Assembly: GCF_019903425.1 (NCBI RefSeq)
Contig: NZ_JACHUZ010000013.1
Location: forward strand, 1,272,285-1,336,284
DNA length: 64,000 bases
Source of the DNA: Vreelandella halophila
Lineage (GTDB): Bacteria > Pseudomonadota > Gammaproteobacteria > Pseudomonadales > Oleiphilaceae
Reading direction: 5' to 3'
Both the position numbers and the translations under genes were made by a program. The notes beneath the pieces are model-generated. The model saw only the letters and a list, made by a program, of their open reading frames with translations. It did not search any database and was not told the origin of the DNA. How positions within the stretch are numbered: position 1 is the stretch's first letter; every line of letters starts with the position of its first letter. Below are positions 1 through 64,000 of this stretch, one piece after another.

Positions 1-858
1 GGGACCGCGGAGAAAGTGCATCTGGCGCTCTGGCACGGCATCAACATGCCACTGATCCTGTCCCTGGCCTGTCTGGTTGTGGCTGCAGTGATTCTTCGCT
101 ATTGGGGCCGTCTCCAGCCGCAGCTGGATGTCCTGCGTGAGGGTCTTGGCCGCTTTGGCCCCGAGGCGGGCTACTTCCGGATCATGGAGTGGCTCACCCG
201 CATTGCCACCTGGCAGACGCGGGTGCTGCAGAATGGCACCATGGGCAACTACATGATCACACTGGCACTGACCACAGTCGGGATCACCGGCTTCACACTG
301 ATCACCCAGTACGGGGTGCCTTTGCGCCTGCCGGTGCCGGATTCTGGGTTCGCGGCCGGTATTGCCCTCCTGATGGTGGTGTCCGCCTTCTTCGCCACGG
401 GGACCATATCGCGGCTTGGGTCCGTGGCCGCCATGAGTATCGTCGGGTTTTCCGTGGCACTCATATTCATTCTTTTCAGCGCGCCCGATCTGGGCATCAC
501 CCAGATTCTGGTTGAGACCCTGACGGTGATCCTGCTGGTCCTGGTGCTGTTCCGGCTGCCCGGTTTCACGCGCATGTCCTCACCCCTGGAACGCTGGCGC
601 GACATCATCGTGGCCGTTCTGGTGGGTGCTCTCATGACGGTACTGATCCTGGCGGCTACCGAGGTCCAGTTCTTTGAACCCATTTCGGCCGAGCACGTGG
701 CCCGCAGTGTCACGGATGGCCACGGCCGCAACATTGTCAATGTGATCCTGGTGGACTTCCGGGCCCTGGATACCCTGGGCGAAATGTTCGTACTGGCCCT
801 GGCTGCCGTTGGTGTCTACTCCATGATCCGGCTCAAGGCGGAGGATCAGACAGCATGA
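1..858 (+). CDS. mrpA: Na+/H+ antiporter subunit MrpA, C-terminal part (5' partial)
   Basis: The reading frame is open from the first base of the window, so this is the last 285 residues of a larger protein. MrpA is the large NuoL-like subunit of the multisubunit Mrp/Mnh cation/proton antiporter in the inner membrane. The visible part is a run of hydrophobic segments that fits the C-terminal MrpA extension (DUF4040/MbhD- and MbhE-like region), with a conserved acidic stretch around SAPDLGITQ. The stop overlaps the mrpB start by four bases (ATGA), which implies translational coupling. The N-terminal antiporter core lies upstream of the window. The identification rests on this tail plus the complete B to G series that follows, so it is firm. 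Confidence 0.93.
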
Positions 859-1292
859 GGGAAGCCAATACACTGATTCTTCGAACGGCGGCGCTGGTCC
901 TGGTGCCCATGCAGTTGCTGTTCTCGGTTTTTCTGCTTCTCCGTGGCCACGACGAGCCCGGTGGTGGATTCATCGCCGGGCTGGTGGCTTCGGGGGCCGT
1001 GGTGCTGTTCCTGTTCTCGTATGGGGTCAGCGCCACGCGCGAGCTTTTGCGAGTGGATCCGCGTGATTTTCTGGGGGTCGGGCTGCTCATCGGCCTGGCC
1101 TCGATCCTCCCCTCGCTGGTGCTGGGCCAGCCGGCCATGACTGCACAGTGGTGGGAGATTCCGCTGCCCGGTGGCGGCTACTACAAGTTCTCGACGCCGC
1201 TGATTTTCGATGTCGGCGTCTATCTGACCGTGATCGGTTCCATTCTCACCATGGTGGTGGGCCTGTCCGAATCGGAGGAATCCGATGCCTGA
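855..1292 (+). CDS. mrpB: Na+/H+ antiporter subunit MrpB
   Basis: This 145-residue membrane protein matches MrpB/MnhB in size and in its four predicted membrane spans. The family motif [12 protein letters not shown] is visible near residue 32. MrpB is a small subunit of the Mrp cation/proton antiporter, needed for complex assembly and Na+ efflux at high pH or salt. The ATG overlaps the mrpA stop, and the next gene begins 15 bases after its stop, as expected in a compact mrp operon. Confidence 0.95.
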
Positions 1293-1307
1293 GTGCGGAG
1301 GCTGCTG

Positions 1308-1655
1308 ATGGAAACACTGATGGCCTATATCGTGGGCGCGATGTTCGCTGCCGCGGTGTACATGATGCTGCGCCGTTCCATCGTCAAGCTGGTGATTGGC
1401 CTCATGCTGCTGAGCAATGCGGCCAACCTGCTGATATTCACGGTGGCAGGCATGCGCCAGGGGGCGCCGCCACTGGTCCCGGAAGGGGCGGAGGTGCCGG
1501 CTTCGGCGGTTGCCGACCCGCTGCCACAGGCGTTGATCCTGACCGCCATTGTTATCGCCTTCGGCGTGCTGGCGTTCTCTGTAGTGCTTATCCACCGCGC
1601 CTATGAGGTGGTCGGTACGGATGACCTGGACCGGATGAAGGATACCGATACCTGA
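1308..1655 (+). CDS. mrpC: Na+/H+ antiporter subunit MrpC (NuoK-like)
   Basis: This 115-residue, three-helix protein belongs to the NuoK/MrpC family. The motif [14 protein letters not shown] in the second helix is typical. I chose ATG 1308 over the in-frame GTG at 1293 because GGAGG at 1297-1301 sits six bases upstream of it and the resulting N-terminus ([10 protein letters not shown]) matches family members. The stop overlaps the mrpD start (TGATG). It acts in the membrane arm of the Mrp antiporter. Confidence 0.94.
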
Positions 1656-3157
1656 TGTCCCTGGCTGTTGCTCCCATTCTGGTCCCGCTTCTTTTCGGGG
1701 CCCTGTCACTGGCGCTGTGGCGCTACCGTATCGCCCAGCGGGTGCTGGGGCTGGTGGGTACCCTGACGCTGCTGGCCGTTTCCATACGCCTGCTCCAGGT
1801 GGTGCACGCGGAGGGTATGGTGGTGCTGCACATGGGCGGCTGGGCAGCGCCGCTTGGCATCACCCTCGCTGTGGATATGCTTGGCGCGATCATGGTGGTG
1901 CTCACGGGCATTACCGGCCTTGCGATCGCGTTGTTCTCCATGGGCGACACCCCCGAGCGCCACGAGCATTTTGGCTATTACCCGTTGATGCACCTGCTGC
2001 TGGCGGGGGTTGCGGGCTCCTTTGTAACCGGCGATATATTCAATCTCTACGTCTGGTTCGAAGTGATGCTGATCGCCTCCTTCGCGCTGCTGACCCTGGG
2101 GGGCGAGCGCGCCCAGATGGAGGGCGCGATCAAGTACGTAACCCTGAACCTGTTCTCCTCGGCGATTTTCCTTTCGGCCGTGGGCATTCTCTACGGGTTG
2201 CTCGGCACTCTGAACATGGCGGACATCGCCCAGAAGATCGACCAAGTGGAGAACACCGCTCTGATCAATGTTGTGGCGGTGATGTTCATGGTGGCCTTCG
2301 GCATCAAGGCCTCCGCCTTCCCCCTGTTCTTCTGGCTGCCGGCGTCGTACCACACGCCGCTGGTGGGGGTGTCCGCGCTCTTCGCTGGTCTGCTGACCAA
2401 GGTCGGGGTCTACGCACTGTTCCGGATGTTCACCATCGTCTTTGATCATGACGTGGCCTATACCCATGAGATACTGATATGGGTGGCCGGGCTGACCATG
2501 CTGTCCGGGGTGCTGGGAGCCGCGGCCCAGTATGAATTCCGGCGGATCCTGTCGTTCCACATTGTCAGCCAGATCGGGTACATGATTCTGGGGCTGGCGC
2601 TGTATACGCCCCTGGCAATCATCGGGGGTGTTTTCTACATCATGCACCACATCATTGTTAAGACCACGCTCTTCCTTGTCAGCGGTGTCACCTACCGCAT
2701 CGCCGGGACCCATGAGCTGAAGGATCTGGGTGGCTTCTTCCGGAGCCGGCCGATGTTGTCGGTGCTGTTCCTGATCCCGGCCTTCTCGCTGGCGGGTATG
2801 CCGCCGCTTTCCGGGTTCTTCGCCAAGTTCATCGTCATCCGGGCCGGTGTTGAGGCCGAGGCTTGGGGGGTGACCGCCGTGGCGCTGCTGGTCGGCCTGC
2901 TGACCTTGTATTCAATGACCAAGATCTGGGCGGAGGTTTTCTGGAAAGCGGCACCCGAGACGGAATCCGGTGAGCCGGCCGGGCAGGGCAGCACCGTTGG
3001 ACTGGGCTGGATGTATACGGCCATTGGCGGGCTTGCGGCCTGTACGTTGTTCATTGGTCTCAATGGTGAGCCCATCTATGCGCTGGCGGAGACAGCGGCG
3101 GAGCAGCTTCTCAACCCGGACCGCTACATCCAGACGGTACTGGAGGCGCGCCCATGA
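1655..3157 (+). CDS. mrpD: Na+/H+ antiporter subunit MrpD (NuoN/M-like)
   Basis: This 500-residue polytopic protein is of the proton-translocating NuoL/M/N type, the full length for MrpD. Family landmarks include YVWFEVMLIASFALL with the conserved glutamate near residue 137, a KASAFPLFFWLP segment with its lysine near residue 219, and a late PPLSGFFAKF segment. It is thought to provide one of the ion channels of the Mrp complex. Start and stop both overlap neighbouring mrp genes (TGATG at the start, ATGA at the end), indicating one polycistronic message. Confidence 0.96.
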   Translation: MSLAVAPILVPLLFGALSLALWRYRIAQRVLGLVGTLTLLAVSIRLLQVVHAEGMVVLHMGGWAAPLGITLAVDMLGAIMVVLTGITGLAIALFSMGDTPERHEHFGYYPLMHLLLAGVAGSFVTGDIFNLYVWFEVMLIASFALLTLGGERAQMEGAIKYVTLNLFSSAIFLSAVGILYGLLGTLNMADIAQKIDQVENTALINVVAVMFMVAFGIKASAFPLFFWLPASYHTPLVGVSALFAGLLTKVGVYALFRMFTIVFDHDVAYTHEILIWVAGLTMLSGVLGAAAQYEFRRILSFHIVSQIGYMILGLALYTPLAIIGGVFYIMHHIIVKTTLFLVSGVTYRIAGTHELKDLGGFFRSRPMLSVLFLIPAFSLAGMPPLSGFFAKFIVIRAGVEAEAWGVTAVALLVGLLTLYSMTKIWAEVFWKAAPETESGEPAGQGSTVGLGWMYTAIGGLAACTLFIGLNGEPIYALAETAAEQLLNPDRYIQTVLEARP

Positions 3158-3627
3158 TCGCTTTTTTCTGGAATGTGATTCTGGCATTACTGTGGGTTGC
3201 GCTCACCGGCAGCTTTTCCGGGGGCAATCTGCTGGCGGGTTTTGTTTTCGGTTATCTTGCGCTCGCCGTAATGCAGCGCCACATACCGATGCTCCATGGC
3301 TACTCCCAGAGGGCGCCACGATTCATGGCCTTTGCTGTTTTCTTCCTGAAGGAGCTGTTCGTGGCCAATGTGCGGGTGGCCTATGACGTCATCACCCCGG
3401 TCTGGTACATGAAGCCGGGTGTTATTGCCATGCGGCTTGAGTCCAAGAGCGATGTCGAGATCACGCTTGTGGCGAATCTGATCTCGCTGACACCGGGCAC
3501 GCTGAGCCTGGACGTCTCGGACGACCGTAAAGTGCTCTATATCCATGCCATGTTCATGGCCGACGAACAGGAACTGCGCGACAGCCTGCATGAGCTGGAA
3601 CGCCGGATCCTGCGCGTACTGCGCTAA
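3154..3627 (+). CDS. mrpE: Na+/H+ antiporter subunit MrpE
   Basis: This 157-residue protein has two N-terminal membrane spans and a cytoplasmic tail, the usual MrpE layout. The family signature LISLTPGTLSLDVSDD is visible near residues 108-123. MrpE is needed for full antiport activity and complex stability. The ATG overlaps the mrpD stop by four bases. A 27-base gap separates it from mrpF, the longest gap inside this operon. Confidence 0.95.
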   Translation: MIAFFWNVILALLWVALTGSFSGGNLLAGFVFGYLALAVMQRHIPMLHGYSQRAPRFMAFAVFFLKELFVANVRVAYDVITPVWYMKPGVIAMRLESKSDVEITLVANLISLTPGTLSLDVSDDRKVLYIHAMFMADEQELRDSLHELERRILRVLR

Positions 3628-3654
3628 CGTGATCGGCTGCGGGGACTTGATACG

Positions 3655-3924
3655 ATGAACAGCTTTGTGCTGACACTGGTTTACTCAATGCTGGCGCTGG
3701 CCATGCTGATGGCCGCCATCCGGTTGGGCAAGGGACCCTCCCTTCCGGACCGGGTGGTGGCAATCGAGCTGATCAGCTCCATGGTCGTTGGCATCATCGG
3801 CGTGCACGCGCTCGATACCGGTGTACTGAGTTTCCTGGATGTCGCGATCGTGGTAGCGCTGGTGGCCTTTCTGGCGGCCATCGGCTTTGCACGCTTCATT
3901 GAGCGCGGAGGACCACGCGAATGA
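3655..3924 (+). CDS. mrpF: Na+/H+ antiporter subunit MrpF
   Basis: This 89-residue, three-helix protein matches MrpF, with the conserved GPSLPDRVVAIELI segment after the first helix. The substrate is Na+ and/or K+ exchanged for protons. The stop overlaps the mrpG start (ATGA). Confidence 0.94.
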   Translation: MNSFVLTLVYSMLALAMLMAAIRLGKGPSLPDRVVAIELISSMVVGIIGVHALDTGVLSFLDVAIVVALVAFLAAIGFARFIERGGPRE

Positions 3925-4301
3925 TGGACCTGATCATTGCGGTATTCCTGATCAGTGGCGCCGCCTTCATGCTGCTGGCGGCGCTTGGAATCCTGCGTCT
4001 GCCGGACCTGCCCACGCGCATGCACTCCTCAACCAAGGCTGGCGCCATGGGAGCGATGCTGATCATGGTGGGCGTGGTGCTTGGATTCGCGGAATGGCTG
4101 GCGCTGGCGCGGGGGCTGGCTATTGTCCTGTTTATCATGATGACCACGCCCATTGCCGCCCACGCCATCGGGCGAGCGGGCTACATTATCGGCGTGCCCC
4201 TGTGGGACGGCACCATCAAGGATGAGCTGCGCGAGAACTACGATACCCGCACCCATGGCCTGCGCAGCGACGCCGCGGATCAGGACGAGCCCCGGCTCTG
4301 A
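3921..4301 (+). CDS. mrpG: Na+/H+ antiporter subunit MrpG
   Basis: This 126-residue protein has three membrane spans and the family motif LGILRLPDLPTRMHSSTKAG after the first helix. It is the last gene of a standard A-B-C-D-E-F-G arrangement. The cytoplasmic tail is polar and somewhat longer than in short members. About 80 bases separate it from the following GTPase gene, with no convincing terminator, so read-through into the GTPase pair is possible. Confidence 0.94.
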   Translation: MMDLIIAVFLISGAAFMLLAALGILRLPDLPTRMHSSTKAGAMGAMLIMVGVVLGFAEWLALARGLAIVLFIMMTTPIAAHAIGRAGYIIGVPLWDGTIKDELRENYDTRTHGLRSDAADQDEPRL

Positions 4302-4383
4302 TCGCCTGCTGACTTCCCAGCGCTGAGCCGGTAAGGTGGACTGGAAAGGTTGCAGTCCACATCAACCGGAGATCGGCCACCCC

Positions 4384-5601
4384 ATGACGCGTTCATTCCC
4401 CCGGTCCCTGACGTCACTGGGCGTTCTGCGGGAAGCCCTGCTGCGCCCGGGCGTGGATGACGAACGGCTGACCGCCGCTCTTGCCCAGGCACGCGAACAG
4501 CAGCCACCGCCCGTAGTCTGGCTGCTGGGCAAGGCGCAGTCCGGCAAAACATCCGTCATCCGGGCGTTGACCGGCAGTCCGCGTGCGACCATCGGCAATG
4601 GCTTCCAGGCCTGTACCCGCACGGCTTCCTTCTACGATTTTCCCGAGCAGGCGCCTGTGGTGCGCTTTCTGGATACCCGCGGTCTGGGCGAGGTTGCCTA
4701 TGATGCGGACGAGGACCTGGCCTTCTGCGAATCCCAGTCCCATCTGGTGATGGCAGTGATGAAAATCGCGGACCCGGATCAGAAGGCAGTTCTGGACGCC
4801 CTGGAGACAGTGCGCAGGCGCCACCCGGAGTGGCCTGTGGTGCTGGTGCACACGGCCCTCCACGAGCTCTACCCGCCGGGGTCGGACCATGTCATGCCCT
4901 GGCCGTTTGACGGTGAGCCTCTGCCGGAGACAGTGCCCGAGGACCTGCGGCGGGCGCTGGCTGAACGCCGGGAACTGGGCCGAGCGCTTCCCGGGTATGC
5001 CCCGGTGGTGTCAGTGGCGGTGGATCTCACCCTGAAAGAGGATGGCTACACCACGGCGGACTATGGGCTGGAAGGGCTGTGGCGGGCGATCGAGGAGACC
5101 GCCACCTTTGAACTGCGGGCTCGTCTGCAGCAGGATCCGGTTCTGCGGGATCTGTTCAGTCGTGCGGCCCACCCCCAGATCACCGGCTACAGTATGGCCG
5201 CTGCCGGCGCCGGTGCCCTGCCGCTGATCGACGCCGCGCTGCTTCCGGCGTTGCAGGTTCGGATGCTGCATGCGCTCGCTCGGATCTATCAACAGCCCTG
5301 GGACATGCGACGCAGTTCGGAGTTCTTCGGTCTGTTGGGCGTGGGGGCGCTTGCAGGCTATGGGCTGCGTTGGGCCGGGCGCAGTCTGGTCAAGATGGTC
5401 CCGGGCTGGGGGCAGACTCTGGGCGCGGCCTGGGGGGCTTCCAGTGGCGCGGCGGTGACCTATGCGCTGGGCAAGGCGGCGGATTTCTATCTGGCGCGCA
5501 CAGCCGATGGCATGCCGGTCGAGGCGGAGGCCATTCGCCGTCTCTACCGCGAGGCGTTCGAGCAGGGCCTCCACCTTGGCCGCGACAGGGGCGGCGAATG
5601 A
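4384..5601 (+). CDS. GTPase-like protein with C-terminal DUF697 domain
   Basis: This 405-residue protein has an N-terminal P-loop (GKAQSGKT, residues 49-56) and a DxxG-like DTRG switch. The expected N/TKxD guanine-specificity motif is not apparent; LVHTALHEL stands where it should be. The C-terminal third carries small-residue membrane-associating helices ending in TYALGKAADFYL, typical of DUF697 (YcjF-like). ATG 4384 was chosen because a GGAGA sequence lies just upstream and the longer frame adds a non-family leader. It overlaps the next GTPase gene by four bases, so the two probably act together at the membrane. The function is unknown. Confidence 0.72.
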   Translation: MTRSFPRSLTSLGVLREALLRPGVDDERLTAALAQAREQQPPPVVWLLGKAQSGKTSVIRALTGSPRATIGNGFQACTRTASFYDFPEQAPVVRFLDTRGLGEVAYDADEDLAFCESQSHLVMAVMKIADPDQKAVLDALETVRRRHPEWPVVLVHTALHELYPPGSDHVMPWPFDGEPLPETVPEDLRRALAERRELGRALPGYAPVVSVAVDLTLKEDGYTTADYGLEGLWRAIEETATFELRARLQQDPVLRDLFSRAAHPQITGYSMAAAGAGALPLIDAALLPALQVRMLHALARIYQQPWDMRRSSEFFGLLGVGALAGYGLRWAGRSLVKMVPGWGQTLGAAWGASSGAAVTYALGKAADFYLARTADGMPVEAEAIRRLYREAFEQGLHLGRDRGGE

Positions 5602-7130
5602 AGTCGCTGCTGCGCGAGTTCGGCTACCTGAGACTGGTGGCCGTGGTGGTCTCCTTCCTGCCGCTTGTGGTGCTGCCCGCTCTGGGTCTGGTCTGGCTCT
5701 GGGATTCCGGCCAGCTCCTGATCTGGTTCCTGGTGCTTGCCGGCTGTGGCCTCCTCGGATACGGGCTTCACTGGCTGTCCAGGGTATCCAGTCGCAGCCA
5801 GCTGCCGCCGGCCACAGCCCCGGAGGCTCACTGGCCACCAGACTCCCATGACGCCTGGCAGCACGTTGAGGCCCGCGCCAGCGAGGCCACACCGGAGCAG
5901 TATCCGCTCAGCGATGCCACCGGGCTTTTCCGGCTGGGGCGCGATACCGTGGAGGATGTGGCCCGCCACTACCATCCGCGCCGTGAACGGCCGCTTCTGG
6001 AGCTCACTGTTCCGCATATGCTGCTGATTATTGAGCGGGCCAGCCGGGAGCTGCGGGCGGAGATTGTCGATCACGTGCCGCTCAGCCATCGACTGACCCT
6101 GGGGAGTATGGCCCGGCTGCGGCGCTGGCGGGATACCGCGGTGCGGCTGGAGGGGCTGTACCGCCTGGGTCATGCGGCGGTGGACCCCACGAGCGTGGTG
6201 TTCCGCGAGCTGCGCCGGGATCTGGGCAACCGGGTACTGGGTTATGGGTCGGAGCAGGTCCAGACCTGGCTGCTGCGCGAATACATCCGCAAGGTGGGCT
6301 ATTACGCCATTGAGCTCTACAGCGGCCGTCTGCTGCTGGAGCCGGAAACCCCCGTGGAGTCGGTGACACGGGCCTCCCGGCTGCAGCAGCGGGAGAGTGA
6401 AGGCCGGTCCGAAGCGTCCGAGCCGTTGCGGATACTGCTGCTGGGCCGCGCCAACAGCGGCCGTTCCAGCCTGATCAATGCGCTGGTAGGGGAACCGGTG
6501 GCGGCGGTGGACAGTGCCGCCGGAACAACCGGTGCCATTGAGGCCTACCGCTGGGGCAGCAGTGACGGCGATGAAGTGCTGCTGATCGATACCCCGGGCG
6601 TGGAAGGGGAAGCCCTTGATACCGCTACCCTGCGCCGTGAGGTGTTGGGGGCGGATCTGGTGCTGTGGGTGACGCCGGCACTGCGCGCCGATCGTGAGGG
6701 TGAACGGGCGGTACTGGAGCGCATCAGGGGCTGGTTCCGGGAGGATCCCTCCCGTCGCCCGCCGCCGCTGATCGGCGTGGTGACGGGCGTGGACGCGGTC
6801 CGTCCCGCCCGTGAGTGGGCACCGCCGTATGCGCTTGCCGAAACGGAGACGCCCAAGGCCCGGAACATTGTCGCTGCTGTGGAGGCAGTGGGTCAGGCGC
6901 TTGATCTGGACGCCCGGCACCGGGTGGCCGTGAGTCTCAACGGTGATATGCCCTTCAATGTGACCCCCGGTCTTGTCGAACTCATGGAGAACCAGCTGGA
7001 TGAAGCCCGGCGTATCCGGCTTCTGCGGTGTCTGCGTGAACGCCGGCGCGATGAGACCTGGCGCTATCTCTGGCGGCAGGTCCGCAATGCCGGGCAGGCG
7101 GCTTTTGAAAAGACACGTAAAAGCAACTGA
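5598..7130 (+). CDS. Membrane-anchored GTPase-like protein with altered P-loop
   Basis: This 510-residue protein begins with two membrane helices (about residues 10-58). A roughly 220-residue helical linker follows, then a TRAFAC-type GTPase domain from about residue 278. The P-loop reads GRANSGRS (283-290), so the usual lysine is an arginine. The switch II motif DTPG is present (LLIDTPGVEGE). The G4 position reads VVTGVDAV rather than N/TKxD. ATG 5598 overlaps the stop of the upstream GTPase, indicating coupled translation. Such paired GTPase/DUF697 proteins have no assigned function that I can name. The altered P-loop suggests weak or unusual nucleotide handling. Confidence 0.7.
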   Translation: MKSLLREFGYLRLVAVVVSFLPLVVLPALGLVWLWDSGQLLIWFLVLAGCGLLGYGLHWLSRVSSRSQLPPATAPEAHWPPDSHDAWQHVEARASEATPEQYPLSDATGLFRLGRDTVEDVARHYHPRRERPLLELTVPHMLLIIERASRELRAEIVDHVPLSHRLTLGSMARLRRWRDTAVRLEGLYRLGHAAVDPTSVVFRELRRDLGNRVLGYGSEQVQTWLLREYIRKVGYYAIELYSGRLLLEPETPVESVTRASRLQQRESEGRSEASEPLRILLLGRANSGRSSLINALVGEPVAAVDSAAGTTGAIEAYRWGSSDGDEVLLIDTPGVEGEALDTATLRREVLGADLVLWVTPALRADREGERAVLERIRGWFREDPSRRPPPLIGVVTGVDAVRPAREWAPPYALAETETPKARNIVAAVEAVGQALDLDARHRVAVSLNGDMPFNVTPGLVELMENQLDEARRIRLLRCLRERRRDETWRYLWRQVRNAGQAAFEKTRKSN

Positions 7131-7172
7131 ACTGATCACAGCGAAAGCTCGTAACCAGGAGAGAGTCTTTCT

Positions 7173-7196
7173 GTGGATACCGCAGGTATTGGATGA
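7173..7196 (+). other. Possible seven-codon leader ORF coupled to the c-di-GMP protein gene
   Basis: A strong ribosome-binding sequence AGGAGAGAG (7157-7165) lies at good spacing from GTG 7173, not from the ATG of the large protein at 7193. The GTG opens a short frame (V-D-T-A-G-I-G, then TGA at 7194-7196). That stop overlaps the ATG of the next gene as ATGA. The large gene has no good ribosome-binding site of its own, so translation of the mini-ORF could set its expression. This is read from spacing only. Confidence 0.4.
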
Positions 7197-10100
7197 GCTG
7201 TATTCTCGTTGTCGATCATGATCCCGCCTCGGTATCGGTAACCTCGGAACTGCTGCGGACGCTGGGGCACAGGGTCCATGAGGCCACGCACACGGATCAT
7301 TGCCTGGCGCTGGTGGAGCGCCATCATCCGGATCTGGTACTGATCGGTATCCGGCCGGGAGACGTGCCTGCCTCCGGTTTCATCCGCAGCCTTCGCGAGC
7401 AGCCGCAACTGCAGGGAATCTTTGTTGTCGGGATCTCATCCAGTCGGGCAGAGCCGTCAGGCGCTCTTGCCGAACCCTCCTGTGTCGATGGTTTCATTAC
7501 CCGCCCGGTCTCCGACTCGGAGTTTGTTTCCCGTGTGGAGGGCTTTCTGCAGCTGAAGGGGGCCCAGGATGCGCTGCGGCGCAGTGAGTCCCGTTTCCGG
7601 CGGGTGATTGAGCGTAATGCCGACGGCATCATCATTGTTTCCCGTGATGGCCGGGTGCGGATGTGCAATCAAGCTGCCCTGTGGCTGTTCCAGATCGGAG
7701 AGGATGCCCTGATCAGCCGGGATTTCGGCTTGCCGCTCACCACGGGCGAATGCACCGAGGTGGAGGTGCCCCACGGCGATGGTGGCTACACCGTCATGGA
7801 GATGCGGGTTGTCGATATTGAATGGGACGGCAGCACAGCATGGCTGGCATCGCTTCGGGATGTGACGGAGCGCTATGACGCGCAGAAAGCGCTTGAGGCC
7901 AGTAACCGGGCCCTGCGACTGGTCAGCGCCTGCAATGAAACAGTGCTCCACGCTGGTGAGGAACAGGAGCTTCTGGAGCAGATCTGTCGCACCGCTGTGA
8001 CCATCGGGGGTTACGATCTGGTCTGGGTGGGGCTGGCCGAGACGTCGCCCGGCCATCCCATCCAACCGGTACACTGGGCGGGCCAGGGGGCTGGGTTCAT
8101 CGGTGATGCCGAACTCAGCTGGGACACCGGCCTCAGGGCGGGGCTGGCGCCTGCTGGCGAGGCGATCCGGGAGGCCCGGCCGGTGGTCTACGAGGATACC
8201 CGGGCGGTACCCCTTGCTTCCGCCGAGGTCGAACCGGCTGTCCAGCACGGCTACGGCCGTCTGATCTATCTGCCGCTGTGCAGTGAGCGTGGTGCCTTCG
8301 GTGTCCTGGGGCTCTATGGTCGTGATTGCCAGCGCGTCACCGATGAGGAACTGAGCCTGCTCCTGCGCCTGTCCCGCAACCTGGCGTTCGGCATTGAGCA
8401 CGTACGCACCGAGAGCGAGAAGCAGCGTGTGCAGGAGACCGTGCTCAAGGTGGCCTCCGGGGTATCGGCCACCGTGGGCACGGAGTTTTTTGAACAGCTG
8501 GCACGGAACATGAACCAGGCCCTGGGCAGCGTCATCAGCATGGTGGCGCGGGTGAATATGGGAGAGGACCCAACCGCAGAGACACTGTCGGTGATTGTTC
8601 ACGATGAACTGCGGGAGAATGTCGGGTTCCGGTTGGCGGAAACGCCCTGCCTGGAGGCTTTTGATCGTGGCAGCCTGGTGCTCCATGAGCTCAGTGGCAG
8701 CGAGTTCCCGCTGAACAGCGGCGACCGGCCGGATACGAGCGCTGGCGTGATCTGGCGTCTCGACAATGCGGCGGGCCAGCCCATCGGCTTCCTCATCACC
8801 CTCTTCGCCTGGCCGCTGGAGGAAGAGGATTTCGTCTACAACACCATTCAGATCTTCGCCAGCCGCGCGGAGGCGGAAATCGAGCGCCGTAACACGGATG
8901 TGCGCATCCGCGACCAGGCCTCGCTGCTCGATAAGGCCCAGGACGCCATCATCGTTCTGGGCATGGATCAGCGTGTGCTGTTCTGGAACCAGAGCGCCGA
9001 ACGGCTGTACGGGTGGAGCGCCGAGGAGGCATTCGGACAGCCGCTGGAGACGCTGGTAGCCGACAGCCGTGACCAGTTCTCAAAAACCTTCGTCAATGTG
9101 CTCCATGACGGTGAATGGAAGGGTGAGATCGCCCAGCGCCATCGCGACGGCCACAGCCTGATCGTGGAAGGGCGCTGGACCATGGTGCGTGATGATGATG
9201 GCCGGCCACAGTCGATGCTGGTTATCAACACCGACATTACCCAGCGCAAGGAACAGGAGCGTGAGATCGAGCAACTTGCCTTCTTCGACCCACTGACACG
9301 GCTGCCCAACCGCCGCTTGCTGGTCGACCGCCTGCAGCAGGCGCTGGTGGTCAGTGGTCGTAACGGGCAGATTGGCGCGCTGCTGTTTCTGGATCTGGAC
9401 AACTTCAAGATCCTCAACGATACCCTCGGCCATGACCTGGGGGATGAACTGCTGCGCCAGGTGGCCGTGCGTCTCCAGTACGCCGTGCGCCGCAGCGATA
9501 CCGTGGCCCGGCTCGGAGGTGACGAGTTCGTGGTGATGCTGCCGGAAATGGATCCGGTCAGTTCATACGCCGCCGAGCAGGTCGCCATCGTCGGTGAAAA
9601 GATTCTGGAGGTCTTCCGTTTGCCCTTTGAGCTTTCCGGCCAGGAATTCTTCATCACCCCGAGCATTGGTATCGCGCTCTTCGGTGATCGCGCCAGCAGC
9701 GTGGACCAGCTGCTCAAGAGGGCGGATCTGGCCATGTACCAGGCCAAGGAATCCGGGCGCAATTCCATACGGTTCTTCGATGAGCACATGGAATCCGAGG
9801 TCGCGAACCGGGCGGCCCGGGAGAAGGAGCTGCGGCGCGCCATCAGGGAGCGTGAGTTCGTTCTGTTCTACCAGCCCCAGCTCGAGGTGGAGCATGGCGT
9901 CATCGGTTTTGAGGCGCTCGCCCGCTGGCAGCATCCAAAGCAGGGCATTATCGCTCCGGGGCAGTTCATTCCGCTGGCGGAGGAGACGGGGCTGATCGTG
10001 GAGCTTGGCAGGCTCGTGCTCACCCAGGCCTGTGAGCAGCTCGTCATTTGGGCACGGAGCACTGATACGGCCGATCTCAGTCTTTCGGTGAACGTCAGTG

Positions 10101-10588
10101 CCCGCCAGTTCCGCCATCCGGAGTTCGTCACCGATATCCGTGCGGCGCTGGAGAAAACCGGGGCCAATCCACGCCGGCTCCGGCTGGAGGTGACTGAAAC
10201 GCTGCTGCTCGAGGACGTGGGACAGGTGGTGGCAAAAATGGTGTCGCTGCGCGAGCTCGGCATCACCTTTTCGCTGGACGACTTTGGCACCGGCTACTCG
10301 TCACTGTTCTATCTCAAGACCCTGCCGCTGGATCAGCTCAAGATTGACCAGTCATTCGTGCGTGATGTACTGGATGATCCCAATGATGCGGTCATCACGA
10401 AGACGGTCATCCGCCTGGGCCAGAGCATGGGGCTGAGCGTGATGGCCGAAGGGGTCGAAACCCGGGAGCATCTGGATTTTCTGCGTGATAACGGCTGTTC
10501 CGCTTATCAGGGCTTCTACTTCAGCGAACCCATCCCGGCCGCCGATCTGGCCGACTACCTTGGGGCAGGCGATCATGAGCTTACCTAG
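7193..10588 (+). CDS. Receiver-PAS-GAF-PAS-GGDEF-EAL cyclic-di-GMP signalling protein
   Basis: This 1131-residue cytoplasmic protein has, in order: an N-terminal receiver-like domain (about 1-125), PAS (135-235), GAF (245-410) with a second GAF-like stretch, PAS (575-690), GGDEF (about 695-855) and EAL (870-1125). The GGDEF motif is intact with an RxxD inhibitory site five residues before it. The EAL domain keeps EALARW, DDFGTGYSSL and EGVET, so both synthesis and hydrolysis of c-di-GMP are possible. The receiver is degenerate: the phosphoacceptor position reads PDLVLIGI, with glycine for aspartate, and the usual lysine is arginine (FITRPVS). The gene sits 27 bases before kaiB and probably shares its transcript. 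ATG 7193 is chosen because the protein then starts as typical receivers do. Confidence 0.9.
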   Translation: MSCILVVDHDPASVSVTSELLRTLGHRVHEATHTDHCLALVERHHPDLVLIGIRPGDVPASGFIRSLREQPQLQGIFVVGISSSRAEPSGALAEPSCVDGFITRPVSDSEFVSRVEGFLQLKGAQDALRRSESRFRRVIERNADGIIIVSRDGRVRMCNQAALWLFQIGEDALISRDFGLPLTTGECTEVEVPHGDGGYTVMEMRVVDIEWDGSTAWLASLRDVTERYDAQKALEASNRALRLVSACNETVLHAGEEQELLEQICRTAVTIGGYDLVWVGLAETSPGHPIQPVHWAGQGAGFIGDAELSWDTGLRAGLAPAGEAIREARPVVYEDTRAVPLASAEVEPAVQHGYGRLIYLPLCSERGAFGVLGLYGRDCQRVTDEELSLLLRLSRNLAFGIEHVRTESEKQRVQETVLKVASGVSATVGTEFFEQLARNMNQALGSVISMVARVNMGEDPTAETLSVIVHDELRENVGFRLAETPCLEAFDRGSLVLHELSGSEFPLNSGDRPDTSAGVIWRLDNAAGQPIGFLITLFAWPLEEEDFVYNTIQIFASRAEAEIERRNTDVRIRDQASLLDKAQDAIIVLGMDQRVLFWNQSAERLYGWSAEEAFGQPLETLVADSRDQFSKTFVNVLHDGEWKGEIAQRHRDGHSLIVEGRWTMVRDDDGRPQSMLVINTDITQRKEQEREIEQLAFFDPLTRLPNRRLLVDRLQQALVVSGRNGQIGALLFLDLDNFKILNDTLGHDLGDELLRQVAVRLQYAVRRSDTVARLGGDEFVVMLPEMDPVSSYAAEQVAIVGEKILEVFRLPFELSGQEFFITPSIGIALFGDRASSVDQLLKRADLAMYQAKESGRNSIRFFDEHMESEVANRAAREKELRRAIREREFVLFYQPQLEVEHGVIGFEALARWQHPKQGIIAPGQFIPLAEETGLIVELGRLVLTQACEQLVIWARSTDTADLSLSVNVSARQFRHPEFVTDIRAALEKTGANPRRLRLEVTETLLLEDVGQVVAKMVSLRELGITFSLDDFGTGYSSLFYLKTLPLDQLKIDQSFVRDVLDDPNDAVITKTVIRLGQSMGLSVMAEGVETREHLDFLRDNGCSAYQGFYFSEPIPAADLADYLGAGDHELT

Positions 10589-10615
10589 GTGTTTCTCCGT
10601 TCATGGAGCACTGTC

Positions 10616-10894
10616 ATGAGTAACGGGCAGCTGCAATTGGTTCTGTTCATTACTGGCGATGGCACCCGGGGGCAGCGGGCTGTTGGAAACCTCAGGAACC
10701 TGTGTTCCGGAGTGCTGTCCGATCGATGCCATTACGAGATAGTGGACGTGCTCGAACAACCCGACCGTGCGGAGGCGAGCCGGATCATGGCGACCCCCAC
10801 ACTGGTCAAAACATCCCCGGTACCGGACCGTCGTGTCATCGGGGATCTGTCGAACGCCGATGATGTGCTGGCGGCACTGGAAATCGACGTTTGA
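10616..10894 (+). CDS. kaiB: KaiB clock protein
   Basis: This 92-residue protein has the KaiB pattern: an N-terminal beta strand LQLVLFITGD, then YEIVDVLEQPDRAE, the conserved ATPTLVK, and RRVIGDLSNADDVLAAL. KaiB binds the CI ring of KaiC and in cyanobacteria sequesters KaiA. The start at 10616 is supported by GGAG at 10605-10608; the longer frame to 10589 lacks a site. kaiC follows after 26 bases. No kaiA-like gene is seen, as in other proteobacterial kaiBC loci. Confidence 0.95.
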   Translation: MSNGQLQLVLFITGDGTRGQRAVGNLRNLCSGVLSDRCHYEIVDVLEQPDRAEASRIMATPTLVKTSPVPDRRVIGDLSNADDVLAALEIDV

Positions 10895-10920
10895 TCCGAT
10901 ACTCAATGGAGGATCCATCC

Positions 10921-12411
10921 ATGACTGATGCAACCAGGGTTCATGACCGCGCTATCGGCAAGGTTGCCACCGGTATCCCGGGTTTTGATCACATTGCATC
11001 CGGCGGTCTGCCGGCAGGGCGGACGACACTGGTCTCCGGATCGGCCGGCAGTGCCAAGACACTGATGGCGGCGCAGTTCCTGGCAGAGGGGATTAAGCAG
11101 TTCGGCGAGCCTGGCGTTTTCGTCACCTTTGAGGAGAGTGCCGAGGACCTGCGCCGCAACCTCGCCAGTTTCGGTTGGGACATCCAGGCCTGGGAGGAGC
11201 AGGGCCTGTGGGCGTTCGTGGATGCCTCGCCCGACCCGGAAATCAGCTCGGTGGTGCTGGGAGAATATGATCTCGGAGGCCTGATGGCGAGGGTGGGCTA
11301 TGCGGTCCAGCGGGTGGGCGCGACCCGCCTTTCCATGGACTCTCTGGGCGCGGTGTTCAACCAGTTCGCCCAGACCAGCAGTACCCGGCGTGAGATGTTC
11401 CGCGTGGCCGCGCACCTGAAAAAACTCGGCGTGACGGCGCTGATGACCTCCGAGCGCCGGCAGGAGTATGGTGAGATTGCCCGCTACGGCGTTGAGGAGT
11501 TCGTGGCTGACAATGTCGTCATCCTGCGCAACCTTCTCGAGGAAGAGAAGCGCCGTCGCACCATCGAGATCCTCAAGTTCCGGGGAACCGAGCACCACAA
11601 GGGCGAATACCCCTTCTCCATTGTCAACGGCGAGGGCATGGCCTGCATTCCCCTTTCGGCGCTGGAGCTTTCCCAGGGGTCGACCAGCAAACGCATTACC
11701 TCCGGAAGCCCGGACCTGGATACCATGTGCGGTGGCGGCTTCTTCCGCGACTCCATCATTCTTATCTCCGGAGCAACGGGTACCGGTAAGACGCTCATGG
11801 CCACGGAATTTCTTCAGGGCGGGATCAGCCAGGGAGAGCGCTGCCTGCTGTTCGCCTTCGAGGAAAGCCGTGACCAGTTCACCCGCAATGCGCAGGGCTG
11901 GGGCATGGATGTGCGCGCCATGGAGGAGAGCGACCAGCTCCGGGTCATCTGTGACTACCCGGAATCCGCGGGCATAGAGGATCATCTGCTGGCCATGAAA
12001 CGGGAAATCGATGAGTTCCGTCCGGATCGCATTGCCGTGGACAGCCTGTCCGCCCTGGAACGCATCGCCACCATCAGGGGGTTCCGCCAGTTCGTGATCG
12101 GGCTCACATCCTACGTGAAACAGCAGAAGGTCGCGGGCCTGTTCACCGCCGCCACACCGCAGCTGTTCGGGGGCAGCTCCGTGACCGAATCGCACATTTC
12201 CACCATCACCGACTCCATCATACTGCTGCGCTATGTGGAGACCGAGGGCGAGATACGCCGGGGCATCACCGTGCTCAAGATGCGCGGCTCCCCCCATGAC
12301 AGGGGTGTAAAAGAGTTCCGCATTGATGGCTCCGGCATGCACATCGGCCGTGGTTTCGGTAATGTGGTGGGCATTGTCTCGGGGAACCCGCAGCATCTGG
12401 ATGTTGGCTGA
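10921..12411 (+). CDS. kaiC: KaiC autokinase/ATPase
   Basis: This 496-residue, two-domain RecA-like ATPase has Walker A motifs GSAGSAKT (CI) and GATGTGKT (CII). Paired catalytic glutamates are visible in VTFEES and FAFEES. The CII phosphorylation motif SHISTIT is intact, giving Ser427 and Thr428 as equivalents of S431/T432 in Synechococcus KaiC, so autophosphorylation cycling is plausible. ATG 10921 follows GGAGGA (10908-10913) at seven bases and is preferred over upstream in-frame codons. KaiC hexamers act as cytoplasmic clock or hourglass ATPases. Its 3' end overlaps the start of the TonB receptor gene. Confidence 0.96.
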   Translation: MTDATRVHDRAIGKVATGIPGFDHIASGGLPAGRTTLVSGSAGSAKTLMAAQFLAEGIKQFGEPGVFVTFEESAEDLRRNLASFGWDIQAWEEQGLWAFVDASPDPEISSVVLGEYDLGGLMARVGYAVQRVGATRLSMDSLGAVFNQFAQTSSTRREMFRVAAHLKKLGVTALMTSERRQEYGEIARYGVEEFVADNVVILRNLLEEEKRRRTIEILKFRGTEHHKGEYPFSIVNGEGMACIPLSALELSQGSTSKRITSGSPDLDTMCGGGFFRDSIILISGATGTGKTLMATEFLQGGISQGERCLLFAFEESRDQFTRNAQGWGMDVRAMEESDQLRVICDYPESAGIEDHLLAMKREIDEFRPDRIAVDSLSALERIATIRGFRQFVIGLTSYVKQQKVAGLFTAATPQLFGGSSVTESHISTITDSIILLRYVETEGEIRRGITVLKMRGSPHDRGVKEFRIDGSGMHIGRGFGNVVGIVSGNPQHLDVG

Positions 12412-14482
12412 ACGTAGAGCAACGCAAACAAGGGACCGGGGCCTGCACTGCGGACTGGCGGCAGTGGTGGTTGCGCTGACCGTGCCCCTCGCCGGCGCCC
12501 AGGAAACCAGCATGGGGGTGGCGCCGGTGGAGGTGACCGCCACGGGGCTGATCCGGGACCGCGCGGAAGCTCCCATGGCGGTGACCGTGGTGGATGAAGC
12601 CGCCCTTCAGGATGGGCGTGAGCGCTTGGGCCTGGATGAGGGCCTGAAGCGCGTCCCCGGCGTTTTCTTCCAGAACCGCTACAACTTCGCCCAGAACCTG
12701 CGCATCTCCATGCGCGGCTTCGGTGCCCGGGGCGCCTTCGGTATTCGTGGGATCCGGCTGCGTGTGGACGGACTGCCGCTGACCCTGCCGGATGGCCAGT
12801 CCCAGATCGACACCATCGACCTGGAAAGCGCCCAAAGGGTGGAGGTGCTGCGCGGTCCGTCCTCGGCCCTCTACGGCAATGCCGCCGGCGGCATGCTGGC
12901 GGTGACGACACCGGACGGACGGGGCAGTGCACCACCCCGGGCCTCGGTGACCGGTGGCAGCCATGGCCTGCGCCGGGTGGCGGCCAGCGGCGGCGGCACA
13001 TCCGGCGCCTGGAACGGCCATGTCAGTGCCTGGCATCTGGATTACGACGGCTACCGCGACCAGAGCCGGACCGAGAAGATGATGCTCAACAGCAAGGCCG
13101 GGTACCAGCTGGGCCCGGGCCGGCGCCTGGAGACGGTCTTTACCGCCTATGACCAGCCCACCGGCGAGGACCCCGGCGGGCTGACACGGGCCCAGGTGAG
13201 GGCGGACCGCCGTCAGGCTGATCCTGATGCTGAGGCCCTGGATACCGGCCAGAGTGTTGACCAGCAGCGGCTGGGGCTGATCTACAGTGACACTGCGAGC
13301 CTGCCGGGGGAGCTGGAGCTGACCACCTTCTACGCACGCCGGGACTTCGAGCAGCAGCTGCCGTTTCCGGGCCCGAGCCTGATTGGTTACGAGCGGGACT
13401 TCTACGGTACATCCGCGGAATACCGCGACCAGGCCCGATTGGCCGGCCTGCCAGTGGACTGGACGCTGGGGACCTCCTTCAGGGAGCAGCGCGATGATCG
13501 CGAACGCTTCAACGTAAGCGGCAATGGCGAGCGGGGAACAAAAGCCCGGGACGCCCTGGAGCAGGCCACGAGCAGCGCTCTCTATGGTCAGGCGGATCTG
13601 GGCCTGACGGATACCGTCAGCATGATGGTCGGCGGGCGTTACGACCATGTCCGGTTCCAGGTGGACGAGCGGGGAGGCGGTGATGGGGCGTTTGATGACC
13701 GCAGCTACGATGAGTTCAGTGCCAGCCTGGGGCCCACCTGGTCCTTCCATCCCCGCCATCAGCTGTATGCCAACGTCGGGACGGCGTTTGAAACGCCAAC
13801 GTTCACGGAGCTCGTTGATGCTACAGCCAACAACAATCAGCCCGAAGCAGAGCTGAAGCCCCAGAAGGCGGTCAACACGGAGGTTGGGTTAAAAGGGGTC
13901 GTGAGCGAGCGGCTGCGCTATGAGCTGGCCGCCTATCGTGTCGCCACCGAGGATGAGATCGTCGTCAACGAGAATGATGATGGCAGTGCCACGTACCGCA
14001 ATGCCGGCGAAACCCGCCGCGATGGCATTGAGCTTGGGGCTGAGGCGTTTGCCACGAAGAACCTGACCCTGACCAGCGCCTACACCTGGTCGGATTTCCG
14101 GTTCCGGGATCATCCGGAAGGGCTGTCAGGCAACCGCCTCCCGGGGCTGCCGGAACACAACCTGTTCCTGGAGGCTGCCTGGGAGCAGGGGCCCTGGATG
14201 GCAGCGGTGGAAACCGAGGCGGTCAGTGATGTCTACGTCAGTGATGCCAATGAGGTGGCCGCCAGCGGCTACGGGCTGGTGCATCTGCGAGGCCAGTACG
14301 AGCTGTCATTGGGTGGGTCGCTCCTGACACTGGGTGCGGGCATCCAGAACCTGTTCGATCGCGACTATTTCAGCAATATCCGGGTCAATGCCAGCGACGA
14401 TGCCAGTACCGGCGCTTTCTATGAACCCGCCCCAGGACGTACCATTCATGCCAGTGTTTCGCTGACCTTCCAGGCACCCTGA
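12401..14482 (+). CDS. TonB-dependent outer-membrane receptor, YncD/PqqU-like
   Basis: This 693-residue precursor has a signal peptide that probably ends at about GAQ-ETS. A plug domain follows (EAPMAVTVVDEAAL, RISMRGFGARGAFGIRG, LRGPSSALYGNAAGG), then a 22-strand type barrel ending in an aromatic-rich strand. Several segments resemble E. coli YncD (PqqU, reported as a PQQ receptor): DPGGLTRAQ, GTAFETPTFTEL, DEIVV with a later TYRNAGETRRDGIELG, and FYEPAPGRTIH. The substrate assignment is inference; other siderophore-type substrates remain possible. ATG 12401 lies inside the end of kaiC. The stop overlaps the next start as TGATG, so the MFS permease is co-translated. Confidence 0.85.
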   Translation: MLAERRATQTRDRGLHCGLAAVVVALTVPLAGAQETSMGVAPVEVTATGLIRDRAEAPMAVTVVDEAALQDGRERLGLDEGLKRVPGVFFQNRYNFAQNLRISMRGFGARGAFGIRGIRLRVDGLPLTLPDGQSQIDTIDLESAQRVEVLRGPSSALYGNAAGGMLAVTTPDGRGSAPPRASVTGGSHGLRRVAASGGGTSGAWNGHVSAWHLDYDGYRDQSRTEKMMLNSKAGYQLGPGRRLETVFTAYDQPTGEDPGGLTRAQVRADRRQADPDAEALDTGQSVDQQRLGLIYSDTASLPGELELTTFYARRDFEQQLPFPGPSLIGYERDFYGTSAEYRDQARLAGLPVDWTLGTSFREQRDDRERFNVSGNGERGTKARDALEQATSSALYGQADLGLTDTVSMMVGGRYDHVRFQVDERGGGDGAFDDRSYDEFSASLGPTWSFHPRHQLYANVGTAFETPTFTELVDATANNNQPEAELKPQKAVNTEVGLKGVVSERLRYELAAYRVATEDEIVVNENDDGSATYRNAGETRRDGIELGAEAFATKNLTLTSAYTWSDFRFRDHPEGLSGNRLPGLPEHNLFLEAAWEQGPWMAAVETEAVSDVYVSDANEVAASGYGLVHLRGQYELSLGGSLLTLGAGIQNLFDRDYFSNIRVNASDDASTGAFYEPAPGRTIHASVSLTFQAP

Positions 14483-15819
14483 TGGACGCACAGACCCGCG
14501 CACCGCGCCGTGAGATCTTCGGCTGGGCGATGTTCGACTTCGCCAACCAGGCCTACACGCTGCTGATCATCACGGTGGTGTTCGGGGACCTGTTCACCCG
14601 TGTGATCGTCGGCGACGGCCCCGACTACCGGCTGGGGAACTTCCTCTGGAGCCTGGCGCTGGCAGTCAGCTATGGGCTGGTGGTGGTGGCCAACCCGGTG
14701 TGCGGGTCGGTCATGGACTACACCCGCTCGCGCAAGCGCTTCCTGTTTGCCAGCTACCTTGTGACCGTGGGGGCAACCGCATTGCTGTACTTTGTGGAGC
14801 CCGGCTGGATCATCATCGCCATGGTGCTGATCATTGTCTCCAACTTCGCCTATGCCATCGGCGAGGGCTTCATTTCCAGTTTTCTGCCGGATCTGGGCCC
14901 GCGCAATGAGCTGGGCTGGATTTCGGGGTTGGGCTGGAGCCTCGGCTACATCGGCGGGCTGGTGGCAACGGCCTTCACCCTGGCCTTCCTGGGGGATGTG
15001 ACGGCGGAAAACTACGACACTATCCGCTGGGTTGGGCCCTTTGCGGCAGTGTTCTTCCTGCTGGCGGCGATCCCCACCTTCGTCTGGGTCCGTGAGCGTG
15101 GCGACGCCCGTGTGGTCCCGGAGGGCTGGTCGCTGACCCGGCTGGGCATCAACCGCCTTCTGGCCACGGGGCGGGTGGTGAACCAGTTCGGGGACCTGCG
15201 CTGGCTGCTGGTCTCGATCTTCTTCTCAATGGCCGGGATCTACATCATCGTCAGCTTCTCGTTCATCTACGGCTCCCAGGTGATCGGCTGGGACGAGGCC
15301 ACGCGCACCCTGATGTTCATCACCGTCCAGATCACCGCCGCCATCGGCGCGCTGTTGTTCGGTTGGCTCCAGGGGCACTGGGGCGCTCGCCGCACCTACC
15401 TCATCACGCTCTGGCTCTGGGTGGTTGCCATACTGGCCATCTGGCAGACCCCGAACATGACCCTGCTGCTGGAACGGGTAGCCGGGCTCGAGCTTGAGGC
15501 CCAGGAGGTGTTCCTGGTGGCCGGTGTGCTGGCCGGGCTCAGTCTGGGGTCGGCCCAGTCCGCCGGCAGGGCCCTGGTGGGCGTGCTCACGCCCACGGGC
15601 AAGGCGGCGGAATTTTTCGGCTTCTGGGGCACCGCCTCCAAGCTGGCGGCTATATTCGGGATCCTGGGGCTGGGCCTGATCCAGTGGGCACTGGGCCTGG
15701 CGGATGCCATTCTGTTCTGCCTGGCGTTGTTCGTGCTGGCCATGGTGACGGTGCTGCCGGTGAATGAGCGCCGGGGGCAGGATGTGGCCGAGAACTGGCG
15801 GGAGTCGGACTCCGGATGA
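14482..15819 (+). CDS. MFS permease of the UMF1/Atg22 family
   Basis: This 445-residue inner-membrane transporter has about 12 helices. Its N-terminus carries the UMF1/Atg22 signature GWAMFDFANQAYTLLI, with a VMDYTRSRKRFL loop between helices 2 and 3. Bacterial members are poorly characterised; yeast Atg22 effluxes amino acids from the vacuole. The start codon overlaps the TonB receptor stop, making a receptor/permease unit in which the permease could handle the same substrate. That link is inferred from coupling alone. Confidence 0.85.
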   Translation: MDAQTRAPRREIFGWAMFDFANQAYTLLIITVVFGDLFTRVIVGDGPDYRLGNFLWSLALAVSYGLVVVANPVCGSVMDYTRSRKRFLFASYLVTVGATALLYFVEPGWIIIAMVLIIVSNFAYAIGEGFISSFLPDLGPRNELGWISGLGWSLGYIGGLVATAFTLAFLGDVTAENYDTIRWVGPFAAVFFLLAAIPTFVWVRERGDARVVPEGWSLTRLGINRLLATGRVVNQFGDLRWLLVSIFFSMAGIYIIVSFSFIYGSQVIGWDEATRTLMFITVQITAAIGALLFGWLQGHWGARRTYLITLWLWVVAILAIWQTPNMTLLLERVAGLELEAQEVFLVAGVLAGLSLGSAQSAGRALVGVLTPTGKAAEFFGFWGTASKLAAIFGILGLGLIQWALGLADAILFCLALFVLAMVTVLPVNERRGQDVAENWRESDSG

Positions 15820-15856
15820 GTGCTGAGGCGCACTGGAAGCCGGTAGGAGCCCTTCC

Positions 15857-16390
15857 GTGGAGGTAGCAGCCCTGGTAGCGCTTGCCATGGTGCTGGTGGT
15901 GGGGGCGTCCATCCTTTGGTCGACCCTGCGCACGGGCATGCCGCCCATGCCCAGTCTGGGCCGGGCGCCGAAAGCGATGCTGGAGCTGGTTCCTGAGCAG
16001 CCAGACGGTGCCATCGTGGATATGGGCTCCGGCTGGGGCACGCTTGCCCTCCGTTTTGCGCGGCGCTTCCCGCGGACCCGGGTGGTCGGCTACGAGGTGT
16101 CGTTCTTTCCCTGGCTGGTGTCGGTGTTACTGGTGCGGCTGATGCGGCTGGAGAACCTGAACTTCCACCGGCGGGATTTCCGGGCCGCAGATCTGGATGG
16201 GGTGGAAGTGCTGTTGTGCTATCTGATGCCGGAGGGCATGCAGGCGGTGCAGCAGCGGCTGGAGCGCGATCCGGGGTCGGTGCGCTGGGTGATCAGCCAC
16301 TGCTTCGCCCTGCGTGGGCGCGAGCCCGAGGCGGTCAGGGAACTCCCGGATCTCTACGCCACGCGGGTCTACCGCTATCGTTACCAGTAA
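15857..16390 (+). CDS. Membrane-anchored class I SAM-dependent methyltransferase
   Basis: This 177-residue protein has one N-terminal helix (about residues 4-21) followed by a compact Rossmann methyltransferase fold. The SAM-binding motif I reads VDMGSGWGTLALRFA, followed by VVGYEVS. The GTG start at 15857 is supported by AGGAG at 15845-15849. The substrate is unknown. Small anchored methyltransferases of this type occur in many proteobacteria. The 3' end overlaps the convergent CopD-like gene by ten bases. Confidence 0.75.
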   Translation: MEVAALVALAMVLVVGASILWSTLRTGMPPMPSLGRAPKAMLELVPEQPDGAIVDMGSGWGTLALRFARRFPRTRVVGYEVSFFPWLVSVLLVRLMRLENLNFHRRDFRAADLDGVEVLLCYLMPEGMQAVQQRLERDPGSVRWVISHCFALRGREPEAVRELPDLYATRVYRYRYQ

Positions 16391-16836
16391 CGCCCGCCGG
16401 TGGCGATAACCACCACGATCAGGCCGATGACCAGGTTGATGGCCACGAACTTGCGGATCTGGCCGACCCGGCGCTTGCCTTCCTCGATGTCGCCACTGTC
16501 CACGGCCTGCTTGAGGCGCTTGTAGGGGGCGAAAAATATGTGCAGGAACAGCAGCATCATCAGCAGGCCGAGCCCGTGCATCATATGGATGTGTGCGCCG
16601 ACATTGCCCATGCCGCCGAGGGCGTGGATCAGGCCGTAGCCGGTGACCAGCAGGATGCCCACTGAGGCCCAGACCCAGCGGAAGAACAGTGACAGGGCGT
16701 GGCACCACAGCAGTGGCCGCTGGGAGGGATCCACCACCCGCACCACGGCCGGGCGCATGGCCATGTAGGCGAAGAACATGCCACCCACCCAGATCACGGC
16801 GGCGAGGGCATGCAGCGAGAGGGACAGTCCGATCAT
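16381..16836 (-). CDS. CopD-like/DUF4149-type integral membrane protein
   Basis: This 151-residue protein has four predicted helices. It carries an N-terminal SLHALAAVIWVGGMFFAYMAMRP segment and further histidines in the membrane (IHMMHGLGLLMM), the pattern of the CopD copper-resistance superfamily and related possibly haem-binding membrane proteins. Length and layout fit short CopD-family members. It is translationally coupled to the upstream pbpG-like gene (ATGA overlap on the minus strand). No copper-handling genes are nearby, so the role is uncertain. Confidence 0.7.
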   Translation of the reverse strand: MIGLSLSLHALAAVIWVGGMFFAYMAMRPAVVRVVDPSQRPLLWCHALSLFFRWVWASVGILLVTGYGLIHALGGMGNVGAHIHMMHGLGLLMMLLFLHIFFAPYKRLKQAVDSGDIEEGKRRVGQIRKFVAINLVIGLIVVVIATGGRYW

Positions 16837-17789
16837 TGCGCGGTCTCCATTGATTCCTTGTGTGTGTTCTCGGCGGTCTGGGTCTCGCGGGCCTGCAGGG
16901 CCTGGACCTGTCTGTGCTCATAGCGTTTGGCGGCGCCGGCAATGGCGCCGCTGTTGCCGGTACGCAGCCAGCGCCGCACGCGTCCGGCATCGCCCAGCGG
17001 GGTGCGCTTCCCGAAGGAGTTGAGGAACACCATGCCCACCGGGCGGTCATCCACCCGGGTCACCATCATCAGGCAGCGCCCGGCGTCGTTCAGGTAACCG
17101 GTCTTGGTCAGACGCACCGGCCAGCCCCGCCGATGCACCAGCACGTTGGTGTTGCCGTAACGCAGCTGGTAGCGCGGGCTGCGGAAGTGCACCGTATGAT
17201 AACGCGTGGTCGACAGCTCGCGCAGGGTCTCATTTTTCCAGGCCGCGCGCATCAGCCGTGTCAGGTCCGAGGCGGTCGACTGGTTTTTCGAGGACAGCCC
17301 GGCCGGATCCACGAACTGGGTATTGTTCATGCCGAGCAGAGTCGCTTTGCGATTCATCGCCTCGATGAAGGCGTCGTAGCCGCCGGGATGATGGCGCGCC
17401 AACTGGTGGGCCGCCAGGTTCTCCGAGGCCATGAGGGCAATACGCACAAGGTCCCGGCGCGTGGCCTCGGAATCGATGCGGATGCGGGAATAGGCGTTGA
17501 CCGGAGCCGGGCGGTCCCGCTCCAGGATGGTGAGGTATTCATCCAGTGGCTCGTCGGATTCCAGGACCACCAGGGCGGTCATCATCTTGGTGATCGAGGC
17601 GATGGGAACCGGGATCTGGGCATTCTTGCCGTGGATCTGGGATCCGGTTTCAAGATCAACCACGGCTGCGTGAACGGAGGCGAGTTCCAGGTTTCGGGTG
17701 TCGAGTCCTTCTGTCAGTGGCGATGCACCCGCTCCTGCCGGAAGCAGGATGAGCAGGCAGAACAGCCAAGTCAGCCAGCGTTTTACCAT
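16833..17789 (-). CDS. pbpG: Penicillin-binding protein 7-like D-alanyl-D-alanine endopeptidase
   Basis: This 318-residue precursor has a signal peptide (first 22 residues). The S11 serine peptidase motifs are all present: SITK (Ser65-Lys68), SEN (122-124) and KTG (229-231). Length and motif spacing fit PBP7/DacA-type low-molecular-weight PBPs. PBP7 cleaves D-Ala-meso-DAP crosslinks in peptidoglycan in the periplasm. The C-terminal 50 residues are polar, glutamine/alanine-rich and probably disordered. It overlaps the CopD-like gene downstream. Confidence 0.85.
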   Translation of the reverse strand: MVKRWLTWLFCLLILLPAGAGASPLTEGLDTRNLELASVHAAVVDLETGSQIHGKNAQIPVPIASITKMMTALVVLESDEPLDEYLTILERDRPAPVNAYSRIRIDSEATRRDLVRIALMASENLAAHQLARHHPGGYDAFIEAMNRKATLLGMNNTQFVDPAGLSSKNQSTASDLTRLMRAAWKNETLRELSTTRYHTVHFRSPRYQLRYGNTNVLVHRRGWPVRLTKTGYLNDAGRCLMMVTRVDDRPVGMVFLNSFGKRTPLGDAGRVRRWLRTGNSGAIAGAAKRYEHRQVQALQARETQTAENTHKESMETAQ

Positions 17790-17850
17790 CGGGCCCCCTC
17801 CTCGTTAAAGACGTCATTGTTCCACACTGGGCGCCGGGGTGGAACCGGGT

Positions 17851-20190
17851 TCACTGTACCGTAACCACCTTGCTGGCGCGGCGGTAGCGGATCTTCCAGC
17901 CCTTCCAGCTGGGCAGTTCCCAGCGTTTGGGCGGCGTTTTGCGGGGGCCGTGACGGTAGTCCAGGGTGATGCGCCGGGCGGCAGGTTCATAGGTTGCATC
18001 CATGACCAGATCCCCCAGGGACAGGCGGCGGGGGTAACGCCGGTCGAAGGTCTCGCGCTCCCATTCCGGAATGCCCTCAAAGGCAAGATCCCCGGGTTCG
18101 ATCAGGCTCTCGTCCCCGGGCTCCTCCACGCCCAGTGCCTGCAGGCGCTCGCAGAGCCATTGCCTGGGGGAGTCCGGAACGTCACCTTCTCCGTGTCCCA
18201 GGGCCACGTACAGCGCCCACTGCTGGATATCCGCCTGGATGCTCTCACCGACTGGGGTCAGCAGCTGCCCCTGCAGGATCAGCTCCGCGAGGGCGCTGCG
18301 CAGGTCCGCACCGGAGGGGGTGATGTCTGCTGAACTGACGACCCGGTTGGCATAGAGGCGCTCGCGGCGGACGCGGGGTTCGCCGTCCTCGAGGCGCATC
18401 TCCCCGAAGCGCACCTCGCCCAGATCCAGCTCGTCCAGTATGGACAGTGACACCGGCGCCAGGCAGGTGGCGATGGTGATGGTCTGGCGGTGGCCGCGTT
18501 TACCCGGGGTGCTGTATTCGTCCAGCACCAGGGCGGCTTCGGCGTCCTCCGGCAGTCGGGAGGCGTCATCCGGAAGGACCTCCCGGGCATCGTTGCCCAT
18601 GGCCTGGCGGCGTTTCTCGCGCCGGACGAAGACCAGTTCCGGGGCCGCTTGCGCGATTGCCCGGCGCAGGTGAGCAGGGTCATCGAGGGGCGTCTCCGGA
18701 ATCGATGGCAGCCCCAGGGCGTCCCGGATGCGTCCGGCGAGCTGGCGGGCTTCACGCCGCGCCTGCTCGTTCACGCTGAGCGGTGCCGGCGGCCGGGTGC
18801 GCAGCATGGCCACCAGGGTGCTGGCGTCGCAGGGGGTGGGCAGCCAGTCGCCCAGGGCGCGGCGCTGGTCCTCCTTGTCCGGGAAGCGGAACAGGCGTGG
18901 GCGGGTGCTCAGTGCGGCCGTGAGATCCGCCATGGCGCCCTGGGTTTCGGCATCCGGCATGGCCGAGATCAGGTGCGCAAAGAAACTGTCGATGGGGAGC
19001 TGGAACAGGCGCTGGCCGTAGTCGGTCGCAACGCCGTCTTCATCCACGGCACCCATGCGCTGGAGCTGCTCAAGCGCCTTGCTGTGGGCTTTCTGCGGCA
19101 GTGGGTCGGGGAAGCTCAGGCTGTGAGCGGGGGCGTTGGCGCAGCCGGCGGCCAGTACCAGCTCGGTCAGCTCCTCGCGCTGGATCTCCGGTGCGGTGGT
19201 GGCCTCCAGCGGTGCGCCGCGGCCCCAGAGCCGAATCGCCGTGCCCGCTTCGGTGCGCCCGGCCCGGCCACTGCGCTGGTCTGCCGAGGCCTGGCTGATG
19301 GCGGCCAGGCTGAGCACCGTGCGGCCGTTGCGCTGGTGGGTGCGACGCTCCAGGCCGGAGTCCACCACGGCGGTTACCCCGGGAATGGTCAGGGAGGTCT
19401 CCGCCACGTTGGTCGCCAGAATGACACGCTGGCCGTCGTCCTCGGCCAGCGCCTGTCTCTGGGAGTCGGCGTCCACGGTGGCATGCAGGGTCAGTACCGG
19501 GACGCCGGGATCGCCCAGGGCCTGCTCCGTATCACGGATCTCGCCCCGGCCGGGCAGGAATGCCAGCACCGGGCCGGACGTTTCCCTCAGTGCCCGCTGG
19601 ATGGCCCGGGCCATGCGCTCCGCCAGATGGCGGCTTTCAGGCATATGGCGTTCATCCCTGGCGTCATGCTGGAGGGTTACGGGGAACCGCCGCCCCTCCG
19701 CCTCGATCAATGGCGCCTGCAGGTGGCGGGCTACGGTCTCCGCCGCGAACGTCGCCGAGGTGACAACGAGATGATGCTCGCCCCGGTGTTGGAGCAGGGC
19801 GAGCAGCAGGTCGGTGTCCCAGCGCCGTTCGTGGAATTCGTCCAGGACAACGGTCCGGAATCGCCGCAGCCCGCCTTCGCCCAGCCATCGCAGCGCCATG
19901 CCGGGGGTGGCGAAAACCAGTGGCGTGTCGCTGTTGCAGCGCACATCAAACCGGACGGCGTAGCCAATGCCCTCACCGAGGGCCGTCCCCTGTTGCCGGG
20001 CGAGGAAGCCGGCCAGTGCCGTGCAGGCCACCCGCCGGGGCTCGATCACCAGGGTGGCGCCCTGTTCGCAGGCCCAAACGGGCAGGCGGGTGGACTTGCC
20101 GGAGCCCGTGTCCGCGGTAACAACGGCGTGGCCCTGCTGCAGGGCGTCCATGAAGCGTGTACGGTGGGGATCAATGGGTAGTTGATGCAT
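17851..20190 (-). CDS. hrpB: ATP-dependent helicase HrpB
   Basis: This 779-residue DEAH/RHA helicase shows Walker A GSGKST (29-34), DEFH in VVLDEFHER (117-120), motif III SATF and motif VI QRSGRAGRTEAG. A helicase-associated region and the HrpB C-terminal domain follow. The DEFH variant and overall length are typical of HrpB; E. coli HrpB is about 800 residues. I placed the start at 20190 (MHQLPIDPHR). The frame continues upstream with codons that would overlap the divergent gene's promoter, and no start has a strong ribosome-binding site. The biological role of HrpB is not settled. Confidence 0.93.
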   Translation of the reverse strand: MHQLPIDPHRTRFMDALQQGHAVVTADTGSGKSTRLPVWACEQGATLVIEPRRVACTALAGFLARQQGTALGEGIGYAVRFDVRCNSDTPLVFATPGMALRWLGEGGLRRFRTVVLDEFHERRWDTDLLLALLQHRGEHHLVVTSATFAAETVARHLQAPLIEAEGRRFPVTLQHDARDERHMPESRHLAERMARAIQRALRETSGPVLAFLPGRGEIRDTEQALGDPGVPVLTLHATVDADSQRQALAEDDGQRVILATNVAETSLTIPGVTAVVDSGLERRTHQRNGRTVLSLAAISQASADQRSGRAGRTEAGTAIRLWGRGAPLEATTAPEIQREELTELVLAAGCANAPAHSLSFPDPLPQKAHSKALEQLQRMGAVDEDGVATDYGQRLFQLPIDSFFAHLISAMPDAETQGAMADLTAALSTRPRLFRFPDKEDQRRALGDWLPTPCDASTLVAMLRTRPPAPLSVNEQARREARQLAGRIRDALGLPSIPETPLDDPAHLRRAIAQAAPELVFVRREKRRQAMGNDAREVLPDDASRLPEDAEAALVLDEYSTPGKRGHRQTITIATCLAPVSLSILDELDLGEVRFGEMRLEDGEPRVRRERLYANRVVSSADITPSGADLRSALAELILQGQLLTPVGESIQADIQQWALYVALGHGEGDVPDSPRQWLCERLQALGVEEPGDESLIEPGDLAFEGIPEWERETFDRRYPRRLSLGDLVMDATYEPAARRITLDYRHGPRKTPPKRWELPSWKGWKIRYRRASKVVTVQ

Positions 20191-20294
20191 TCGGTTGCAG
20201 TCGAGCGCTGTTTGCAGGTTCAATGGACCAGATAGTAATGCGACTCCCATTCTAACAGTGGCTGGCCTAAATTGGCGGCAAGGGGGCGCCTGGA

Positions 20295-22283
20295 GTGCAC
20301 GGAGCTGAACATGAACCCGAAACGCGGTATGACGGCGCCCCAGAGGCGCTCGTGACAACACTCGACGCGGCCATCAGCCGCCTTGCTGAAATCAATGCCG
20401 TTGAAGGCGTCTCGCCGGTTTTCGAGGCGCTCGAGGCCGCACAGCCCCTGATGTTCAGTTCCGAAGGCCTGGATGCGCTCTACCAGCGCGTGCCCGCCAT
20501 TGAGGGGGCCGGTTTTTTTGGTGGCAGTGATTGGGACTACCCCCAGACCCTGGTGCCCTCGCTGGCCGTGCGCACGGTGCGATACGGCGAACCCACCGCA
20601 ACGCTGGTCGAAATCCTGAGCCAGATCCGCCTGCTGGCAGTGGCCAGGGGCGACTACACCCATCCCTCCATCTCGGCGGAACATGCCCATCATTTTCTCG
20701 CCCAGGTGCTGGCGATGAATCTCGATCTGGTGGTCAGCAATCTGCAGGAGAGCGACCGGCTGCGACCCAATGAGCTGGGTTACGCCGTTCAGAATCTCTA
20801 TCACTACCTGCTTCAGCACTTGGGCTATGGGAATCTTCTGGAGCACCTGGTGGCCGAGGTCTGGCGGATTCTGGCGCAGCGCCCGGTCCAGGTGGAGGGC
20901 GTCAAACAGATGGTGACGCAGATTGCCGTCTGTCTGCAGAAACCGGATGCGCTGGGCGGTGAGGTCGGCGACGACGCACTGCAACTGATCAACGCGGTGT
21001 TCAGCCCCACTGAAGCGTGCCGTGAAGATCCCGGCTTCGAGGTCTACTCGGAACGACTGGCGGACATGGACGACGCCGCCCTGCTGCAGGAGGCCATCGC
21101 CTTTGCGCAGGCCATGCACAGTACCGGTCTGGTGTCGGCCTACATGCCGGTGTTCATACGCTACCTGCGTGGTCGCTGGAATGCCCTGATCCCAACGGCG
21201 CTGGGTTTGAGTTACACCGGTGCCGACGCGTTTCACTGCTATCCGAAGTTGATCCACACCCTGATTGATGAGGCCCTGTTTCCCGAGACCAGCCAGTGCG
21301 CCTATGGCCTGGCCATGATGCTCGAGCGGGGTATTCTCTACGCGCCTCCGGTGGCACCGTCCCTGTGGCGCCAGTTACGACTGTCGCTCTGTGAAGCGGC
21401 GACCCGCAAGATTGAAGCCGTCTTTGGCAGCAGCCGTTCCCCGGAATGCTTTCTGCTCGCTGATGTACTCAACGTGCTGGGTCGGCCGCTGGGCGTGGGG
21501 CAGGGGAACTATCCGACCTGTCAGTCGACGCGCGCGCTGTCCATGTGGGCCTACAATATGCCCGCGGAACTGCTTCAGATCCTGGCCTGGGCAGCGCGTG
21601 ATGACGAGGTTGTGATGCGCTTTGAAGGCAACAGTATTTCGTCGCGGGATCTGGGCACCGGCCTGGCTGCCGAGCCCCCGGTGGATGTGGACGCCGTTTC
21701 GCTGCTGACCGTGCCCCACCTGGATCGCATCTACTTCGAAATGGGTCGACGCAGCGCCGGGCGCGGAGAGGATCCGCACAAGTGGGTCAACGCCGAATTC
21801 CATGGTGATCGTGTGGGTCACGGATTCCGTATAGCAGTGGATGTGTTCACCGGCGGCCTGAAGGACTTTGAAGGGTTTATCCGCGACTTTTACGCGTCTT
21901 ACCACCCCTTCTACAACGGCAATATTCCGGTCATCAATCCACAACCCGCCGGCATTGCGGTGACCGACAGTGCCACGCGCTTTCTCGGCTGGCACGCGAT
22001 CACCATCCAGCGGCTTGCGCTGGATACGGATCAGACCATGCGTGTCTATTTTTTCAACCCGAATAACGACAGCGGGCAGAACTGGGGCCAGGGGATCGTT
22101 ACCGCGACCCAGGGCCACGGCGAGCTCTACGGCGAAGCCTCGTTGCCGGTGGCTGAGTTCGCGTCACGACTGTATGTGTTCCACTACGATCCCCTCGAAA
22201 AGGGCGAGCCAGCCGATATTCCAACCGATGAAGTCAATCGGGCCATGCAACTGGCCCGGACGAGTTGGGCTCAAGGGCGTTAG
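20295..22283 (+). CDS. Uncharacterised protein with papain-like Cys-His-Asn pattern
   Basis: I do not recognise the family of this 662-residue protein. The first roughly 390 residues look mainly helical. The C-terminal part reads like a papain-superfamily core: Gln403 six residues before Cys409 in GQGNYPTCQSTRALSMW (papain also has Gln at minus six), His567 in GWHAITIQ, then Asn588 in VYFFNPNND with a following NWG. This suggests a cysteine peptidase or transferase acting on amide bonds. It has no signal peptide or membrane helix. An ATP-grasp gene follows after 77 bases on the same strand, so the two probably form one pathway. The start is uncertain: GTG 20295 or in-frame GTG 20352. Divergent from hrpB. 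Confidence 0.55.
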   Translation: MHGAEHEPETRYDGAPEALVTTLDAAISRLAEINAVEGVSPVFEALEAAQPLMFSSEGLDALYQRVPAIEGAGFFGGSDWDYPQTLVPSLAVRTVRYGEPTATLVEILSQIRLLAVARGDYTHPSISAEHAHHFLAQVLAMNLDLVVSNLQESDRLRPNELGYAVQNLYHYLLQHLGYGNLLEHLVAEVWRILAQRPVQVEGVKQMVTQIAVCLQKPDALGGEVGDDALQLINAVFSPTEACREDPGFEVYSERLADMDDAALLQEAIAFAQAMHSTGLVSAYMPVFIRYLRGRWNALIPTALGLSYTGADAFHCYPKLIHTLIDEALFPETSQCAYGLAMMLERGILYAPPVAPSLWRQLRLSLCEAATRKIEAVFGSSRSPECFLLADVLNVLGRPLGVGQGNYPTCQSTRALSMWAYNMPAELLQILAWAARDDEVVMRFEGNSISSRDLGTGLAAEPPVDVDAVSLLTVPHLDRIYFEMGRRSAGRGEDPHKWVNAEFHGDRVGHGFRIAVDVFTGGLKDFEGFIRDFYASYHPFYNGNIPVINPQPAGIAVTDSATRFLGWHAITIQRLALDTDQTMRVYFFNPNNDSGQNWGQGIVTATQGHGELYGEASLPVAEFASRLYVFHYDPLEKGEPADIPTDEVNRAMQLARTSWAQGR

Positions 22284-22360
22284 CAGGCCCGGAATCCCCA
22301 CAGCTGGCGTTGCCAATGCGACCGCCGGCTTTATTGCGAAACGCAAAAGGAGAACAACCA

Positions 22361-23665
22361 ATGTCGAACGAACCACAAGCTCAAAAAAAAGACGTTTCCA
22401 GCTGGACCGACCCGACGATGGACTCGGTGCGCGGAACGGAAACACCCAAGGACCCGAATAAGGGCTACATCGCGCTGCTGGGCTGGAGCGTCAATGCGAT
22501 TAAAGCGGCGCAGAAGTTTGATCGCCGCTACGTCGTGGTAGCGCCCGAGTGGGCCGCTGATTTCTGTGAAGCCAACAAGATCCCGTTCATTCCCTGGGAT
22601 TTTGAGCGCCTGAACGATCGCTCGCTGGAGATTGCCGAGCGGTTGAAAAAAGAAGGGGTTGATGCCGCCGTCCCCCTGTTTGAGGAAACCGTTGAGTGGT
22701 CGGGGGCAATCAACTCAGTGCTCATGGACAACCCTCGAATGTACGGTCAGTCCATCCTGTTCCGGGACAAGGCCCTGATGAAGCGCCGCGCCCAGTTGGG
22801 TGGTATACGCGTGGGGATCTTCGAGGAAGCCCACGAAAAGGACGACATCATCCGCTTCATGAAGCGCGTTAACCAGACGCTGCTCAAGCTTGACGGTGAC
22901 CCGGATGACCCGATTCACGTCAAGGCCTTCGACAAGGCCGGCTGCCTCGGGCACCGCATGATCCGCACGCTCGAAGAGATCGAGCACATACCGGACGAAG
23001 AGTATCCGCTGCTCATGGAAAGCCACCTGGATGGCTGGGAGTTTGCGGTCGAGGCCTGGATCCACGACGGTAAGATCCAGTTCCTGAACATCTCCGAGTA
23101 CGTGACGCTGGGCTATTCGGTCTTTGTGCCCGCGACCAAGGAGCTGGAAAGCTGGCGCAATGCGATCACCAAGCAGATCGAGAAGCTGATCAAGACCTTC
23201 GATATCCAGTTTGGCCTGATCCACCCGGAGTACTTTGTGACCGCTGATGGTGAGATGTACTTTGGCGAGATCGCCTATCGCCCACCCGGGTTCAAGGCGT
23301 TCGAACTGATTGAGCGCGCCTACGGGTTCAGCGCCTATCAGGCGTCCATGCTGGTGTTCGATCCCAAGAGCACCAAGGAAGAGGTGGCAAACTTCTTCCC
23401 GAAGGAAGTGGAGGATGCCAGGGGCTACGCCGGATGCTTTGGTGTTTACCCACGCCATCGTGTCGTCAGCAAGCTGGAAATGCCGAAAGAGACCACGGAA
23501 CACCCGTACTTCGAGTTCCACGAACTGACCGAACCCAAAGAGGAAACGGTGCCGGACCGATCAGCGTTTGGCACACACTGGGGTCTGGTCTTCTTCTTTG
23601 GGGATGACCCCATCAAGATGCGGGATCTGCTCAAGGCGCAGGAAGACCTGCACTTCTACGTCTAG
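22361..23665 (+). CDS. ATP-grasp family ligase
   Basis: This 434-residue soluble protein has an ATP-grasp architecture. An N-terminal Rossmann-like part (YIALLGWSVNAIKAA) precedes a core with acidic metal/ATP ligands in LMESHLDGWEFAVEAW and HPEYFVTADGEMYFGEIAYR. ATP-grasp enzymes join a carboxylate to an amine or thiol through an acyl phosphate. The substrate is unknown; it does not look like biotin carboxylase, PurK or RimK in length and motifs. ATG 22361 has an excellent site (AGGAGA about eight bases upstream). It follows the papain-like protein gene. The stop overlaps the convergent radical SAM gene by four bases. Confidence 0.8.
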   Translation: MSNEPQAQKKDVSSWTDPTMDSVRGTETPKDPNKGYIALLGWSVNAIKAAQKFDRRYVVVAPEWAADFCEANKIPFIPWDFERLNDRSLEIAERLKKEGVDAAVPLFEETVEWSGAINSVLMDNPRMYGQSILFRDKALMKRRAQLGGIRVGIFEEAHEKDDIIRFMKRVNQTLLKLDGDPDDPIHVKAFDKAGCLGHRMIRTLEEIEHIPDEEYPLLMESHLDGWEFAVEAWIHDGKIQFLNISEYVTLGYSVFVPATKELESWRNAITKQIEKLIKTFDIQFGLIHPEYFVTADGEMYFGEIAYRPPGFKAFELIERAYGFSAYQASMLVFDPKSTKEEVANFFPKEVEDARGYAGCFGVYPRHRVVSKLEMPKETTEHPYFEFHELTEPKEETVPDRSAFGTHWGLVFFFGDDPIKMRDLLKAQEDLHFYV

Positions 23666-24708
23666 AACAGTCCCATCTGCTCACCGCCTGGGCGCCGGAA
23701 CAATCCGGTGTCCAGCGGTTCCTCCTCGTGCACATTCAGTCCAACCGCACGGCATTGACGCTCGAACCGCTGCCGGTAGAGCTTTGCCAGAACCCCTGTC
23801 CCGGTCATCCTCTGCCCCCATTCGCTGCTGTTGGTATTCCCGCCCCTGAGGTCACGGACACGGTTCATGACGTGGCTCGCCCGGTCCGGGTAGTGACGTT
23901 GCAGCCAGTCCTCAAACAACGGTGCCACCTCGTAGGGTAAGCGCAACAGGACCCAGCTGGCCCGCTGTGCACCATTGTCCGCCGCCGCGCTGATCATGGC
24001 CTCCATCTCGTGGTCATTGATGAACGGGATGATGGGGGCGGTCAGAACCCCTGTCGGCACACCTGCCTCTGAAAGCTCCCTCAATACCCGCAGGCGCGTG
24101 GCCGCTGCGGTGGCCCTGGGCTCCAGCTGACCCTTGAGGCGGTTATCCAGGGTGGTCAGTGAGATCCTTACCGAACAAAGCCCCATGGCGGCCATCTCCG
24201 AGAGCAGATCCTGGTCACGAAGGATCAGGCCGCTTTTGGTGATGATGGATACGGGGTGGCGGTATTCAAGCAGTATCTCCAGCAGACGGCGTGTGATCCG
24301 GTGCGCCTTCTCCGCCGGCTGGTAGGCGTCGGTGTTGACGCCCAGAGCGATCGGTGAGGGCTGATAGCGGGGGTGATCCAGCGCTGCCCTCAGTTTCTCG
24401 GGCGCGTTGGTCTTGGCCTGGATCCGGGTCTCGAAATCCAGCCCCGGCGAAAGGTCCTGGTAGGCATGGGAGGGCCTGGCAAAGCAGTAAATACAGCCGT
24501 GTTCGCAGCCCTGGTATGGGTTCACTGACTGGTCGAAAGGCACATCCGGCGACTCATTGCGGCTGATGATCGAGCGCGCCGCCACAGCCCGTGTGGTGGT
24601 CGGAGTTGCCCTGTCTGCTTCAGGTGCTGATTCCCCATCGATCCAGGGCTCGCTGACGCGGGTCTCGAACCGGTGCGGGATATTGGTCTGGCTGGCCCGT
24701 CCCCTCAT
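23662..24708 (-). CDS. PA0069-family radical SAM protein
   Basis: This 348-residue protein has the CxxxCxxC [4Fe-4S] motif as C68-C72-C75 in NPYQGCEHGCIYCFARPSHAY, which is characteristic of the PA0069 family related to spore photoproduct lyase-like proteins. The substrate is unknown. The N-terminal 45 residues are polar and variable. The gene is convergent with the ATP-grasp gene and probably not functionally tied to it, since PA0069 homologues are widespread alone. Confidence 0.9.
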   Translation of the reverse strand: MRGRASQTNIPHRFETRVSEPWIDGESAPEADRATPTTTRAVAARSIISRNESPDVPFDQSVNPYQGCEHGCIYCFARPSHAYQDLSPGLDFETRIQAKTNAPEKLRAALDHPRYQPSPIALGVNTDAYQPAEKAHRITRRLLEILLEYRHPVSIITKSGLILRDQDLLSEMAAMGLCSVRISLTTLDNRLKGQLEPRATAAATRLRVLRELSEAGVPTGVLTAPIIPFINDHEMEAMISAAADNGAQRASWVLLRLPYEVAPLFEDWLQRHYPDRASHVMNRVRDLRGGNTNSSEWGQRMTGTGVLAKLYRQRFERQCRAVGLNVHEEEPLDTGLFRRPGGEQMGLF

Positions 24709-24793
24709 TCCTGGAACTGTATAAATAAACAGCTTCTGGCGTCAAGAAGAGGGTATTGCCGGTGTTCCAACACGATTGAGAAAACCTAATAGT

Positions 24794-24818
24794 TCTATCG
24801 TTATACTTATATAGTATA
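24794..24818 (+). promoter_or_regulatory. Promoter/operator element of the peroxiredoxin gene
   Basis: The 12-mer TCTATCGTTATA (24794-24805) recurs exactly, in the same orientation relative to transcription, ahead of the second persulfide dioxygenase gene (36914 to 36903). Here it runs into an inverted repeat TATACT-n5-AGTATA (24802-24818) that could include a minus-10 box. The start codon is 113 bases downstream. A sulfur-responsive repressor or activator site is a reasonable reading, but the regulator is not identified. Confidence 0.5.
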
Positions 24819-24917
24819 TAAAGAGGTTTCCTCCTATGATCTGCGTACTGGAGATAGCGACAGCCGGCGTCGATTCTCCAGAAACGATCAGCAATCACAG
24901 AAGACGGGGGAAACACC

Positions 24918-25544
24918 ATGACACTTCAACTTGGCGATACAGCGCCGGATTTCACAGCGGAAAGCACCAAGGGAACCATCCACTTCCATGACTGGATTGG
25001 GGACTCCTGGGCTTTTTTCTTCAGCCACCCTGCGGATTTCACGCCGGTATGCACCACTGAAATGGGGCGGACCGCGCAGCTGGCCGATCAGTTCGAGCGC
25101 CGGTGCGTGAAACCCATCGGGCTTTCCACCGAGACCGCCGAGGAACACCTGAAGTGGATCGAGGACGTTAACGACACACAGAACTGCGCCCTCGACTTTC
25201 CGATCCTGGCGGATGCGGATTTCAACATCGCCCGCCTCTACGACATGATCCATCCGGGCGAGAGCGAGACGGCCGCGGTGCGCAGCGTATTCATAATCGA
25301 TCCGGAAAAACGCATCCGTCTGACCATGACCTACCCGATGACCGTGGGTCGCAACTTCGATGAGATTCTGCGTGCCATCGACGCGCTGCAGACCAGCGAC
25401 AACCGCACCTGCGCGCTTCCCGCTGACTGGAATCAGGGCGATGAAGTCATCATCCCGCCGTCGATTCCAAACGAGCGCGCGAGTGAACTCTTCCCGAACG
25501 GGTGGGAGGAGCTGCGGCCCTATCTGCGTATGGCGAAACTCTGA
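24918..25544 (+). CDS. 1-Cys peroxiredoxin (Prx6/AhpC-TSA family)
   Basis: This 208-residue cytoplasmic peroxiredoxin has peroxidatic Cys45 in HPADFTPVCTTE, the Prx6 signature, and a long C-terminal region (GDEVIIPPS) typical of 1-Cys Prx6 proteins. It would reduce peroxides using thiols. Its position at the head of the persulfide/sulfide genes and its shared promoter motif suggest a role in the oxidative side of sulfide metabolism; that is inference. A hairpin after the stop probably terminates it before the dioxygenase gene. Confidence 0.92.
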   Translation: MTLQLGDTAPDFTAESTKGTIHFHDWIGDSWAFFFSHPADFTPVCTTEMGRTAQLADQFERRCVKPIGLSTETAEEHLKWIEDVNDTQNCALDFPILADADFNIARLYDMIHPGESETAAVRSVFIIDPEKRIRLTMTYPMTVGRNFDEILRAIDALQTSDNRTCALPADWNQGDEVIIPPSIPNERASELFPNGWEELRPYLRMAKL

Positions 25545-25580
25545 GGGCGGTAGGCCATCCCTGGTGCTGCGATAGCGGCC

Positions 25581-25605
25581 GGGGGTGGTCCTGCTACCAC
25601 GCCCC
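25581..25605 (+). terminator. Probable terminator after the peroxiredoxin gene
   Basis: GGGGGTGGT and ACCACGCCCC can pair with one bulged base around a six-base loop. The following sequence ATTGCTTTAT is only moderately T-rich, so termination strength is uncertain. Confidence 0.4.
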
Positions 25606-25620
25606 ATTGCTTTATATGTC

Positions 25621-25646
25621 ATTTGGTATTAACGTTATAACCAAAT
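25621..25646 (+). promoter_or_regulatory. Inverted-repeat operator upstream of the first persulfide dioxygenase
   Basis: The two 13-base arms (ATTTGGTATTAAC and GTTATAACCAAAT) are complementary at 11 of 13 positions around a central AC/GT. The element ends 42 bases before the start codon and shares CGTTATA with the elements at 24794 and 36903. Its symmetry suggests a dimeric regulator. Confidence 0.5.
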
Positions 25647-25688
25647 AGGCAATCATTCATTAAGCTCACGATTCCTTTGGAGGCCGAC

Positions 25689-26600
25689 ATGAAAACGTTC
25701 GAGCGTTCCAGCAGCACAGGCGCTGGCAAGCCGGATGTGGCCGGGTTCTACGACACGCGGACTTTCAGCATTCAGTACGTGGTTTCCGATCCCGCAACCA
25801 GCCAGTGCGCCATCATTGATCCGGTGCTCGATTACGACGAGAAATCGGGCGCGACGGGGACCCATCACGCGGATGAAATCCTGGAATACGTGGCACGCCA
25901 GGGTCTGACGGTTGAGTGGATCCTGGATACCCACCCCCACGCCGACCACTTCTCGGCCGCCCAGTACCTTAAGGGCAAAACCGGCGCACCCACCGCGATC
26001 GGAAGTGAAGTGACCGCGGTCCAGGCACTGTGGAAAGACATCTACAACTTCCCGGACCTGGCAACTGATGGCAGTCAGTGGGACCGCCTGTTCAGTGACG
26101 GTGATCAATTCACCGTGGGTGAAATGGAAGCGAAAGTGATGTTCTCGCCAGGCCATACACTGGCCTCCATCACCTATGTGATCGGCGATGCGGCCTTTGT
26201 TCACGACACCCTGTTCCAGCCTGATTTCGGCACAGCGCGGGCGGATTTCCCCGGTGGCAGCGCCGAACAGCTCTGGGAATCCATCCAGGCCATTCTGGAA
26301 CTGCCGGCAGAGACCAGGGTCTTCACTGGCCACGACTACATGCCCGACGGACGCGAGCCGCAGTGGGAAAGCACTGTTGGCGAGCAGCGCCGCACCAACA
26401 AGCACCTGGTGGACCAGAACCGGGAGGCCTATGTGGCCATGCGCAACGAGCGTGACAGCCAGCTGCCGATGCCGAAGCTGATCCTGCACGCGCTGCAGGT
26501 GAATACCCGTGGTGGTCGTCTCCCGGAGCCGGAAGACAATGGTCGGCGCTACATCAAGATTCCCCTGGACACCCTCTCTGGCGCGGCCTGGGGTGATTGA
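25689..26600 (+). CDS. ETHE1-like persulfide dioxygenase (MBL fold), copy 1
   Basis: This 303-residue metallo-beta-lactamase fold protein has HxHxDH as H82-P-H84-A-D86-H87 in DTHPHADH. Further ligands are visible in SPGHT, DTLF and TGHDY. It belongs to the ETHE1/BLH persulfide dioxygenase group, which oxidises glutathione persulfide to sulfite and GSH with a mononuclear iron. ATG 25689 is set by GGAGG at 25679-25683. DUF442 and SQR genes follow in the same direction with short gaps, matching a sulfide-oxidation operon. A second copy lies at 35978-36844. Confidence 0.9.
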   Translation: MKTFERSSSTGAGKPDVAGFYDTRTFSIQYVVSDPATSQCAIIDPVLDYDEKSGATGTHHADEILEYVARQGLTVEWILDTHPHADHFSAAQYLKGKTGAPTAIGSEVTAVQALWKDIYNFPDLATDGSQWDRLFSDGDQFTVGEMEAKVMFSPGHTLASITYVIGDAAFVHDTLFQPDFGTARADFPGGSAEQLWESIQAILELPAETRVFTGHDYMPDGREPQWESTVGEQRRTNKHLVDQNREAYVAMRNERDSQLPMPKLILHALQVNTRGGRLPEPEDNGRRYIKIPLDTLSGAAWGD

Positions 26601-26615
26601 ACGGAGGTTGCAGCA

Positions 26616-27056
26616 ATGACAATCCAACAGGTTGAGGATGGCGTCGGACTTTCCGGCGCCATGACTGCAGAAGACCTGGAGAATGCGCAACAGCAGGGAT
26701 TTCAGGCGTTGATCTGCAACCGGCGGCCTTCTGAGTCGCCGGAGCATGATGAACAGGCGCTTGCCCGGAAAGCGCAGAGTCTGGGGCTTTCGTGGACCTG
26801 CATTCCAGTGGCGACCGGCGAGTACTCGGATGCCGATGTGGCCGCCTTTCACGAGGCACTTGAAACCCTGCCGCGCCCGCTTCTCATCTTCTGTCGCAGT
26901 GGGCGGCGTTCCATCCATCTCTGGGCACTGGCCCGAATCCGCCATGACGTCGAGCCGCCGGAGACCGTACTGGAGCGCATGCGGGCTCTGGGCCATGACC
27001 CCGAGACCCTGCGTCCACTGCTGGAGCCGGCTGGGGGCAGTCCCGAGCCGGAATGA
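26616..27056 (+). CDS. DUF442/TIGR01244 sulfurtransferase-phosphatase-like protein
   Basis: This 146-residue protein of the beta-lactamase-hydrolase-associated DUF442 family has its active-site loop at Cys93 as C-R-S-G-R-R. The C-x4-R loop is the rhodanese size, one residue shorter than the C-x5-R loop of protein tyrosine phosphatases, so sulfane sulfur transfer is the likelier chemistry. GGAGG at 26603-26607 fixes the start. It sits between the persulfide dioxygenase and SQR genes, where a protein moving sulfane sulfur between them would be expected. Confidence 0.85.
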   Translation: MTIQQVEDGVGLSGAMTAEDLENAQQQGFQALICNRRPSESPEHDEQALARKAQSLGLSWTCIPVATGEYSDADVAAFHEALETLPRPLLIFCRSGRRSIHLWALARIRHDVEPPETVLERMRALGHDPETLRPLLEPAGGSPEPE

Positions 27057-27079
27057 CGTGAACCAACTGGAGACATCCC

Positions 27080-28342
27080 ATGAGTGACCACACCGCAACG
27101 CCGGCGCCTACAACGACCCACCAGATCGTGATCATCGGTGGCGGGGCAGCGGGTATCTCCGTTGCTGCCAGTCTGCTCAAGCGCCAGCGCAGTCTGGATA
27201 TCGCCATTGTTGAACCGTCGGAGGTACACAGCTACCAGCCGGGATGGACCATGGTCGGAGGCGGGGTCTTCTCTCCTGAGTCCACGCGTAGGCCCATGGC
27301 GAGTGTGATGCCGGATCGGGTGAGCTGGTATCGCACCAGTGCTCACCGTGTTGATCCGGCGAACCGCCAGGTCGCTCTGGGTGATGGCCGGATCCTGGGC
27401 TGGCGGCGGCTCATTGTTGCGCCGGGGCTGGATCTGGACTGGGATGCGATCGAGGGGCTCAGTGGCACGCTTGGCTGCAACGGCGTCACCTCCAACTACC
27501 GCTATGACCTGGCGCCCTACACCTGGTCACTGGTGCAGTCGCTGAAAAAGGGGACGGCCCTGTTCTCACAGCCGCCGATGCCGATCAAGTGCGCCGGTGC
27601 GCCGCAGAAGGCCATGTATCTGTCCTGCCACTACTGGCAGCGCCAGGGGCGGCTCAGCGATATTGATGTGCATTTCTGCAACGCAGGGGGTGTGCTTTTC
27701 GGGGTGAAGGATTATGTCCCAGCCCTGGAGCGCTATGTCGATCAGTATGGGATCCATACCCAGTTCCAGAATCGCCTGGTGGCCGTTGATGGCCCCTCAC
27801 GGACCGCGCAGTTCGCGGTGAACGGGGATGACGGTGAGCATCTGGTGGAACGGCGCTTTGATATGCTGCATGCCGTGCCGCCGCAGAAGGCGCCTGGATT
27901 CATTGCCGAGTCCGGGCTGGGTAATGACGGAGGCTGGCTGGATCTCGACCCGGAGACCCTGCAGCACCGGAGTTACCCTGCGATCTTCGGGCTGGGTGAT
28001 GCCAGTGGCACGCCCAACGCCAAAACGGCCGCGGCGGTGCGCAAACAGGCGCCGGTAGTGGCGGAGAACCTTCTGGCCACCTTCAGTGGTGACCCCATGT
28101 CGGCGGCCTATCTCGGATACGGCTCCTGTCCGCTGACCGTTGAGCGTGGGCGTATTGTGCTGGCGGAGTTCGGCTATGGTGGTGAGCTGCAGCCCACCTT
28201 CCCGAAGTGGATCAATGACGGCACCAAACCAACCCGCCTTGCCTGGTGGCTGAAGGCCGGTCAGCTGCCCTGGATCTACTGGCAGTTGTCGCTGAGAGGT
28301 CACGAGTGGCTGGCAAAGCCTGCAAGGCGCGACACGACCTGA
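27080..28342 (+). CDS. sqr: Sulfide:quinone oxidoreductase
   Basis: This 420-residue FAD flavoprotein starts with a dinucleotide-binding GGGAAGISVAASL motif. It has the SQR segment PIKCAGAPQKAMYL with a conserved cysteine and a later GLGDASGTPNAKTAAAVRKQ FAD-contact motif. The C-terminal part (about 390-410) is amphipathic, fitting a membrane-associated enzyme that reduces quinone. Type II SQR is the closest group by motif. It oxidises sulfide to a persulfide carried by a thiol, the substrate of the neighbouring dioxygenases, and feeds the quinone pool used by the bd oxidase downstream. Confidence 0.9.
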   Translation: MSDHTATPAPTTTHQIVIIGGGAAGISVAASLLKRQRSLDIAIVEPSEVHSYQPGWTMVGGGVFSPESTRRPMASVMPDRVSWYRTSAHRVDPANRQVALGDGRILGWRRLIVAPGLDLDWDAIEGLSGTLGCNGVTSNYRYDLAPYTWSLVQSLKKGTALFSQPPMPIKCAGAPQKAMYLSCHYWQRQGRLSDIDVHFCNAGGVLFGVKDYVPALERYVDQYGIHTQFQNRLVAVDGPSRTAQFAVNGDDGEHLVERRFDMLHAVPPQKAPGFIAESGLGNDGGWLDLDPETLQHRSYPAIFGLGDASGTPNAKTAAAVRKQAPVVAENLLATFSGDPMSAAYLGYGSCPLTVERGRIVLAEFGYGGELQPTFPKWINDGTKPTRLAWWLKAGQLPWIYWQLSLRGHEWLAKPARRDTT

Positions 28343-28365
28343 ACCGTACTGGGAGCTGAACAGGC

Positions 28366-30096
28366 ATGAATCTGGAAAGATGGCTGCCACTGGCCAGCTG
28401 GCTGCGAGGGTACACGCAGGATACCTTCCTGCGTGATGCCATAGCGGCTGTGATCGTAACCCTCATGCTGGTGCCCCAGGCGCTCGCCTATGCGATGCTG
28501 GCGGGGCTGCCGCCAGAGGTGGGCCTGTACGCCAGTATGCTGCCGTTGGTGCTTTACGCGCTTCTGGGCACCTCGGCGACCCTGGCGGTCGGGCCAGTGG
28601 CTGTTGCCTCGCTGATGACCGCTGCTGCGCTTGGCAGCATCGCGGAGGCGGGCACGCCGGAGTATGTTGCCGGCGCCCTGGTATTGGCGGCTCTATCCGG
28701 TCTGATTCTGGTCGGTATGGGGCTTCTGCGGCTGGGGTTTCTTGCCAATTTCCTCAGTCATCCTGTCATCTCCGGGTTCGTGACCGCCTCCGGTATCCTG
28801 ATCGCAGCCAGCCAGCTGCGCCATATCCTTGGCGTCGAGGCCTCTGGCCATAACCTGCTTCAGCTGGTCCCCGCACTGTGGCAGGGACTGGACAATGTCA
28901 GTGCTCTGACGCTTCTTATTGGAGGCGGTGCCTGGCTCTATCTGGTGCTGTGCCGGCGTCATCTTTGCCGTGGTCTGGAGCGTTTGGGGCTGCCGGGGCA
29001 GGCCCCGGAGCTGATGGCCAAGGCTGCCCCGGTTTCCGCTGTGATCGTGACGACGCTGTTGGCCTGGGGGTTCAATCTCAAGGCCGAGGGTGTGGAACTG
29101 GTGGGTAAAGTTCCCAGTGGTTTGCCGTCACTGGCGATGCCCAGTATGGATGGCGAGCTCTGGTCCACACTGCTGCCTGCCGCCGTTCTGATCAGCCTGG
29201 TCGGATTCGTGGAGTCGGTGTCAGTGGCCCAGACGCTGGCAGCCAAACGGCGCCAGCGGATCGATCCGAACAAGGAGTTGATTGCTCTGGGGGCTGCCAA
29301 TCTTGGCGCTGGGGTCAGCGGTGGGTCACCTGTCTCCGGAGGCTTCTCGCGCTCGGTAGTGAACTTTGACGCCGGGGCCGTCACACCTGTGGCCGGTGCG
29401 CTGACAGCGGTGGGTATTGCGCTCTCCACGCTGATGCTGACCACCCCATTGGCCTTTCTGCCCAAGGCGACGCTTGCTGCCACAATTATTGTGGCTGTGG
29501 GAACTCTTATTGACATTTCCGCTATTCGTCGCACCTGGGCTTACTCTAGGGTGGACGGTGTGGCGATGGTGGCGACGCTGGCACTGACGCTTTTCCACGG
29601 TGTCGAGAGCGGCATCCTGACCGGTGTGGCGCTGTCGCTGGGGTTGCATCTTTATCGCACAAGCCAGCCCCACAGTGCCGTGGTGGGACGTGTTCCCGGA
29701 ACTGAGCATTTCCGTAACGTTGAGCGCCACAATGTGGAAACGGAACGCCATCTGGCACTGCTGCGGGTTGATGAGAGCCTGTATTTCGCCAATGCGCGCT
29801 ACCTGGAGGATACGGTTCTGGAACTGGTTTCCCGGCGGCCTGAGCTGCGCGACCTGGTGCTGACCTGTCAGGCGGTCAACATCATTGACGCCTCGGCGCT
29901 GGAGAGTCTTGAGGCGATCAACAGCCGCCTTCGTGATGCGGGGGTTCGCCTGCACCTGGCTGAGGTGAAGGGGCCGGTGATGGACCAGCTCCAGAACTCC
30001 GCATTCCCTCATGAGCTCAGCGGACGCATCTTCCTGAGTACCTATGAGGCCTGGCAGGCACTGGGGGGTGATGGCGGATCTGAAACGTCTGGTTGA
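28366..30096 (+). CDS. SulP family anion transporter with STAS domain
   Basis: This 576-residue protein has about 11-12 helices in its first 410 residues. The SulP signature is visible (MLVPQALAYAMLAGLPPEVGLYASM), with a cytoplasmic STAS domain at about 440-560 (LTCQAVNIIDASALESLEAI). SulP proteins carry sulfate, bicarbonate or other anions. The sulfur gene context makes sulfate or another oxidised sulfur product plausible, but the sequence does not settle this. It follows SQR by 23 bases, so it probably belongs to the same operon. Confidence 0.88.
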   Translation: MNLERWLPLASWLRGYTQDTFLRDAIAAVIVTLMLVPQALAYAMLAGLPPEVGLYASMLPLVLYALLGTSATLAVGPVAVASLMTAAALGSIAEAGTPEYVAGALVLAALSGLILVGMGLLRLGFLANFLSHPVISGFVTASGILIAASQLRHILGVEASGHNLLQLVPALWQGLDNVSALTLLIGGGAWLYLVLCRRHLCRGLERLGLPGQAPELMAKAAPVSAVIVTTLLAWGFNLKAEGVELVGKVPSGLPSLAMPSMDGELWSTLLPAAVLISLVGFVESVSVAQTLAAKRRQRIDPNKELIALGAANLGAGVSGGSPVSGGFSRSVVNFDAGAVTPVAGALTAVGIALSTLMLTTPLAFLPKATLAATIIVAVGTLIDISAIRRTWAYSRVDGVAMVATLALTLFHGVESGILTGVALSLGLHLYRTSQPHSAVVGRVPGTEHFRNVERHNVETERHLALLRVDESLYFANARYLEDTVLELVSRRPELRDLVLTCQAVNIIDASALESLEAINSRLRDAGVRLHLAEVKGPVMDQLQNSAFPHELSGRIFLSTYEAWQALGGDGGSETSG

Positions 30097-30169
30097 CCTT
30101 TTTTCCAGCGTGCGCCATCGCCAGAATTGAAATCGATAACCACTGTTATCTCGTCCTTCCGGAGGCTTT

Positions 30170-31582
30170 ATGGATCTCGATCCCGTACTTCTGTCACGCA
30201 TACAGTTCGCCTTCGTGGTGTCATTTCACGCCATATTCCCTGTGTTCACGATAGGGCTGGCCTCGTTCATCGCATTCCTTGAGACGTGTGCCTACGCATC
30301 GGGCAATTCGCTTTACACGCGCCTGTCAAAGTTCTGGATCAAGGTCTTCGCCGTGGTCTTCGGGATGGGGGTGGTCTCGGGCATTGTCATGTCGTTCCAG
30401 TTTGGTACGAACTGGAGTAACTTCTCTCAGGCTACGGCCAATTTTCTCGGACCGGTCCTGAGCTATGAGGTGGTGACGGCATTTTTCCTTGAGGCCGCTT
30501 TTCTTGGCATCCTTCTTTTCGGTCGTGACCGGGTGCCGGCCGGCATCTACCTGTTTGCCTCGTTCATGGTGGCCATCGGCACCTTCATTTCATCATTCTG
30601 GATTCTTTCCGCGAACAGTTGGATGCACACGCCTGCGGGAACCGTGATGGAAAATGGGATGCACCAGGTGGTTTCCTGGAGCGAGGCGATTTTCAATCCA
30701 TCGTTCTGGTACCGGTTTACCCACATGGGGCTGGCGTCATTCCTGACAGGCGGGTTTGTAGTGGCATCACTCAGTGCCTGGTTCCTGCTGAAAGGACGTG
30801 AAGTTGAAGCCAACCGGCGCGCTCTGTCCATGTGCCTCTGGCTGCTGCTGGTCATCGCGCCCGCGCAGCTGTGGGTGGGGGACCTGCACGGCCTGAATAC
30901 GCTCAAGCACCAGCCGACCAAGGTTGCCGCGATGGAAGGTAACTGGGAGACCTCGTCCAACGTCCCGCTGCTTCTGTTCGCCTGGCCGGATCAGCAGGCT
31001 CAGACCAATCACTGGGAGATCGGCATCCCCGGCCTGGCAAGCCTTATCCTCAAACACGACACGGAAGGCGTTGTGCCTGGTGTGTCAGCGGTCCCCAGGG
31101 ATGAGCAGCCGCCGGTGGGGATCGTTTTCTGGTCCTTCCGTGTGATGGTGGGGCTTGGCATGCTCATGATCCTGTTCGCAATTGCGGGCCTTCTGTTGCG
31201 GCCCGGAGGCCGCTACTGGCGCAGTCGCTGGTTCCTCAAAGGGCTTGTTCCAATGGGCGTGGCACCGTTTGTGGCTGTACTCGCGGGCTGGTTCGTCACC
31301 GAAATCGGCCGTGCCCCCTGGTTGGTCTATGGACAGATGACGCAGGCTGAAGGCGTAACACCCTCTCTGACCGGCGGCATGGCACTTTTCACGCTTATCG
31401 GTTACATGGTGGTCTACGCCCTGGTCTTCACCGCCGGCCTCTACTACCTCGGACGGCTGTTTGAAAGCGGTGTCGAGGATGCCGGTCACGACCACAACCT
31501 CGATCACGAGGAAGTGGAACGGGCCAAAAGACCGTTTTCCGCCGCTCATGTCCCGCTTGAACACGAAGGAGGGAGCGTCTGA
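30170..31582 (+). CDS. cydA: Cytochrome bd-type quinol oxidase subunit I (CIO type)
   Basis: This 470-residue membrane protein is a bd oxidase subunit I. Haem ligand regions are visible (SFHAIFPVFTIGLA, and methionine/glutamate-rich helices such as FFLEAAFLGILLFG). The Q-loop is short, and the segment GWFVTEIGRAPWLVYG is typical of the cyanide-insensitive CIO/CioA subgroup. It oxidises quinol and reduces oxygen to water at the inner membrane. Bd oxidases resist sulfide, which fits the adjacent SQR. The stop overlaps cydB by one base (TGATG). Confidence 0.95.
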   Translation: MDLDPVLLSRIQFAFVVSFHAIFPVFTIGLASFIAFLETCAYASGNSLYTRLSKFWIKVFAVVFGMGVVSGIVMSFQFGTNWSNFSQATANFLGPVLSYEVVTAFFLEAAFLGILLFGRDRVPAGIYLFASFMVAIGTFISSFWILSANSWMHTPAGTVMENGMHQVVSWSEAIFNPSFWYRFTHMGLASFLTGGFVVASLSAWFLLKGREVEANRRALSMCLWLLLVIAPAQLWVGDLHGLNTLKHQPTKVAAMEGNWETSSNVPLLLFAWPDQQAQTNHWEIGIPGLASLILKHDTEGVVPGVSAVPRDEQPPVGIVFWSFRVMVGLGMLMILFAIAGLLLRPGGRYWRSRWFLKGLVPMGVAPFVAVLAGWFVTEIGRAPWLVYGQMTQAEGVTPSLTGGMALFTLIGYMVVYALVFTAGLYYLGRLFESGVEDAGHDHNLDHEEVERAKRPFSAAHVPLEHEGGSV

Positions 31583-32583
31583 TGGAACCCTTTGATTTGA
31601 CCCTGATCTGGGCTGCGATCATCGCATTCGGCGTGATCATGTATGTATTGATGGATGGCTTTGACCTCGGCGTTGGCATTCTGTTCCCGCTGGCGCCGGA
31701 TGAGGAATCACGTGATCTGATGATGAATTCGGTCGCGCCCGTCTGGGATGGCAATGAGACCTGGCTGGTACTGGGTGGGGCCGGGCTTCTTGCGGCGTTC
31801 CCGATGGTCTATTCGATCATGTTGCCCGCCCTTTACCTTGGTGTGTTCCTGATGTTGTCGGGTCTGATCTTCCGCGGTATTGCCTTTGAGTTCCGGTTCA
31901 AGGCCAACCGGTCACGTTACCTGTGGAATATAGCCTTCGCGGGAGGGTCGACACTGGCCGCGTTTGCTCAGGGTATGGTCGTGGGCAAATACATTGAAGG
32001 CATCAATACCGCCAACGGTGTGTTCGTGGGTGGGCCACTGGACTTCGTGACGCCCTTTACGCTGCTGACAGGGGTTGGCCTGGTGGCCGGATACGCGCTT
32101 CTGGGCAGTACCTGGACGGTTATGAAAACAGAGGGCGCGACCCAGGCATGGGCCCGGCGTATGGCAAAGCCGTTGCTTCTTGTGGTCCTGGCCGTCTTTG
32201 GGATTATCAGCCTGTGGACGCCATTCGTGGATGAATCAGTCCGTGAACGCTGGTTCTCGAATCTGCATCTGATATGGGTTCTGCCAGCATTGGCGCTTTT
32301 CTTCGCGTGGCGTATCTGGCACGGGATCACGCACAAGCGCGAGGGCTCGCCGTTTGTTGCGACCATGGGGTTATTCGTCTTCACCTATCTCGGGCTTCTG
32401 GTCAGTAAGTGGCCTTACGTTGTTCCTCCAGAGATCACGCTCTATGACGCGGCCTCAGCCTGGGAGTCGCAACTGTTTCTGCTTCTTGGGCTGCTGTTCG
32501 TGATCCCGATTGTGCTCACCTATACCGCTTGGACATACTGGGTTTTCCGGGGCAAGGTGAGGGCCGGTGACGGCTACCACTGA
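31582..32583 (+). CDS. cydB: Cytochrome bd-type quinol oxidase subunit II (CIO type)
   Basis: This 333-residue protein has eight to nine helices and the subunit II hallmarks MDGFDLGVGILFPL and VWDGNETWLVLGGAGLLAAFP. Length is in the CIO/CioB range. It pairs with the upstream subunit I. Its 3' end overlaps the cydD start by 17 bases, which ties oxidase and assembly-factor expression together. Confidence 0.95.
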   Translation: MEPFDLTLIWAAIIAFGVIMYVLMDGFDLGVGILFPLAPDEESRDLMMNSVAPVWDGNETWLVLGGAGLLAAFPMVYSIMLPALYLGVFLMLSGLIFRGIAFEFRFKANRSRYLWNIAFAGGSTLAAFAQGMVVGKYIEGINTANGVFVGGPLDFVTPFTLLTGVGLVAGYALLGSTWTVMKTEGATQAWARRMAKPLLLVVLAVFGIISLWTPFVDESVRERWFSNLHLIWVLPALALFFAWRIWHGITHKREGSPFVATMGLFVFTYLGLLVSKWPYVVPPEITLYDAASAWESQLFLLLGLLFVIPIVLTYTAWTYWVFRGKVRAGDGYH

Positions 32584-34240
32584 TCCACGCGCCGGCGCGC
32601 GATGGCTGAGCCATTGGGCGCAGGATGCCAGAAGGTATCTGGCGCAGGGCGTGATCGCGGGCGTTGTGCAGGCGCTCGCCATGGTGGTTCAGCTCGGTTT
32701 GATGGCCTGGTTCGTGGATCGTCTTATCGTACACGACCAGCCAGTGGCGCTTGTCGCCACCGGTGGCGCACTGGCGCTGGCGGTGCTGGTGCGCAGCATT
32801 GGGCAGTGGGCTCAGGAGATGGCCGGTCTGCGGGCCAGTCACCGGGTACGGCGCCAGGTGCGCCGGGCACTTCTCAATGCCTGGGCCGGTGCGGGGCCGG
32901 TTGGCCTCAGTGGCTGCGACTCCGGCCGGCTGTCCAGTGAGTGGACCGAGCAGGTTGACGCGCTCGATGGCTACTACGCCCGGTTCCTTCCCCAGATGAT
33001 CCTGGCGGTTATCGTGCCCCTCATTATTCTCACCGTGGTCGCGGCTCAGGACTGGCTGGCAGCGCTGTTCCTGCTGGCTGCCGCTCCCCTGATTCCGCTG
33101 TTCATGGCCTTGATCGGGATGGGGGCGGAGCGTGTGAACCAGCGCCACTACGAATCCCTTGCGCGGCTGTCCGGCCACTTCCTGGACCGTATCCGTGGCA
33201 TGACCACCCTGCAGCTTTTCGGTCGCAGCGCGGATGCCGTAGCGGATGTCGCGGCGGCCACCGATCATTACCGGCGATTGAACATGGCGACCTTGCGGGT
33301 CGCTTTTCTTTCCTCGGCGGTGCTGGAGTTTTTTGCTTCCGTGGCAATTGCGGCGGTTGCGATCTATGTCGGTTTTGCGCTGCTGGGGATGATATCTTTC
33401 GGACCGGCAGACGACATGAGCCTGTTCAGCGGGCTCTTTGTACTTCTGTTGGCGCCGGAGTTCTTTCAGCCCCTCAGGCTGCTGTCACAGTACTACCACG
33501 ACAGGGCCGCCGCGTTGGGGGCAGCGGCTCACCTGAGTGCGAGGCTGGTTGTCAGCGACAGTCTGGTCCCGCAGGCGGCGCAGGAACAACACCGGGAGCC
33601 TGACAGCACGGGCATCCGGGTGTCTGGACTGGGCGTGCGCTATCCCAGTGGGCGTGAGGTGCTGGGTGATCTGGATTTCGAACTTCCATCCGGGCAGACG
33701 CTTATTGTGACGGGCCCCTCAGGCTGCGGAAAGTCCACGCTTCTGGCGGTTCTCGCGGGATTCATGGCCCCCTCACAGGGAGACGCGAGAATCCGCGGGC
33801 AATCGCCGGGATCGATGCCGGTGGGCTGGATGGGGCAGAAGCCCTGGCTGGTGCCCGGGAGCTGGCGTCAGAACCTGAGGCTGACCGCGCCAGAGGCCAG
33901 CGAAGCGGCGATGCTGGAGGCGATTGCTCGGGTAGGGCTCAGATCTGTCCTGGATGGGCTTCCTGAAGGGCTTTCAACCCGGATCGGCGAGGGTGGCCTG
34001 GGGCTTTCAGGCGGTCAGGCCCGGCGTCTGGCACTGGCTCGTCTTTTCCTCACCTCATCCACCGTGATGCTGCTGGATGAGCCGACAGCTGGGCTCGATG
34101 AGGCAACCGAGGCTGAGGTGATTGAAGGCGTGCGAGGGATCATAGGGGGGCAGCGGCTCTGTGTCATTGCCTCCCATCAGCCGGCGCTGCGCGCGCTGGG
34201 AGACCAGCATCTGGCATTGGGGAGCACTCATCATGCGTGA
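32567..34240 (+). CDS. cydD: Cysteine/glutathione ABC exporter subunit CydD
   Basis: This 557-residue half-transporter has an N-terminal membrane domain with the CydD signature EQVDALDGYYARFLPQ and LLLAPEFFQPLRLL. Its nucleotide-binding domain has Walker A GPSGCGKST, signature LSGGQARR and Walker B VMLLDEPTAG. CydDC exports thiols to the periplasm and is needed for bd oxidase assembly. The GTG start at 32567 lies inside the cydB 3' end with GGTGAGGG just upstream. It overlaps cydC by eight bases. CIO-type operons do not always carry cydDC, so its presence here is worth noting. Confidence 0.92.
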   Translation: MTATTDPRAGARWLSHWAQDARRYLAQGVIAGVVQALAMVVQLGLMAWFVDRLIVHDQPVALVATGGALALAVLVRSIGQWAQEMAGLRASHRVRRQVRRALLNAWAGAGPVGLSGCDSGRLSSEWTEQVDALDGYYARFLPQMILAVIVPLIILTVVAAQDWLAALFLLAAAPLIPLFMALIGMGAERVNQRHYESLARLSGHFLDRIRGMTTLQLFGRSADAVADVAAATDHYRRLNMATLRVAFLSSAVLEFFASVAIAAVAIYVGFALLGMISFGPADDMSLFSGLFVLLLAPEFFQPLRLLSQYYHDRAAALGAAAHLSARLVVSDSLVPQAAQEQHREPDSTGIRVSGLGVRYPSGREVLGDLDFELPSGQTLIVTGPSGCGKSTLLAVLAGFMAPSQGDARIRGQSPGSMPVGWMGQKPWLVPGSWRQNLRLTAPEASEAAMLEAIARVGLRSVLDGLPEGLSTRIGEGGLGLSGGQARRLALARLFLTSSTVMLLDEPTAGLDEATEAEVIEGVRGIIGGQRLCVIASHQPALRALGDQHLALGSTHHA

Positions 34241-35924
34241 ACTCCAACCCTGGCTGCGCCTGCTCCAGCGCCATCGCCGGCAGTTGGCGGCGGGTTTTGT
34301 GTTGATGGCCGCAACGTTGATGGCGGGCCTGGGGCTTCTCGCTCTCTCTGGCTGGTTCATTACCGCCACTGCCATTACGGCACTGGCCTGGGCCGCCGGG
34401 CTGAATGCCAGTCTGAACCTCTATGCGCCGGGAGGGGGGATTCGGTTCTTTGCGCTGGCGCGCACGGCCAGCCGCTATTTTGAGCGTCTGGTCAATCATG
34501 ATGTGGTACTCCGGCTGCTGGCTGATATCCGGGTAGAGCTTTTCCGCAAACTGCTCAGGGCCGAGGCATACAGCGCTAAGCGTTTGGGGTCGGCGGCCTT
34601 TCTGAACAGGCTGGTCAGCGACGTGGACACGCTCGATAATCTCTACCTGCGTCAGATCGCGCCTCCGCTGGTAGCTCTTGCAGCAAGCCTGGGGGCAGCC
34701 GGGCTGATTGCTGTGTTTGCCCCGGGGCTGTCACTGATGGTCTTGGGGGTTCTCTTGCCCTGGCTTGCCGTGGTGACGCTGGGCATAGCCTGGTGGACGC
34801 GTGGACATGGTGCAGCGGAAATGCAGGCCGCGGAGCGCCTGCGCAGTCACGCGCTTGCCGAACTTGAAGGGATGGCAGAGTTGTCCGCAGCGGGACTGCT
34901 GTCACACGATCAGCATGATCTGCTGGGTGAGGAGCACGCCCAGCGATACCGTCAGATGCAGCAGGAGACCTCGGCCATCAGTGGGCAGGCGCTGAATACG
35001 CTGGTGATCCACCTGCTGGTGGTGGCCCTGCTGCTGTTCGCGTCCCAGGCCTGGCAGGCGGGCCAGATCTCGGGGGCCGTGATGGTCCTTATTCCACTGG
35101 TCATCATGGCGCTGTCTGAAGGGTACCTGCCGCTACCCGGGGCGTTCGTGCGCTGGGGAGCGACGGAAGCGGCTGCCGAACGCCTCAACACTCAGGGCGG
35201 TTCCGAGCCAGACTCATCAGACCAACCGTCGGAGGTTGGTTTGCCCCAGCATCTCACGCTGACCTGGTCCCACATTGGTGTTGCACGAGGTGTACCGGCC
35301 GTTTTCGAGGATTTCAGCCTGTCGGTCTCACCCGGAGAGCGACTGGTCATAACGGGCGCGTCGGGCAGTGGAAAGTCCACCCTGGCTTCTTTGGCGGCCC
35401 GACTGACAGCACCAGATGAGGGACAGGTGCTGGTCAATGGTAATGACGGCGCCCTGTTTTCGCTCAGGGAGTGGCGTGAGCGCATCAGCCTGCTGACTCA
35501 GGATGCTCATCTTTTCAATGAGTCCATTGCCGCCAACCTACGGGTGGGAGATACCGGTGCGAGTGACAGCCAGCTGTGGCGTGTTCTTGAAGCGGTAGAC
35601 CTGGCGCCGCTGGTAGCATCGCTTGATCAAGGTCTTGAGGCGCCTGTTGGTGAAGGGGGAGGGCAGCTTTCCGGTGGTGAGGGGCGACGTCTTGCGCTGG
35701 CGCGCGTGCTGCTGCGCCCGGCCTCAGTCGTCATTCTTGATGAGCCTTTTTCTGGGCTTGATGAGGCGACAGCGGAGCGAGTCTGGAAAGGCATTCAGCC
35801 CTGGCTCAGCGGTTGCAGCGTTGTGCTTATGCTGCACGACTCGATGCCCTTTATTGTGGCGGATAGAATCATTTCGCTGACGGTGGGTGGTGCGTTGAGC
35901 TCCCAGGTCAGCGTGTCGAAATGA
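34233..35924 (+). CDS. cydC: Cysteine/glutathione ABC exporter subunit CydC
   Basis: This 563-residue half-transporter has the CydC membrane-domain motif TASRYFERLVNHDVVLRLL. Its ATP-binding domain contains GASGSGKST, LSGGEGRR and VVILDEPFSGLDEAT. It forms a heterodimer with CydD. ATG 34233 overlaps the cydD stop; the longer frame has no support. No terminator is evident in the 53 bases before the convergent dioxygenase gene. Confidence 0.92.
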   Translation: MRELQPWLRLLQRHRRQLAAGFVLMAATLMAGLGLLALSGWFITATAITALAWAAGLNASLNLYAPGGGIRFFALARTASRYFERLVNHDVVLRLLADIRVELFRKLLRAEAYSAKRLGSAAFLNRLVSDVDTLDNLYLRQIAPPLVALAASLGAAGLIAVFAPGLSLMVLGVLLPWLAVVTLGIAWWTRGHGAAEMQAAERLRSHALAELEGMAELSAAGLLSHDQHDLLGEEHAQRYRQMQQETSAISGQALNTLVIHLLVVALLLFASQAWQAGQISGAVMVLIPLVIMALSEGYLPLPGAFVRWGATEAAAERLNTQGGSEPDSSDQPSEVGLPQHLTLTWSHIGVARGVPAVFEDFSLSVSPGERLVITGASGSGKSTLASLAARLTAPDEGQVLVNGNDGALFSLREWRERISLLTQDAHLFNESIAANLRVGDTGASDSQLWRVLEAVDLAPLVASLDQGLEAPVGEGGGQLSGGEGRRLALARVLLRPASVVILDEPFSGLDEATAERVWKGIQPWLSGCSVVLMLHDSMPFIVADRIISLTVGGALSSQVSVSK

Positions 35925-35977
35925 ATTCGTCCCTGAATTCGCAGTTAACAGCATTGTGGTTAGCCAACGGCTATGGA

Positions 35978-36844
35978 CTAGAAGCGATTGATCGGTACCT
36001 TGAGATATACTTGGCCATTGCCCTCGGCGGGTGGCATTTCGCCGGCTCTCATGTTGACCTGAACTGAGGGCAGGATCAGGCGTGGCATGTTCAGTGTCGC
36101 GTCACGCTCGGTTCTCATTTTCACGAATTCATCCTCTTTGATGCCTTCGCGGACGTGGATGTTGCGTTCACGTTGTTCCGCAACCGTTGTCTCGTGGACA
36201 AATTCATCACGCCCCGGTGCCTTATAGTCATGGCAGAGGAAAATGCGTGTTTCTCCTGGGAGAGACAGGACCTTCTGGACGGAGTGGTACATGGTATGCG
36301 CGTCTCCCCCCGGGAAATCGCAGCGCGCGGTACCGGCGTCAGGCGCAAAGAGGGTATCGCCAACGAAGGCGGCATCGCCAATGACGTATGTCAGGCACGC
36401 GGGGGTATGCCCCGGGGTGTGCAGAACGCGCGCCTCGAGATTGCCGATGGTAAAGGTGTCCCCTTCACTGAAAAGCCGGTCAAACTGACTGCCATCACGG
36501 GCGAACTCAGTGCCCGCATTGAAGGCTTTTCCAAAAATATCCTGAACTTCCATGATCTTATGGCCGATGCCTGTCTGGCCACCCAGCTGCTCATGCAGGT
36601 AGGGGGCGGCAGAGAGGTGGTCAGCATGGACGTGGGTTTCGAGGATCCATTCAACTTCTAGCTGATTGTCTCTGATGAAACGGATGATCTCGTCAGCCGA
36701 CCGCACGTCCGTGCGTCCCGCCGCGTAGTCAAAATCCAATACCGAATCGATGATGGCGCAGGCCCTGCTGTCAGGGTCCTGAACCACGTAGCTGAACGTG
36801 TTTGTGGGTTCGTCGAAAAAGTGTTGTACCTGTGGGCTATTCAT
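35978..36844 (-). CDS. ETHE1-like persulfide dioxygenase (MBL fold), copy 2
   Basis: This 288-residue MBL-fold protein has H71-V-H73-A-D75-H76 in ETHVHADH, then HTPGHTPACLTYV, GDTLF and CHDY. It is clearly homologous to copy 1 at 25689 along its whole length, but diverged, and lacks the N-terminal extension. The predicted reaction is oxidation of glutathione persulfide to sulfite. It faces the opposite direction to the cyd genes and has its own promoter with the motif shared with the peroxiredoxin gene. Confidence 0.9.
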   Translation of the reverse strand: MNSPQVQHFFDEPTNTFSYVVQDPDSRACAIIDSVLDFDYAAGRTDVRSADEIIRFIRDNQLEVEWILETHVHADHLSAAPYLHEQLGGQTGIGHKIMEVQDIFGKAFNAGTEFARDGSQFDRLFSEGDTFTIGNLEARVLHTPGHTPACLTYVIGDAAFVGDTLFAPDAGTARCDFPGGDAHTMYHSVQKVLSLPGETRIFLCHDYKAPGRDEFVHETTVAEQRERNIHVREGIKEDEFVKMRTERDATLNMPRLILPSVQVNMRAGEMPPAEGNGQVYLKVPINRF

Positions 36845-36883
36845 AGCGTCGTCACCTCTGCACGGTTGATCACCTATTTCACA

Positions 36884-36914
36884 ATTAGAACATTCTAATG
36901 ATTATAACGATAGA
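36884..36914 (-). promoter_or_regulatory. Promoter/operator of the second persulfide dioxygenase
   Basis: A perfect inverted repeat ATTAGAA-CA-TTCTAAT (36884-36899) lies next to TCTATCGTTATA read on the minus strand (36914 to 36903). The latter continues into TATAAT, a consensus minus-10 hexamer. The exact 12-mer also precedes the peroxiredoxin gene. The repeat lies 40 bases ahead of the start codon and would overlap the transcription start, a typical repressor position. The intergenic space 36845-37055 shows nothing else distinct. Confidence 0.55.
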
Positions 36915-37055
36915 CTTAATCGAAATATTGAACCTCTACCTTTGATAGCTTGGCTCAATGAAAGTCGGATTGAATTCCGCAGCATTAAGGCGCAGCATAG
37001 TCTTTTAAGGAATAATGATATTCTTGGCAGGATTACAAATTCGGGAGATTGAGTC

Positions 37056-37250
37056 ATGAAAGTCAATATCGGTGCTCTGGATCGCAGCATTCGTGCCATC
37101 GTTGGGGTGGTTCTGGTTGCCCTGGTTTTTACCGGACCTGAAAGTGCGTGGGGTCTGATCGGTCTGATTCCTTTGGCGACGGCTGCCATGGGCAATTGCC
37201 CGGCGTACAGCTTGATCGGGATCAGTACCTGCAAGACCGGCAACCGTTAA
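37056..37250 (+). CDS. DUF2892 (YgaP-like) small membrane protein
   Basis: This 64-residue protein has two membrane helices and the DUF2892 pattern: an N-terminal NIGALDRSIRAIVGVVL and the terminal NCPAYSLIGISTCK with two cysteines. In YgaP this domain follows a rhodanese domain; stand-alone copies are common beside sulfur oxidation genes. Its placement between a persulfide dioxygenase and a DUF442 lipoprotein fits that pattern. The precise function is unknown. Confidence 0.88.
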   Translation: MKVNIGALDRSIRAIVGVVLVALVFTGPESAWGLIGLIPLATAAMGNCPAYSLIGISTCKTGNR

Positions 37251-37402
37251 GGCGTGGAGTTAACCCGTTTCAGTGGACAGGCGCCGATTTAAGTTCATGG
37301 GTGTGTTCAGCATGCTCGCGGCACCAGCTTGGCTGCCCCGGATTGGCCTCCCTCTGGTGAGGCCAAAGAGTTAATCAAACTTTTAAAGAGAGGAAGAGGT
37401 CT

Positions 37403-38041
37403 ATGAAGACGAACCAGTCGACCAAGCCAGCTTTGATGCTGGGTTTGGCGCTCAGCATCAGCCTGGGCGTGTCAGGTTGTTCCCATGTTCACTATGGGAA
37501 TGAGTCGCCTGATGAGTCCTCCGTCAGTCAGGGCGCGTTGCAGCGAGGACAGCCGTTTGATACCAGCATTGATAGTGGGATGGCGCCTTTCGGCGATGTC
37601 ATGACAAAGGCTGTGTCGAATTACAACCGGCCCTCGCCGTACATCGGAACAGGCGGCCGTGTATCTGCTGGTGCCATGCCAGAACTCAAGCAGATGGGCT
37701 TCAGAACCGTGGTCAGCCTCCTCACTCCAGAAGAGGGGCTGAGCGATGAGCGTGACGCGGCCGATGATGCAGGACTGGGGTTCCACGGCATCAGCGTATC
37801 TGGCGGGCCACCCACGGCGGACCAGGTGGATGAGTTCGCCAGAATCGTCTCGGAACAGAGCAATTACCCCATCCTCCTGCACTGCGCCAGTGGTAACCGT
37901 GCGGGGGCGATGTGGGCCCTGTACCGGCATCAAGTCGGCGTTCCGGCAGAACTCGCCCTGGAGGAAGGCAGGGCCGTAGGGCTCAAGGACAGCCTTGAAC
38001 CGGGCGTGCGTGAGCGACTCGGCCTGGGTGCATCTGACTAG
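37403..38041 (+). CDS. DUF442-like lipoprotein (sulfurtransferase/phosphatase fold)
   Basis: This 212-residue precursor has a lipobox LGVSGC ending at Cys26, so it should be exported and lipid-anchored. The mature domain resembles DUF442/dual-specificity phosphatase folds with the loop C161-A-S-G-N-R166 in LLHCASGNRAGAMWALY. As in the cytoplasmic homologue at 26616, the loop is C-x4-R (rhodanese size). An exported version could handle periplasmic sulfane sulfur; this is inference. A hairpin terminator begins 47 bases after the stop. Confidence 0.75.
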   Translation: MKTNQSTKPALMLGLALSISLGVSGCSHVHYGNESPDESSVSQGALQRGQPFDTSIDSGMAPFGDVMTKAVSNYNRPSPYIGTGGRVSAGAMPELKQMGFRTVVSLLTPEEGLSDERDAADDAGLGFHGISVSGGPPTADQVDEFARIVSEQSNYPILLHCASGNRAGAMWALYRHQVGVPAELALEEGRAVGLKDSLEPGVRERLGLGASD

Positions 38042-38045
38042 CTGA

Positions 38046-39209
38046 TCAGTTCGAACTCCCGGCCCCGGGAGGGGTCGAAGAAGATACAAAAGGCAGCTCA
38101 TGAGCTGCCTTTTCAGTATAAGCCCTGATGGCTTGCGCCTCGCGTCGGCAGAAATCCGCGACCGCTGGCCTCAGCTGCTCATCGCCCACCCAGTGGAAGG
38201 ATTCGAACAGCTCCGGCTGGAAGCCGCGCTTGAGCTTGTGCTCGCCCTGGGCGCCGGCATCGAAGCGGCTCAGCCCGCGCTCGATGCACAGATCAATGCC
38301 CTGATAGAAGCAGGTCTCGAAGTGGAGCTGGTCGTATTCCTCGAGACAGCCCCAGTAGCGGCCGTAGAGGCGCTGCTCATCGTGCAGGAAGAGAGCAGCG
38401 GCCACGTAGTGCCCCTGGTGAACGGCCATGACCAGGGTAAGCTGTTCCGGCATGCGATCCGCCAGGTACTGGAAGAAATCCCGGTTCAGGTAGGGGCGCT
38501 GGCCGCGCTTGAGATAGGTGGCCTGGTAGAACACATGGAAGGCTTCCAGGGCGTTTTCCGGAATGCCGTTGTGGCCGGAGTAATGGCGGAATTCAATGCC
38601 CTGGTCCGCCACCAGGCGCCGTTCCCGCCGGATCTGCTTGCGCTTGCGCGATTTCAGGGTGGCAAGGAAGGCCTCGAAGTCGGCAAACCCGGGGTTATAC
38701 CAGTGGAATTCGCAGCTCAGCCGGCGGAGCCACTGGTCCCGGTCCAGGCAGCGCCGGGATTCGGCGTCCGGAAACAGCAGGTGCCAGCTGGAGGCCGAGC
38801 CGGCTTCCGTTTCAGCCAGAATCGCCTCCGTGCCACGGAATCCGGCGCTGGTGCCGTCCGCCTCAGGGTGCAGCAGCAGGCGCGGGCCCTCGCAGGGGGT
38901 GAAGGGCACGGCGCTCAGAAGCTTGGGGTAGTACTCCCGCCCGTAGTGCGCCCAGGCCTCGGCCCAGGCCCAGTCGAAGACGTATTCGCCAAAGGAATGG
39001 TGCTTACGGTAGCAGGGAAGGGCCGCCATCAATTGGCCCTGGTCATTCCGTTCAATCCAGTGGTGGGGTGTCCAGCCGGTTGCCGTGGCGGTGCAGCCGG
39101 TCGCCTCCAGCCCGTACAGGAACTCATGGCGGAGGAAGGGGGAATCGGTTCCCTGCAGGCGGTTCCACTCCTCCGGCTCAATGCTGCCGAGGCTGTCTAT
39201 GAACGCCAT
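38046..39209 (-). CDS. GNAT/FemAB-like acyltransferase (DUF482 family)
   Basis: This 387-residue protein matches the DUF482 peptidogalycan/GNAT-like family, with WNRLQGTDSPFLRHEFLYGLE near the start and a C-terminal acyltransferase half (ALFLHDEQRLYGRYWGCL, FETCFYQGIDLCIERGL). The substrate is unknown. The 3' end is unusual: a perfect palindrome that looks like a bidirectional terminator lies inside the last 22 codons and encodes the KAAHELPF stretch. It lies ten bases after mgtE and probably belongs to an apbE-mgtE-GNAT operon. Confidence 0.82.
   Translation of the reverse strand: MAFIDSLGSIEPEEWNRLQGTDSPFLRHEFLYGLEATGCTATATGWTPHHWIERNDQGQLMAALPCYRKHHSFGEYVFDWAWAEAWAHYGREYYPKLLSAVPFTPCEGPRLLLHPEADGTSAGFRGTEAILAETEAGSASSWHLLFPDAESRRCLDRDQWLRRLSCEFHWYNPGFADFEAFLATLKSRKRKQIRRERRLVADQGIEFRHYSGHNGIPENALEAFHVFYQATYLKRGQRPYLNRDFFQYLADRMPEQLTLVMAVHQGHYVAAALFLHDEQRLYGRYWGCLEEYDQLHFETCFYQGIDLCIERGLSRFDAGAQGEHKLKRGFQPELFESFHWVGDEQLRPAVADFCRREAQAIRAYTEKAAHELPFVSSSTPPGAGSSN
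38088..38113. terminator. Bidirectional hairpin terminator overlapping the GNAT gene end
   Basis: AAAAGGCAGCTCA and its exact complement form a perfect 26-base palindrome with T-runs on both sides. On the plus strand it would stop transcripts from the DUF442 lipoprotein gene. On the minus strand it would act before the GNAT stop codon at 38046. Confidence 0.8.
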
Positions 39210-39219
39210 GATGCCCTCC

Positions 39220-40575
39220 CTATTGGGCCGGTATGGTCAGCAGCGCGGAAGCGAGCCCGAAGTAGACCAGGATGCCGGCGACGTCCGCAATGAAGGAAAC
39301 CACGGGAGCGCTGGCGGTGGCCGGGTCCATGTTGAGCTTGTTGAGCACGAACGGCAGTGACATGCCGATGAGGCTGCCGCTGAGGACCACGATGATCATG
39401 GTCAGAGACACCACATGGGCCAGTTCGATGCCGCCCCGGTAGAGCCCGATCGCGGCCACGGCGGCCGCCATGGTCAGCCCCAGCATCAGCCCGAGTCCGA
39501 TCTCGCGCAGCAGCATGCGGAACCAGTCGCGGCTGATGACGTCGCCGGTGGCGATGGCGCGCACCATGAGGGTGGCGGACTGGGAGCCGGCGTTACCGGC
39601 GCTGGCGATCAGCAGCGGCAGGAAGAACACCAGCCCGACATGGGCCTGGATGGTGTCCTCATAGAGCGAGATGCTGGCGCCGGAGAACACGTTGGCGAAC
39701 ACCAGCAGTACCAGCCACATGATGCGCTTCTGGTAGAGGGTGGTCAGGGCGGTTTCCTTGAGACTGCCGGGCAGGTCGCCGACGCTCGCGCCCTTGTGGA
39801 TGTCCTCTGTGGCCTCGGCCTCCTGCACGTCCATGGCATCGTCGTGGGTTACGATCCCGACCATGCGGTCCTCGTCGTCCACCACAGGGATGGCCAGCAG
39901 GTCGTAGTCGGCGATCAGTCGGGCCGCCTCGGCGCTGGGCGAGTCCGTATGAACATTGACCACCTCGGTCTGCATCAGTTCCTCGACCAAATCCCCCGGC
40001 GAGGCCACGACCAGCCCGCTCAGGGTGACGATGCCGAGCAGGTGACGTTCGGTATCCAGCACGTAGGCGACGTAGATGGTTTCCTTGTTCAGCGCCTGCA
40101 GGCGCAGCCGTTCAATGGCCTGGCGGGCGCTGATGTGCGCCGGAACCGTGGCGTACTCGCTGGTCATTACCGAGCCGACGGTACCCTCGGGGTAGCTGGT
40201 CAGGCGCAGCAGGTCCTCGCGCTCGGCCTTGGCCAGGGCGGGCATCAGCGCTTCCTGGACGTCCTCGGGGAGCTCCTGGTAGAGGTCGGCCCGTTCGTCG
40301 GCGTTCATGTCCGTCAGCAGCCGGGCCTGGGCATGGCGGCCCAGGTGCTGGACCATGCTCAGCTGATGGGACGGCTGCATGTAGGGCAGGATGCGCGCCT
40401 GGGTGCGGCGGTCGAGCTGGTCGAACAGGGCGTAGGCTGTTTCACCGTCGAGCTCGTCAATAACCCCACCGACTTCCGCCGGGTGGCGGTTATTGAGGAA
40501 TTCAACGGCGCCATCAATGTCGCCCTGGTCGAGCAGCGTCCGGACTTCGGATTCGAGTTCGGCGGTTTCGGTCAT
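39220..40575 (-). CDS. mgtE: Magnesium transporter MgtE
   Basis: This 451-residue protein has the full MgtE plan. The N-terminal MgtE_N domain (ALFDQLDRRTQARILPYM) is followed by two CBS domains (about 130-250) and five membrane helices beginning near residue 285 (KRIMWLVLLVFANVFSGASISLYE). The motif ASAGNAGSQSATLMVRAIATG marks the pore region. It is a Mg2+ channel gated by cytoplasmic Mg2+ binding to the CBS domains. It lies 12 bases after apbE, whose enzyme needs Mg2+. Confidence 0.95.
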   Translation of the reverse strand: MTETAELESEVRTLLDQGDIDGAVEFLNNRHPAEVGGVIDELDGETAYALFDQLDRRTQARILPYMQPSHQLSMVQHLGRHAQARLLTDMNADERADLYQELPEDVQEALMPALAKAEREDLLRLTSYPEGTVGSVMTSEYATVPAHISARQAIERLRLQALNKETIYVAYVLDTERHLLGIVTLSGLVVASPGDLVEELMQTEVVNVHTDSPSAEAARLIADYDLLAIPVVDDEDRMVGIVTHDDAMDVQEAEATEDIHKGASVGDLPGSLKETALTTLYQKRIMWLVLLVFANVFSGASISLYEDTIQAHVGLVFFLPLLIASAGNAGSQSATLMVRAIATGDVISRDWFRMLLREIGLGLMLGLTMAAAVAAIGLYRGGIELAHVVSLTMIIVVLSGSLIGMSLPFVLNKLNMDPATASAPVVSFIADVAGILVYFGLASALLTIPAQ

Positions 40576-40587
40576 GGCCGTCTCCGG

Positions 40588-41667
40588 TCAGTCGGTGTTC
40601 AGCGCTGCCAGATCCTCCTCGGAGAGCATCTGTTCAAGGGCCGGGGATGCCCGGGTGCGGAAGCGCTCCTGCGCATGCTCGATCACCAGCACGGCAACAT
40701 CATGGTTCCGGGCGTAGTCCAGAGTGTCGTCCACGCCCATCACCATGAAGGCCGTGGCCAGTGCGTCCGCCCTGCGGCTGCTGGAGTGGAAGACACTGAC
40801 CGAGGCCAGCGAATGCGTAACCGGCCGTCCGTCGCGCGGGTCAATGGTATGGGAATAACGCTGCCCGTCCACTTCAAAATAGTTGCGGTAATCGCCGGAG
40901 GTGGCCAGCGCCATATCCGCCAGTGGCAGTATATGGCGTGGGCTCTGCGGTCCGTCACGGGGGACCTCAATGCCGATCCGCCACGGGGTGTTCTCCGCCT
41001 TGCGCCCGCTGGCCAGCAGGTCGCCACCGATGTTTACTAGGTGGTTTTTATGGCCACGCTCTTCCAGCAGGTCCGAGACCCGGTCCACGGCCTCGCCCTT
41101 GGCAATGGCCGAAAGATCCACGAACAGGTCCGTCATGCGCCGCGCCCGGCTGGCGTCCGGGTCGATTTCAAGGTGGGCGTGGCCGACCTGTTCCAGGCGC
41201 TTCTCAATGGTGGCATCAGGGGGCACCTCTGTGGGGCGGGCCTCGGGGCCGAAGCTCCAGAGGTTGACCAGCCCGCCGATGGTGGTATCAAAGGCTCCCC
41301 CGGTGCGTTCCGAAAGGTCATCAGCCGCCTGCAGCACATCGATCACCCCTTCAGGCAGATCAACCCATTCGCCCGGCGTAGTGCTGTTCAGGCGCATGAG
41401 GTCGGAGTCATCGCGATAGGTGGACATGCCCTGGTCCACCTTCTCCAGCACCCTGCGCACCGCCTTATGCAGGGATTTCCTGCGGTTTTCGGGGAGTTCG
41501 CCGGCAACACTGACCTGGTAGAAGGTACCGAAGATCCGCCCTTCAAGTTGGGTGACGGCCGGCGCCTTGGTTTCCGCTTTTTCGGTCTCCCCACAGGCGG
41601 TCAAAAGCACAGCTGCGACTAAAAGAACAGCAAACCGGACGAACAGCGGGGCGGTGCAACGTTGCAT
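40588..41667 (-). CDS. apbE: FAD:protein FMN transferase ApbE
   Basis: This 359-residue lipoprotein has the lipobox LLTAC (Cys25). ApbE motifs include FGTFYQVSVAG, STYRDDSDLMRLN, IAKGEAVDRV, NIGGDLLASG and SHTIDPRDGRPV. The enzyme attaches FMN covalently to threonine of target flavoproteins such as NqrB/C or RnfG in the periplasm. ATG 41667 was chosen because GGAG sits seven bases upstream; the longer frame has no site. No Nqr or Rnf genes lie in the window, so its targets must be elsewhere. Confidence 0.93.
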   Translation of the reverse strand: MQRCTAPLFVRFAVLLVAAVLLTACGETEKAETKAPAVTQLEGRIFGTFYQVSVAGELPENRRKSLHKAVRRVLEKVDQGMSTYRDDSDLMRLNSTTPGEWVDLPEGVIDVLQAADDLSERTGGAFDTTIGGLVNLWSFGPEARPTEVPPDATIEKRLEQVGHAHLEIDPDASRARRMTDLFVDLSAIAKGEAVDRVSDLLEERGHKNHLVNIGGDLLASGRKAENTPWRIGIEVPRDGPQSPRHILPLADMALATSGDYRNYFEVDGQRYSHTIDPRDGRPVTHSLASVSVFHSSSRRADALATAFMVMGVDDTLDYARNHDVAVLVIEHAQERFRTRASPALEQMLSEEDLAALNTD

Positions 41668-41742
41668 GACAGCTCCGGGCAGGTGAGCGACTTGGCGCAT
41701 TATACCCGCTGCGCGCGGGCTTAACATCCGGGGGGCGGATAC

Positions 41743-41770
41743 AAAAAAGCCCGGCCGGAGCCGGGCTTTT
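41743..41770 (-). terminator. Rho-independent terminator after dctP
   Basis: The arms AGCCCGGC and GCCGGGCT pair around a four-base loop, followed on the minus strand by six Ts. It lies 22 bases beyond the dctP stop and before the apbE start, so it separates the two transcripts. Confidence 0.85.
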
Positions 41771-41791
41771 GTGGCGTAAGGAAAGCGGCGA

Positions 41792-42910
41792 TCAGCTGTC
41801 GCTGTCCGCCATTTCCTCTTCCGCTGTCTCGACTTTTTCCAGAATGGTGTCGAGGATTTCCTGACCTTTCTCGCCGGATTGCTCCAGATAGATCTGGCGC
41901 ACGTCCTTGCTGGCTTCGCGGAAGACGTCGCGCTCTTCCTCGGTCAGCTCAACCCACTCGGTACCGCCCTCGTCGAGGATGACCTGGAGACGCTCCTCGT
42001 TGTACTCGCGCTGCTTCTCGTCGATCCAGGAGACCATGTTGTCACGCACGTCCTCGATCAGTTCCTGGCGCTCTTCCGGCAGGTTCTCGAACCAGTTGTT
42101 GCCTGCCGCCAGAGTGCTGATGAACTGGGCGTGGCGTGCGGAAGTCAGCACATCCTGTTCCTCGTAGAAGCTCATTTCCTCGATGGCGAAGATCGGGTTC
42201 ACCTGACCGTCGATCTGACCCAGCTGCAGGCCGCTGTAGACCTCGGAGTAGGGTGTCGGGGTCGGGTTCGCGCCATAGGCCTTGTAGGATTCCACCAGGA
42301 TCGGAGAGGTCATGGTGCGGATCTTGAAGTCCTCAAAATCCTCCGGGCTGCGCAGGGCCTTGTCGCCACTCCAGACCATCCAGCCTTCCGGAACGATACT
42401 CAGCAGCTGCAGGTCTTTTTCGTTGTACAGCGGCTGGAAAAGGCCGTAGACCTCGGGATCGGACAGGACCTGGCGGTTCACGTCCGGATTCTCCGACAGC
42501 ACGAAGTGCAGCGTGAAGATGCCGACTTCCGGGATGGCGTCCGCCAGGTGGCCCGGGGAAGCAAAGGCAATCTCAACAGCACCGTTCTGGAGCAGTTCAG
42601 TCAGCTGTGAGGATGTGCCGAGGGTCCCGTAGGGGTAGACCTCAACTGTGACCTCACCGTCAGTGCGCTCCTCAATGCGGCTCTTGAATTCCTGGGCGTA
42701 GGCGTCCTGGACGCTTCCCTCAACTTCTTCCAGCGCAAAACGCCAGGTGTCGGACTCCCGCTCTTGCGCCAGCTCTTCGTCACGGTCCATTTCCTCCTGC
42801 GACTGGCCTTCCTGGTCGCTGGTGGACTCACCACCGTCGGAGCAGCCGTAGAGAAATGCCATGGCGAGCAGCATGATCAGGCCCGTAAGCCATTGGCGAG
42901 GTTGGTTCAT
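41792..42910 (-). CDS. dctP: TRAP transporter substrate-binding lipoprotein (DctP)
   Basis: This 372-residue protein has a lipobox FLYGC (Cys23), so it is lipid-anchored rather than free. An acidic spacer (QSQEEMDRDEELAQERES) is followed by a DctP-type solute-binding domain. The spacer and tail are rich in Asp/Glu, which fits a halophile. TRAP binding proteins usually bind organic acids, but the ligand cannot be read from the sequence. The gene is divergent from dctQM across a 167-base intergenic region instead of being co-transcribed with them. Confidence 0.9.
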   Translation of the reverse strand: MNQPRQWLTGLIMLLAMAFLYGCSDGGESTSDQEGQSQEEMDRDEELAQERESDTWRFALEEVEGSVQDAYAQEFKSRIEERTDGEVTVEVYPYGTLGTSSQLTELLQNGAVEIAFASPGHLADAIPEVGIFTLHFVLSENPDVNRQVLSDPEVYGLFQPLYNEKDLQLLSIVPEGWMVWSGDKALRSPEDFEDFKIRTMTSPILVESYKAYGANPTPTPYSEVYSGLQLGQIDGQVNPIFAIEEMSFYEEQDVLTSARHAQFISTLAAGNNWFENLPEERQELIEDVRDNMVSWIDEKQREYNEERLQVILDEGGTEWVELTEEERDVFREASKDVRQIYLEQSGEKGQEILDTILEKVETAEEEMADSDS

Positions 42911-43077
42911 ACCCTGTCTCCCTCTGTTGGATTTTCTTTTTGATCCACATTAAACATAACACATCTTTACAGAAGCAAAAGTGGTGAAGGCGAATTTCCC
43001 GCATCCGAGTAAAGCAATGTTGCCGAACCCCGGATCGTCAGACTATTGTTACGCATGAGCGGCCTGCGGAGAGTCCC

Positions 43078-43995
43078 ATGACGGACCAACCCCAAGCCGG
43101 CCACGATGGTGGCTGGCGTAACGCCCTTAAGGCGCCCTTTGACTGGATTGACTCGGGTCTTGACTGGTTTGAGCGCAGTGCGCTCATTCTGTGTGTAGGT
43201 GGCATGGCGGCGGTGACGGTTGCCAATGTCATCACCCGCAACCTGTTTGGTTTCAGCCTGCAGTTTGCCAACGACGTGGCCCAGATGCTGCTGGTGGCAA
43301 TCACCTTCCTGGGGATCGGCATCGGGGCCCGCCATGCCCGCCATATCCGGGTTTCCGCACTGCATGACCTGCTTCCCCATCTGGGCCAGAAGATCCTGCT
43401 TGTGTTGGTGAGCTTCACCACGGCATGGCTGCTCTTTTCCCTTGCCGATTTCGCCTGGAACTACGCGAACTCGGTACAGCGCACCTGCCGTGTGCTCCCG
43501 GAAGGCATTGATCTGGGGCTGTTCACGGTGCCGTTCGGAACCATGCCTCTGGTGGCGGGCATTCTGTTAACGCTCGTAGGTCTTGCCTTGGGCGGGCACC
43601 TGATCCGGCTGATGAGTGAGCATGGCGCGCACCTGCTTGCCCGCCTCGAGGGCCTGCAGCGTCAGGCGGTGCTGTTGGCGGGGCTGATCGTGCTGGTACT
43701 TGTGGCCTGGAGTGCCTTCCACCTGTTCATTGGCATGGTTGAAGCCCGTTCCGGCAGCTGCCGGGTGACTTCCTCCACTGGTTTTCCGGTCTATCTGAAC
43801 TACATGGTGGTGCCGCTTGGCTTTCTGTTCGGGGGCATCCAGTTTTTCCTGGCCGGGGTCCGCAACCTGATCAGTCCTGAGAACTACCTGTCCTGGTACC
43901 AGAAGGATGAATACGAGGAAGAGGGCGTTGACCCGGGGATGACCGGCGGCTTCGATCCCGAAGAGAACCTGACGGAGGATCGCGACCGTGGGTGA
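43078..43995 (+). CDS. dctQ: TRAP transporter small membrane subunit DctQ, enlarged
   Basis: At 305 residues this is well above the usual 160-200 for DctQ. The N-terminal half is a normal DctQ start (LILCVGGMAAVTVANVITRNLFG). The C-terminal module appears twice: residues about 106-172, with a CRV followed by VPFGTMPLVAGI, and about 197-262, with a CRV followed by VPLGFLFGGIQF. The protein therefore seems to hold an internal duplication giving two extra helices. It overlaps dctM by eight bases. The 43040-43077 leader contains a GGAGAG site before ATG. Confidence 0.85.
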   Translation: MTDQPQAGHDGGWRNALKAPFDWIDSGLDWFERSALILCVGGMAAVTVANVITRNLFGFSLQFANDVAQMLLVAITFLGIGIGARHARHIRVSALHDLLPHLGQKILLVLVSFTTAWLLFSLADFAWNYANSVQRTCRVLPEGIDLGLFTVPFGTMPLVAGILLTLVGLALGGHLIRLMSEHGAHLLARLEGLQRQAVLLAGLIVLVLVAWSAFHLFIGMVEARSGSCRVTSSTGFPVYLNYMVVPLGFLFGGIQFFLAGVRNLISPENYLSWYQKDEYEEEGVDPGMTGGFDPEENLTEDRDRG

Positions 43996-45319
43996 ACTGA
44001 TTGAATGGCTCAACCTGGCTTCCATGAGCACGCCGGATGCCGCGTTGCTGGTCGGGGTCGTGATGTTCGTGCTGCTGCTGATGGGCTACCCCATGATGGT
44101 CCCGCTGACAGCAGGGGCGCTGCTGCTGATGGCGGCCAAGTTCTCCGGGCTCAACGAGTCCACCCTGATCCAGCAGATGATCGGGGGCGTGGAGCAGACG
44201 GTGCTGGTGGCGGTACCCATGTTCATCCTTGCCGCCGATGTCATGATCAAGGGGCACACCGCCAATCGGCTTCTGGATCTGGTCAGCAAGTTCGTGGGCC
44301 ACATACGGGGCGGGCTGCCAGTGACCACGGCGGTCTCCTGTACGCTGTTCGGAGCGGTCTCCGGCTCTACCCAAGCCACGGTGGTGGCCATGGGGCGGCC
44401 GCTGCGGCCCAGGCTGATCGAGGCCGGCTACACAGACCGCTTCGCCATCGCACTGATCATCAACGCCAGCGACATTGCCCTGCTGATTCCGCCCTCCATC
44501 GGCATGATCATCTATGGTGTTGTTTCTGGTACCTCCGTTGGAGCGCTGTTCATTGCTGGTATCGGCCCGGGCCTTCTGATCCTGGCCTTGTTTGCGATCT
44601 ACTGTTACGGCATCTCGGTGTGGAAGGGCATTCCGGTTCTGCCGAAGGCCAGTTGGCAAGAGCGGATGGTGGCTCTGAAACGGGCCAGTCTGGCCACCGG
44701 CTTCCCGGTGATCATTATTGGCGGCATCTACACCGGTACCTTCAGTCCCACCGAGGCGGCCTCGATGTCGGTGGCCTACGCGCTGTTTCTGGAGATGGTG
44801 CTGTACCGTCAGGTGCGGCCGTCCCAGCTGCCGGAAATCGCCCTTTCGACGGGCATGATCACAGCCGTGGTCTTCATTCTGGTAGCGGCCGGCATGGCGT
44901 TCTCCTGGATGATCTCGTTTGCCCAGATTCCGAGCCTGTTGCTGGGAGACATGCTGGCCGAGGCCTCCCAGCATCCGTATCAGCTGCTGATCCTGATCGC
45001 GGTGGCGTACTTCGTGGGTTGTATGTTCGTGGACCCGATCGTGGTGATCCTGGTGCTGACGCCCATCTTTTCGCCGGCCATCGCCTCCGCGGGGCTGGAT
45101 CCCGTGCATGTGGGAACGCTGGTGGTGCTGCAGGCGGCTATTGGTTCGGCAACGCCACCATTCGGGTGTGACATCTTCACGGCTGTGGCCATTTTCCGGC
45201 GGCCCTACCTGGAGGTCATCCGTGGTACGCCGCCATTCGTGCTGATTCTTTTGTTCTCGACGGCACTGCTGATCATGTTCCCGCAGATCGCGCTCTTCCT
45301 GCCCGAGCTGATGCGGTGA
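43988..45319 (+). CDS. dctM: TRAP transporter large membrane subunit DctM
   Basis: This 443-residue permease has about 11-12 helices. DctM motifs include FSGLNESTLIQQMI, SGSTQATVVAMG and INASDIALLIPPSIGMIIYG. It couples Na+ or proton flow to uptake of the substrate delivered by DctP. It is co-translated with the enlarged DctQ. Confidence 0.93.
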   Translation: MGELIEWLNLASMSTPDAALLVGVVMFVLLLMGYPMMVPLTAGALLLMAAKFSGLNESTLIQQMIGGVEQTVLVAVPMFILAADVMIKGHTANRLLDLVSKFVGHIRGGLPVTTAVSCTLFGAVSGSTQATVVAMGRPLRPRLIEAGYTDRFAIALIINASDIALLIPPSIGMIIYGVVSGTSVGALFIAGIGPGLLILALFAIYCYGISVWKGIPVLPKASWQERMVALKRASLATGFPVIIIGGIYTGTFSPTEAASMSVAYALFLEMVLYRQVRPSQLPEIALSTGMITAVVFILVAAGMAFSWMISFAQIPSLLLGDMLAEASQHPYQLLILIAVAYFVGCMFVDPIVVILVLTPIFSPAIASAGLDPVHVGTLVVLQAAIGSATPPFGCDIFTAVAIFRRPYLEVIRGTPPFVLILLFSTALLIMFPQIALFLPELMR

Positions 45320-45343
45320 TCGAACCCCGAGGGGAGGGTCCTG

Positions 45344-46252
45344 ATGAGTCACGAACCCACTGAGGTCCGGTTCCATGTTGAGGGCGACGCGTTGGCCGGC
45401 TGGTGGTTCCAGCCTGCAATGCCCGCCCGTACTCCCTGCCCCTGTATTGTGATGGCCCATGGTCTCGGCGGTACCCGGGATGCCGGGCTCGTGCCCTATG
45501 CACGGACTTTCGTGGAGGCAGGGTTTGCCGTACTGCTGTTTGATTACCGGCATTTCGGGGCAAGTGAGGGGGAGCCGCGCCAGCTTGTCTCCGTCCGGGG
45601 CCAGCTTGCGGACTGGCAGGGCGCCATTGATTTCGCCCGCCAACAGCAGGGCATAGACCCGCAGCGCATCGCGCTTTGGGGATCGTCGTTTTCCGGTGGC
45701 CATGTGCTGGTGGCTGCGGCCCGTGATGGCGGTGTTGCAGCCGTTTCAGCCCAGGGCCCGATGATGGATGGCCTGGCTGCCGTTCTGAATGTGGTCGGTT
45801 ATGCCGGCATCGGCGGTATTCTACGTCTGAGCACGCTGGCACTCAGGGACCAGGTCCGTGCCCTGATGGGGAGCGCTCCCCTGTACGCCCCCATCGTGGG
45901 CCGCCCGGGCGAAACGGCGGCCATGGCCACAGGGGATGCGTATGACGGTTACCGGGCCATTGCACCCCCGGACTGGCGCAATGAGCTGGCGGCGAGGCTG
46001 GCACTGCAGCTGCCGCTTTATCGCCCGCTGCGCCATGCGCGCCGTCTGCCGTGCCCGGCTCTGATCCAGGTCTGCGGCCGCGATTCCGTCGCGCCCCCGG
46101 AGGCGGCGGAGAAAGCCGCGAGCAGAGCCGGAGGCAAGGCGGAACTTCGCCGTTACGAGGACCTGGGGCACTTCGATATCTACGTGGGGGAGGGGTTTGA
46201 GCGCTCCTGCGCGGATCAGGTGGATTTCTTCCAGCGCCATCTTCTGTCATGA
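45344..46252 (+). CDS. Alpha/beta hydrolase family protein
   Basis: This 302-residue soluble hydrolase has the oxyanion region MAHGLGGTRD and nucleophile elbow GSSFSGG. A late Asp (CGRDSVAPPEAA) and His (DLGHFDIYVG) complete a catalytic triad. It resembles dienelactone-hydrolase/DltE-like peptidase-esterases. It follows dctM by 24 bases and may act on the imported compound. The stop overlaps the hybrid kinase start by four bases. Confidence 0.82.
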   Translation: MSHEPTEVRFHVEGDALAGWWFQPAMPARTPCPCIVMAHGLGGTRDAGLVPYARTFVEAGFAVLLFDYRHFGASEGEPRQLVSVRGQLADWQGAIDFARQQQGIDPQRIALWGSSFSGGHVLVAAARDGGVAAVSAQGPMMDGLAAVLNVVGYAGIGGILRLSTLALRDQVRALMGSAPLYAPIVGRPGETAAMATGDAYDGYRAIAPPDWRNELAARLALQLPLYRPLRHARRLPCPALIQVCGRDSVAPPEAAEKAASRAGGKAELRRYEDLGHFDIYVGEGFERSCADQVDFFQRHLLS

Positions 46253-49089
46253 AAGAAGCCCCGATCCCGGATAACGAACCGGAGCGCCAGGCCGCGCTGG
46301 ATGAATACGAGCTTCTCTGCGAGAGCTCGGAGGAGTGGTTCGACGACATCGTCGCCGTTGCTGCCGAGGTCTGCGGTAGTGAAATGGCCATGGTCAATCT
46401 GCTCGACCAGGACCAACAGCTGTTCAAGGCTGCGGTGGGGGTGAACCGCGAACACTTCATTCCGGAGCGCTCTTCCTCGTTCTGTGGCCATGCCATCATC
46501 CAGACCGATGTTTTCGAGATCCCGGATGCCAGCGAGGATGAGCGCTTCCATGACAATCCCTGGACGCTGGAGCATGGCGTTCGCTTCTATGCCGGTGTGC
46601 CCCTGGTCAACGAGGATGGCTATGCACTCGGGACCATCTGTGTCCTGGACCGTCATGCGCGCCACCTGGATGAACGCCAGAAGGAATCGCTGAAGTCTCT
46701 CGCGCGCGTGATCATGAAGCACATCGAGACCCGGCGTGCCGAGACATTCGGGTGGCGGATCAGTGAACTGATCCAGAAGAGTGATGATTTTGTGGCCATG
46801 GTGGATGCTACAACGTTCACGGTGCTCTACATCAATGACGGACTGGCGGATCTTGTAGGGACTGACACCGACCGGCAGACGCTCAAGAAACTGCCGATCA
46901 GTGGCATCTTCCCCTCGCTGACACCGGATCGGCTGGCGGAATACGCGGCCCTTTCTCCGGGGCATGAGTCCGTGGACCTGCCCTCGGAGCCCCTGAGAGG
47001 GGCTGACCGGGAGCATGTGGTGAGCCTTCGGGTCACGCCTTCCCGGGTCCGGGAGCGTCCGGTATTGCTCTTGCTGGCCGAGGATATGGAGGCGCTTCTC
47101 TCCAGCCGCGAACGCGAGGAACAGGCTGCCAGTGAGGTCCGACGGCTGGCACTGGTCGCCCGCAAGACCGACAACCCGGTGATTATCACCGATGCGGATG
47201 ATCGTATCGAATGGGTTAACCCGAGCTTTGAGTCACTGGCCGGCTACACCCTGGATGAGGTGCGTGGACTGCGGCCAGGCGGCTTCCTGCAGGGGCCGGA
47301 TACGGATGCCGAAGCCAGGCGACGGATCGCCATTGCCATTGCCCATGGTGAGCCGGTACGCCAGGAGATTCTCAATTACAGTCGCCAGGGCAATACTTAC
47401 TGGCTCGATCTGGATATCCAGCCCGTGCATGATGAAGCGGGACGACTGGTGAATTTCGTAGCCGTCCAGACCAACATCACAAGGCGCAAGGAGCTGGAAC
47501 ACCAGCTGCGCGAGGCCAAGGAGGATGCGGACCGATCCAACCAGGCTAAATCCCAGTTCCTGGCCAACATCAGTCACGAACTGCGGACACCGCTGAACGG
47601 TATTATCGGGATCAGCGAACTGCTCCAGAGGGATCGGGCACGACCGGATGCCGATAACCAGCTGGCGACCCTCAAGGATTCGGCCAATGGCCTTCTGGAG
47701 ATCATCAACGATCTGCTGGATCTGTCCAAGATTGAGGCCCGCAGCCTTGAGCTGGAACTCAGGGCATTTGATCTCGGGCGTCTGCTGCGGAATCTGGAGA
47801 ATCTATTCCGTCCTCAGGCGGACGGTAAGGGCGTTACGCTCCATCTCGATATCCAGGAAGAGGTTCCCCGGCATCTGCACGGGGACGAGCAGAGACTGCG
47901 CCAGGTTCTGATGAATCTGCTCGGCAACGCGCTCAAGTTTACCCAGCAGGGGACGGTCACCCTCTCCATCGAGCCCCGGGCGGCCTTCGGCGATACCTGC
48001 AACCTGGCGTTCTGGGTCACGGACTCCGGCCCCGGTATTGAACCCTCCGCGCGCGATAAGATCTTTGAGCCCTTCGGTCAGGCGGATGCCTCCCTGGCAA
48101 GGCGCTATGGTGGAACCGGGCTGGGGCTGACCATCTGTCAGCGCCTGGTGGAGCTGATGGGGGGCAGCATTCAGGTGGATAGCGTCGAGGGGCAGGGGGC
48201 CACCTTCTCGTTCGTGTTGCCACTGCTGGTGGCGTCCGAAACGGAGGTCCGCCGCCTGGATGAGGACCAGGGGGATGTACGTGTGGAGTCCTTCGCTGGT
48301 GAACCCAGTGTGCTGCTGGTGGATGACAATCCGGTCAATCGCCATGTCGGAGAAGCCATGCTCGGGGAGCTGGGCATGCAGGTAACCAGTTGCCAGGATG
48401 GGGCCAGTGCGCTTGACGCGTTTGCAGGCAGCGTTTTTGACCTGGTTCTGCTGGATATCCAGATGCCGGACATGAATGGCTATGATGTGGCGATCCGGAT
48501 GCGGGATCTGGATGCCAGCCACCAGCGCCACACGCCCCTGGTGGCGGTGACGGCGCACAGTGCGCCGGACCTGGACAGCCGGCAGGCCGGGTTCATGGAC
48601 GGCTACCTGACCAAGCCCCTGACGTTCCAGGGGCTTTACCGGATGCTGGCCCGGTGGCTGGATGACGGGGAACACCCGGCCACTGGCTCCACAGTGGATG
48701 AAACGGTTTCGGGGAACAAGCCGGAATCGGGCAGCTCGTTGGCGGATGAACCCATGGTGGACCGGGATCTGGTCCTGCGGAACCTGGGCGGCAACCCGCG
48801 CCTTATGGACACGCTCAAGGATCTGTTTGAGCAGCAGCATGAGCAGTATCTGGAGGCAATCACCTCAACCCATGGCGAGCGCGACGCCGCCGCCCTGGCC
48901 GAAGCGGCGCACGGATTGAAGGGGGCGGTTGGGTACTTCACCGCCGGGTGGCTATGGCAGGCCGTTTCGGATATGGAAAAAGAAGCCCGCGGCGGCAGCC
49001 TGCCGGACAGCGCAACGCTCTCCGAGCTTGATCAGGCCGTGCGTGAGATGGCCCGGGAGATCCGCAACCTCAGTCCGGATCAATCGTGA
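46249..49089 (+). CDS. Hybrid sensor histidine kinase: GAF-PAS-PAS-HisKA-HATPase-REC-Hpt
   Basis: This 946-residue cytoplasmic phosphorelay protein has no membrane helix. A GAF domain (about 25-165) precedes two PAS domains (about 175-410). The kinase core has the phospho-histidine His443 in NISHELRTPLNG and a catalytic domain with DSGPGIE and GGTGLGLTICQ. A receiver follows with Asp736 in LVLLDIQMP, then a C-terminal Hpt with His888 in AAHGLKGAVG. It can run a full internal His-Asp-His relay, and the Hpt could phosphorylate a separate receiver such as that of the convergent PP2C protein. Its 3' end overlaps that gene by 20 bases. Confidence 0.92.
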   Translation: MKEAPIPDNEPERQAALDEYELLCESSEEWFDDIVAVAAEVCGSEMAMVNLLDQDQQLFKAAVGVNREHFIPERSSSFCGHAIIQTDVFEIPDASEDERFHDNPWTLEHGVRFYAGVPLVNEDGYALGTICVLDRHARHLDERQKESLKSLARVIMKHIETRRAETFGWRISELIQKSDDFVAMVDATTFTVLYINDGLADLVGTDTDRQTLKKLPISGIFPSLTPDRLAEYAALSPGHESVDLPSEPLRGADREHVVSLRVTPSRVRERPVLLLLAEDMEALLSSREREEQAASEVRRLALVARKTDNPVIITDADDRIEWVNPSFESLAGYTLDEVRGLRPGGFLQGPDTDAEARRRIAIAIAHGEPVRQEILNYSRQGNTYWLDLDIQPVHDEAGRLVNFVAVQTNITRRKELEHQLREAKEDADRSNQAKSQFLANISHELRTPLNGIIGISELLQRDRARPDADNQLATLKDSANGLLEIINDLLDLSKIEARSLELELRAFDLGRLLRNLENLFRPQADGKGVTLHLDIQEEVPRHLHGDEQRLRQVLMNLLGNALKFTQQGTVTLSIEPRAAFGDTCNLAFWVTDSGPGIEPSARDKIFEPFGQADASLARRYGGTGLGLTICQRLVELMGGSIQVDSVEGQGATFSFVLPLLVASETEVRRLDEDQGDVRVESFAGEPSVLLVDDNPVNRHVGEAMLGELGMQVTSCQDGASALDAFAGSVFDLVLLDIQMPDMNGYDVAIRMRDLDASHQRHTPLVAVTAHSAPDLDSRQAGFMDGYLTKPLTFQGLYRMLARWLDDGEHPATGSTVDETVSGNKPESGSSLADEPMVDRDLVLRNLGGNPRLMDTLKDLFEQQHEQYLEAITSTHGERDAAALAEAAHGLKGAVGYFTAGWLWQAVSDMEKEARGGSLPDSATLSELDQAVREMAREIRNLSPDQS

Positions 49090-50800
49090 ACTCAACCTCG
49101 ACGCTGGCGCCGTTATCCAGGAAGCGGATGCGGTCGGCCAGGCTCGCGACCACGCGGATGCCGCGCCCATAGGCGTGGGTCGCCACTTCATCCGCGGAAT
49201 CCATTGACGAGAAGCCGGTGGTGTCGAATCCCGGGCCGCTGTCCATGACCATCAGCCTCAGGGCATTGCGGTTGTGGTGCTGGCTGCGGGTGGCCAGGAT
49301 CTTGATGAAGCCTTCATTCAGTGCACCCAGGCGTTCCTGGCGTTCCTGCACATAGTGGTCAAATCCCTGGTCCGTCTTACTGCTGGAATCCATCCCGAGA
49401 AGGCCATGGTCCACGGCATTGTTGAGAAGCTCCGTCAGGACCACGAACGCTTTCTGGCGCAGGCGCCGGTCGAGCCGGAGGTTTTCCATTACCTGGTTGA
49501 CGGTTGGAACGATTTCCGTCCGGCGGATATCGGATCCCCGCAGCTCGAGCCGGAAGTCCCAACCCGCCATGCTGCCCTCATCGCCGCTGATCTCCAGTGG
49601 CTGGTCGATGCCGTCTTCATTGGAAAAAGGCACCTCCAGGGGCGCGTCCACGGCCAGGGCCAGCATGGACTGGTCATCGTCAGGCAGCCTGTTGCCCCGG
49701 AACCGGGAGAGCGCATCGGTGACCGATTCCACAAGGCTGTACTCCTTGCTGCAGCCAGTCAGTACGGATTCAAGGCGGGTGCTGCCGAACATCTCGTTAT
49801 CCGCGTTGCGCGCCTCCACCAGTCCGTCGGTGCAGGCAAAGAAGCGGTCGTCGACATTGACCGTGCAGAGCTGGGCGGTGTCGTCAAAATCCCGGTCATC
49901 CAGCACGCCCAGCGGCGGGTGGGCTGATGGGATGCGGTGGCGGATGGCGCCCTCCGGGCACAGTACATACCCCTGTGGGCAGGCCCCGTTCCAGGCAATC
50001 AGGGCATGGCGCTGCGGGTTGATCAGTACCACAGTCGCTGCCAGGAAATGGTTGGGGGGCAGCCGTGCCCGCAGGCGCTGATTGATCTGGCGTACGATGG
50101 AGGCCACGCCATAGCCACGCCGGCTCATCTGGTAGAAGATTTCCATGGCCGGCATCAGGGTGATGGCGGCCGGAAGACCATGGCCGGTGGCATCGGCCAT
50201 CAACGCATAGGTGTTGCCGGAGTGAGAGTTGACGGTTGATATGACGTCGCCGCTGAACTGCTCCAGGGAGCGGATGGATTGATGGATCCGGGTGTCCGAC
50301 GTGGTGTAGTTCTGCATGATCCGGTCGATCATCTGCTGCGCGAGGTCATTCTCCGCGCGGCTGTGCCGGTAGTAGCTTGAGAGCTCGGTATTGCGGCTTT
50401 CGAGCTCGCGCTGCAGGTTGGTGACGCGCTGGGAGCTGCGCACTTTCGCGGCCAGGATCGGGAAGCTGATGGGCTTGGTCAGGTAGTAGTCGGCACCTGT
50501 GTTCAGTCCGGCAGCCTGGTCCTGTTCTTCATTGTTGGAAGAGACCATCATGACGGGAACCCACCGTTGTTCCATCATCCCCTTGATATGCCGGCAGGCT
50601 TCCATCCCGTCCATGACCGGCATCTTGACGTCCAGAATGACCAGGTCCGGGAATTCCCTGGAGCAAGTCTCAACCGCCTCACGTCCGTTTTTGGCGACCA
50701 GCACGCGGTGCCCTTCCTCTTCCAGGTAGGACTGCAGGAGCTGTCGGCTGAGAAGGTCGTCTTCTGCAACCAGTATGGTCAGTTCCGACGGGTCTTCCAT
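49070..50800 (-). CDS. Response regulator with PP2C phosphatase and HATPase domains (HsbR/RsbU-like)
   Basis: This 576-residue protein has an N-terminal receiver (acidic pair E14/D15, Asp57 in LVILDVKMP, conserved Lys in YYLTKP) and a coiled linker. A SpoIIE/PP2C phosphatase domain follows (ADATGHGLPAAIT, FACTDGLVEARN, DDQSMLALAV), then a C-terminal RsbW-type ATPase (LTELLNNAVDHG, DSGPGF, GRGIRVV). This matches HsbR-like partner-switching regulators, where phosphatase and kinase activities control a STAS anti-anti-sigma factor. The STAS gene lies three bases upstream on the same strand and is the obvious partner. Confidence 0.9.
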   Translation of the reverse strand: MEDPSELTILVAEDDLLSRQLLQSYLEEEGHRVLVAKNGREAVETCSREFPDLVILDVKMPVMDGMEACRHIKGMMEQRWVPVMMVSSNNEEQDQAAGLNTGADYYLTKPISFPILAAKVRSSQRVTNLQRELESRNTELSSYYRHSRAENDLAQQMIDRIMQNYTTSDTRIHQSIRSLEQFSGDVISTVNSHSGNTYALMADATGHGLPAAITLMPAMEIFYQMSRRGYGVASIVRQINQRLRARLPPNHFLAATVVLINPQRHALIAWNGACPQGYVLCPEGAIRHRIPSAHPPLGVLDDRDFDDTAQLCTVNVDDRFFACTDGLVEARNADNEMFGSTRLESVLTGCSKEYSLVESVTDALSRFRGNRLPDDDQSMLALAVDAPLEVPFSNEDGIDQPLEISGDEGSMAGWDFRLELRGSDIRRTEIVPTVNQVMENLRLDRRLRQKAFVVLTELLNNAVDHGLLGMDSSSKTDQGFDHYVQERQERLGALNEGFIKILATRSQHHNRNALRLMVMDSGPGFDTTGFSSMDSADEVATHAYGRGIRVVASLADRIRFLDNGASVEVEFTIDPD

Positions 50801-50803
50801 GGA

Positions 50804-51118
50804 TCAGTCAATGAAGCGGAACATGCGCTGGAAGTGCGCGATCTCCAGGATCTCCTGCACAACGCCGGTGGCGCCCCGGATCAGGATCTCGATGCTGCGG
50901 TCCTGGGCCTTCTCGCGCAGCAGCAGCAGGGTGCCAAGAGCGGCACTGTCCAGATAATCCAGTTTGCTGAGGTCGAGCACAATGTATTTGGCTCCGGGAG
51001 TATCGAGCGCTTCCGTCTGCTTGGGCTTGAACTCACTGTAGGCGTTGAAGTCGAACTGGCCCGAGAGGCTCAGTGTGACAGTGCCTTCACCATCGTCGTG
51101 TTTTTCAATACTGAACAT
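50804..51118 (-). CDS. STAS-domain anti-anti-sigma factor (HsbA/RsbV-like)
   Basis: This 104-residue STAS protein has the phosphorylatable Ser58 in LDYLDSAALGTLLLL. It would be phosphorylated by the HATPase domain and dephosphorylated by the PP2C domain of the protein encoded next to it, toggling an anti-sigma or diguanylate cyclase partner. It ends three bases before the next start, so expression is tightly linked. The downstream target is not in the window. Confidence 0.92.
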   Translation of the reverse strand: MFSIEKHDDGEGTVTLSLSGQFDFNAYSEFKPKQTEALDTPGAKYIVLDLSKLDYLDSAALGTLLLLREKAQDRSIEILIRGATGVVQEILEIAHFQRMFRFID

Positions 51119-51140
51119 GGGGCAATGTCCTTCGTTGGGG

Positions 51141-52355
51141 TCAGAACAGGTCCACGCTGCCCTCGGACATGGAGTCCTGGGTCAGCGTGTTGTCTCGGAT
51201 GCGTGATTGCTCGTCGCGCGCACGTTCAACTTCATCCGCCAGTTCGCGCAGCCAGTTTTCCGGCGCCAGCTCCGTCTGCCCGCGGATGCGGATGACTGAA
51301 TCGTCCACCAGTGCCAGCCGTTCATTCACGCGCTGGAGAATCTGATCGACCATGTCTTGGAACTGCATTTTGCGGACGCCGGTGTTTACATCCTCGCTGA
51401 CGGTCTCGGCGATACCGGCCAGCTCGTTGGCCGCATTGTTGCGCGAGGCGTCCAGCGTGCGGATCTCTTCCATCAGTGATTCGACGGATTTCTTCGACTG
51501 CAGGGCAAAGTTCATATCCTGGGAGGCCACCTCGTTGATCGACTTCTCGGCATGCGTGACCAGGTCCTGGACAGCGGAGACGTTGCGGCGGATGTCCTCA
51601 TTGAACTGCTGCGAACGGCTGGAGAGGTTCTGAACCTCTTGGGCCACCACCGCAAAGCCGCGACCCGCTTCGCCGGCCCGGGCGGCCTCGATAGCGGCGT
51701 TGATCGCGAGCAGGTTGGTCTGGCCGGCGATGCTGTCCATTTCGCCCAGGTTGCCGTCAATCTTCTGCACTTCGTTCGTGATCTGGCCCATGGTGTCCAC
51801 CAGCTCCACGGAGATCCGGCTGGTCTCGACGATGGTGTTGACGAAGTTCTCCAGCACCGAGGTGACATCCTGGACCATCCGTTCGAAGGTAACCTCACCC
51901 TCATCGTCGTTGCCGGTCACCGAGTCGCTGGCTGACAGCATGCGCCGGATGACCTCATCCTGGGTTTCCAGGTGGGACTGCAACCGGAAGAAGAGATTCA
52001 TCATGTCTGGAACCGAATCGTCCAGAAGCCCCTTGAGCTGGCCGGTATCGGTGCGTACCCGGTCAAGGTTGTCCTGATAGGTGGCGAGGATGTCATGGAG
52101 CCGTTCCTGGAAGCTGCTGAACTGGTCGCTCAGGGCAGCATGGGCCTGTTCCACCTGGGTGTCACGCCCCTGTTTCAGTGTCCAGACACCGAGTACGCCC
52201 ACGCCGGCAACACCCAGCACAGTGAGACTGACCGCCGCAATGGCGGGCACGCCAAGAAAGAACCAGTGCAGCCACGGCACCACGATGGCCAGGCCCACGG
52301 ACAGAACAATCGGAGGTGAGGCAATGTGAGCAGGCTTACTACGCATTTCGGGCAT
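51141..52355 (-). CDS. Methyl-accepting chemotaxis-like protein without a periplasmic sensor domain
   Basis: This 404-residue protein has two closely spaced helices (about 14-60) with almost no periplasmic loop, a helical segment, and a signalling core whose hairpin tip reads [31 protein letters not shown]. The core is shorter than in classical Tsr/Tar receptors and there is no obvious HAMP. It may sense membrane or cytoplasmic cues, or serve as a signalling scaffold. It lies 22 bases before the STAS gene on the same strand, suggesting a three-gene operon with the partner switch. Confidence 0.85.
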
Positions 52356-52526
52356 TACGCCACCATCCCGTGCATTGGATCAGTCTGGATGTCATGATTG
52401 ACAGGCTTTTTCAGAGTCACCTGAGACAAGCTTATGCGGTCCTGCGGCTGGGTCAAACGGAAATACCGTGGATTGCCCTACCGGGGGCTGCGCGTATTGT
52501 TCAACTTTCGTTCAGGATCAGTCTGG

Positions 52527-53555
52527 ATGCCGCAGCACGACAGTGCCACCCATCCCGGTTGGGACCGCGATGCGGTTGTTGCCTCGCTTCCGCCGTTCAG
52601 CTTCTCGCAGACCCCGGAGCCGGATGCCACAGTCGCCGCCTACCAGGCGTTCTACCGTCTTGAGCCTGGCCCTGAGTTTCCGTCAGTCCGCCACCATCTG
52701 GGCTGGATACGGGCAGCGGGTTACCGGATCGCTACCCACTATTACGAGCAGCCGGGCGCCCACGGAACCGTTTTTCTTTTCCATGGTTACTTTGACCATG
52801 CCGGTCTCTATACCCGCATGATCCGTTACTGCCTCGGGCTGGGGCTGAATGTGCTGATCTATGACCTTCCGGGTCATGGTCTGTCGAGCGGGCGGCCCAC
52901 CGCCATCGGGAGTTTCCGTGAGTACCAGCGGGTTCTGCTCACGGTTCTGGGCCTTTCCCGTGACCATGCGCCCGGGCCCTGGATCGGCGTGGGCCAGAGT
53001 ACCGGTGGTGCCGTTCTGATCGACTACCTGCTTTCCTGCCGTGAAGCCCCGGACGCCATTGCGTTCAGCGGCGTGGTGCTGCTGGCGCCGCTGGTGCGGC
53101 CGGTGGGCTTCAGCAGTGGCAAGTGGCTGCACATGCTGATGAACCCATTCCGCGAAACCTGGAAGCGGGTGTTCACCGCCAACAGCAATGACAGTGAGTT
53201 CGTGCGCTTTCTCAAGGAGCATGATCCGCTGCAGGCGCGGTTCATGGCCATGAACTGGGTGACCGCCCTGAAACGGTGGATTCCGCGTATCGAGGCGGCG
53301 CTGCCGGTGGACTATGATCTCGCTGTCGTCCAGGGCGAGCAGGACATGACCGTGGACTGGCGGCACAACCTGCGGATTCTGCGACGCAAGTTCCGGCGCC
53401 TTCGGCTTTACCAGATCCCCGGGGGCAGGCATCATCTGGTGAACGAAGCGGATCCAATACTGGGCCAGGTCCAGGACGCGGTTGGCGCTGAGATTGAGCG
53501 GGTGCTGGCGGAAGCGGTAGTGCCCGGTATCCATAGAAAGGGGAATGAGGAATGA
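52527..53555 (+). CDS. Alpha/beta hydrolase, lysophospholipase-like
   Basis: From ATG 52527 this is a 342-residue hydrolase. It has an oxyanion turn FLFHGYFDHAGLY, the DLPGHGLSSG motif of monoacylglycerol lipase/lysophospholipase types, nucleophile elbow GVGQSTGG, and the late His in GGRHHLVNE. The frame extends upstream to 52434, but those codons look like non-coding leader, so the internal Met is preferred with moderate confidence. It overlaps the OmpA-like lipoprotein gene by four bases (ATGA). Confidence 0.8.
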   Translation: MPQHDSATHPGWDRDAVVASLPPFSFSQTPEPDATVAAYQAFYRLEPGPEFPSVRHHLGWIRAAGYRIATHYYEQPGAHGTVFLFHGYFDHAGLYTRMIRYCLGLGLNVLIYDLPGHGLSSGRPTAIGSFREYQRVLLTVLGLSRDHAPGPWIGVGQSTGGAVLIDYLLSCREAPDAIAFSGVVLLAPLVRPVGFSSGKWLHMLMNPFRETWKRVFTANSNDSEFVRFLKEHDPLQARFMAMNWVTALKRWIPRIEAALPVDYDLAVVQGEQDMTVDWRHNLRILRRKFRRLRLYQIPGGRHHLVNEADPILGQVQDAVGAEIERVLAEAVVPGIHRKGNEE

Positions 53556-54208
53556 AAAAAACGCTGATGGCTGTTGCTCTGAGCGCCACCATGCTCAGTG
53601 GCTGTGCCACCCAGGACGCCTACACCGGTGAACAGCAGACCTCGAAGACCGTGATCGGCAGTGTCATCGGTGCTGTTGCCGGCGCTGCTACCGGTGCGGC
53701 CACCTCCAGCAAAGGGGATCGGGAGAAAGGCATCATGATCGGCGCCGCCTCGGGCGGGCTGCTCGGTGCTGGTATCGGCCAGTACATGGATCGCCAGGAA
53801 GCGCAGTTGCGCCAACGGCTTGAGGGTACCGGCGTCCGGGTCAAGCGTGATGGCAACAACATCGAGTTGATCATGCCCGGCAACATCACCTTTGATGTGG
53901 ATAAGTCGAACATCCGCTCCTCCTTCTATGATGTGCTGGACTCCGTCGTGATGGTGGTCAAAGAGTTTGACCAGACCGCCATCGCCGTAGGCGGGCATAC
54001 CGATAGCACCGGCAGCTTTGAGTACAACCAACAGCTCAGTGAGAGGCGCGCCCAGTCCGTGGCCCAGTACCTGCTCAACCAGGGCGTGGCCCAGGGGCGT
54101 GTCCATACCACCGGTTATGGCCCGCGCTTCCCCATCGCCAGTAATGATACCGAGCAGGGGCGGCAGCAGAACCGTCGCGTCGAGATTGATCTGATGCCCA
54201 TGGAGTAA
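53552..54208 (+). CDS. OmpA-family lipoprotein (YiaD-like)
   Basis: This 218-residue precursor has a lipobox MLSGC (Cys18). A glycine-zipper region (GSVIGAVAGAATGAAT and ASGGLLGAGIGQ) is followed by a C-terminal OmpA-like peptidoglycan-binding domain (GGHTDSTGSFEYNQQLSERRAQSVAQYL, NRRVEI). It likely anchors the outer membrane to peptidoglycan. It is co-translated with the upstream hydrolase. Confidence 0.92.
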   Translation: MKKTLMAVALSATMLSGCATQDAYTGEQQTSKTVIGSVIGAVAGAATGAATSSKGDREKGIMIGAASGGLLGAGIGQYMDRQEAQLRQRLEGTGVRVKRDGNNIELIMPGNITFDVDKSNIRSSFYDVLDSVVMVVKEFDQTAIAVGGHTDSTGSFEYNQQLSERRAQSVAQYLLNQGVAQGRVHTTGYGPRFPIASNDTEQGRQQNRRVEIDLMPME

Positions 54209-54212
54209 AGCC

Positions 54213-55991
54213 TCAGGCCGCCCCGGCGGGGTAGACGGTACTGACGGTCAGTACCGTCATGATCCCGCAGAGAATGTTCAGGGGCAGGCCGGCGCGGATG
54301 AAATCGGTGAATTGGAACCCGCCGGGCCCGAAGACCATCAGGTTGGTCTGGTAGCCCAGGGGGGTGGTAAAGCTGGCGGAGGCCGCCATCATCAGGGTGA
54401 GTACGAAGGGCTCCGCCGGCATGCCGGTGCTCTGGGTGATGGCCAGAACAATCGGCAGCGTCAGAAGCGCTGCTGCATTGTTGGTGATCATTTCCGTCAT
54501 GAGGTTCACAAGGGCATAGGTGGCCACCAGCATGAGCAGGTAATCACCGGCCGTGAGGCTGAGCACACCATGAGCCAGCCAGGCCGCAGCGCCGGTCTTG
54601 TCCATGGCGTTACCCAGTGCAAAGGAGCAGGCGATGGTCAGCAGGACATGGCCGTCCAGGCTCCGGCGCGCGAGGTTGAGGTTGAGGCAATTGCTGGCCA
54701 GCATTGCCAGTGCCCCTACCATGGCGGCATGCAGCATTGACAGCGTGTCGGTGGCCGCCAGCAGGACCACGCCCCCCAGAATCGCCCAGGCGCGCCAGGA
54801 TTTGCGATGGTCCGGGCTTTCCTCCTCGGTATCATTGACCAGCAGGAAATCCCGCGAGTAGCGCTGCCGGGTCACGAATACAGGCCGGGCTTCCAGCAGC
54901 AGCGTGTCCGCCGATTCCAGGCGGATGTTGCCCAGGTTGCCTTCAATGCGCTTGCCATTACGCGCGATGGCCAGGACCACCGCGCCGTATTTCTCCCGGA
55001 AACGGCTCTCGCGGATGGTACTGCCCACAGCCAGGCATTCGGGTGACACCACAGCCTCGACAATGCGGCGCTCCGGCGCCTCCTTGGCAAGCAGGGGCTG
55101 TTCCTCGGTGGAGGGCACCAGACCACGGATCTGGCGCAGCTCGATGATCGACTGCACATCACCGGCGAACACCAGGCGGTCACCGCTGCGCAGCCGCTCT
55201 TCGGACGGTACGGCGGTGACGACGCCGCCCTCGCGTTCGATTTCCACCAGGTACAGCCCCTGAAGGTGGCGTAGTCCGGCTTCCTCCACGGTCTGCCCCA
55301 CCAGTGGGCCGTCATTGGCCACGGCCATCTCCACCGTGTATTCACGAAAATCCCCGAACATCTGCCTGCCGTTGTTCCTGCGGCCCCGCAGCACGAACGG
55401 CAGCCAGAGTATGATGAAGGCAAGGCCGACCAATATTACTGGCACGCTGATGCGGGTTATATCAAAAAGGTGGAAGCCCTCGGTGTCCGCAAGGTCCACA
55501 TAGAGCCCGTTGACGATGAGGTTGGTGCTGGTACCGATGAGCGTCAGGGTGCCACCGAGGATGGCGGCGTAGCTCAGGGTCATGAGCAGCGGCGCCACGG
55601 GAATGCCGTGGTGGCGGGCCCAGCGGGCCACAGCGGGGATGAAGGTGGCGACCACCGGGGTATTGTTCAGGAAGCCGCTGAGGCCGGCGACCGGGGCGAT
55701 GACCCGGGCCTGGGCGTAGCGTACCGTTTCCGGGTGCCCGAGCAGGTGCTTGATGATCCAGTCCAGTCCACCGGTGTTGTGGATGCCGGCCGCTATCACG
55801 TACATGAAGGCAACGGTGATCAGGCCACTGTTGCTGAACCCGGCCAGCGCCTCCTGGTGGGTCAGGATGCCGGAGACGGTCAGGAAGATCAGGGCGGTGA
55901 GCATGACCAGGTCGGTACCCAGGCGTGTGGTCATCAGGGTGATGAGCACACCGGCCACGGTCATAAGGCTTATCCAGCCGTTCCAGTCCAT
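54213..55991 (-). CDS. SLC13/DASS permease with RCK_C (TrkA-C) domains
   Basis: This 592-residue protein has two membrane halves flanking a cytoplasmic stretch (about 210-390) with two TrkA-C/RCK_C modules. Divalent-anion permease motifs include SGFLNNTPVVATFIP and LIGTSTNLIVNG. Related proteins carry sulfate, dicarboxylates or similar anions with Na+. The ligand is not determined here. The start is supported by a purine-rich site (AGAGGCGGA) right before ATG. It is convergent with the OmpA-like gene, four bases apart. Confidence 0.9.
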   Translation of the reverse strand: MDWNGWISLMTVAGVLITLMTTRLGTDLVMLTALIFLTVSGILTHQEALAGFSNSGLITVAFMYVIAAGIHNTGGLDWIIKHLLGHPETVRYAQARVIAPVAGLSGFLNNTPVVATFIPAVARWARHHGIPVAPLLMTLSYAAILGGTLTLIGTSTNLIVNGLYVDLADTEGFHLFDITRISVPVILVGLAFIILWLPFVLRGRRNNGRQMFGDFREYTVEMAVANDGPLVGQTVEEAGLRHLQGLYLVEIEREGGVVTAVPSEERLRSGDRLVFAGDVQSIIELRQIRGLVPSTEEQPLLAKEAPERRIVEAVVSPECLAVGSTIRESRFREKYGAVVLAIARNGKRIEGNLGNIRLESADTLLLEARPVFVTRQRYSRDFLLVNDTEEESPDHRKSWRAWAILGGVVLLAATDTLSMLHAAMVGALAMLASNCLNLNLARRSLDGHVLLTIACSFALGNAMDKTGAAAWLAHGVLSLTAGDYLLMLVATYALVNLMTEMITNNAAALLTLPIVLAITQSTGMPAEPFVLTLMMAASASFTTPLGYQTNLMVFGPGGFQFTDFIRAGLPLNILCGIMTVLTVSTVYPAGAA

Positions 55992-56125
55992 TCCGCCTCT
56001 CGGGTCATCTGTGAAATACCGGGAGAGGCTATCACTGGCCCATATTACCAGAAAGCCTGATTGTTCATTTTAATATTCGTTTTTGGAATTACGAAGGTAG
56101 GAGGAAACACAGGAAGGGGAAAGCA

Positions 56126-56149
56126 GGGCACCCGACTGGGCGGGTGCCC
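56126..56149 (-). terminator. Probable terminator after the coiled-coil gene
   Basis: GGGCACCCG and CGGGTGCCC form a nine-base-pair stem with a six-base loop just beyond the stop at 56160. The following minus-strand sequence is pyrimidine-rich (TGCTTTCCCC) rather than a pure T-run. The rest of 55992-56159 shows nothing distinct. Confidence 0.5.
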
Positions 56150-56159
56150 CGGGACGGGA

Positions 56160-56441
56160 TCAGGAGCGCCGGTTCAGGAAATCCTCAACCTTGCTCCTGA
56201 GCTCGCTGAGGCGCGACTCGCCACTGGCACGCAGTTCCTCAAGCCGTGTCCGGGCTGTATCAATGTCCTCCTTGAGATCGGAAATCCGCTTGGCGGTCTT
56301 TTCCTTGAGCTCTTCCGTCGCCTCTTGGTTCTCGGCCTTGGCCTTGTACTCATTGAACTGCGCCCGAAGAGTCTCGAGCCGACTTTCCCAGCTCTCAACC
56401 TGCGTTTCCAGTTTCTGGATCAGCGTATCCTTCAGTGACAT
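56160..56441 (-). CDS. Small coiled-coil protein
   Basis: This 93-residue, highly charged protein is almost entirely heptad-repeat helix (IQKLETQVESWESRLETLRAQ and onward), with no signal peptide. It has an excellent ribosome-binding site (GAGGAGG) between its start and the serA stop 20 bases upstream, so it is probably co-transcribed with serA. I recognise no named family with confidence. It could be a small structural or regulatory partner. Confidence 0.7.
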   Translation of the reverse strand: MSLKDTLIQKLETQVESWESRLETLRAQFNEYKAKAENQEATEELKEKTAKRISDLKEDIDTARTRLEELRASGESRLSELRSKVEDFLNRRS

Positions 56442-56461
56442 GTCACACCTCCTCGAGTGTG

Positions 56462-57691
56462 TTAGAACAGTACCCGTGCCTTGATGGTGCCCTTCACTTC
56501 GCGCAGCTTCCTCAGGGCCACGTCGCTGTACGCTTTATCGACGTCCACTACGACATAACCAATCTGATCATTGGTGCGCAGGTACTGTCCACACACATTG
56601 ATGTCATTTTCCGAGAAGATCTGGTTGATTTCGGACATGACACCGGGGATGTTCTGGTGGATGTGCAGCAGCCGGTGCTGGTTCGGATGCTCGGGAAGCG
56701 CGACTTCCGGGAAGTTCACCGAGCCCACTGAGGTGCCGTTGTCGCTGTAGGTGGCCAGCTTGCCGGCGACCTCGGTACCGATGTTCTCCTGCGCTTCCAC
56801 GGTGGAGCCGCCCACGTGGGGGGTAAGAATGACGTTGTCGAACTCACGCAGCGGCGAGACGAACTCCTCGTCGTTGGACTTGGGCTCGGTCGGGAACACG
56901 TCCACGGCCGCACCGAGCAGTTTGCCGGAACGCAGGTTGTCCGCCAGGGCGTCGATATCCAGGACCGTGCCGCGCGAGGCGTTGATCAGGATCGAGCCCT
57001 GCTTCATCTGGGCCAGCTCGTTGGCGCCGAACATGTCGCGTGTGGATTCGGTCTCGGGCACATGCAGCGTGACCACGTCGGACATGGCCAGAAGCTCCTT
57101 CATGGAGCCCACCTGGGTGGCGTTGCCCAGCGGCAGCTTGGCGATGACGTCGTAGAAGTAGACGTGCATGCCCAGGGACTCGGCCAGCACGCTCAGCTGG
57201 GAGCCGATGTTGCCGTAGCCGATGATGCCCAGGTTCTTGCCTCGGGTTTCGTAACTGTTGCTGGCGGACTTGCGCCACACACCGCGGTGTGCCGCCGCGT
57301 TCTTATCCGGAGTGCCGCGCAGCAGCAGGATGGTCTGCGCGATCACCAGTTCCGCCACGCTGCGGGTGTTGGAGTGGGGCGCGTTGAATACGGCGATACC
57401 GCGCTTCTTGGCGGCTTCCAGGTCCACCTGGTTGGTGCCGATGCAGAAGCAGCCCACGGCCACGAGTTTGTTGGCGTGCTGGAATACCTTCTCGGTGAGC
57501 TGGGTGCGCGAACGGATGCCAATGAAATGGGCATCCTTGATCTTCTCCAGCAGCTCCTCCTCCGGCAGGGAGTGGCTGATATGCTCAATATTGGTGTATC
57601 CGGCCGCGTTCAGTATATCCACTGCCGATTGATGAACGCCCTCCAGCAGGAGGAAGCGGATCTTACTCTTGTCGAGTGATGTCTTAGCCAT
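56462..57691 (-). CDS. serA: D-3-phosphoglycerate dehydrogenase
   Basis: This 409-residue enzyme matches E. coli SerA (410) nearly end to end: KIRFLLLEGVHQSAVDIL, FCIGTNQVDLEAAKKRG, the NAD-binding GIIGYGNIGSQL, catalytic-region INASRGTVLDIDAL and HVGGST. A C-terminal ACT domain (HIHQNIPGVMSEIN) implies serine feedback. It catalyses the first step of serine synthesis and can reduce 2-oxoglutarate to D-2-hydroxyglutarate. ATG 57691 is chosen by homology; the longer frame to 57796 is not supported. It is divergent from the D-2-hydroxyglutarate dehydrogenase gene. Confidence 0.97.
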   Translation of the reverse strand: MAKTSLDKSKIRFLLLEGVHQSAVDILNAAGYTNIEHISHSLPEEELLEKIKDAHFIGIRSRTQLTEKVFQHANKLVAVGCFCIGTNQVDLEAAKKRGIAVFNAPHSNTRSVAELVIAQTILLLRGTPDKNAAAHRGVWRKSASNSYETRGKNLGIIGYGNIGSQLSVLAESLGMHVYFYDVIAKLPLGNATQVGSMKELLAMSDVVTLHVPETESTRDMFGANELAQMKQGSILINASRGTVLDIDALADNLRSGKLLGAAVDVFPTEPKSNDEEFVSPLREFDNVILTPHVGGSTVEAQENIGTEVAGKLATYSDNGTSVGSVNFPEVALPEHPNQHRLLHIHQNIPGVMSEINQIFSENDINVCGQYLRTNDQIGYVVVDVDKAYSDVALRKLREVKGTIKARVLF

Positions 57692-57775
57692 GACAGAAAA
57701 TTCCCGTCTGAGTCGAGTTTCCGAAAAAAATAAAATGAAATCAGAAAGTTGCGGTCTCCGCCGCATTGTTGGAGA

Positions 57776-57793
57776 AGCTATGGTAGCATAGCT
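57776..57793. promoter_or_regulatory. Inverted repeat between serA and the D2HG dehydrogenase gene
   Basis: AGCTATG-GTAG-CATAGCT is a perfect seven-base-arm repeat in the shared 162-base divergent promoter region, a likely dimeric regulator site acting on one or both genes. A second small hairpin (CCGAC-TTTTG-GTCGG, 57806-57820) follows in the dehydrogenase leader. Confidence 0.5.
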
Positions 57794-57853
57794 CACTACT
57801 TTTTCCCGACTTTTGGTCGGATTTTGAACAGATCCTGGAGGAATCCTGACGCT

Positions 57854-59263
57854 ATGAGTACAACGGCAACGGCGTTCGATCCGCAGACACTCGAAGGACT
57901 TCTTACCGACGGCGGCAAGGTCCTGACCGCCCCGGATGACCTGGCCGCCTATGGCTGCGACTGGACCCGCATCTACGATCCGGCGCCGCTGGCGGTGGTG
58001 CTGCCGAAGTCAACGGAGGAAGTACAGGCCATTGTCCGTTACGCGAACGAGCAGAAGATGGCGCTGGTGCCCTCCGGCGGCCGAACAGGCTTGAGTGCAG
58101 GCGCTGTTGCCGCCAACGGTGAGCTTGTGGTCGCCATGGACCGCATGAACCGGATTCTGGATTTCAACGCCAATGACCGCCTGGTGCAGTGCGAGGCGGG
58201 CGTGGTGACCGAGCAGCTCCAGCAGTACGCGGAGGAGCAGGGTCTGTACTATCCGGTGGATTTCGCCTCGGCGGGCTCCAGTGAGCTGGGCGGCAACATT
58301 GCCACCAACGCCGGCGGCATCAAGGTGATCCGCTACGGCATGACCCGGGACTGGGTGCTGGGCCTGAAAGTGGTGACCGGTTCCGGCGAGATTCTTGAGC
58401 TCAACAACGGGCTCGAGAAGAACAACACCGGCTATGACCTGCGTCATCTGTTCATCGGCGGCGAGGGCACCCTGGGCTTCATCACCGAGGCGACCATGAA
58501 GCTGGCCCGCCAGCCGTCCAACCTCACGGTGATGGTGCTGGGTCTGAATGACCTGAGCAATACCATGGATGTGCTCCAGAGCTTCCGCTCCAAGCTGGAC
58601 CTGACCGCTTACGAGTTCTTCTCCAATGAGGCGATCGAGCATGTTCAGGCGCACGCCGAGGTGCCGCGGCCGTTCGAGACCGAGTGCCCCTACTACGCGC
58701 TGTTGGAGTTCGAGGCGACCTCCGAGGGTGTGATGGAGGAGGCCATGGCGCTGTTCGAGCACTGTGTGGAGCAGGAGTGGGTGGTTGATGGGGTGATCAG
58801 CCAGAGCGAGAGCCAGGCGGAGAAGCTGTGGCAGCTGCGTGAGCGGATCTCGGAATCCATTGCGCCGCACACGCCCTACAAGAACGATCTATCGGTACGG
58901 ATCTCGCGTGTACCGGAGTTCCTGAACGAGATCCATTCGATGGTCCAGAAGGAGTATCCGGATTTCGAGATCATCTGGTACGGCCACATCGGCGACGGCA
59001 ACCTGCACTTGAACATCCTCAAGCCGGGCGATATGGAGAAGCAGGAGTTTTTCAAGCGCTGTGAGACGGTGAACGATCTGGTGTTTGATATCGTTCAGCG
59101 TTACGAGGGCAGTGTCTCCGCTGAGCATGGTGTGGGGATGGTGAAGAAGAAGTACCTCGGGTTTACCAAGAGTGCCGAGGAGATTGCCGTTATGAAGGGG
59201 ATCAAGAAGGTGTTTGATCCCAACGGCATCATGAACCCGGGTAAGCTGATCGACGCGGACTGA
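57854..59263 (+). CDS. FAD-linked D-2-hydroxyglutarate dehydrogenase
   Basis: This 469-residue protein has a VAO/PCMH FAD-binding domain (VPSGGRTGLSAGAV, SSELGGNIATNAGGIKVIRYG). Its C-terminal FAD-oxidase domain has the metal/substrate motif GHIGDGNLHLNI and the SAEHGVG ending. It oxidises D-2-hydroxyglutarate to 2-oxoglutarate; D-lactate dehydrogenase is the main alternative. Coupling of this enzyme with SerA has been reported in Pseudomonas stutzeri, where it recycles the SerA side-product, and the divergent pairing here supports that reading. The start at 57854 follows GGAGGAA with somewhat long spacing. Confidence 0.88.
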   Translation: MSTTATAFDPQTLEGLLTDGGKVLTAPDDLAAYGCDWTRIYDPAPLAVVLPKSTEEVQAIVRYANEQKMALVPSGGRTGLSAGAVAANGELVVAMDRMNRILDFNANDRLVQCEAGVVTEQLQQYAEEQGLYYPVDFASAGSSELGGNIATNAGGIKVIRYGMTRDWVLGLKVVTGSGEILELNNGLEKNNTGYDLRHLFIGGEGTLGFITEATMKLARQPSNLTVMVLGLNDLSNTMDVLQSFRSKLDLTAYEFFSNEAIEHVQAHAEVPRPFETECPYYALLEFEATSEGVMEEAMALFEHCVEQEWVVDGVISQSESQAEKLWQLRERISESIAPHTPYKNDLSVRISRVPEFLNEIHSMVQKEYPDFEIIWYGHIGDGNLHLNILKPGDMEKQEFFKRCETVNDLVFDIVQRYEGSVSAEHGVGMVKKKYLGFTKSAEEIAVMKGIKKVFDPNGIMNPGKLIDAD

Positions 59264-59478
59264 CCCAGTTTGTTCGTGGGGCGCTGAAGGTGGCTTCTGG
59301 TTCATTGCGGATGACGAACCGGGGGCTGCTCTCAGCGGCCGCTTTGCCTTCCTTTCAGCTGCGCCTTTCCCAGTGCCGGTGAAACCAGCACCATTCCATT
59401 ACTGGCACACTGCCTAGTTACGTTGAGCTCATAGGAGATTCGCTCAACGAATGTGGTGATACGTAGCTACGTGTACAA

Positions 59479-59550
59479 GCCCAACAAGCGCTTGCAGCGG
59501 ATGGCCCGCGCGCAAGGCGCTTGCGCCACCGCTGAAGCTGGTGGTTAGCT
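59479..59550 (+). repeat. attC-like integron recombination site
   Basis: This 72-base imperfect palindrome opens with GCCCAAC (59479), which fits RYYYAAC, and closes with GTTAGCT (59544). The arms GCTTGCAGCGG and CCGCTGAAGC pair with one unpaired G, like the extrahelical base of attC. AAC/GTT ends, unpaired four- to five-base spacers and an inner hairpin (GCGCAAG/CTTGCGC) complete the architecture. The closing GTTAGCT departs from GTTRRRY at one base. The remaining stretch 59264-59478 has no gene, only a hairpin at 59421-59449 and the palindrome ACGTAGCTACGT at 59461. Confidence 0.65.
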
Positions 59551-59564
59551 TCTCAGGAGACCTC

Positions 59565-60074
59565 ATGCCGATCCTTCGGTGCACAAAGAAGCTTCAGAAA
59601 GAAATGGGGCTTCGCGGCGTCAGTAATGAAACTGGTGAGCTCGAAAGTTCGCCGCTCGGGTCCTGGCACGCGGACCTTATGTATATTGCCAGGCGGAAGT
59701 GCGTACTCTTCGCCAATGACCGCACGCTGTTCAACTTCATCGCCACTGATGTATCTCGCGCCGAGATCAGGCAACTGGACCAACTCTTCATCGGTTATTT
59801 GTCGTGCGTCTTGAACGAAGAGGATCTCCCCAAAGCGTTATTAGACCGAATCGTGGAGGAGTTTTCCACTATTACGTATGGAAACACAAACGACCGAAGC
59901 GTTCTGGGTTCCATGAACGACTTAGCGCTCAACTATGAGTGCCGCATTCTCGATGCGGGCGGCGTGCATAGTGCTCAGGTGCCGCAGATAATCAAAGACC
60001 TGAACCACATGCCTATGGGCGCCCTCAACTACGCATACGCAATTGACGCGCTTCAGGCAGCTTATGCAACTTGA
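59565..60074 (+). CDS. DUF6933 family protein
   Basis: This 169-residue soluble protein has the DUF6933 start pattern (ILRCTKKLQKEM, then a GSWHADLMYIARRKCVLFANDRTLF stretch). No function is known. ATG 59565 has AGGAGA just ahead of it. The start lies only 15 bases after the attC-like site, the spacing expected for a gene carried by an integron cassette. Its composition is less GC-rich than the flanking genes, consistent with acquisition. Confidence 0.75.
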   Translation: MPILRCTKKLQKEMGLRGVSNETGELESSPLGSWHADLMYIARRKCVLFANDRTLFNFIATDVSRAEIRQLDQLFIGYLSCVLNEEDLPKALLDRIVEEFSTITYGNTNDRSVLGSMNDLALNYECRILDAGGVHSAQVPQIIKDLNHMPMGALNYAYAIDALQAAYAT

Positions 60075-60154
60075 AGCCGACAAGACCAAGTACCGTGACA
60101 GCTTTACACCTCCACAATCTTGCCTGATGAGTAAAAAAGGGATAATTTATACTC

Positions 60155-60418
60155 ATGAAATGGTTCGAGTTCGACGACGATAAGAGCAAGGCCAATCTGG
60201 CGAAGCACGGAATTGATTTCGGGGCGGCCCAAGAGCTGTGGCAAGATCCTGATCTTCTGGAAATTCAGGCTAAGACAGAAGGCGAGCCGCGCTTTCTCAT
60301 CATTGGCCGGATAGGAGCAAAGCATTGGTCTGCTGTCGTTACCTATAGAGAAGGTCGAATTCGCCTGATTTCTGTCAGGCGGGCTCGCAATAGAGAGGTG
60401 GAGCTGTATGAATGCTGA
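60155..60418 (+). CDS. brnT: BrnT toxin (ribonuclease)
   Basis: This 87-residue BrnT toxin carries the family pattern FEFDDDKSKANLAKHGIDFGAAQELW and the terminal ISVRRARNREVELYE. BrnT is a small ribonuclease of a type II toxin-antitoxin pair. It overlaps brnA by 11 bases, as usual. The region 60075-60154 before it is AT-rich, with possible promoter boxes (GATAAT, TATACT) that BrnA would be expected to repress. Confidence 0.93.
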   Translation: MKWFEFDDDKSKANLAKHGIDFGAAQELWQDPDLLEIQAKTEGEPRFLIIGRIGAKHWSAVVTYREGRIRLISVRRARNREVELYEC

Positions 60419-60677
60419 AGAGTTCGACGACAAGTTTGATGCGGATAAGGAAGATGTCGTTGACGATCTGGACCTTTCGACAGCGCGTCGGGTGAACCAG
60501 GAACAGAAGCGTATCAATGTTGATTTTCCGTCCTGGGTTGTTGAAGCATTGGATCGCGAAGCAGCCCGAATAGGCGTCACAAGACAGTCGATCATCAAGG
60601 TCTGGTTGGTTGAACGTCTGGAAGCTGATGCTGCTAACAAGGCGATCAATGGTGACGCCGCAAGCGGCGCGGGTTAG
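60408..60677 (+). CDS. brnA: BrnA antitoxin with attC-encoded tail
   Basis: This 89-residue antitoxin has a ribbon-helix-helix DNA-binding part (RINVDFPSWVVEALDREAARIGVTRQSIIKVWLVERLE). It binds BrnT and represses the operon. The last 15 or so residues (AANKAINGDAASGAG) are read from an attC-like sequence, a feature of cassette genes whose frame runs into the recombination site. The stop is the TAG inside GGTTAGC. Confidence 0.92.
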   Translation: MNAEEFDDKFDADKEDVVDDLDLSTARRVNQEQKRINVDFPSWVVEALDREAARIGVTRQSIIKVWLVERLEADAANKAINGDAASGAG

Positions 60678-60690
60678 CTCCGCGTTGGCC
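60632..60690 (+). repeat. Second attC-like element overlapping the brnA 3' end
   Basis: The 59-base stretch starts with GCTAACAAGGCG and contains the hairpin GCCGC-AA-GCGGC. It has GTTAGCT (60673) and a final GCGTTGGCC (60682). GCTAAC and GTTAGC are exact complements. The ends do not fit RYYYAAC/GTTRRRY perfectly, so it may be degenerate or may have recombined at a secondary site. Confidence 0.5.
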
Positions 60691-60866
60691 GGTTCATCGA
60701 GCTTGAGATCGTGCTCCGGCCTGACCAGAGCGAGACGGAGGGTCGGGCGATTGCGGACAGGTTGATGTCAGAGCTGGGCGTCGAGTCGTCGGATTTAGTC
60801 GCTGGCGCGTATGTGGATCTGGTGGCAAACGAAGAACCGCACAATAGTGTGGAGCCGACAGCCTAA
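60678..60866 (+). pseudogene. 3' fragment of a CYTH/class IV adenylate cyclase-like gene
   Basis: The frame is open but has no start codon of its own after the brnA stop. It encodes GRFIELEIVLRPDQSETEGR, then MSELGVESSDLVAGAYVDL, which resembles the C-terminal end of class IV adenylate cyclase/CYTH domain proteins. The 5' part is missing, and the fragment begins exactly at the second attC-like element. The stop TAA lies inside GCCTAAC (60861), another RYYYAAC match. Confidence 0.55.
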
Positions 60867-60894
60867 CGACTGCGGCTCACGCTTGACGTTATAA
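60861..60894 (+). repeat. Truncated attC-like end
   Basis: GCCTAAC at 60861 fits RYYYAAC and contains the stop of the CYTH fragment, as is common in cassettes. The complementary half is missing; GTTATAA at 60888 is only a poor match to GTTRRRY. It is probably a deletion remnant. The rest of 60895-60965 holds nothing recognisable. Confidence 0.3.
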
Positions 60895-60965
60895 CTAGCT
60901 GGAAAGCATGGAAACTTCCGCATATCAAAATTTAAAGCTCATTATCTTGGACGTTTTGATTCTTC

Positions 60966-62276
60966 TTATTCACCGTCCGTCAGGTACTCCTCCAGCAACG
61001 GCCGGAAATCGGTCTTCACGCCCAGGCGTTTCATCATCCAGTAGTGGCCGGCGATCATGCGGTCGATGAGGATGCTTTCGACCGGGGGCTTGAAGGCGTT
61101 CAGGTACTGGAAGACGGATCGGGTGTTGGCGGCAACCTGCTGGTGGAGGTCGGACTGGCCGTAGTCGTAGGGCTGGTTGGCCGGGTCCAGGGGCTGGTAG
61201 AAGATGTCGCGCCACATTCTGTAGTACTCGGGGTCCACCGGCGGGTGGTCTTCCACGCGGGCGCCGAGGTGGATCAGGTGCTGGTCGAGGGCGGCGTAGT
61301 CCTCGTTGAGGGCGTCGATGATGCAGTGGCGGTAGGCCGCAACGGTCGAGGGGCGCAGGGTTTTGACGCAGCCAAAGTCGTAGAGGATGACGGTGCCATC
61401 GGGCCTGTAGGCGAAGTTGCCGGCGTGGGGGTCGCCGTGGATGCAGCGATGGCGGAACAGGCCGTCGGCCATGGTGCGGAAGATGCGGTGGCCGATGAGG
61501 TTGATGGTGTCCTGGTCGTAGCGCTCGCGGGTCACCTCGCTGATGTGGTCGCCTTCGACCTTCTCCATGGTGAGCACGCGGCGCGAGCTGCGTTCCGGGA
61601 TGGCTTCCGGGATCAGGATGCCGTCGTCACCGCCGTGCTGCTGGGCAAAGTGGTGGATGTTGCGGGCTTCATTCTCGTAGTCGAGTTCCTCGTGCAGCCG
61701 GTCGCGCACTTCGTTGAAGAGGTCGTCGACGCTTTCCTTGGGCATTTTCAGCAGCCCGCCGAGGCGCAGGGCGGTGCGCAGCTGGCGCAGGTCGGAGTCG
61801 CAGGAGCGGTCGACGCCGGGGTACTGGATCTTGATGACCACCTGGCGACCATCAATGAGCTGGCCGGCATGGACCTGGCCGATGGAGGCGGCGGCGTAGG
61901 GGGTTTCGTCCACGCTGGCGAAGAGATTCTCCACACTGTCCCCGAGTTCGCTCTCGATCTGCTGTCGGATGACGGCGAATTCCATCGCCGGCGCCTCTTT
62001 CTGCAGGCGCTGGAGGGCATCGGTGAGTTCCCGGGGCAGGAAGTCCTGGGTCTGGGAGGCGATCTGGCCGACCTTCATGACCGCGCCCTTGAGCTCGCCG
62101 AGGGTGTCGACGATTTCCTCGGCCATGCGACTGTAGTACTCGTGGCGGCTTTCCTCGCTCTCTTCGCTGAACAGCCCGCGGGCCTTGCGCGCGGCGTAGC
62201 TGGAGGCGACCGAGCCGGTCATGCCGGCCAGCCGGAAGAATCGCCCGGTACGGGTTGTTACCGGTTTGCGGCTCAT
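60966..62276 (-). CDS. ABC1/UbiB-family atypical kinase-like protein
   Basis: This 436-residue soluble protein of the ABC1/ADCK/UbiB family has the KxGQ motif in AVMKVGQIASQTQDFLP, a lysine in VVIKIQYPGVD, the catalytic-loop HGDPHAGNF and the DFG equivalent YDFGCVK. It lacks the C-terminal membrane helices of UbiB, so it is the shorter AarF-type paralogue. Such proteins bind ATP and influence quinone or lipid metabolism. It is followed on the same strand by no close gene. Confidence 0.88.
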   Translation of the reverse strand: MSRKPVTTRTGRFFRLAGMTGSVASSYAARKARGLFSEESEESRHEYYSRMAEEIVDTLGELKGAVMKVGQIASQTQDFLPRELTDALQRLQKEAPAMEFAVIRQQIESELGDSVENLFASVDETPYAAASIGQVHAGQLIDGRQVVIKIQYPGVDRSCDSDLRQLRTALRLGGLLKMPKESVDDLFNEVRDRLHEELDYENEARNIHHFAQQHGGDDGILIPEAIPERSSRRVLTMEKVEGDHISEVTRERYDQDTINLIGHRIFRTMADGLFRHRCIHGDPHAGNFAYRPDGTVILYDFGCVKTLRPSTVAAYRHCIIDALNEDYAALDQHLIHLGARVEDHPPVDPEYYRMWRDIFYQPLDPANQPYDYGQSDLHQQVAANTRSVFQYLNAFKPPVESILIDRMIAGHYWMMKRLGVKTDFRPLLEEYLTDGE

Positions 62277-62294
62277 GAAGTGGCGTGACTCCGC

Positions 62295-62960
62295 TCAGGA
62301 TACAGTGGTTTCAATGCTCAGCCGGTCTTCCAGGGTGAAGGTCAGCGCATCACCGGGCGCGAGTTTCCCCACGCCGGCTGGTGTTCCCGTCAGCACAACA
62401 TCCCCGGGTTCCAGCGTAAAGTGCTTACTCATATACGACACCAGTGCCGGAATGGGTTTGAGCATATCGGCTGTGTCCCCATGCTGGCGGGCCTCGCCGT
62501 TGATATGCAGGCTGAAGTGGAAGCGGTGGGTGGCGGGGAACTGCTCCCTCGGCACAAATGCTGAGAGCGGGCAGGCACCGTCAAAGGCCTTGGCGATTTC
62601 CCAGGGGTGGCCATTCTTCTTGAGCTGGCTCTGGGTTTCGCGCAGGGTCAGGTCCAGGGCCAGACCGAGCCCGGAGATGGCGCCCTCAACCTCCTGCTCA
62701 CTGGCACGGCTCAGGCGTGCACCGATCAGAAGCGCCAGTTCCGCCTCATAGTGTACCGGCTCATTCACCTCAGCAAGCGTTATTCCGGCTTCCAGTTCCG
62801 TTACCGCCGAGGGCGGCTTGATGAACAGCAGTGGCTGTATGGGCACGGGGTTGTCGAGTTCTGCCGCATGCTCGGCGTAGTTGCGGCCCACGCACACCAC
62901 CTTGGTGATGGGGGTGTCATTCATCACGCCGTTCTGAAAGCGCGCCTTTGGCAATGTCAT
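62295..62960 (-). CDS. Fumarylacetoacetate hydrolase family protein
   Basis: This 221-residue enzyme is of the FAH/YcgM type with VCVGRNYAEHAAEL at the start, metal ligands in PVHYEAELALLIG, and the terminal TGTPAGVGKLAPGD. Bacterial members act as acylpyruvate hydrolases or oxaloacetate tautomerases/decarboxylases. ATG 62960 gives the usual length; the longer frame adds 30 atypical residues. It lies 18 bases ahead of the UbiB-like gene and could share a transcript. Confidence 0.9.
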   Translation of the reverse strand: MTLPKARFQNGVMNDTPITKVVCVGRNYAEHAAELDNPVPIQPLLFIKPPSAVTELEAGITLAEVNEPVHYEAELALLIGARLSRASEQEVEGAISGLGLALDLTLRETQSQLKKNGHPWEIAKAFDGACPLSAFVPREQFPATHRFHFSLHINGEARQHGDTADMLKPIPALVSYMSKHFTLEPGDVVLTGTPAGVGKLAPGDALTFTLEDRLSIETTVS

Positions 62961-63138
62961 TGCTTGTCTCTCACGGGTTGGAAAGTGACCCAAGCATAGC
63001 CGAGGGGAACCCGGTTCTGCACGGTCAGCCCGGGAAGTGAGCCCGGCCAACTGTTTCTGTATACTTCCTGTTCAGATCAAACGGAGTCGGGCTGTGCCAG
63101 CCCAGTTGATCGGTTCAGGACAACCCAGGAGGGAGTTG

Positions 63139-64000
63139 ATGATGGAAGTCGCACACGGATCCTCGATCCATCGCCAGCGCACCGTGGTGCTGCGGGCTGT
63201 GCTCATGCTTACGGTCGTGTTTGCCGGTGCGTTCGGTCTGCTCAACCTGTACAGGGGAATGACGCTGCTGGCATCCGTGGAACTGGCTGTCGCCCTGTTC
63301 TCACTGGCAATGCTGCTCGGTCTTCCACGCAGCCGGAACCCCGAGCGCTGGAGTCTGATCTATCTGGTGGTCTTTTTCACCATGCTGGTGACGGCTCTGG
63401 TCACCCCGAGACTCTCGGATACGGTTTTTGTGTGGATCCTGGTGATTCCTCTGCTCGCCCATTTTCTTCAGGGCCGGGCTCTGGGGCTGGTTCTGTCGCT
63501 GACTTTCCTGGCCATGGCATGGGTGGTCTATCTGGTGCGATTTCCGGGTGAGCCCATGACGCTGGTTGATTACGTCGGGTTCGGGAACATCGTGGCTTCC
63601 AGCCTTGTACTGACGGGGCTGACCCACGCTTACGAATACGCAAGGGAGCAGGCGGAGAAACAGCTGCGCATGCTTGCTGCTACTGATTCGCTGACTGGAT
63701 TGCCCAACCGCAAACGGCTCAAAGAGGTGCTTGAGCATGTGGCGGAACAGTCCAGGCGGCTGGGGACGGGCTTCAGTCTTCTGGGCATGGACCTGGACCA
63801 CTTCAAGGGCATCAACGACCGCTATGGGCATGACGTGGGGGATCAGGTGCTGTGTCGGCTTTCCGAGATTCTCAGGGGGCGCTTGCGCAGTATTGATACC
63901 CCGGCGCGCTGGGGCGGTGAGGAGTTTTTTGTTCTGCTGCCCGGAACGGATGCCGCCGGGGCCCGTCATATCGCTGAAACCATCCGGGCCGAGCTGGCAT
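63139..64000 (+). CDS. Membrane-bound GGDEF diguanylate cyclase (3' partial)
   Basis: A frame opens at ATG 63139 after a strong site (AGGAGGGAG, 63127-63135) and stays open to the end of the window, 287 residues. About six hydrophobic helices (residues 15-165) are followed by a GGDEF domain with TDSLTGLPNRKRL and RWGGEEFFVLLPG. The RxxD inhibitory site (RSID) is in place. It would make c-di-GMP in response to a membrane signal. The C-terminal end lies outside the window. Confidence 0.9.
   Translation, partial: MMEVAHGSSIHRQRTVVLRAVLMLTVVFAGAFGLLNLYRGMTLLASVELAVALFSLAMLLGLPRSRNPERWSLIYLVVFFTMLVTALVTPRLSDTVFVWILVIPLLAHFLQGRALGLVLSLTFLAMAWVVYLVRFPGEPMTLVDYVGFGNIVASSLVLTGLTHAYEYAREQAEKQLRMLAATDSLTGLPNRKRLKEVLEHVAEQSRRLGTGFSLLGMDLDHFKGINDRYGHDVGDQVLCRLSEILRGRLRSIDTPARWGGEEFFVLLPGTDAAGARHIAETIRAELA

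Follow-up and report, generated by a model that had tools for sequence, protein, structure and literature searches.

A recurrent gene pair encoding an ATP-grasp ligase and a candidate papain-type protein in halophilic and marine Gammaproteobacteria, with a likely link to compatible solutes

Introduction

Two adjacent genes in Vreelandella halophila raise the question of what an ATP-grasp ligase does beside a large protein that belongs to no named family. We analysed them within a window of 64,000 nucleotides (the whole stretch of DNA studied, contig NZ_JACHUZ010000013.1, positions 1,272,285 to 1,336,284); positions below are those of the window. The pair, here called A and B, spans Marinobacter, Halomonas and relatives, and A is without a family name and B without an assigned reaction. 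Some of these bacteria are used for ectoine production or oil degradation.

Results

The open reading frames proposed by an earlier sequence-only reading, of 662 and 434 amino acids with 77 bp between them, were both confirmed. The features of the locus are as follows:

20191..20294, no strand: 104-bp region from the probable hrpB start (minus strand) to A, holding a 37-codon TTG ORF
20295..22283, plus strand: gene A, 662-aa protein (ORF, model and alignment), no Pfam or NCBIfam family
21501..21521, plus strand: Gln403 to Cys409 (QGNYPTC), candidate active site of A (alignment and model)
21993..21995, plus strand: His567 of A, second residue of the predicted strand 566-576 (alignment and model)
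22056..22088, plus strand: Asn588 to Gly598 (NPNNDSGQNWG) of A, directly past the predicted strand 582-587
22284..22360, plus strand: 77-bp A-B spacer that carries an AAGGAG-type ribosome-binding sequence (by eye) and no conserved short ORF
22361..23665, plus strand: gene B, an ATP-grasp ligase of 434 aa (ATP-grasp_4-like) whose nearest solved relatives are L-amino acid ligases

Gene A starts at a GTG codon and B at an ATG; a longer ORF of 466 aa is possible for B from a TTG, and its aligned relatives start at the ATG. The minus-strand gene upstream, named hrpB by eye, probably starts near 20190, about 104 bp ahead of A.

B had been recognised as an ATP-grasp enzyme, and the searches bear this out and point to the amino-acid-ligase type. 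Its match to PF13535 (E 4.2e-6, 26.9 bits) lies just below the cut-off of 27, and its best PDB matches in a profile search are the L-amino acid ligases 4wd3 and 3vot (BL00235), which together identify B, at the level of sequence, as an ATP-grasp ligase. B aligns with these enzymes over part of the ATP-grasp core, including a GE-[IV]-A-x-R segment, aligned with 4wd3, that holds Glu303. Both Glu303 and Glu290 are invariant in the alignment (13 of 13) and by analogy would serve, towards the end of the core, as acidic ligands of the metal. B differs from the L-amino acid ligases in that the similarity is weak (E ~6e-4) and in that B is always accompanied by A in the sampled genomes. The model of B has a mean pLDDT of 45.2.

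The claim that A belongs to no recognised family holds for Pfam and NCBIfam, and nothing convincing was found in PADLOC, PHROGs or the PDB sequences, the last searched both by single sequence and by profile. A weak PriC match (E 0.47; hits in 5 of 28 members, the lowest at 0.035) was taken as helical noise. In its model, A consists of predicted, repeat-like helices from residue 16 to about 396, followed by a mixed alpha/beta part of about 270 C-terminal residues with the candidate cysteine site.

The residues proposed for a papain-type site, Gln403, Cys409, His567 and Asn588, are correct, with NWG at 596-598. All four are invariant in the 28 aligned rows and in 129 of 129 non-identical rows of a larger alignment, some rows of which are one gene from two sources; because very many columns of the A family are invariant, this alone is weak evidence. 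All 129 rows have the ordered Gln, Cys, His, Asn pattern of the papain superfamily (clan CA), with the Gln six residues ahead of the Cys. In the predicted topology Cys409 is the first residue of a helix, His567 lies at the start of a strand and Asn588 just past another, so that the four are placed in a manner that fits a papain-type site, in a model that is partly of low confidence (pLDDT below 50 at 399-409 and 557-566). With the site thus poorly modelled, Foldseek returned no match to the PDB at E 0.001, the best being armadillo-repeat entries at E 0.057, and none of significance to the viral models of BFVD, where one papain-family entry stood at rank 14 (E 1.1). An hhalign comparison of A with 28 Peptidase_C39_2 and 3 phytochelatin-family sequences gave 0.1 and 0.3%, respectively, and says nothing either way, because the positive control, one set against the other, also failed (6.2%). 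The papain-type claim is thus backed in its residue order and predicted secondary structure, while a significant fold match is lacking and the active-site loops fall below a pLDDT of 50. A may be a papain-type cysteine enzyme, a candidate assignment on which the fold and profile searches give no verdict.

A and B belong together, and their pairing is far beyond chance. A was found in 35 of 244 sampled genomes of the order, and strong B matches occurred in the same 35 (hypergeometric P 4e-43); in a second sample both were confined to the same 11 of 398 genomes (P 1e-21). These values are uncorrected for kinship and the samples are not independent, since 10 of the 11 positives recur from the first. 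In a set of 106 non-redundant A genes that is not a random sample, A precedes B in 26, B precedes A in 26, the two are divergent in 12, A stands alone in 38, and 4 are cut. Where B comes first there is little or no gap (about -47 to 140 bp). The sequence-only reading had let the pairing depend on the genes being neighbours in other genomes, and it survives this survey, since they are a recurrent, co-occurring pair found in three gene orders. In several Marinobacter species B adjoins an A paralog of about 56%, and the closest A ortholog stands alone. Copies of A can also outnumber those of B, with five against two in genome G074 and four against two in G178. B is the sole gene family regularly beside A in the neighbourhoods examined, and no third obligatory partner was met there.

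It had further been suggested that a short precursor ORF might lie in the 77-bp gap or the 104-bp upstream region. Eight gaps and eight upstream stretches, the window's included in each, yielded no conserved precursor ORF, and the short ORFs seen are common to the closest relatives at most. The window has the 37-codon TTG ORF upstream of A in common with its two closest relatives alone, L003 and, in a longer form, L043, and this ORF is absent from the five other relatives read; a 20-codon gap ORF is present in L003 and L043 and absent from the window and five other gaps.

A link to ectC, the ectoine synthase gene, is additional to what the sequence-only reading had observed. In the 244-genome sample ectC is present in all 35 genomes with A and in 90 of the 209 lacking it (Fisher 5e-12; family-stratified exact P 0.0009). 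EctB exceeded its cut-off in 33 of 34 A-positive genomes drawn compared with 90 of 205 A-negative ones; the window's own genome has ectC and no EctB above the cut-off. ectC may merely mark a saline habitat, stratification by family being the sole control.

In seven loci (L019, L050, L181, L190, L195, L212 and L213) ectC is moreover at most 2 kb from A, B or a remnant of B. In the 244-genome sample it lies less than 3 kb from pair members 5 times against about 0.15 expected, which after correction for ~4000 gene families gives P ~0.002, or ~0.07 when the decayed B of G561 is left out. A tree that included six of the seven adjoining ectC genes needs 6 changes, of which at least 4 are forced, and the genes stem from at least three ectC lineages. 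Most loci have no ectC nearby: it is present in 4 of the 106 loci with A, in 2 of the 8 with B alone and at one remnant, and in the nine A-positive genomes of the Marinobacteraceae it sits at another locus, not adjoining A or B. No ectB was met within 3.5 kb of the six scored ectC genes beside A or B, the L190 and L213 stretches ending near ectC at a contig end. A and B themselves are not Ect enzymes. Osmolyte-transporter neighbours of A are weak; only a betaine/proline/choline-type ABC ATPase in L051 passes its NCBIfam cut-off, the candidates in L056 and L070 and a BCCT-like protein about 4 kb from A in L227 falling short of theirs. By eye, genes next to a lone B in L219 had looked like betaine catabolism; this was not confirmed, the matches being to other flavoenzyme families. 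The cassette is likely tied to ectoine or other compatible solutes.

Discussion

Our tentative explanation, which we regard as quite possible while falling short of probable, is that A and B form an amide-bond cassette of two proteins, present in halophilic and marine Gammaproteobacteria, which acts on a small amino acid or peptide and is tied to compatible-solute metabolism, most likely that of ectoine and diaminobutyrate. From these comparisons we infer a chemistry of a ligase plus a cysteine acyl-transfer or hydrolase activity. B would work in the manner of L-amino acid ligases, activating a carboxylate as an acyl phosphate and coupling it to an amino group; A would use Cys409, His567 and Asn588 to break the amide or to pass on its acyl group, its helical N-terminal part perhaps holding a partner or substrate. 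A more specific version, which we consider doubtful, is an undescribed branch of the ectoine pathway in which B would couple an amino acid to diaminobutyrate, acetyl-diaminobutyrate or ectoine, the acyl group would be transferred or released by A, and ring closure by an EctC-type cyclase could give an ectoine-containing or ectoine-like peptide solute. An EctC-ATP-grasp fusion protein, encoded at L214:8242-9909, elsewhere in the same genome, is an example of such a cyclase and ligase within a single polypeptide.

A rather unlikely alternative, if a serious one, is that the pair tags and untags proteins, B adding amino acids to a protein in the manner of RimK and A removing them or processing the protein, in which case the link to ectC would reflect a shared saline lifestyle only. 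An ATP-grasp enzyme does occur with a peptidase in RimK/RimB and in the Rlo operon, and PMC12239564 links Rlo to osmotic tolerance; a gene of PF05618, the RimB/RloA-type family, adjoins a lone B in L193, and the long helical part of the A model could bind a protein. However, B finds its best PDB matches among L-amino acid ligases, a protein-substrate gene is not a regular neighbour in the loci examined, and the association with ectC persists within families. Unlikely to a comparable degree is that the pair makes a different compatible solute for the same halophiles, an osmolyte of amide or dipeptide type akin to N-acetylglutaminylglutamine amide and chemically unrelated to ectoine. ATP-grasp ligases are suited to such synthesis, the pair is distributed among ectC- and EctB-positive genomes, and the ABC ATPase of L051 lies near A, but this would leave unexplained why ectC genes of several lineages adjoin A or B, and neither an acetyltransferase nor an amidotransferase is a regular neighbour (GNAT occurs near B in two loci only).

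It is distinctly unlikely that A is a non-enzymatic helical scaffold with a structural Cys and His, beside which B acts alone. The absence of a significant fold match of A to any cysteine enzyme and the surplus of A copies in G074 and G178 would agree with a scaffold, whereas the Q-x5-C ... H ... N order, unchanged in 129 rows, and the predicted topology fit a papain-type site. ATP-grasp and cysteine enzymes also occur together in pathways for ribosomally made peptides, and the short ORFs of the window, L003 and L043 would be the precursors there, yet we hold this to be very improbable: neither ORF is shared more widely, the pairs with B first leave at most 140 bp, and no transporter is regularly linked.

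The amide-bond cassette that we favour is best read as a variation on the theme of an ATP-grasp ligase with a papain-like enzyme, itself undescribed. Iyer et al. reportedly described, in 2009, ATP-grasp amidoligase systems with papain-like peptidases, which resemble the present pair in the general joining of an amide ligase to a papain-like enzyme, here a candidate one. In glutathionylspermidine synthetase/amidase an ATP-grasp-type ligase likewise has a papain-like amidase as its partner, but both activities reside in one protein, and the PDB sequence matches of A and of B included no chain of it. The 2009 paper is cited for the papain-like family DUF3335 (PF11814) in PMC10318531; A, in contrast, has no match to PF11814 or to another Pfam family, and PF11814 is absent from the host genome. 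RimK/RimB and Rlo (RloA-RloB-RloC) are alike in that a cytosolic ATP-grasp enzyme is encoded with a peptidase or transglutaminase-like protein, and an osmotic phenotype is given for Rlo in PMC12239564, but there the ATP-grasp enzyme is accompanied by retropepsin-like peptidases and an inactive membrane transglutaminase, unlike the helical A with its candidate cysteine site. PMC5924519 and PMC6344544 describe the role of solitary EctC as unresolved, and some A-B loci similarly hold ectC with no ectB beside it; in G464 and G561 the ectC beside the pair may be the ordinary synthase, since it is the sole ectC found and ectB lies elsewhere. Within the open-licence PMC literature and the terms used, no paper on the A/B pair or on a link between ectC and ATP-grasp enzymes was found. 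The ectC neighbourhood provides a handle on the role of ectC genes outside ect operons and on further solutes or peptides that halophiles build from the ectoine pathway.

A role in anti-phage defence found no match in PADLOC, and the best PHROGs match, for B only, had an E of 0.31. An origin of the pair from a virus or plasmid was set aside, with no viral contig (close relatives only) and no phage.

Rare recurring neighbours include a copper P-type ATPase (3 loci), a histone-deacetylase-family gene, GNAT, and sugar and polyamine transporters, all too rare to build on. One 1.8-Mb Halomonas replicon bears B followed by A.

Results

Recurrence of the pair

The window gene with the candidate papain-type site (A) and the ATP-grasp gene beside it (B) are separated by 77 bp. 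The pair sits between two minus-strand genes that were named by eye, hrpB and one of radical SAM type.

Window 20295-22283, same strand as B: gene A, 662 residues
Window 22361-23665, same strand as A: gene B, 434 residues

B matches PF13535 at 4.2e-6 (26.9 bits; cut-off 27), and among PDB entries it scores best against the L-amino acid ligases 4wd3 and 3vot; on its sequence we identify it as an ATP-grasp protein. No family for A was found in Pfam, NCBIfam, PADLOC or PHROGs, nor a PDB relative by sequence or by profile; its closest relatives in the genome collection, each 94% identical, are from Halovibrio salipaludis and a strain filed as Vreelandella utahensis. Elsewhere in the window (24918-30096) a peroxiredoxin, persulfide-dioxygenase-like, rhodanese-like and sulfide:quinone-reductase-like proteins and a SulP-type transporter, named by eye, follow in a row and likely form a sulfide-oxidation cluster.

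The sequence-only reading had proposed that A and B belong together, and the pair does recur across genomes. A is present in 35 of the 244 genomes sampled from the order, and strong B matches (E under 1e-200) occur in exactly those 35, with weak B cross-matches alone in four further genomes. In the phylum sample the same 11 of 398 genomes hold A and a strong B, ten of them also belonging to the order sample, and one more genome has a weak B match. We scored the neighbourhoods of 106 A genes, which remained of 116 after redundancy was removed at 95% identity. The set combined the window's own gene, 40 hand-picked stretches and the 80 best among 517 database matches, so its proportions do not represent random sampling. 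B lies within 3 kb of A in 64 of these: 26 have the order A>B, another 26 B>A, and 12 are divergent. A further 38 A genes stand alone and contig ends cut the neighbourhood of four. Three of the 64 pairs have a second A between the partners (gaps of 2.4-2.7 kb), and the remaining gaps are at most 1.1 kb; those of the B>A pairs, with starts taken from the alignment, run from about -47 to 140 bp, the spacing that an operon would have. Because the pair survives three arrangements, we conclude that A and B are functionally coupled.

In several Marinobacter species B adjoins an A paralog of about 56% identity and the closest A ortholog stands alone. Decay of one partner was seen in genome G603 (contig C16, about 40626), where an A remnant adjoins an intact B, and in genome G567 (contig C1, about 501730), where a B remnant lies directly ahead of an intact A.

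A short precursor ORF, sought between the genes or upstream of A, did not emerge: eight A-B gaps, including the window's, hold no common ORF. A 20-codon ORF in the gap is common to loci L003 and L043 and absent from the window, and a 37-codon TTG ORF upstream of A is present in the window, L003 and, in longer form, L043, and absent from five other relatives.

Candidate site of A

All 129 of the 129 aligned rows keep Q403, C409, H567 and N588, but very many other columns are likewise invariant. In an AlphaFold2 model built from 28 sequences (mean pLDDT 79.6, pTM 0.74), residues 16 to about 396 form helices, a further helix (409-421) starts at Cys409, the strand 566-576 has His567 near its start, and Asn588 comes after the strand 582-587. 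The modelled order of these elements would match a papain-type core; in the loops by the site, 399-409 and 557-566, pLDDT is under 50. A Foldseek search against the PDB gave armadillo repeats as top matches (E 0.057) and none at 0.001, and one against BFVD gave nothing significant. In a profile comparison, the C-terminal part of A scored 0.1% against 28 Peptidase_C39_2 sequences and 0.3% against three phytochelatin-family sequences; these two sets, themselves related, reached only 6.2% when compared with each other, so the scores count neither for nor against kinship. The residues and predicted topology appear to fit the papain type with the fold unproven, and we do not assign A as a member.

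Association with ectoine synthase

Neighbour clustering yielded no third gene that regularly adjoins A, and ectoine synthase (ectC) recurs among the neighbours of A or B.

Loci with ectC near A or B
L181: ectC>B>A; ectoine synthase by NCBIfam
L190: B>A>ectC; ectoine synthase by NCBIfam
L195: ectC>B, then GNAT and a histone-deacetylase-family gene; ectoine synthase by NCBIfam
L212: ectC, GNAT, deacetylase-family gene, then B on the opposite strand, 1.8 kb away
L019: ectC divergent from A>B
L050: ectC after A, cut by contig end
L213: ectC tail to tail with a decayed B

Such an ectC is nearby in four of the 106 A loci, two of eight lone-B loci and at one B remnant. Within 3 kb, five adjacencies were observed in the 244-genome sample against about 0.15 expected. 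Corrected for roughly 4000 gene families, P is about 0.002, or about 0.07 if the remnant is left out. The six adjacent ectC genes of sufficient length represent at least three separate ectC lineages, with six label changes on the ectC tree, at least four forced by well-supported branches, although the tree has few columns and the changes may be gains or losses. L181 falls among canonical ectC and L190 apart, the others lying in a clade of ectC without ectB beside it. The adjacent ectC is a second copy, in addition to a canonical cluster, in genomes G455 and G549, and the sole ectC found, with ectB elsewhere, in G464, G561 and G403, the last assembly being only 75% complete. The nine Marinobacteraceae genomes of the sample with A carry ectC in a separate locus without ectB beside it.

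Across genomes, ectC (PF06339) was matched in 125 of 244 (123 over the cut-off), in 35 of 35 with A versus 90 of 209 without. All 20 genera with A have ectC, compared with 68 of 113 overall (P 1e-5), and inside the 11 families that hold A the counts are 35 of 35 versus 40 of 55 (P 0.0009 in a stratified exact test). Of 239 genomes, 123 have an EctB above its cut-off (TIGR02407), among them 33 of the 34 drawn that have A; the sole exception is the window's own, which has two ectC genes and no EctB over the cut-off. Close to A, L051 has an ABC ATPase of the betaine/proline/choline type that passes its cut-off, and similar transporter assignments in L056, L070 and L227 are all below cut-offs. A compatible-solute role for the pair is likely, though not proven, and saline habitat is the main confounder.

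The window's own genome also encodes a 556-residue fusion of an ectoine-synthase domain and an ATP-grasp_4 domain (L214:8242-9909; contig C13, about 2280242), near two CocE/NonD-type hydrolases, an M20 peptidase and a D-Ala-D-Ala-ligase-like ATP-grasp. A second, related ATP-grasp_4 protein occurs with a CocE/NonD-type hydrolase within 6 kb of A-B at nine loci in Halomonas and, at one locus in Marinobacter changyiensis, equally close to a lone A (together L020, L021, L024-L027, L029, L030, L041 and L081). Cyclases of the ectC type and ATP-grasp ligases are therefore joined somewhere, which does not imply that A and B use the cyclase.

Discussion

Searches of the open-licence PMC literature listed no publication on the A-B pair. 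Its nearest functional parallels are RimK/RimB and the Rlo operon, in which an ATP-grasp is found with a peptidase; the Rlo operon also has an osmotic phenotype (PMC12239564). The function of solitary EctC proteins is stated as unresolved in PMC5924519 and PMC6344544. We regard A-B as a new form of the pairing between ATP-grasp and cysteine enzymes, one with an unnamed protein family and an unexpected ectoine link.

B would form an amide bond through an acyl phosphate, and A, if its site is real, would cleave or transfer an acyl group through a thioester at Cys409. Both are taken as cytosolic because neither has a signal sequence by eye. The likeliest substrates, we infer, would be ectoine-pathway amino acids or amines, or a small peptide solute.

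Other neighbours of A or B were noted. A histone-deacetylase-family gene lies near A or B in L195, L212, L174 and L223 (with GNAT in the first two), the last three being 67-79% identical to that of L195. A PF05618 gene (RimB/RloA-type family; L193:8344-8964) adjoins the lone B of G603. In three lineages (L178, L188 and L201) homologous P-type ATPases are neighbours of A or B, including at the host's own lone A paralog, and that of L178 is of the copper type by NCBIfam.
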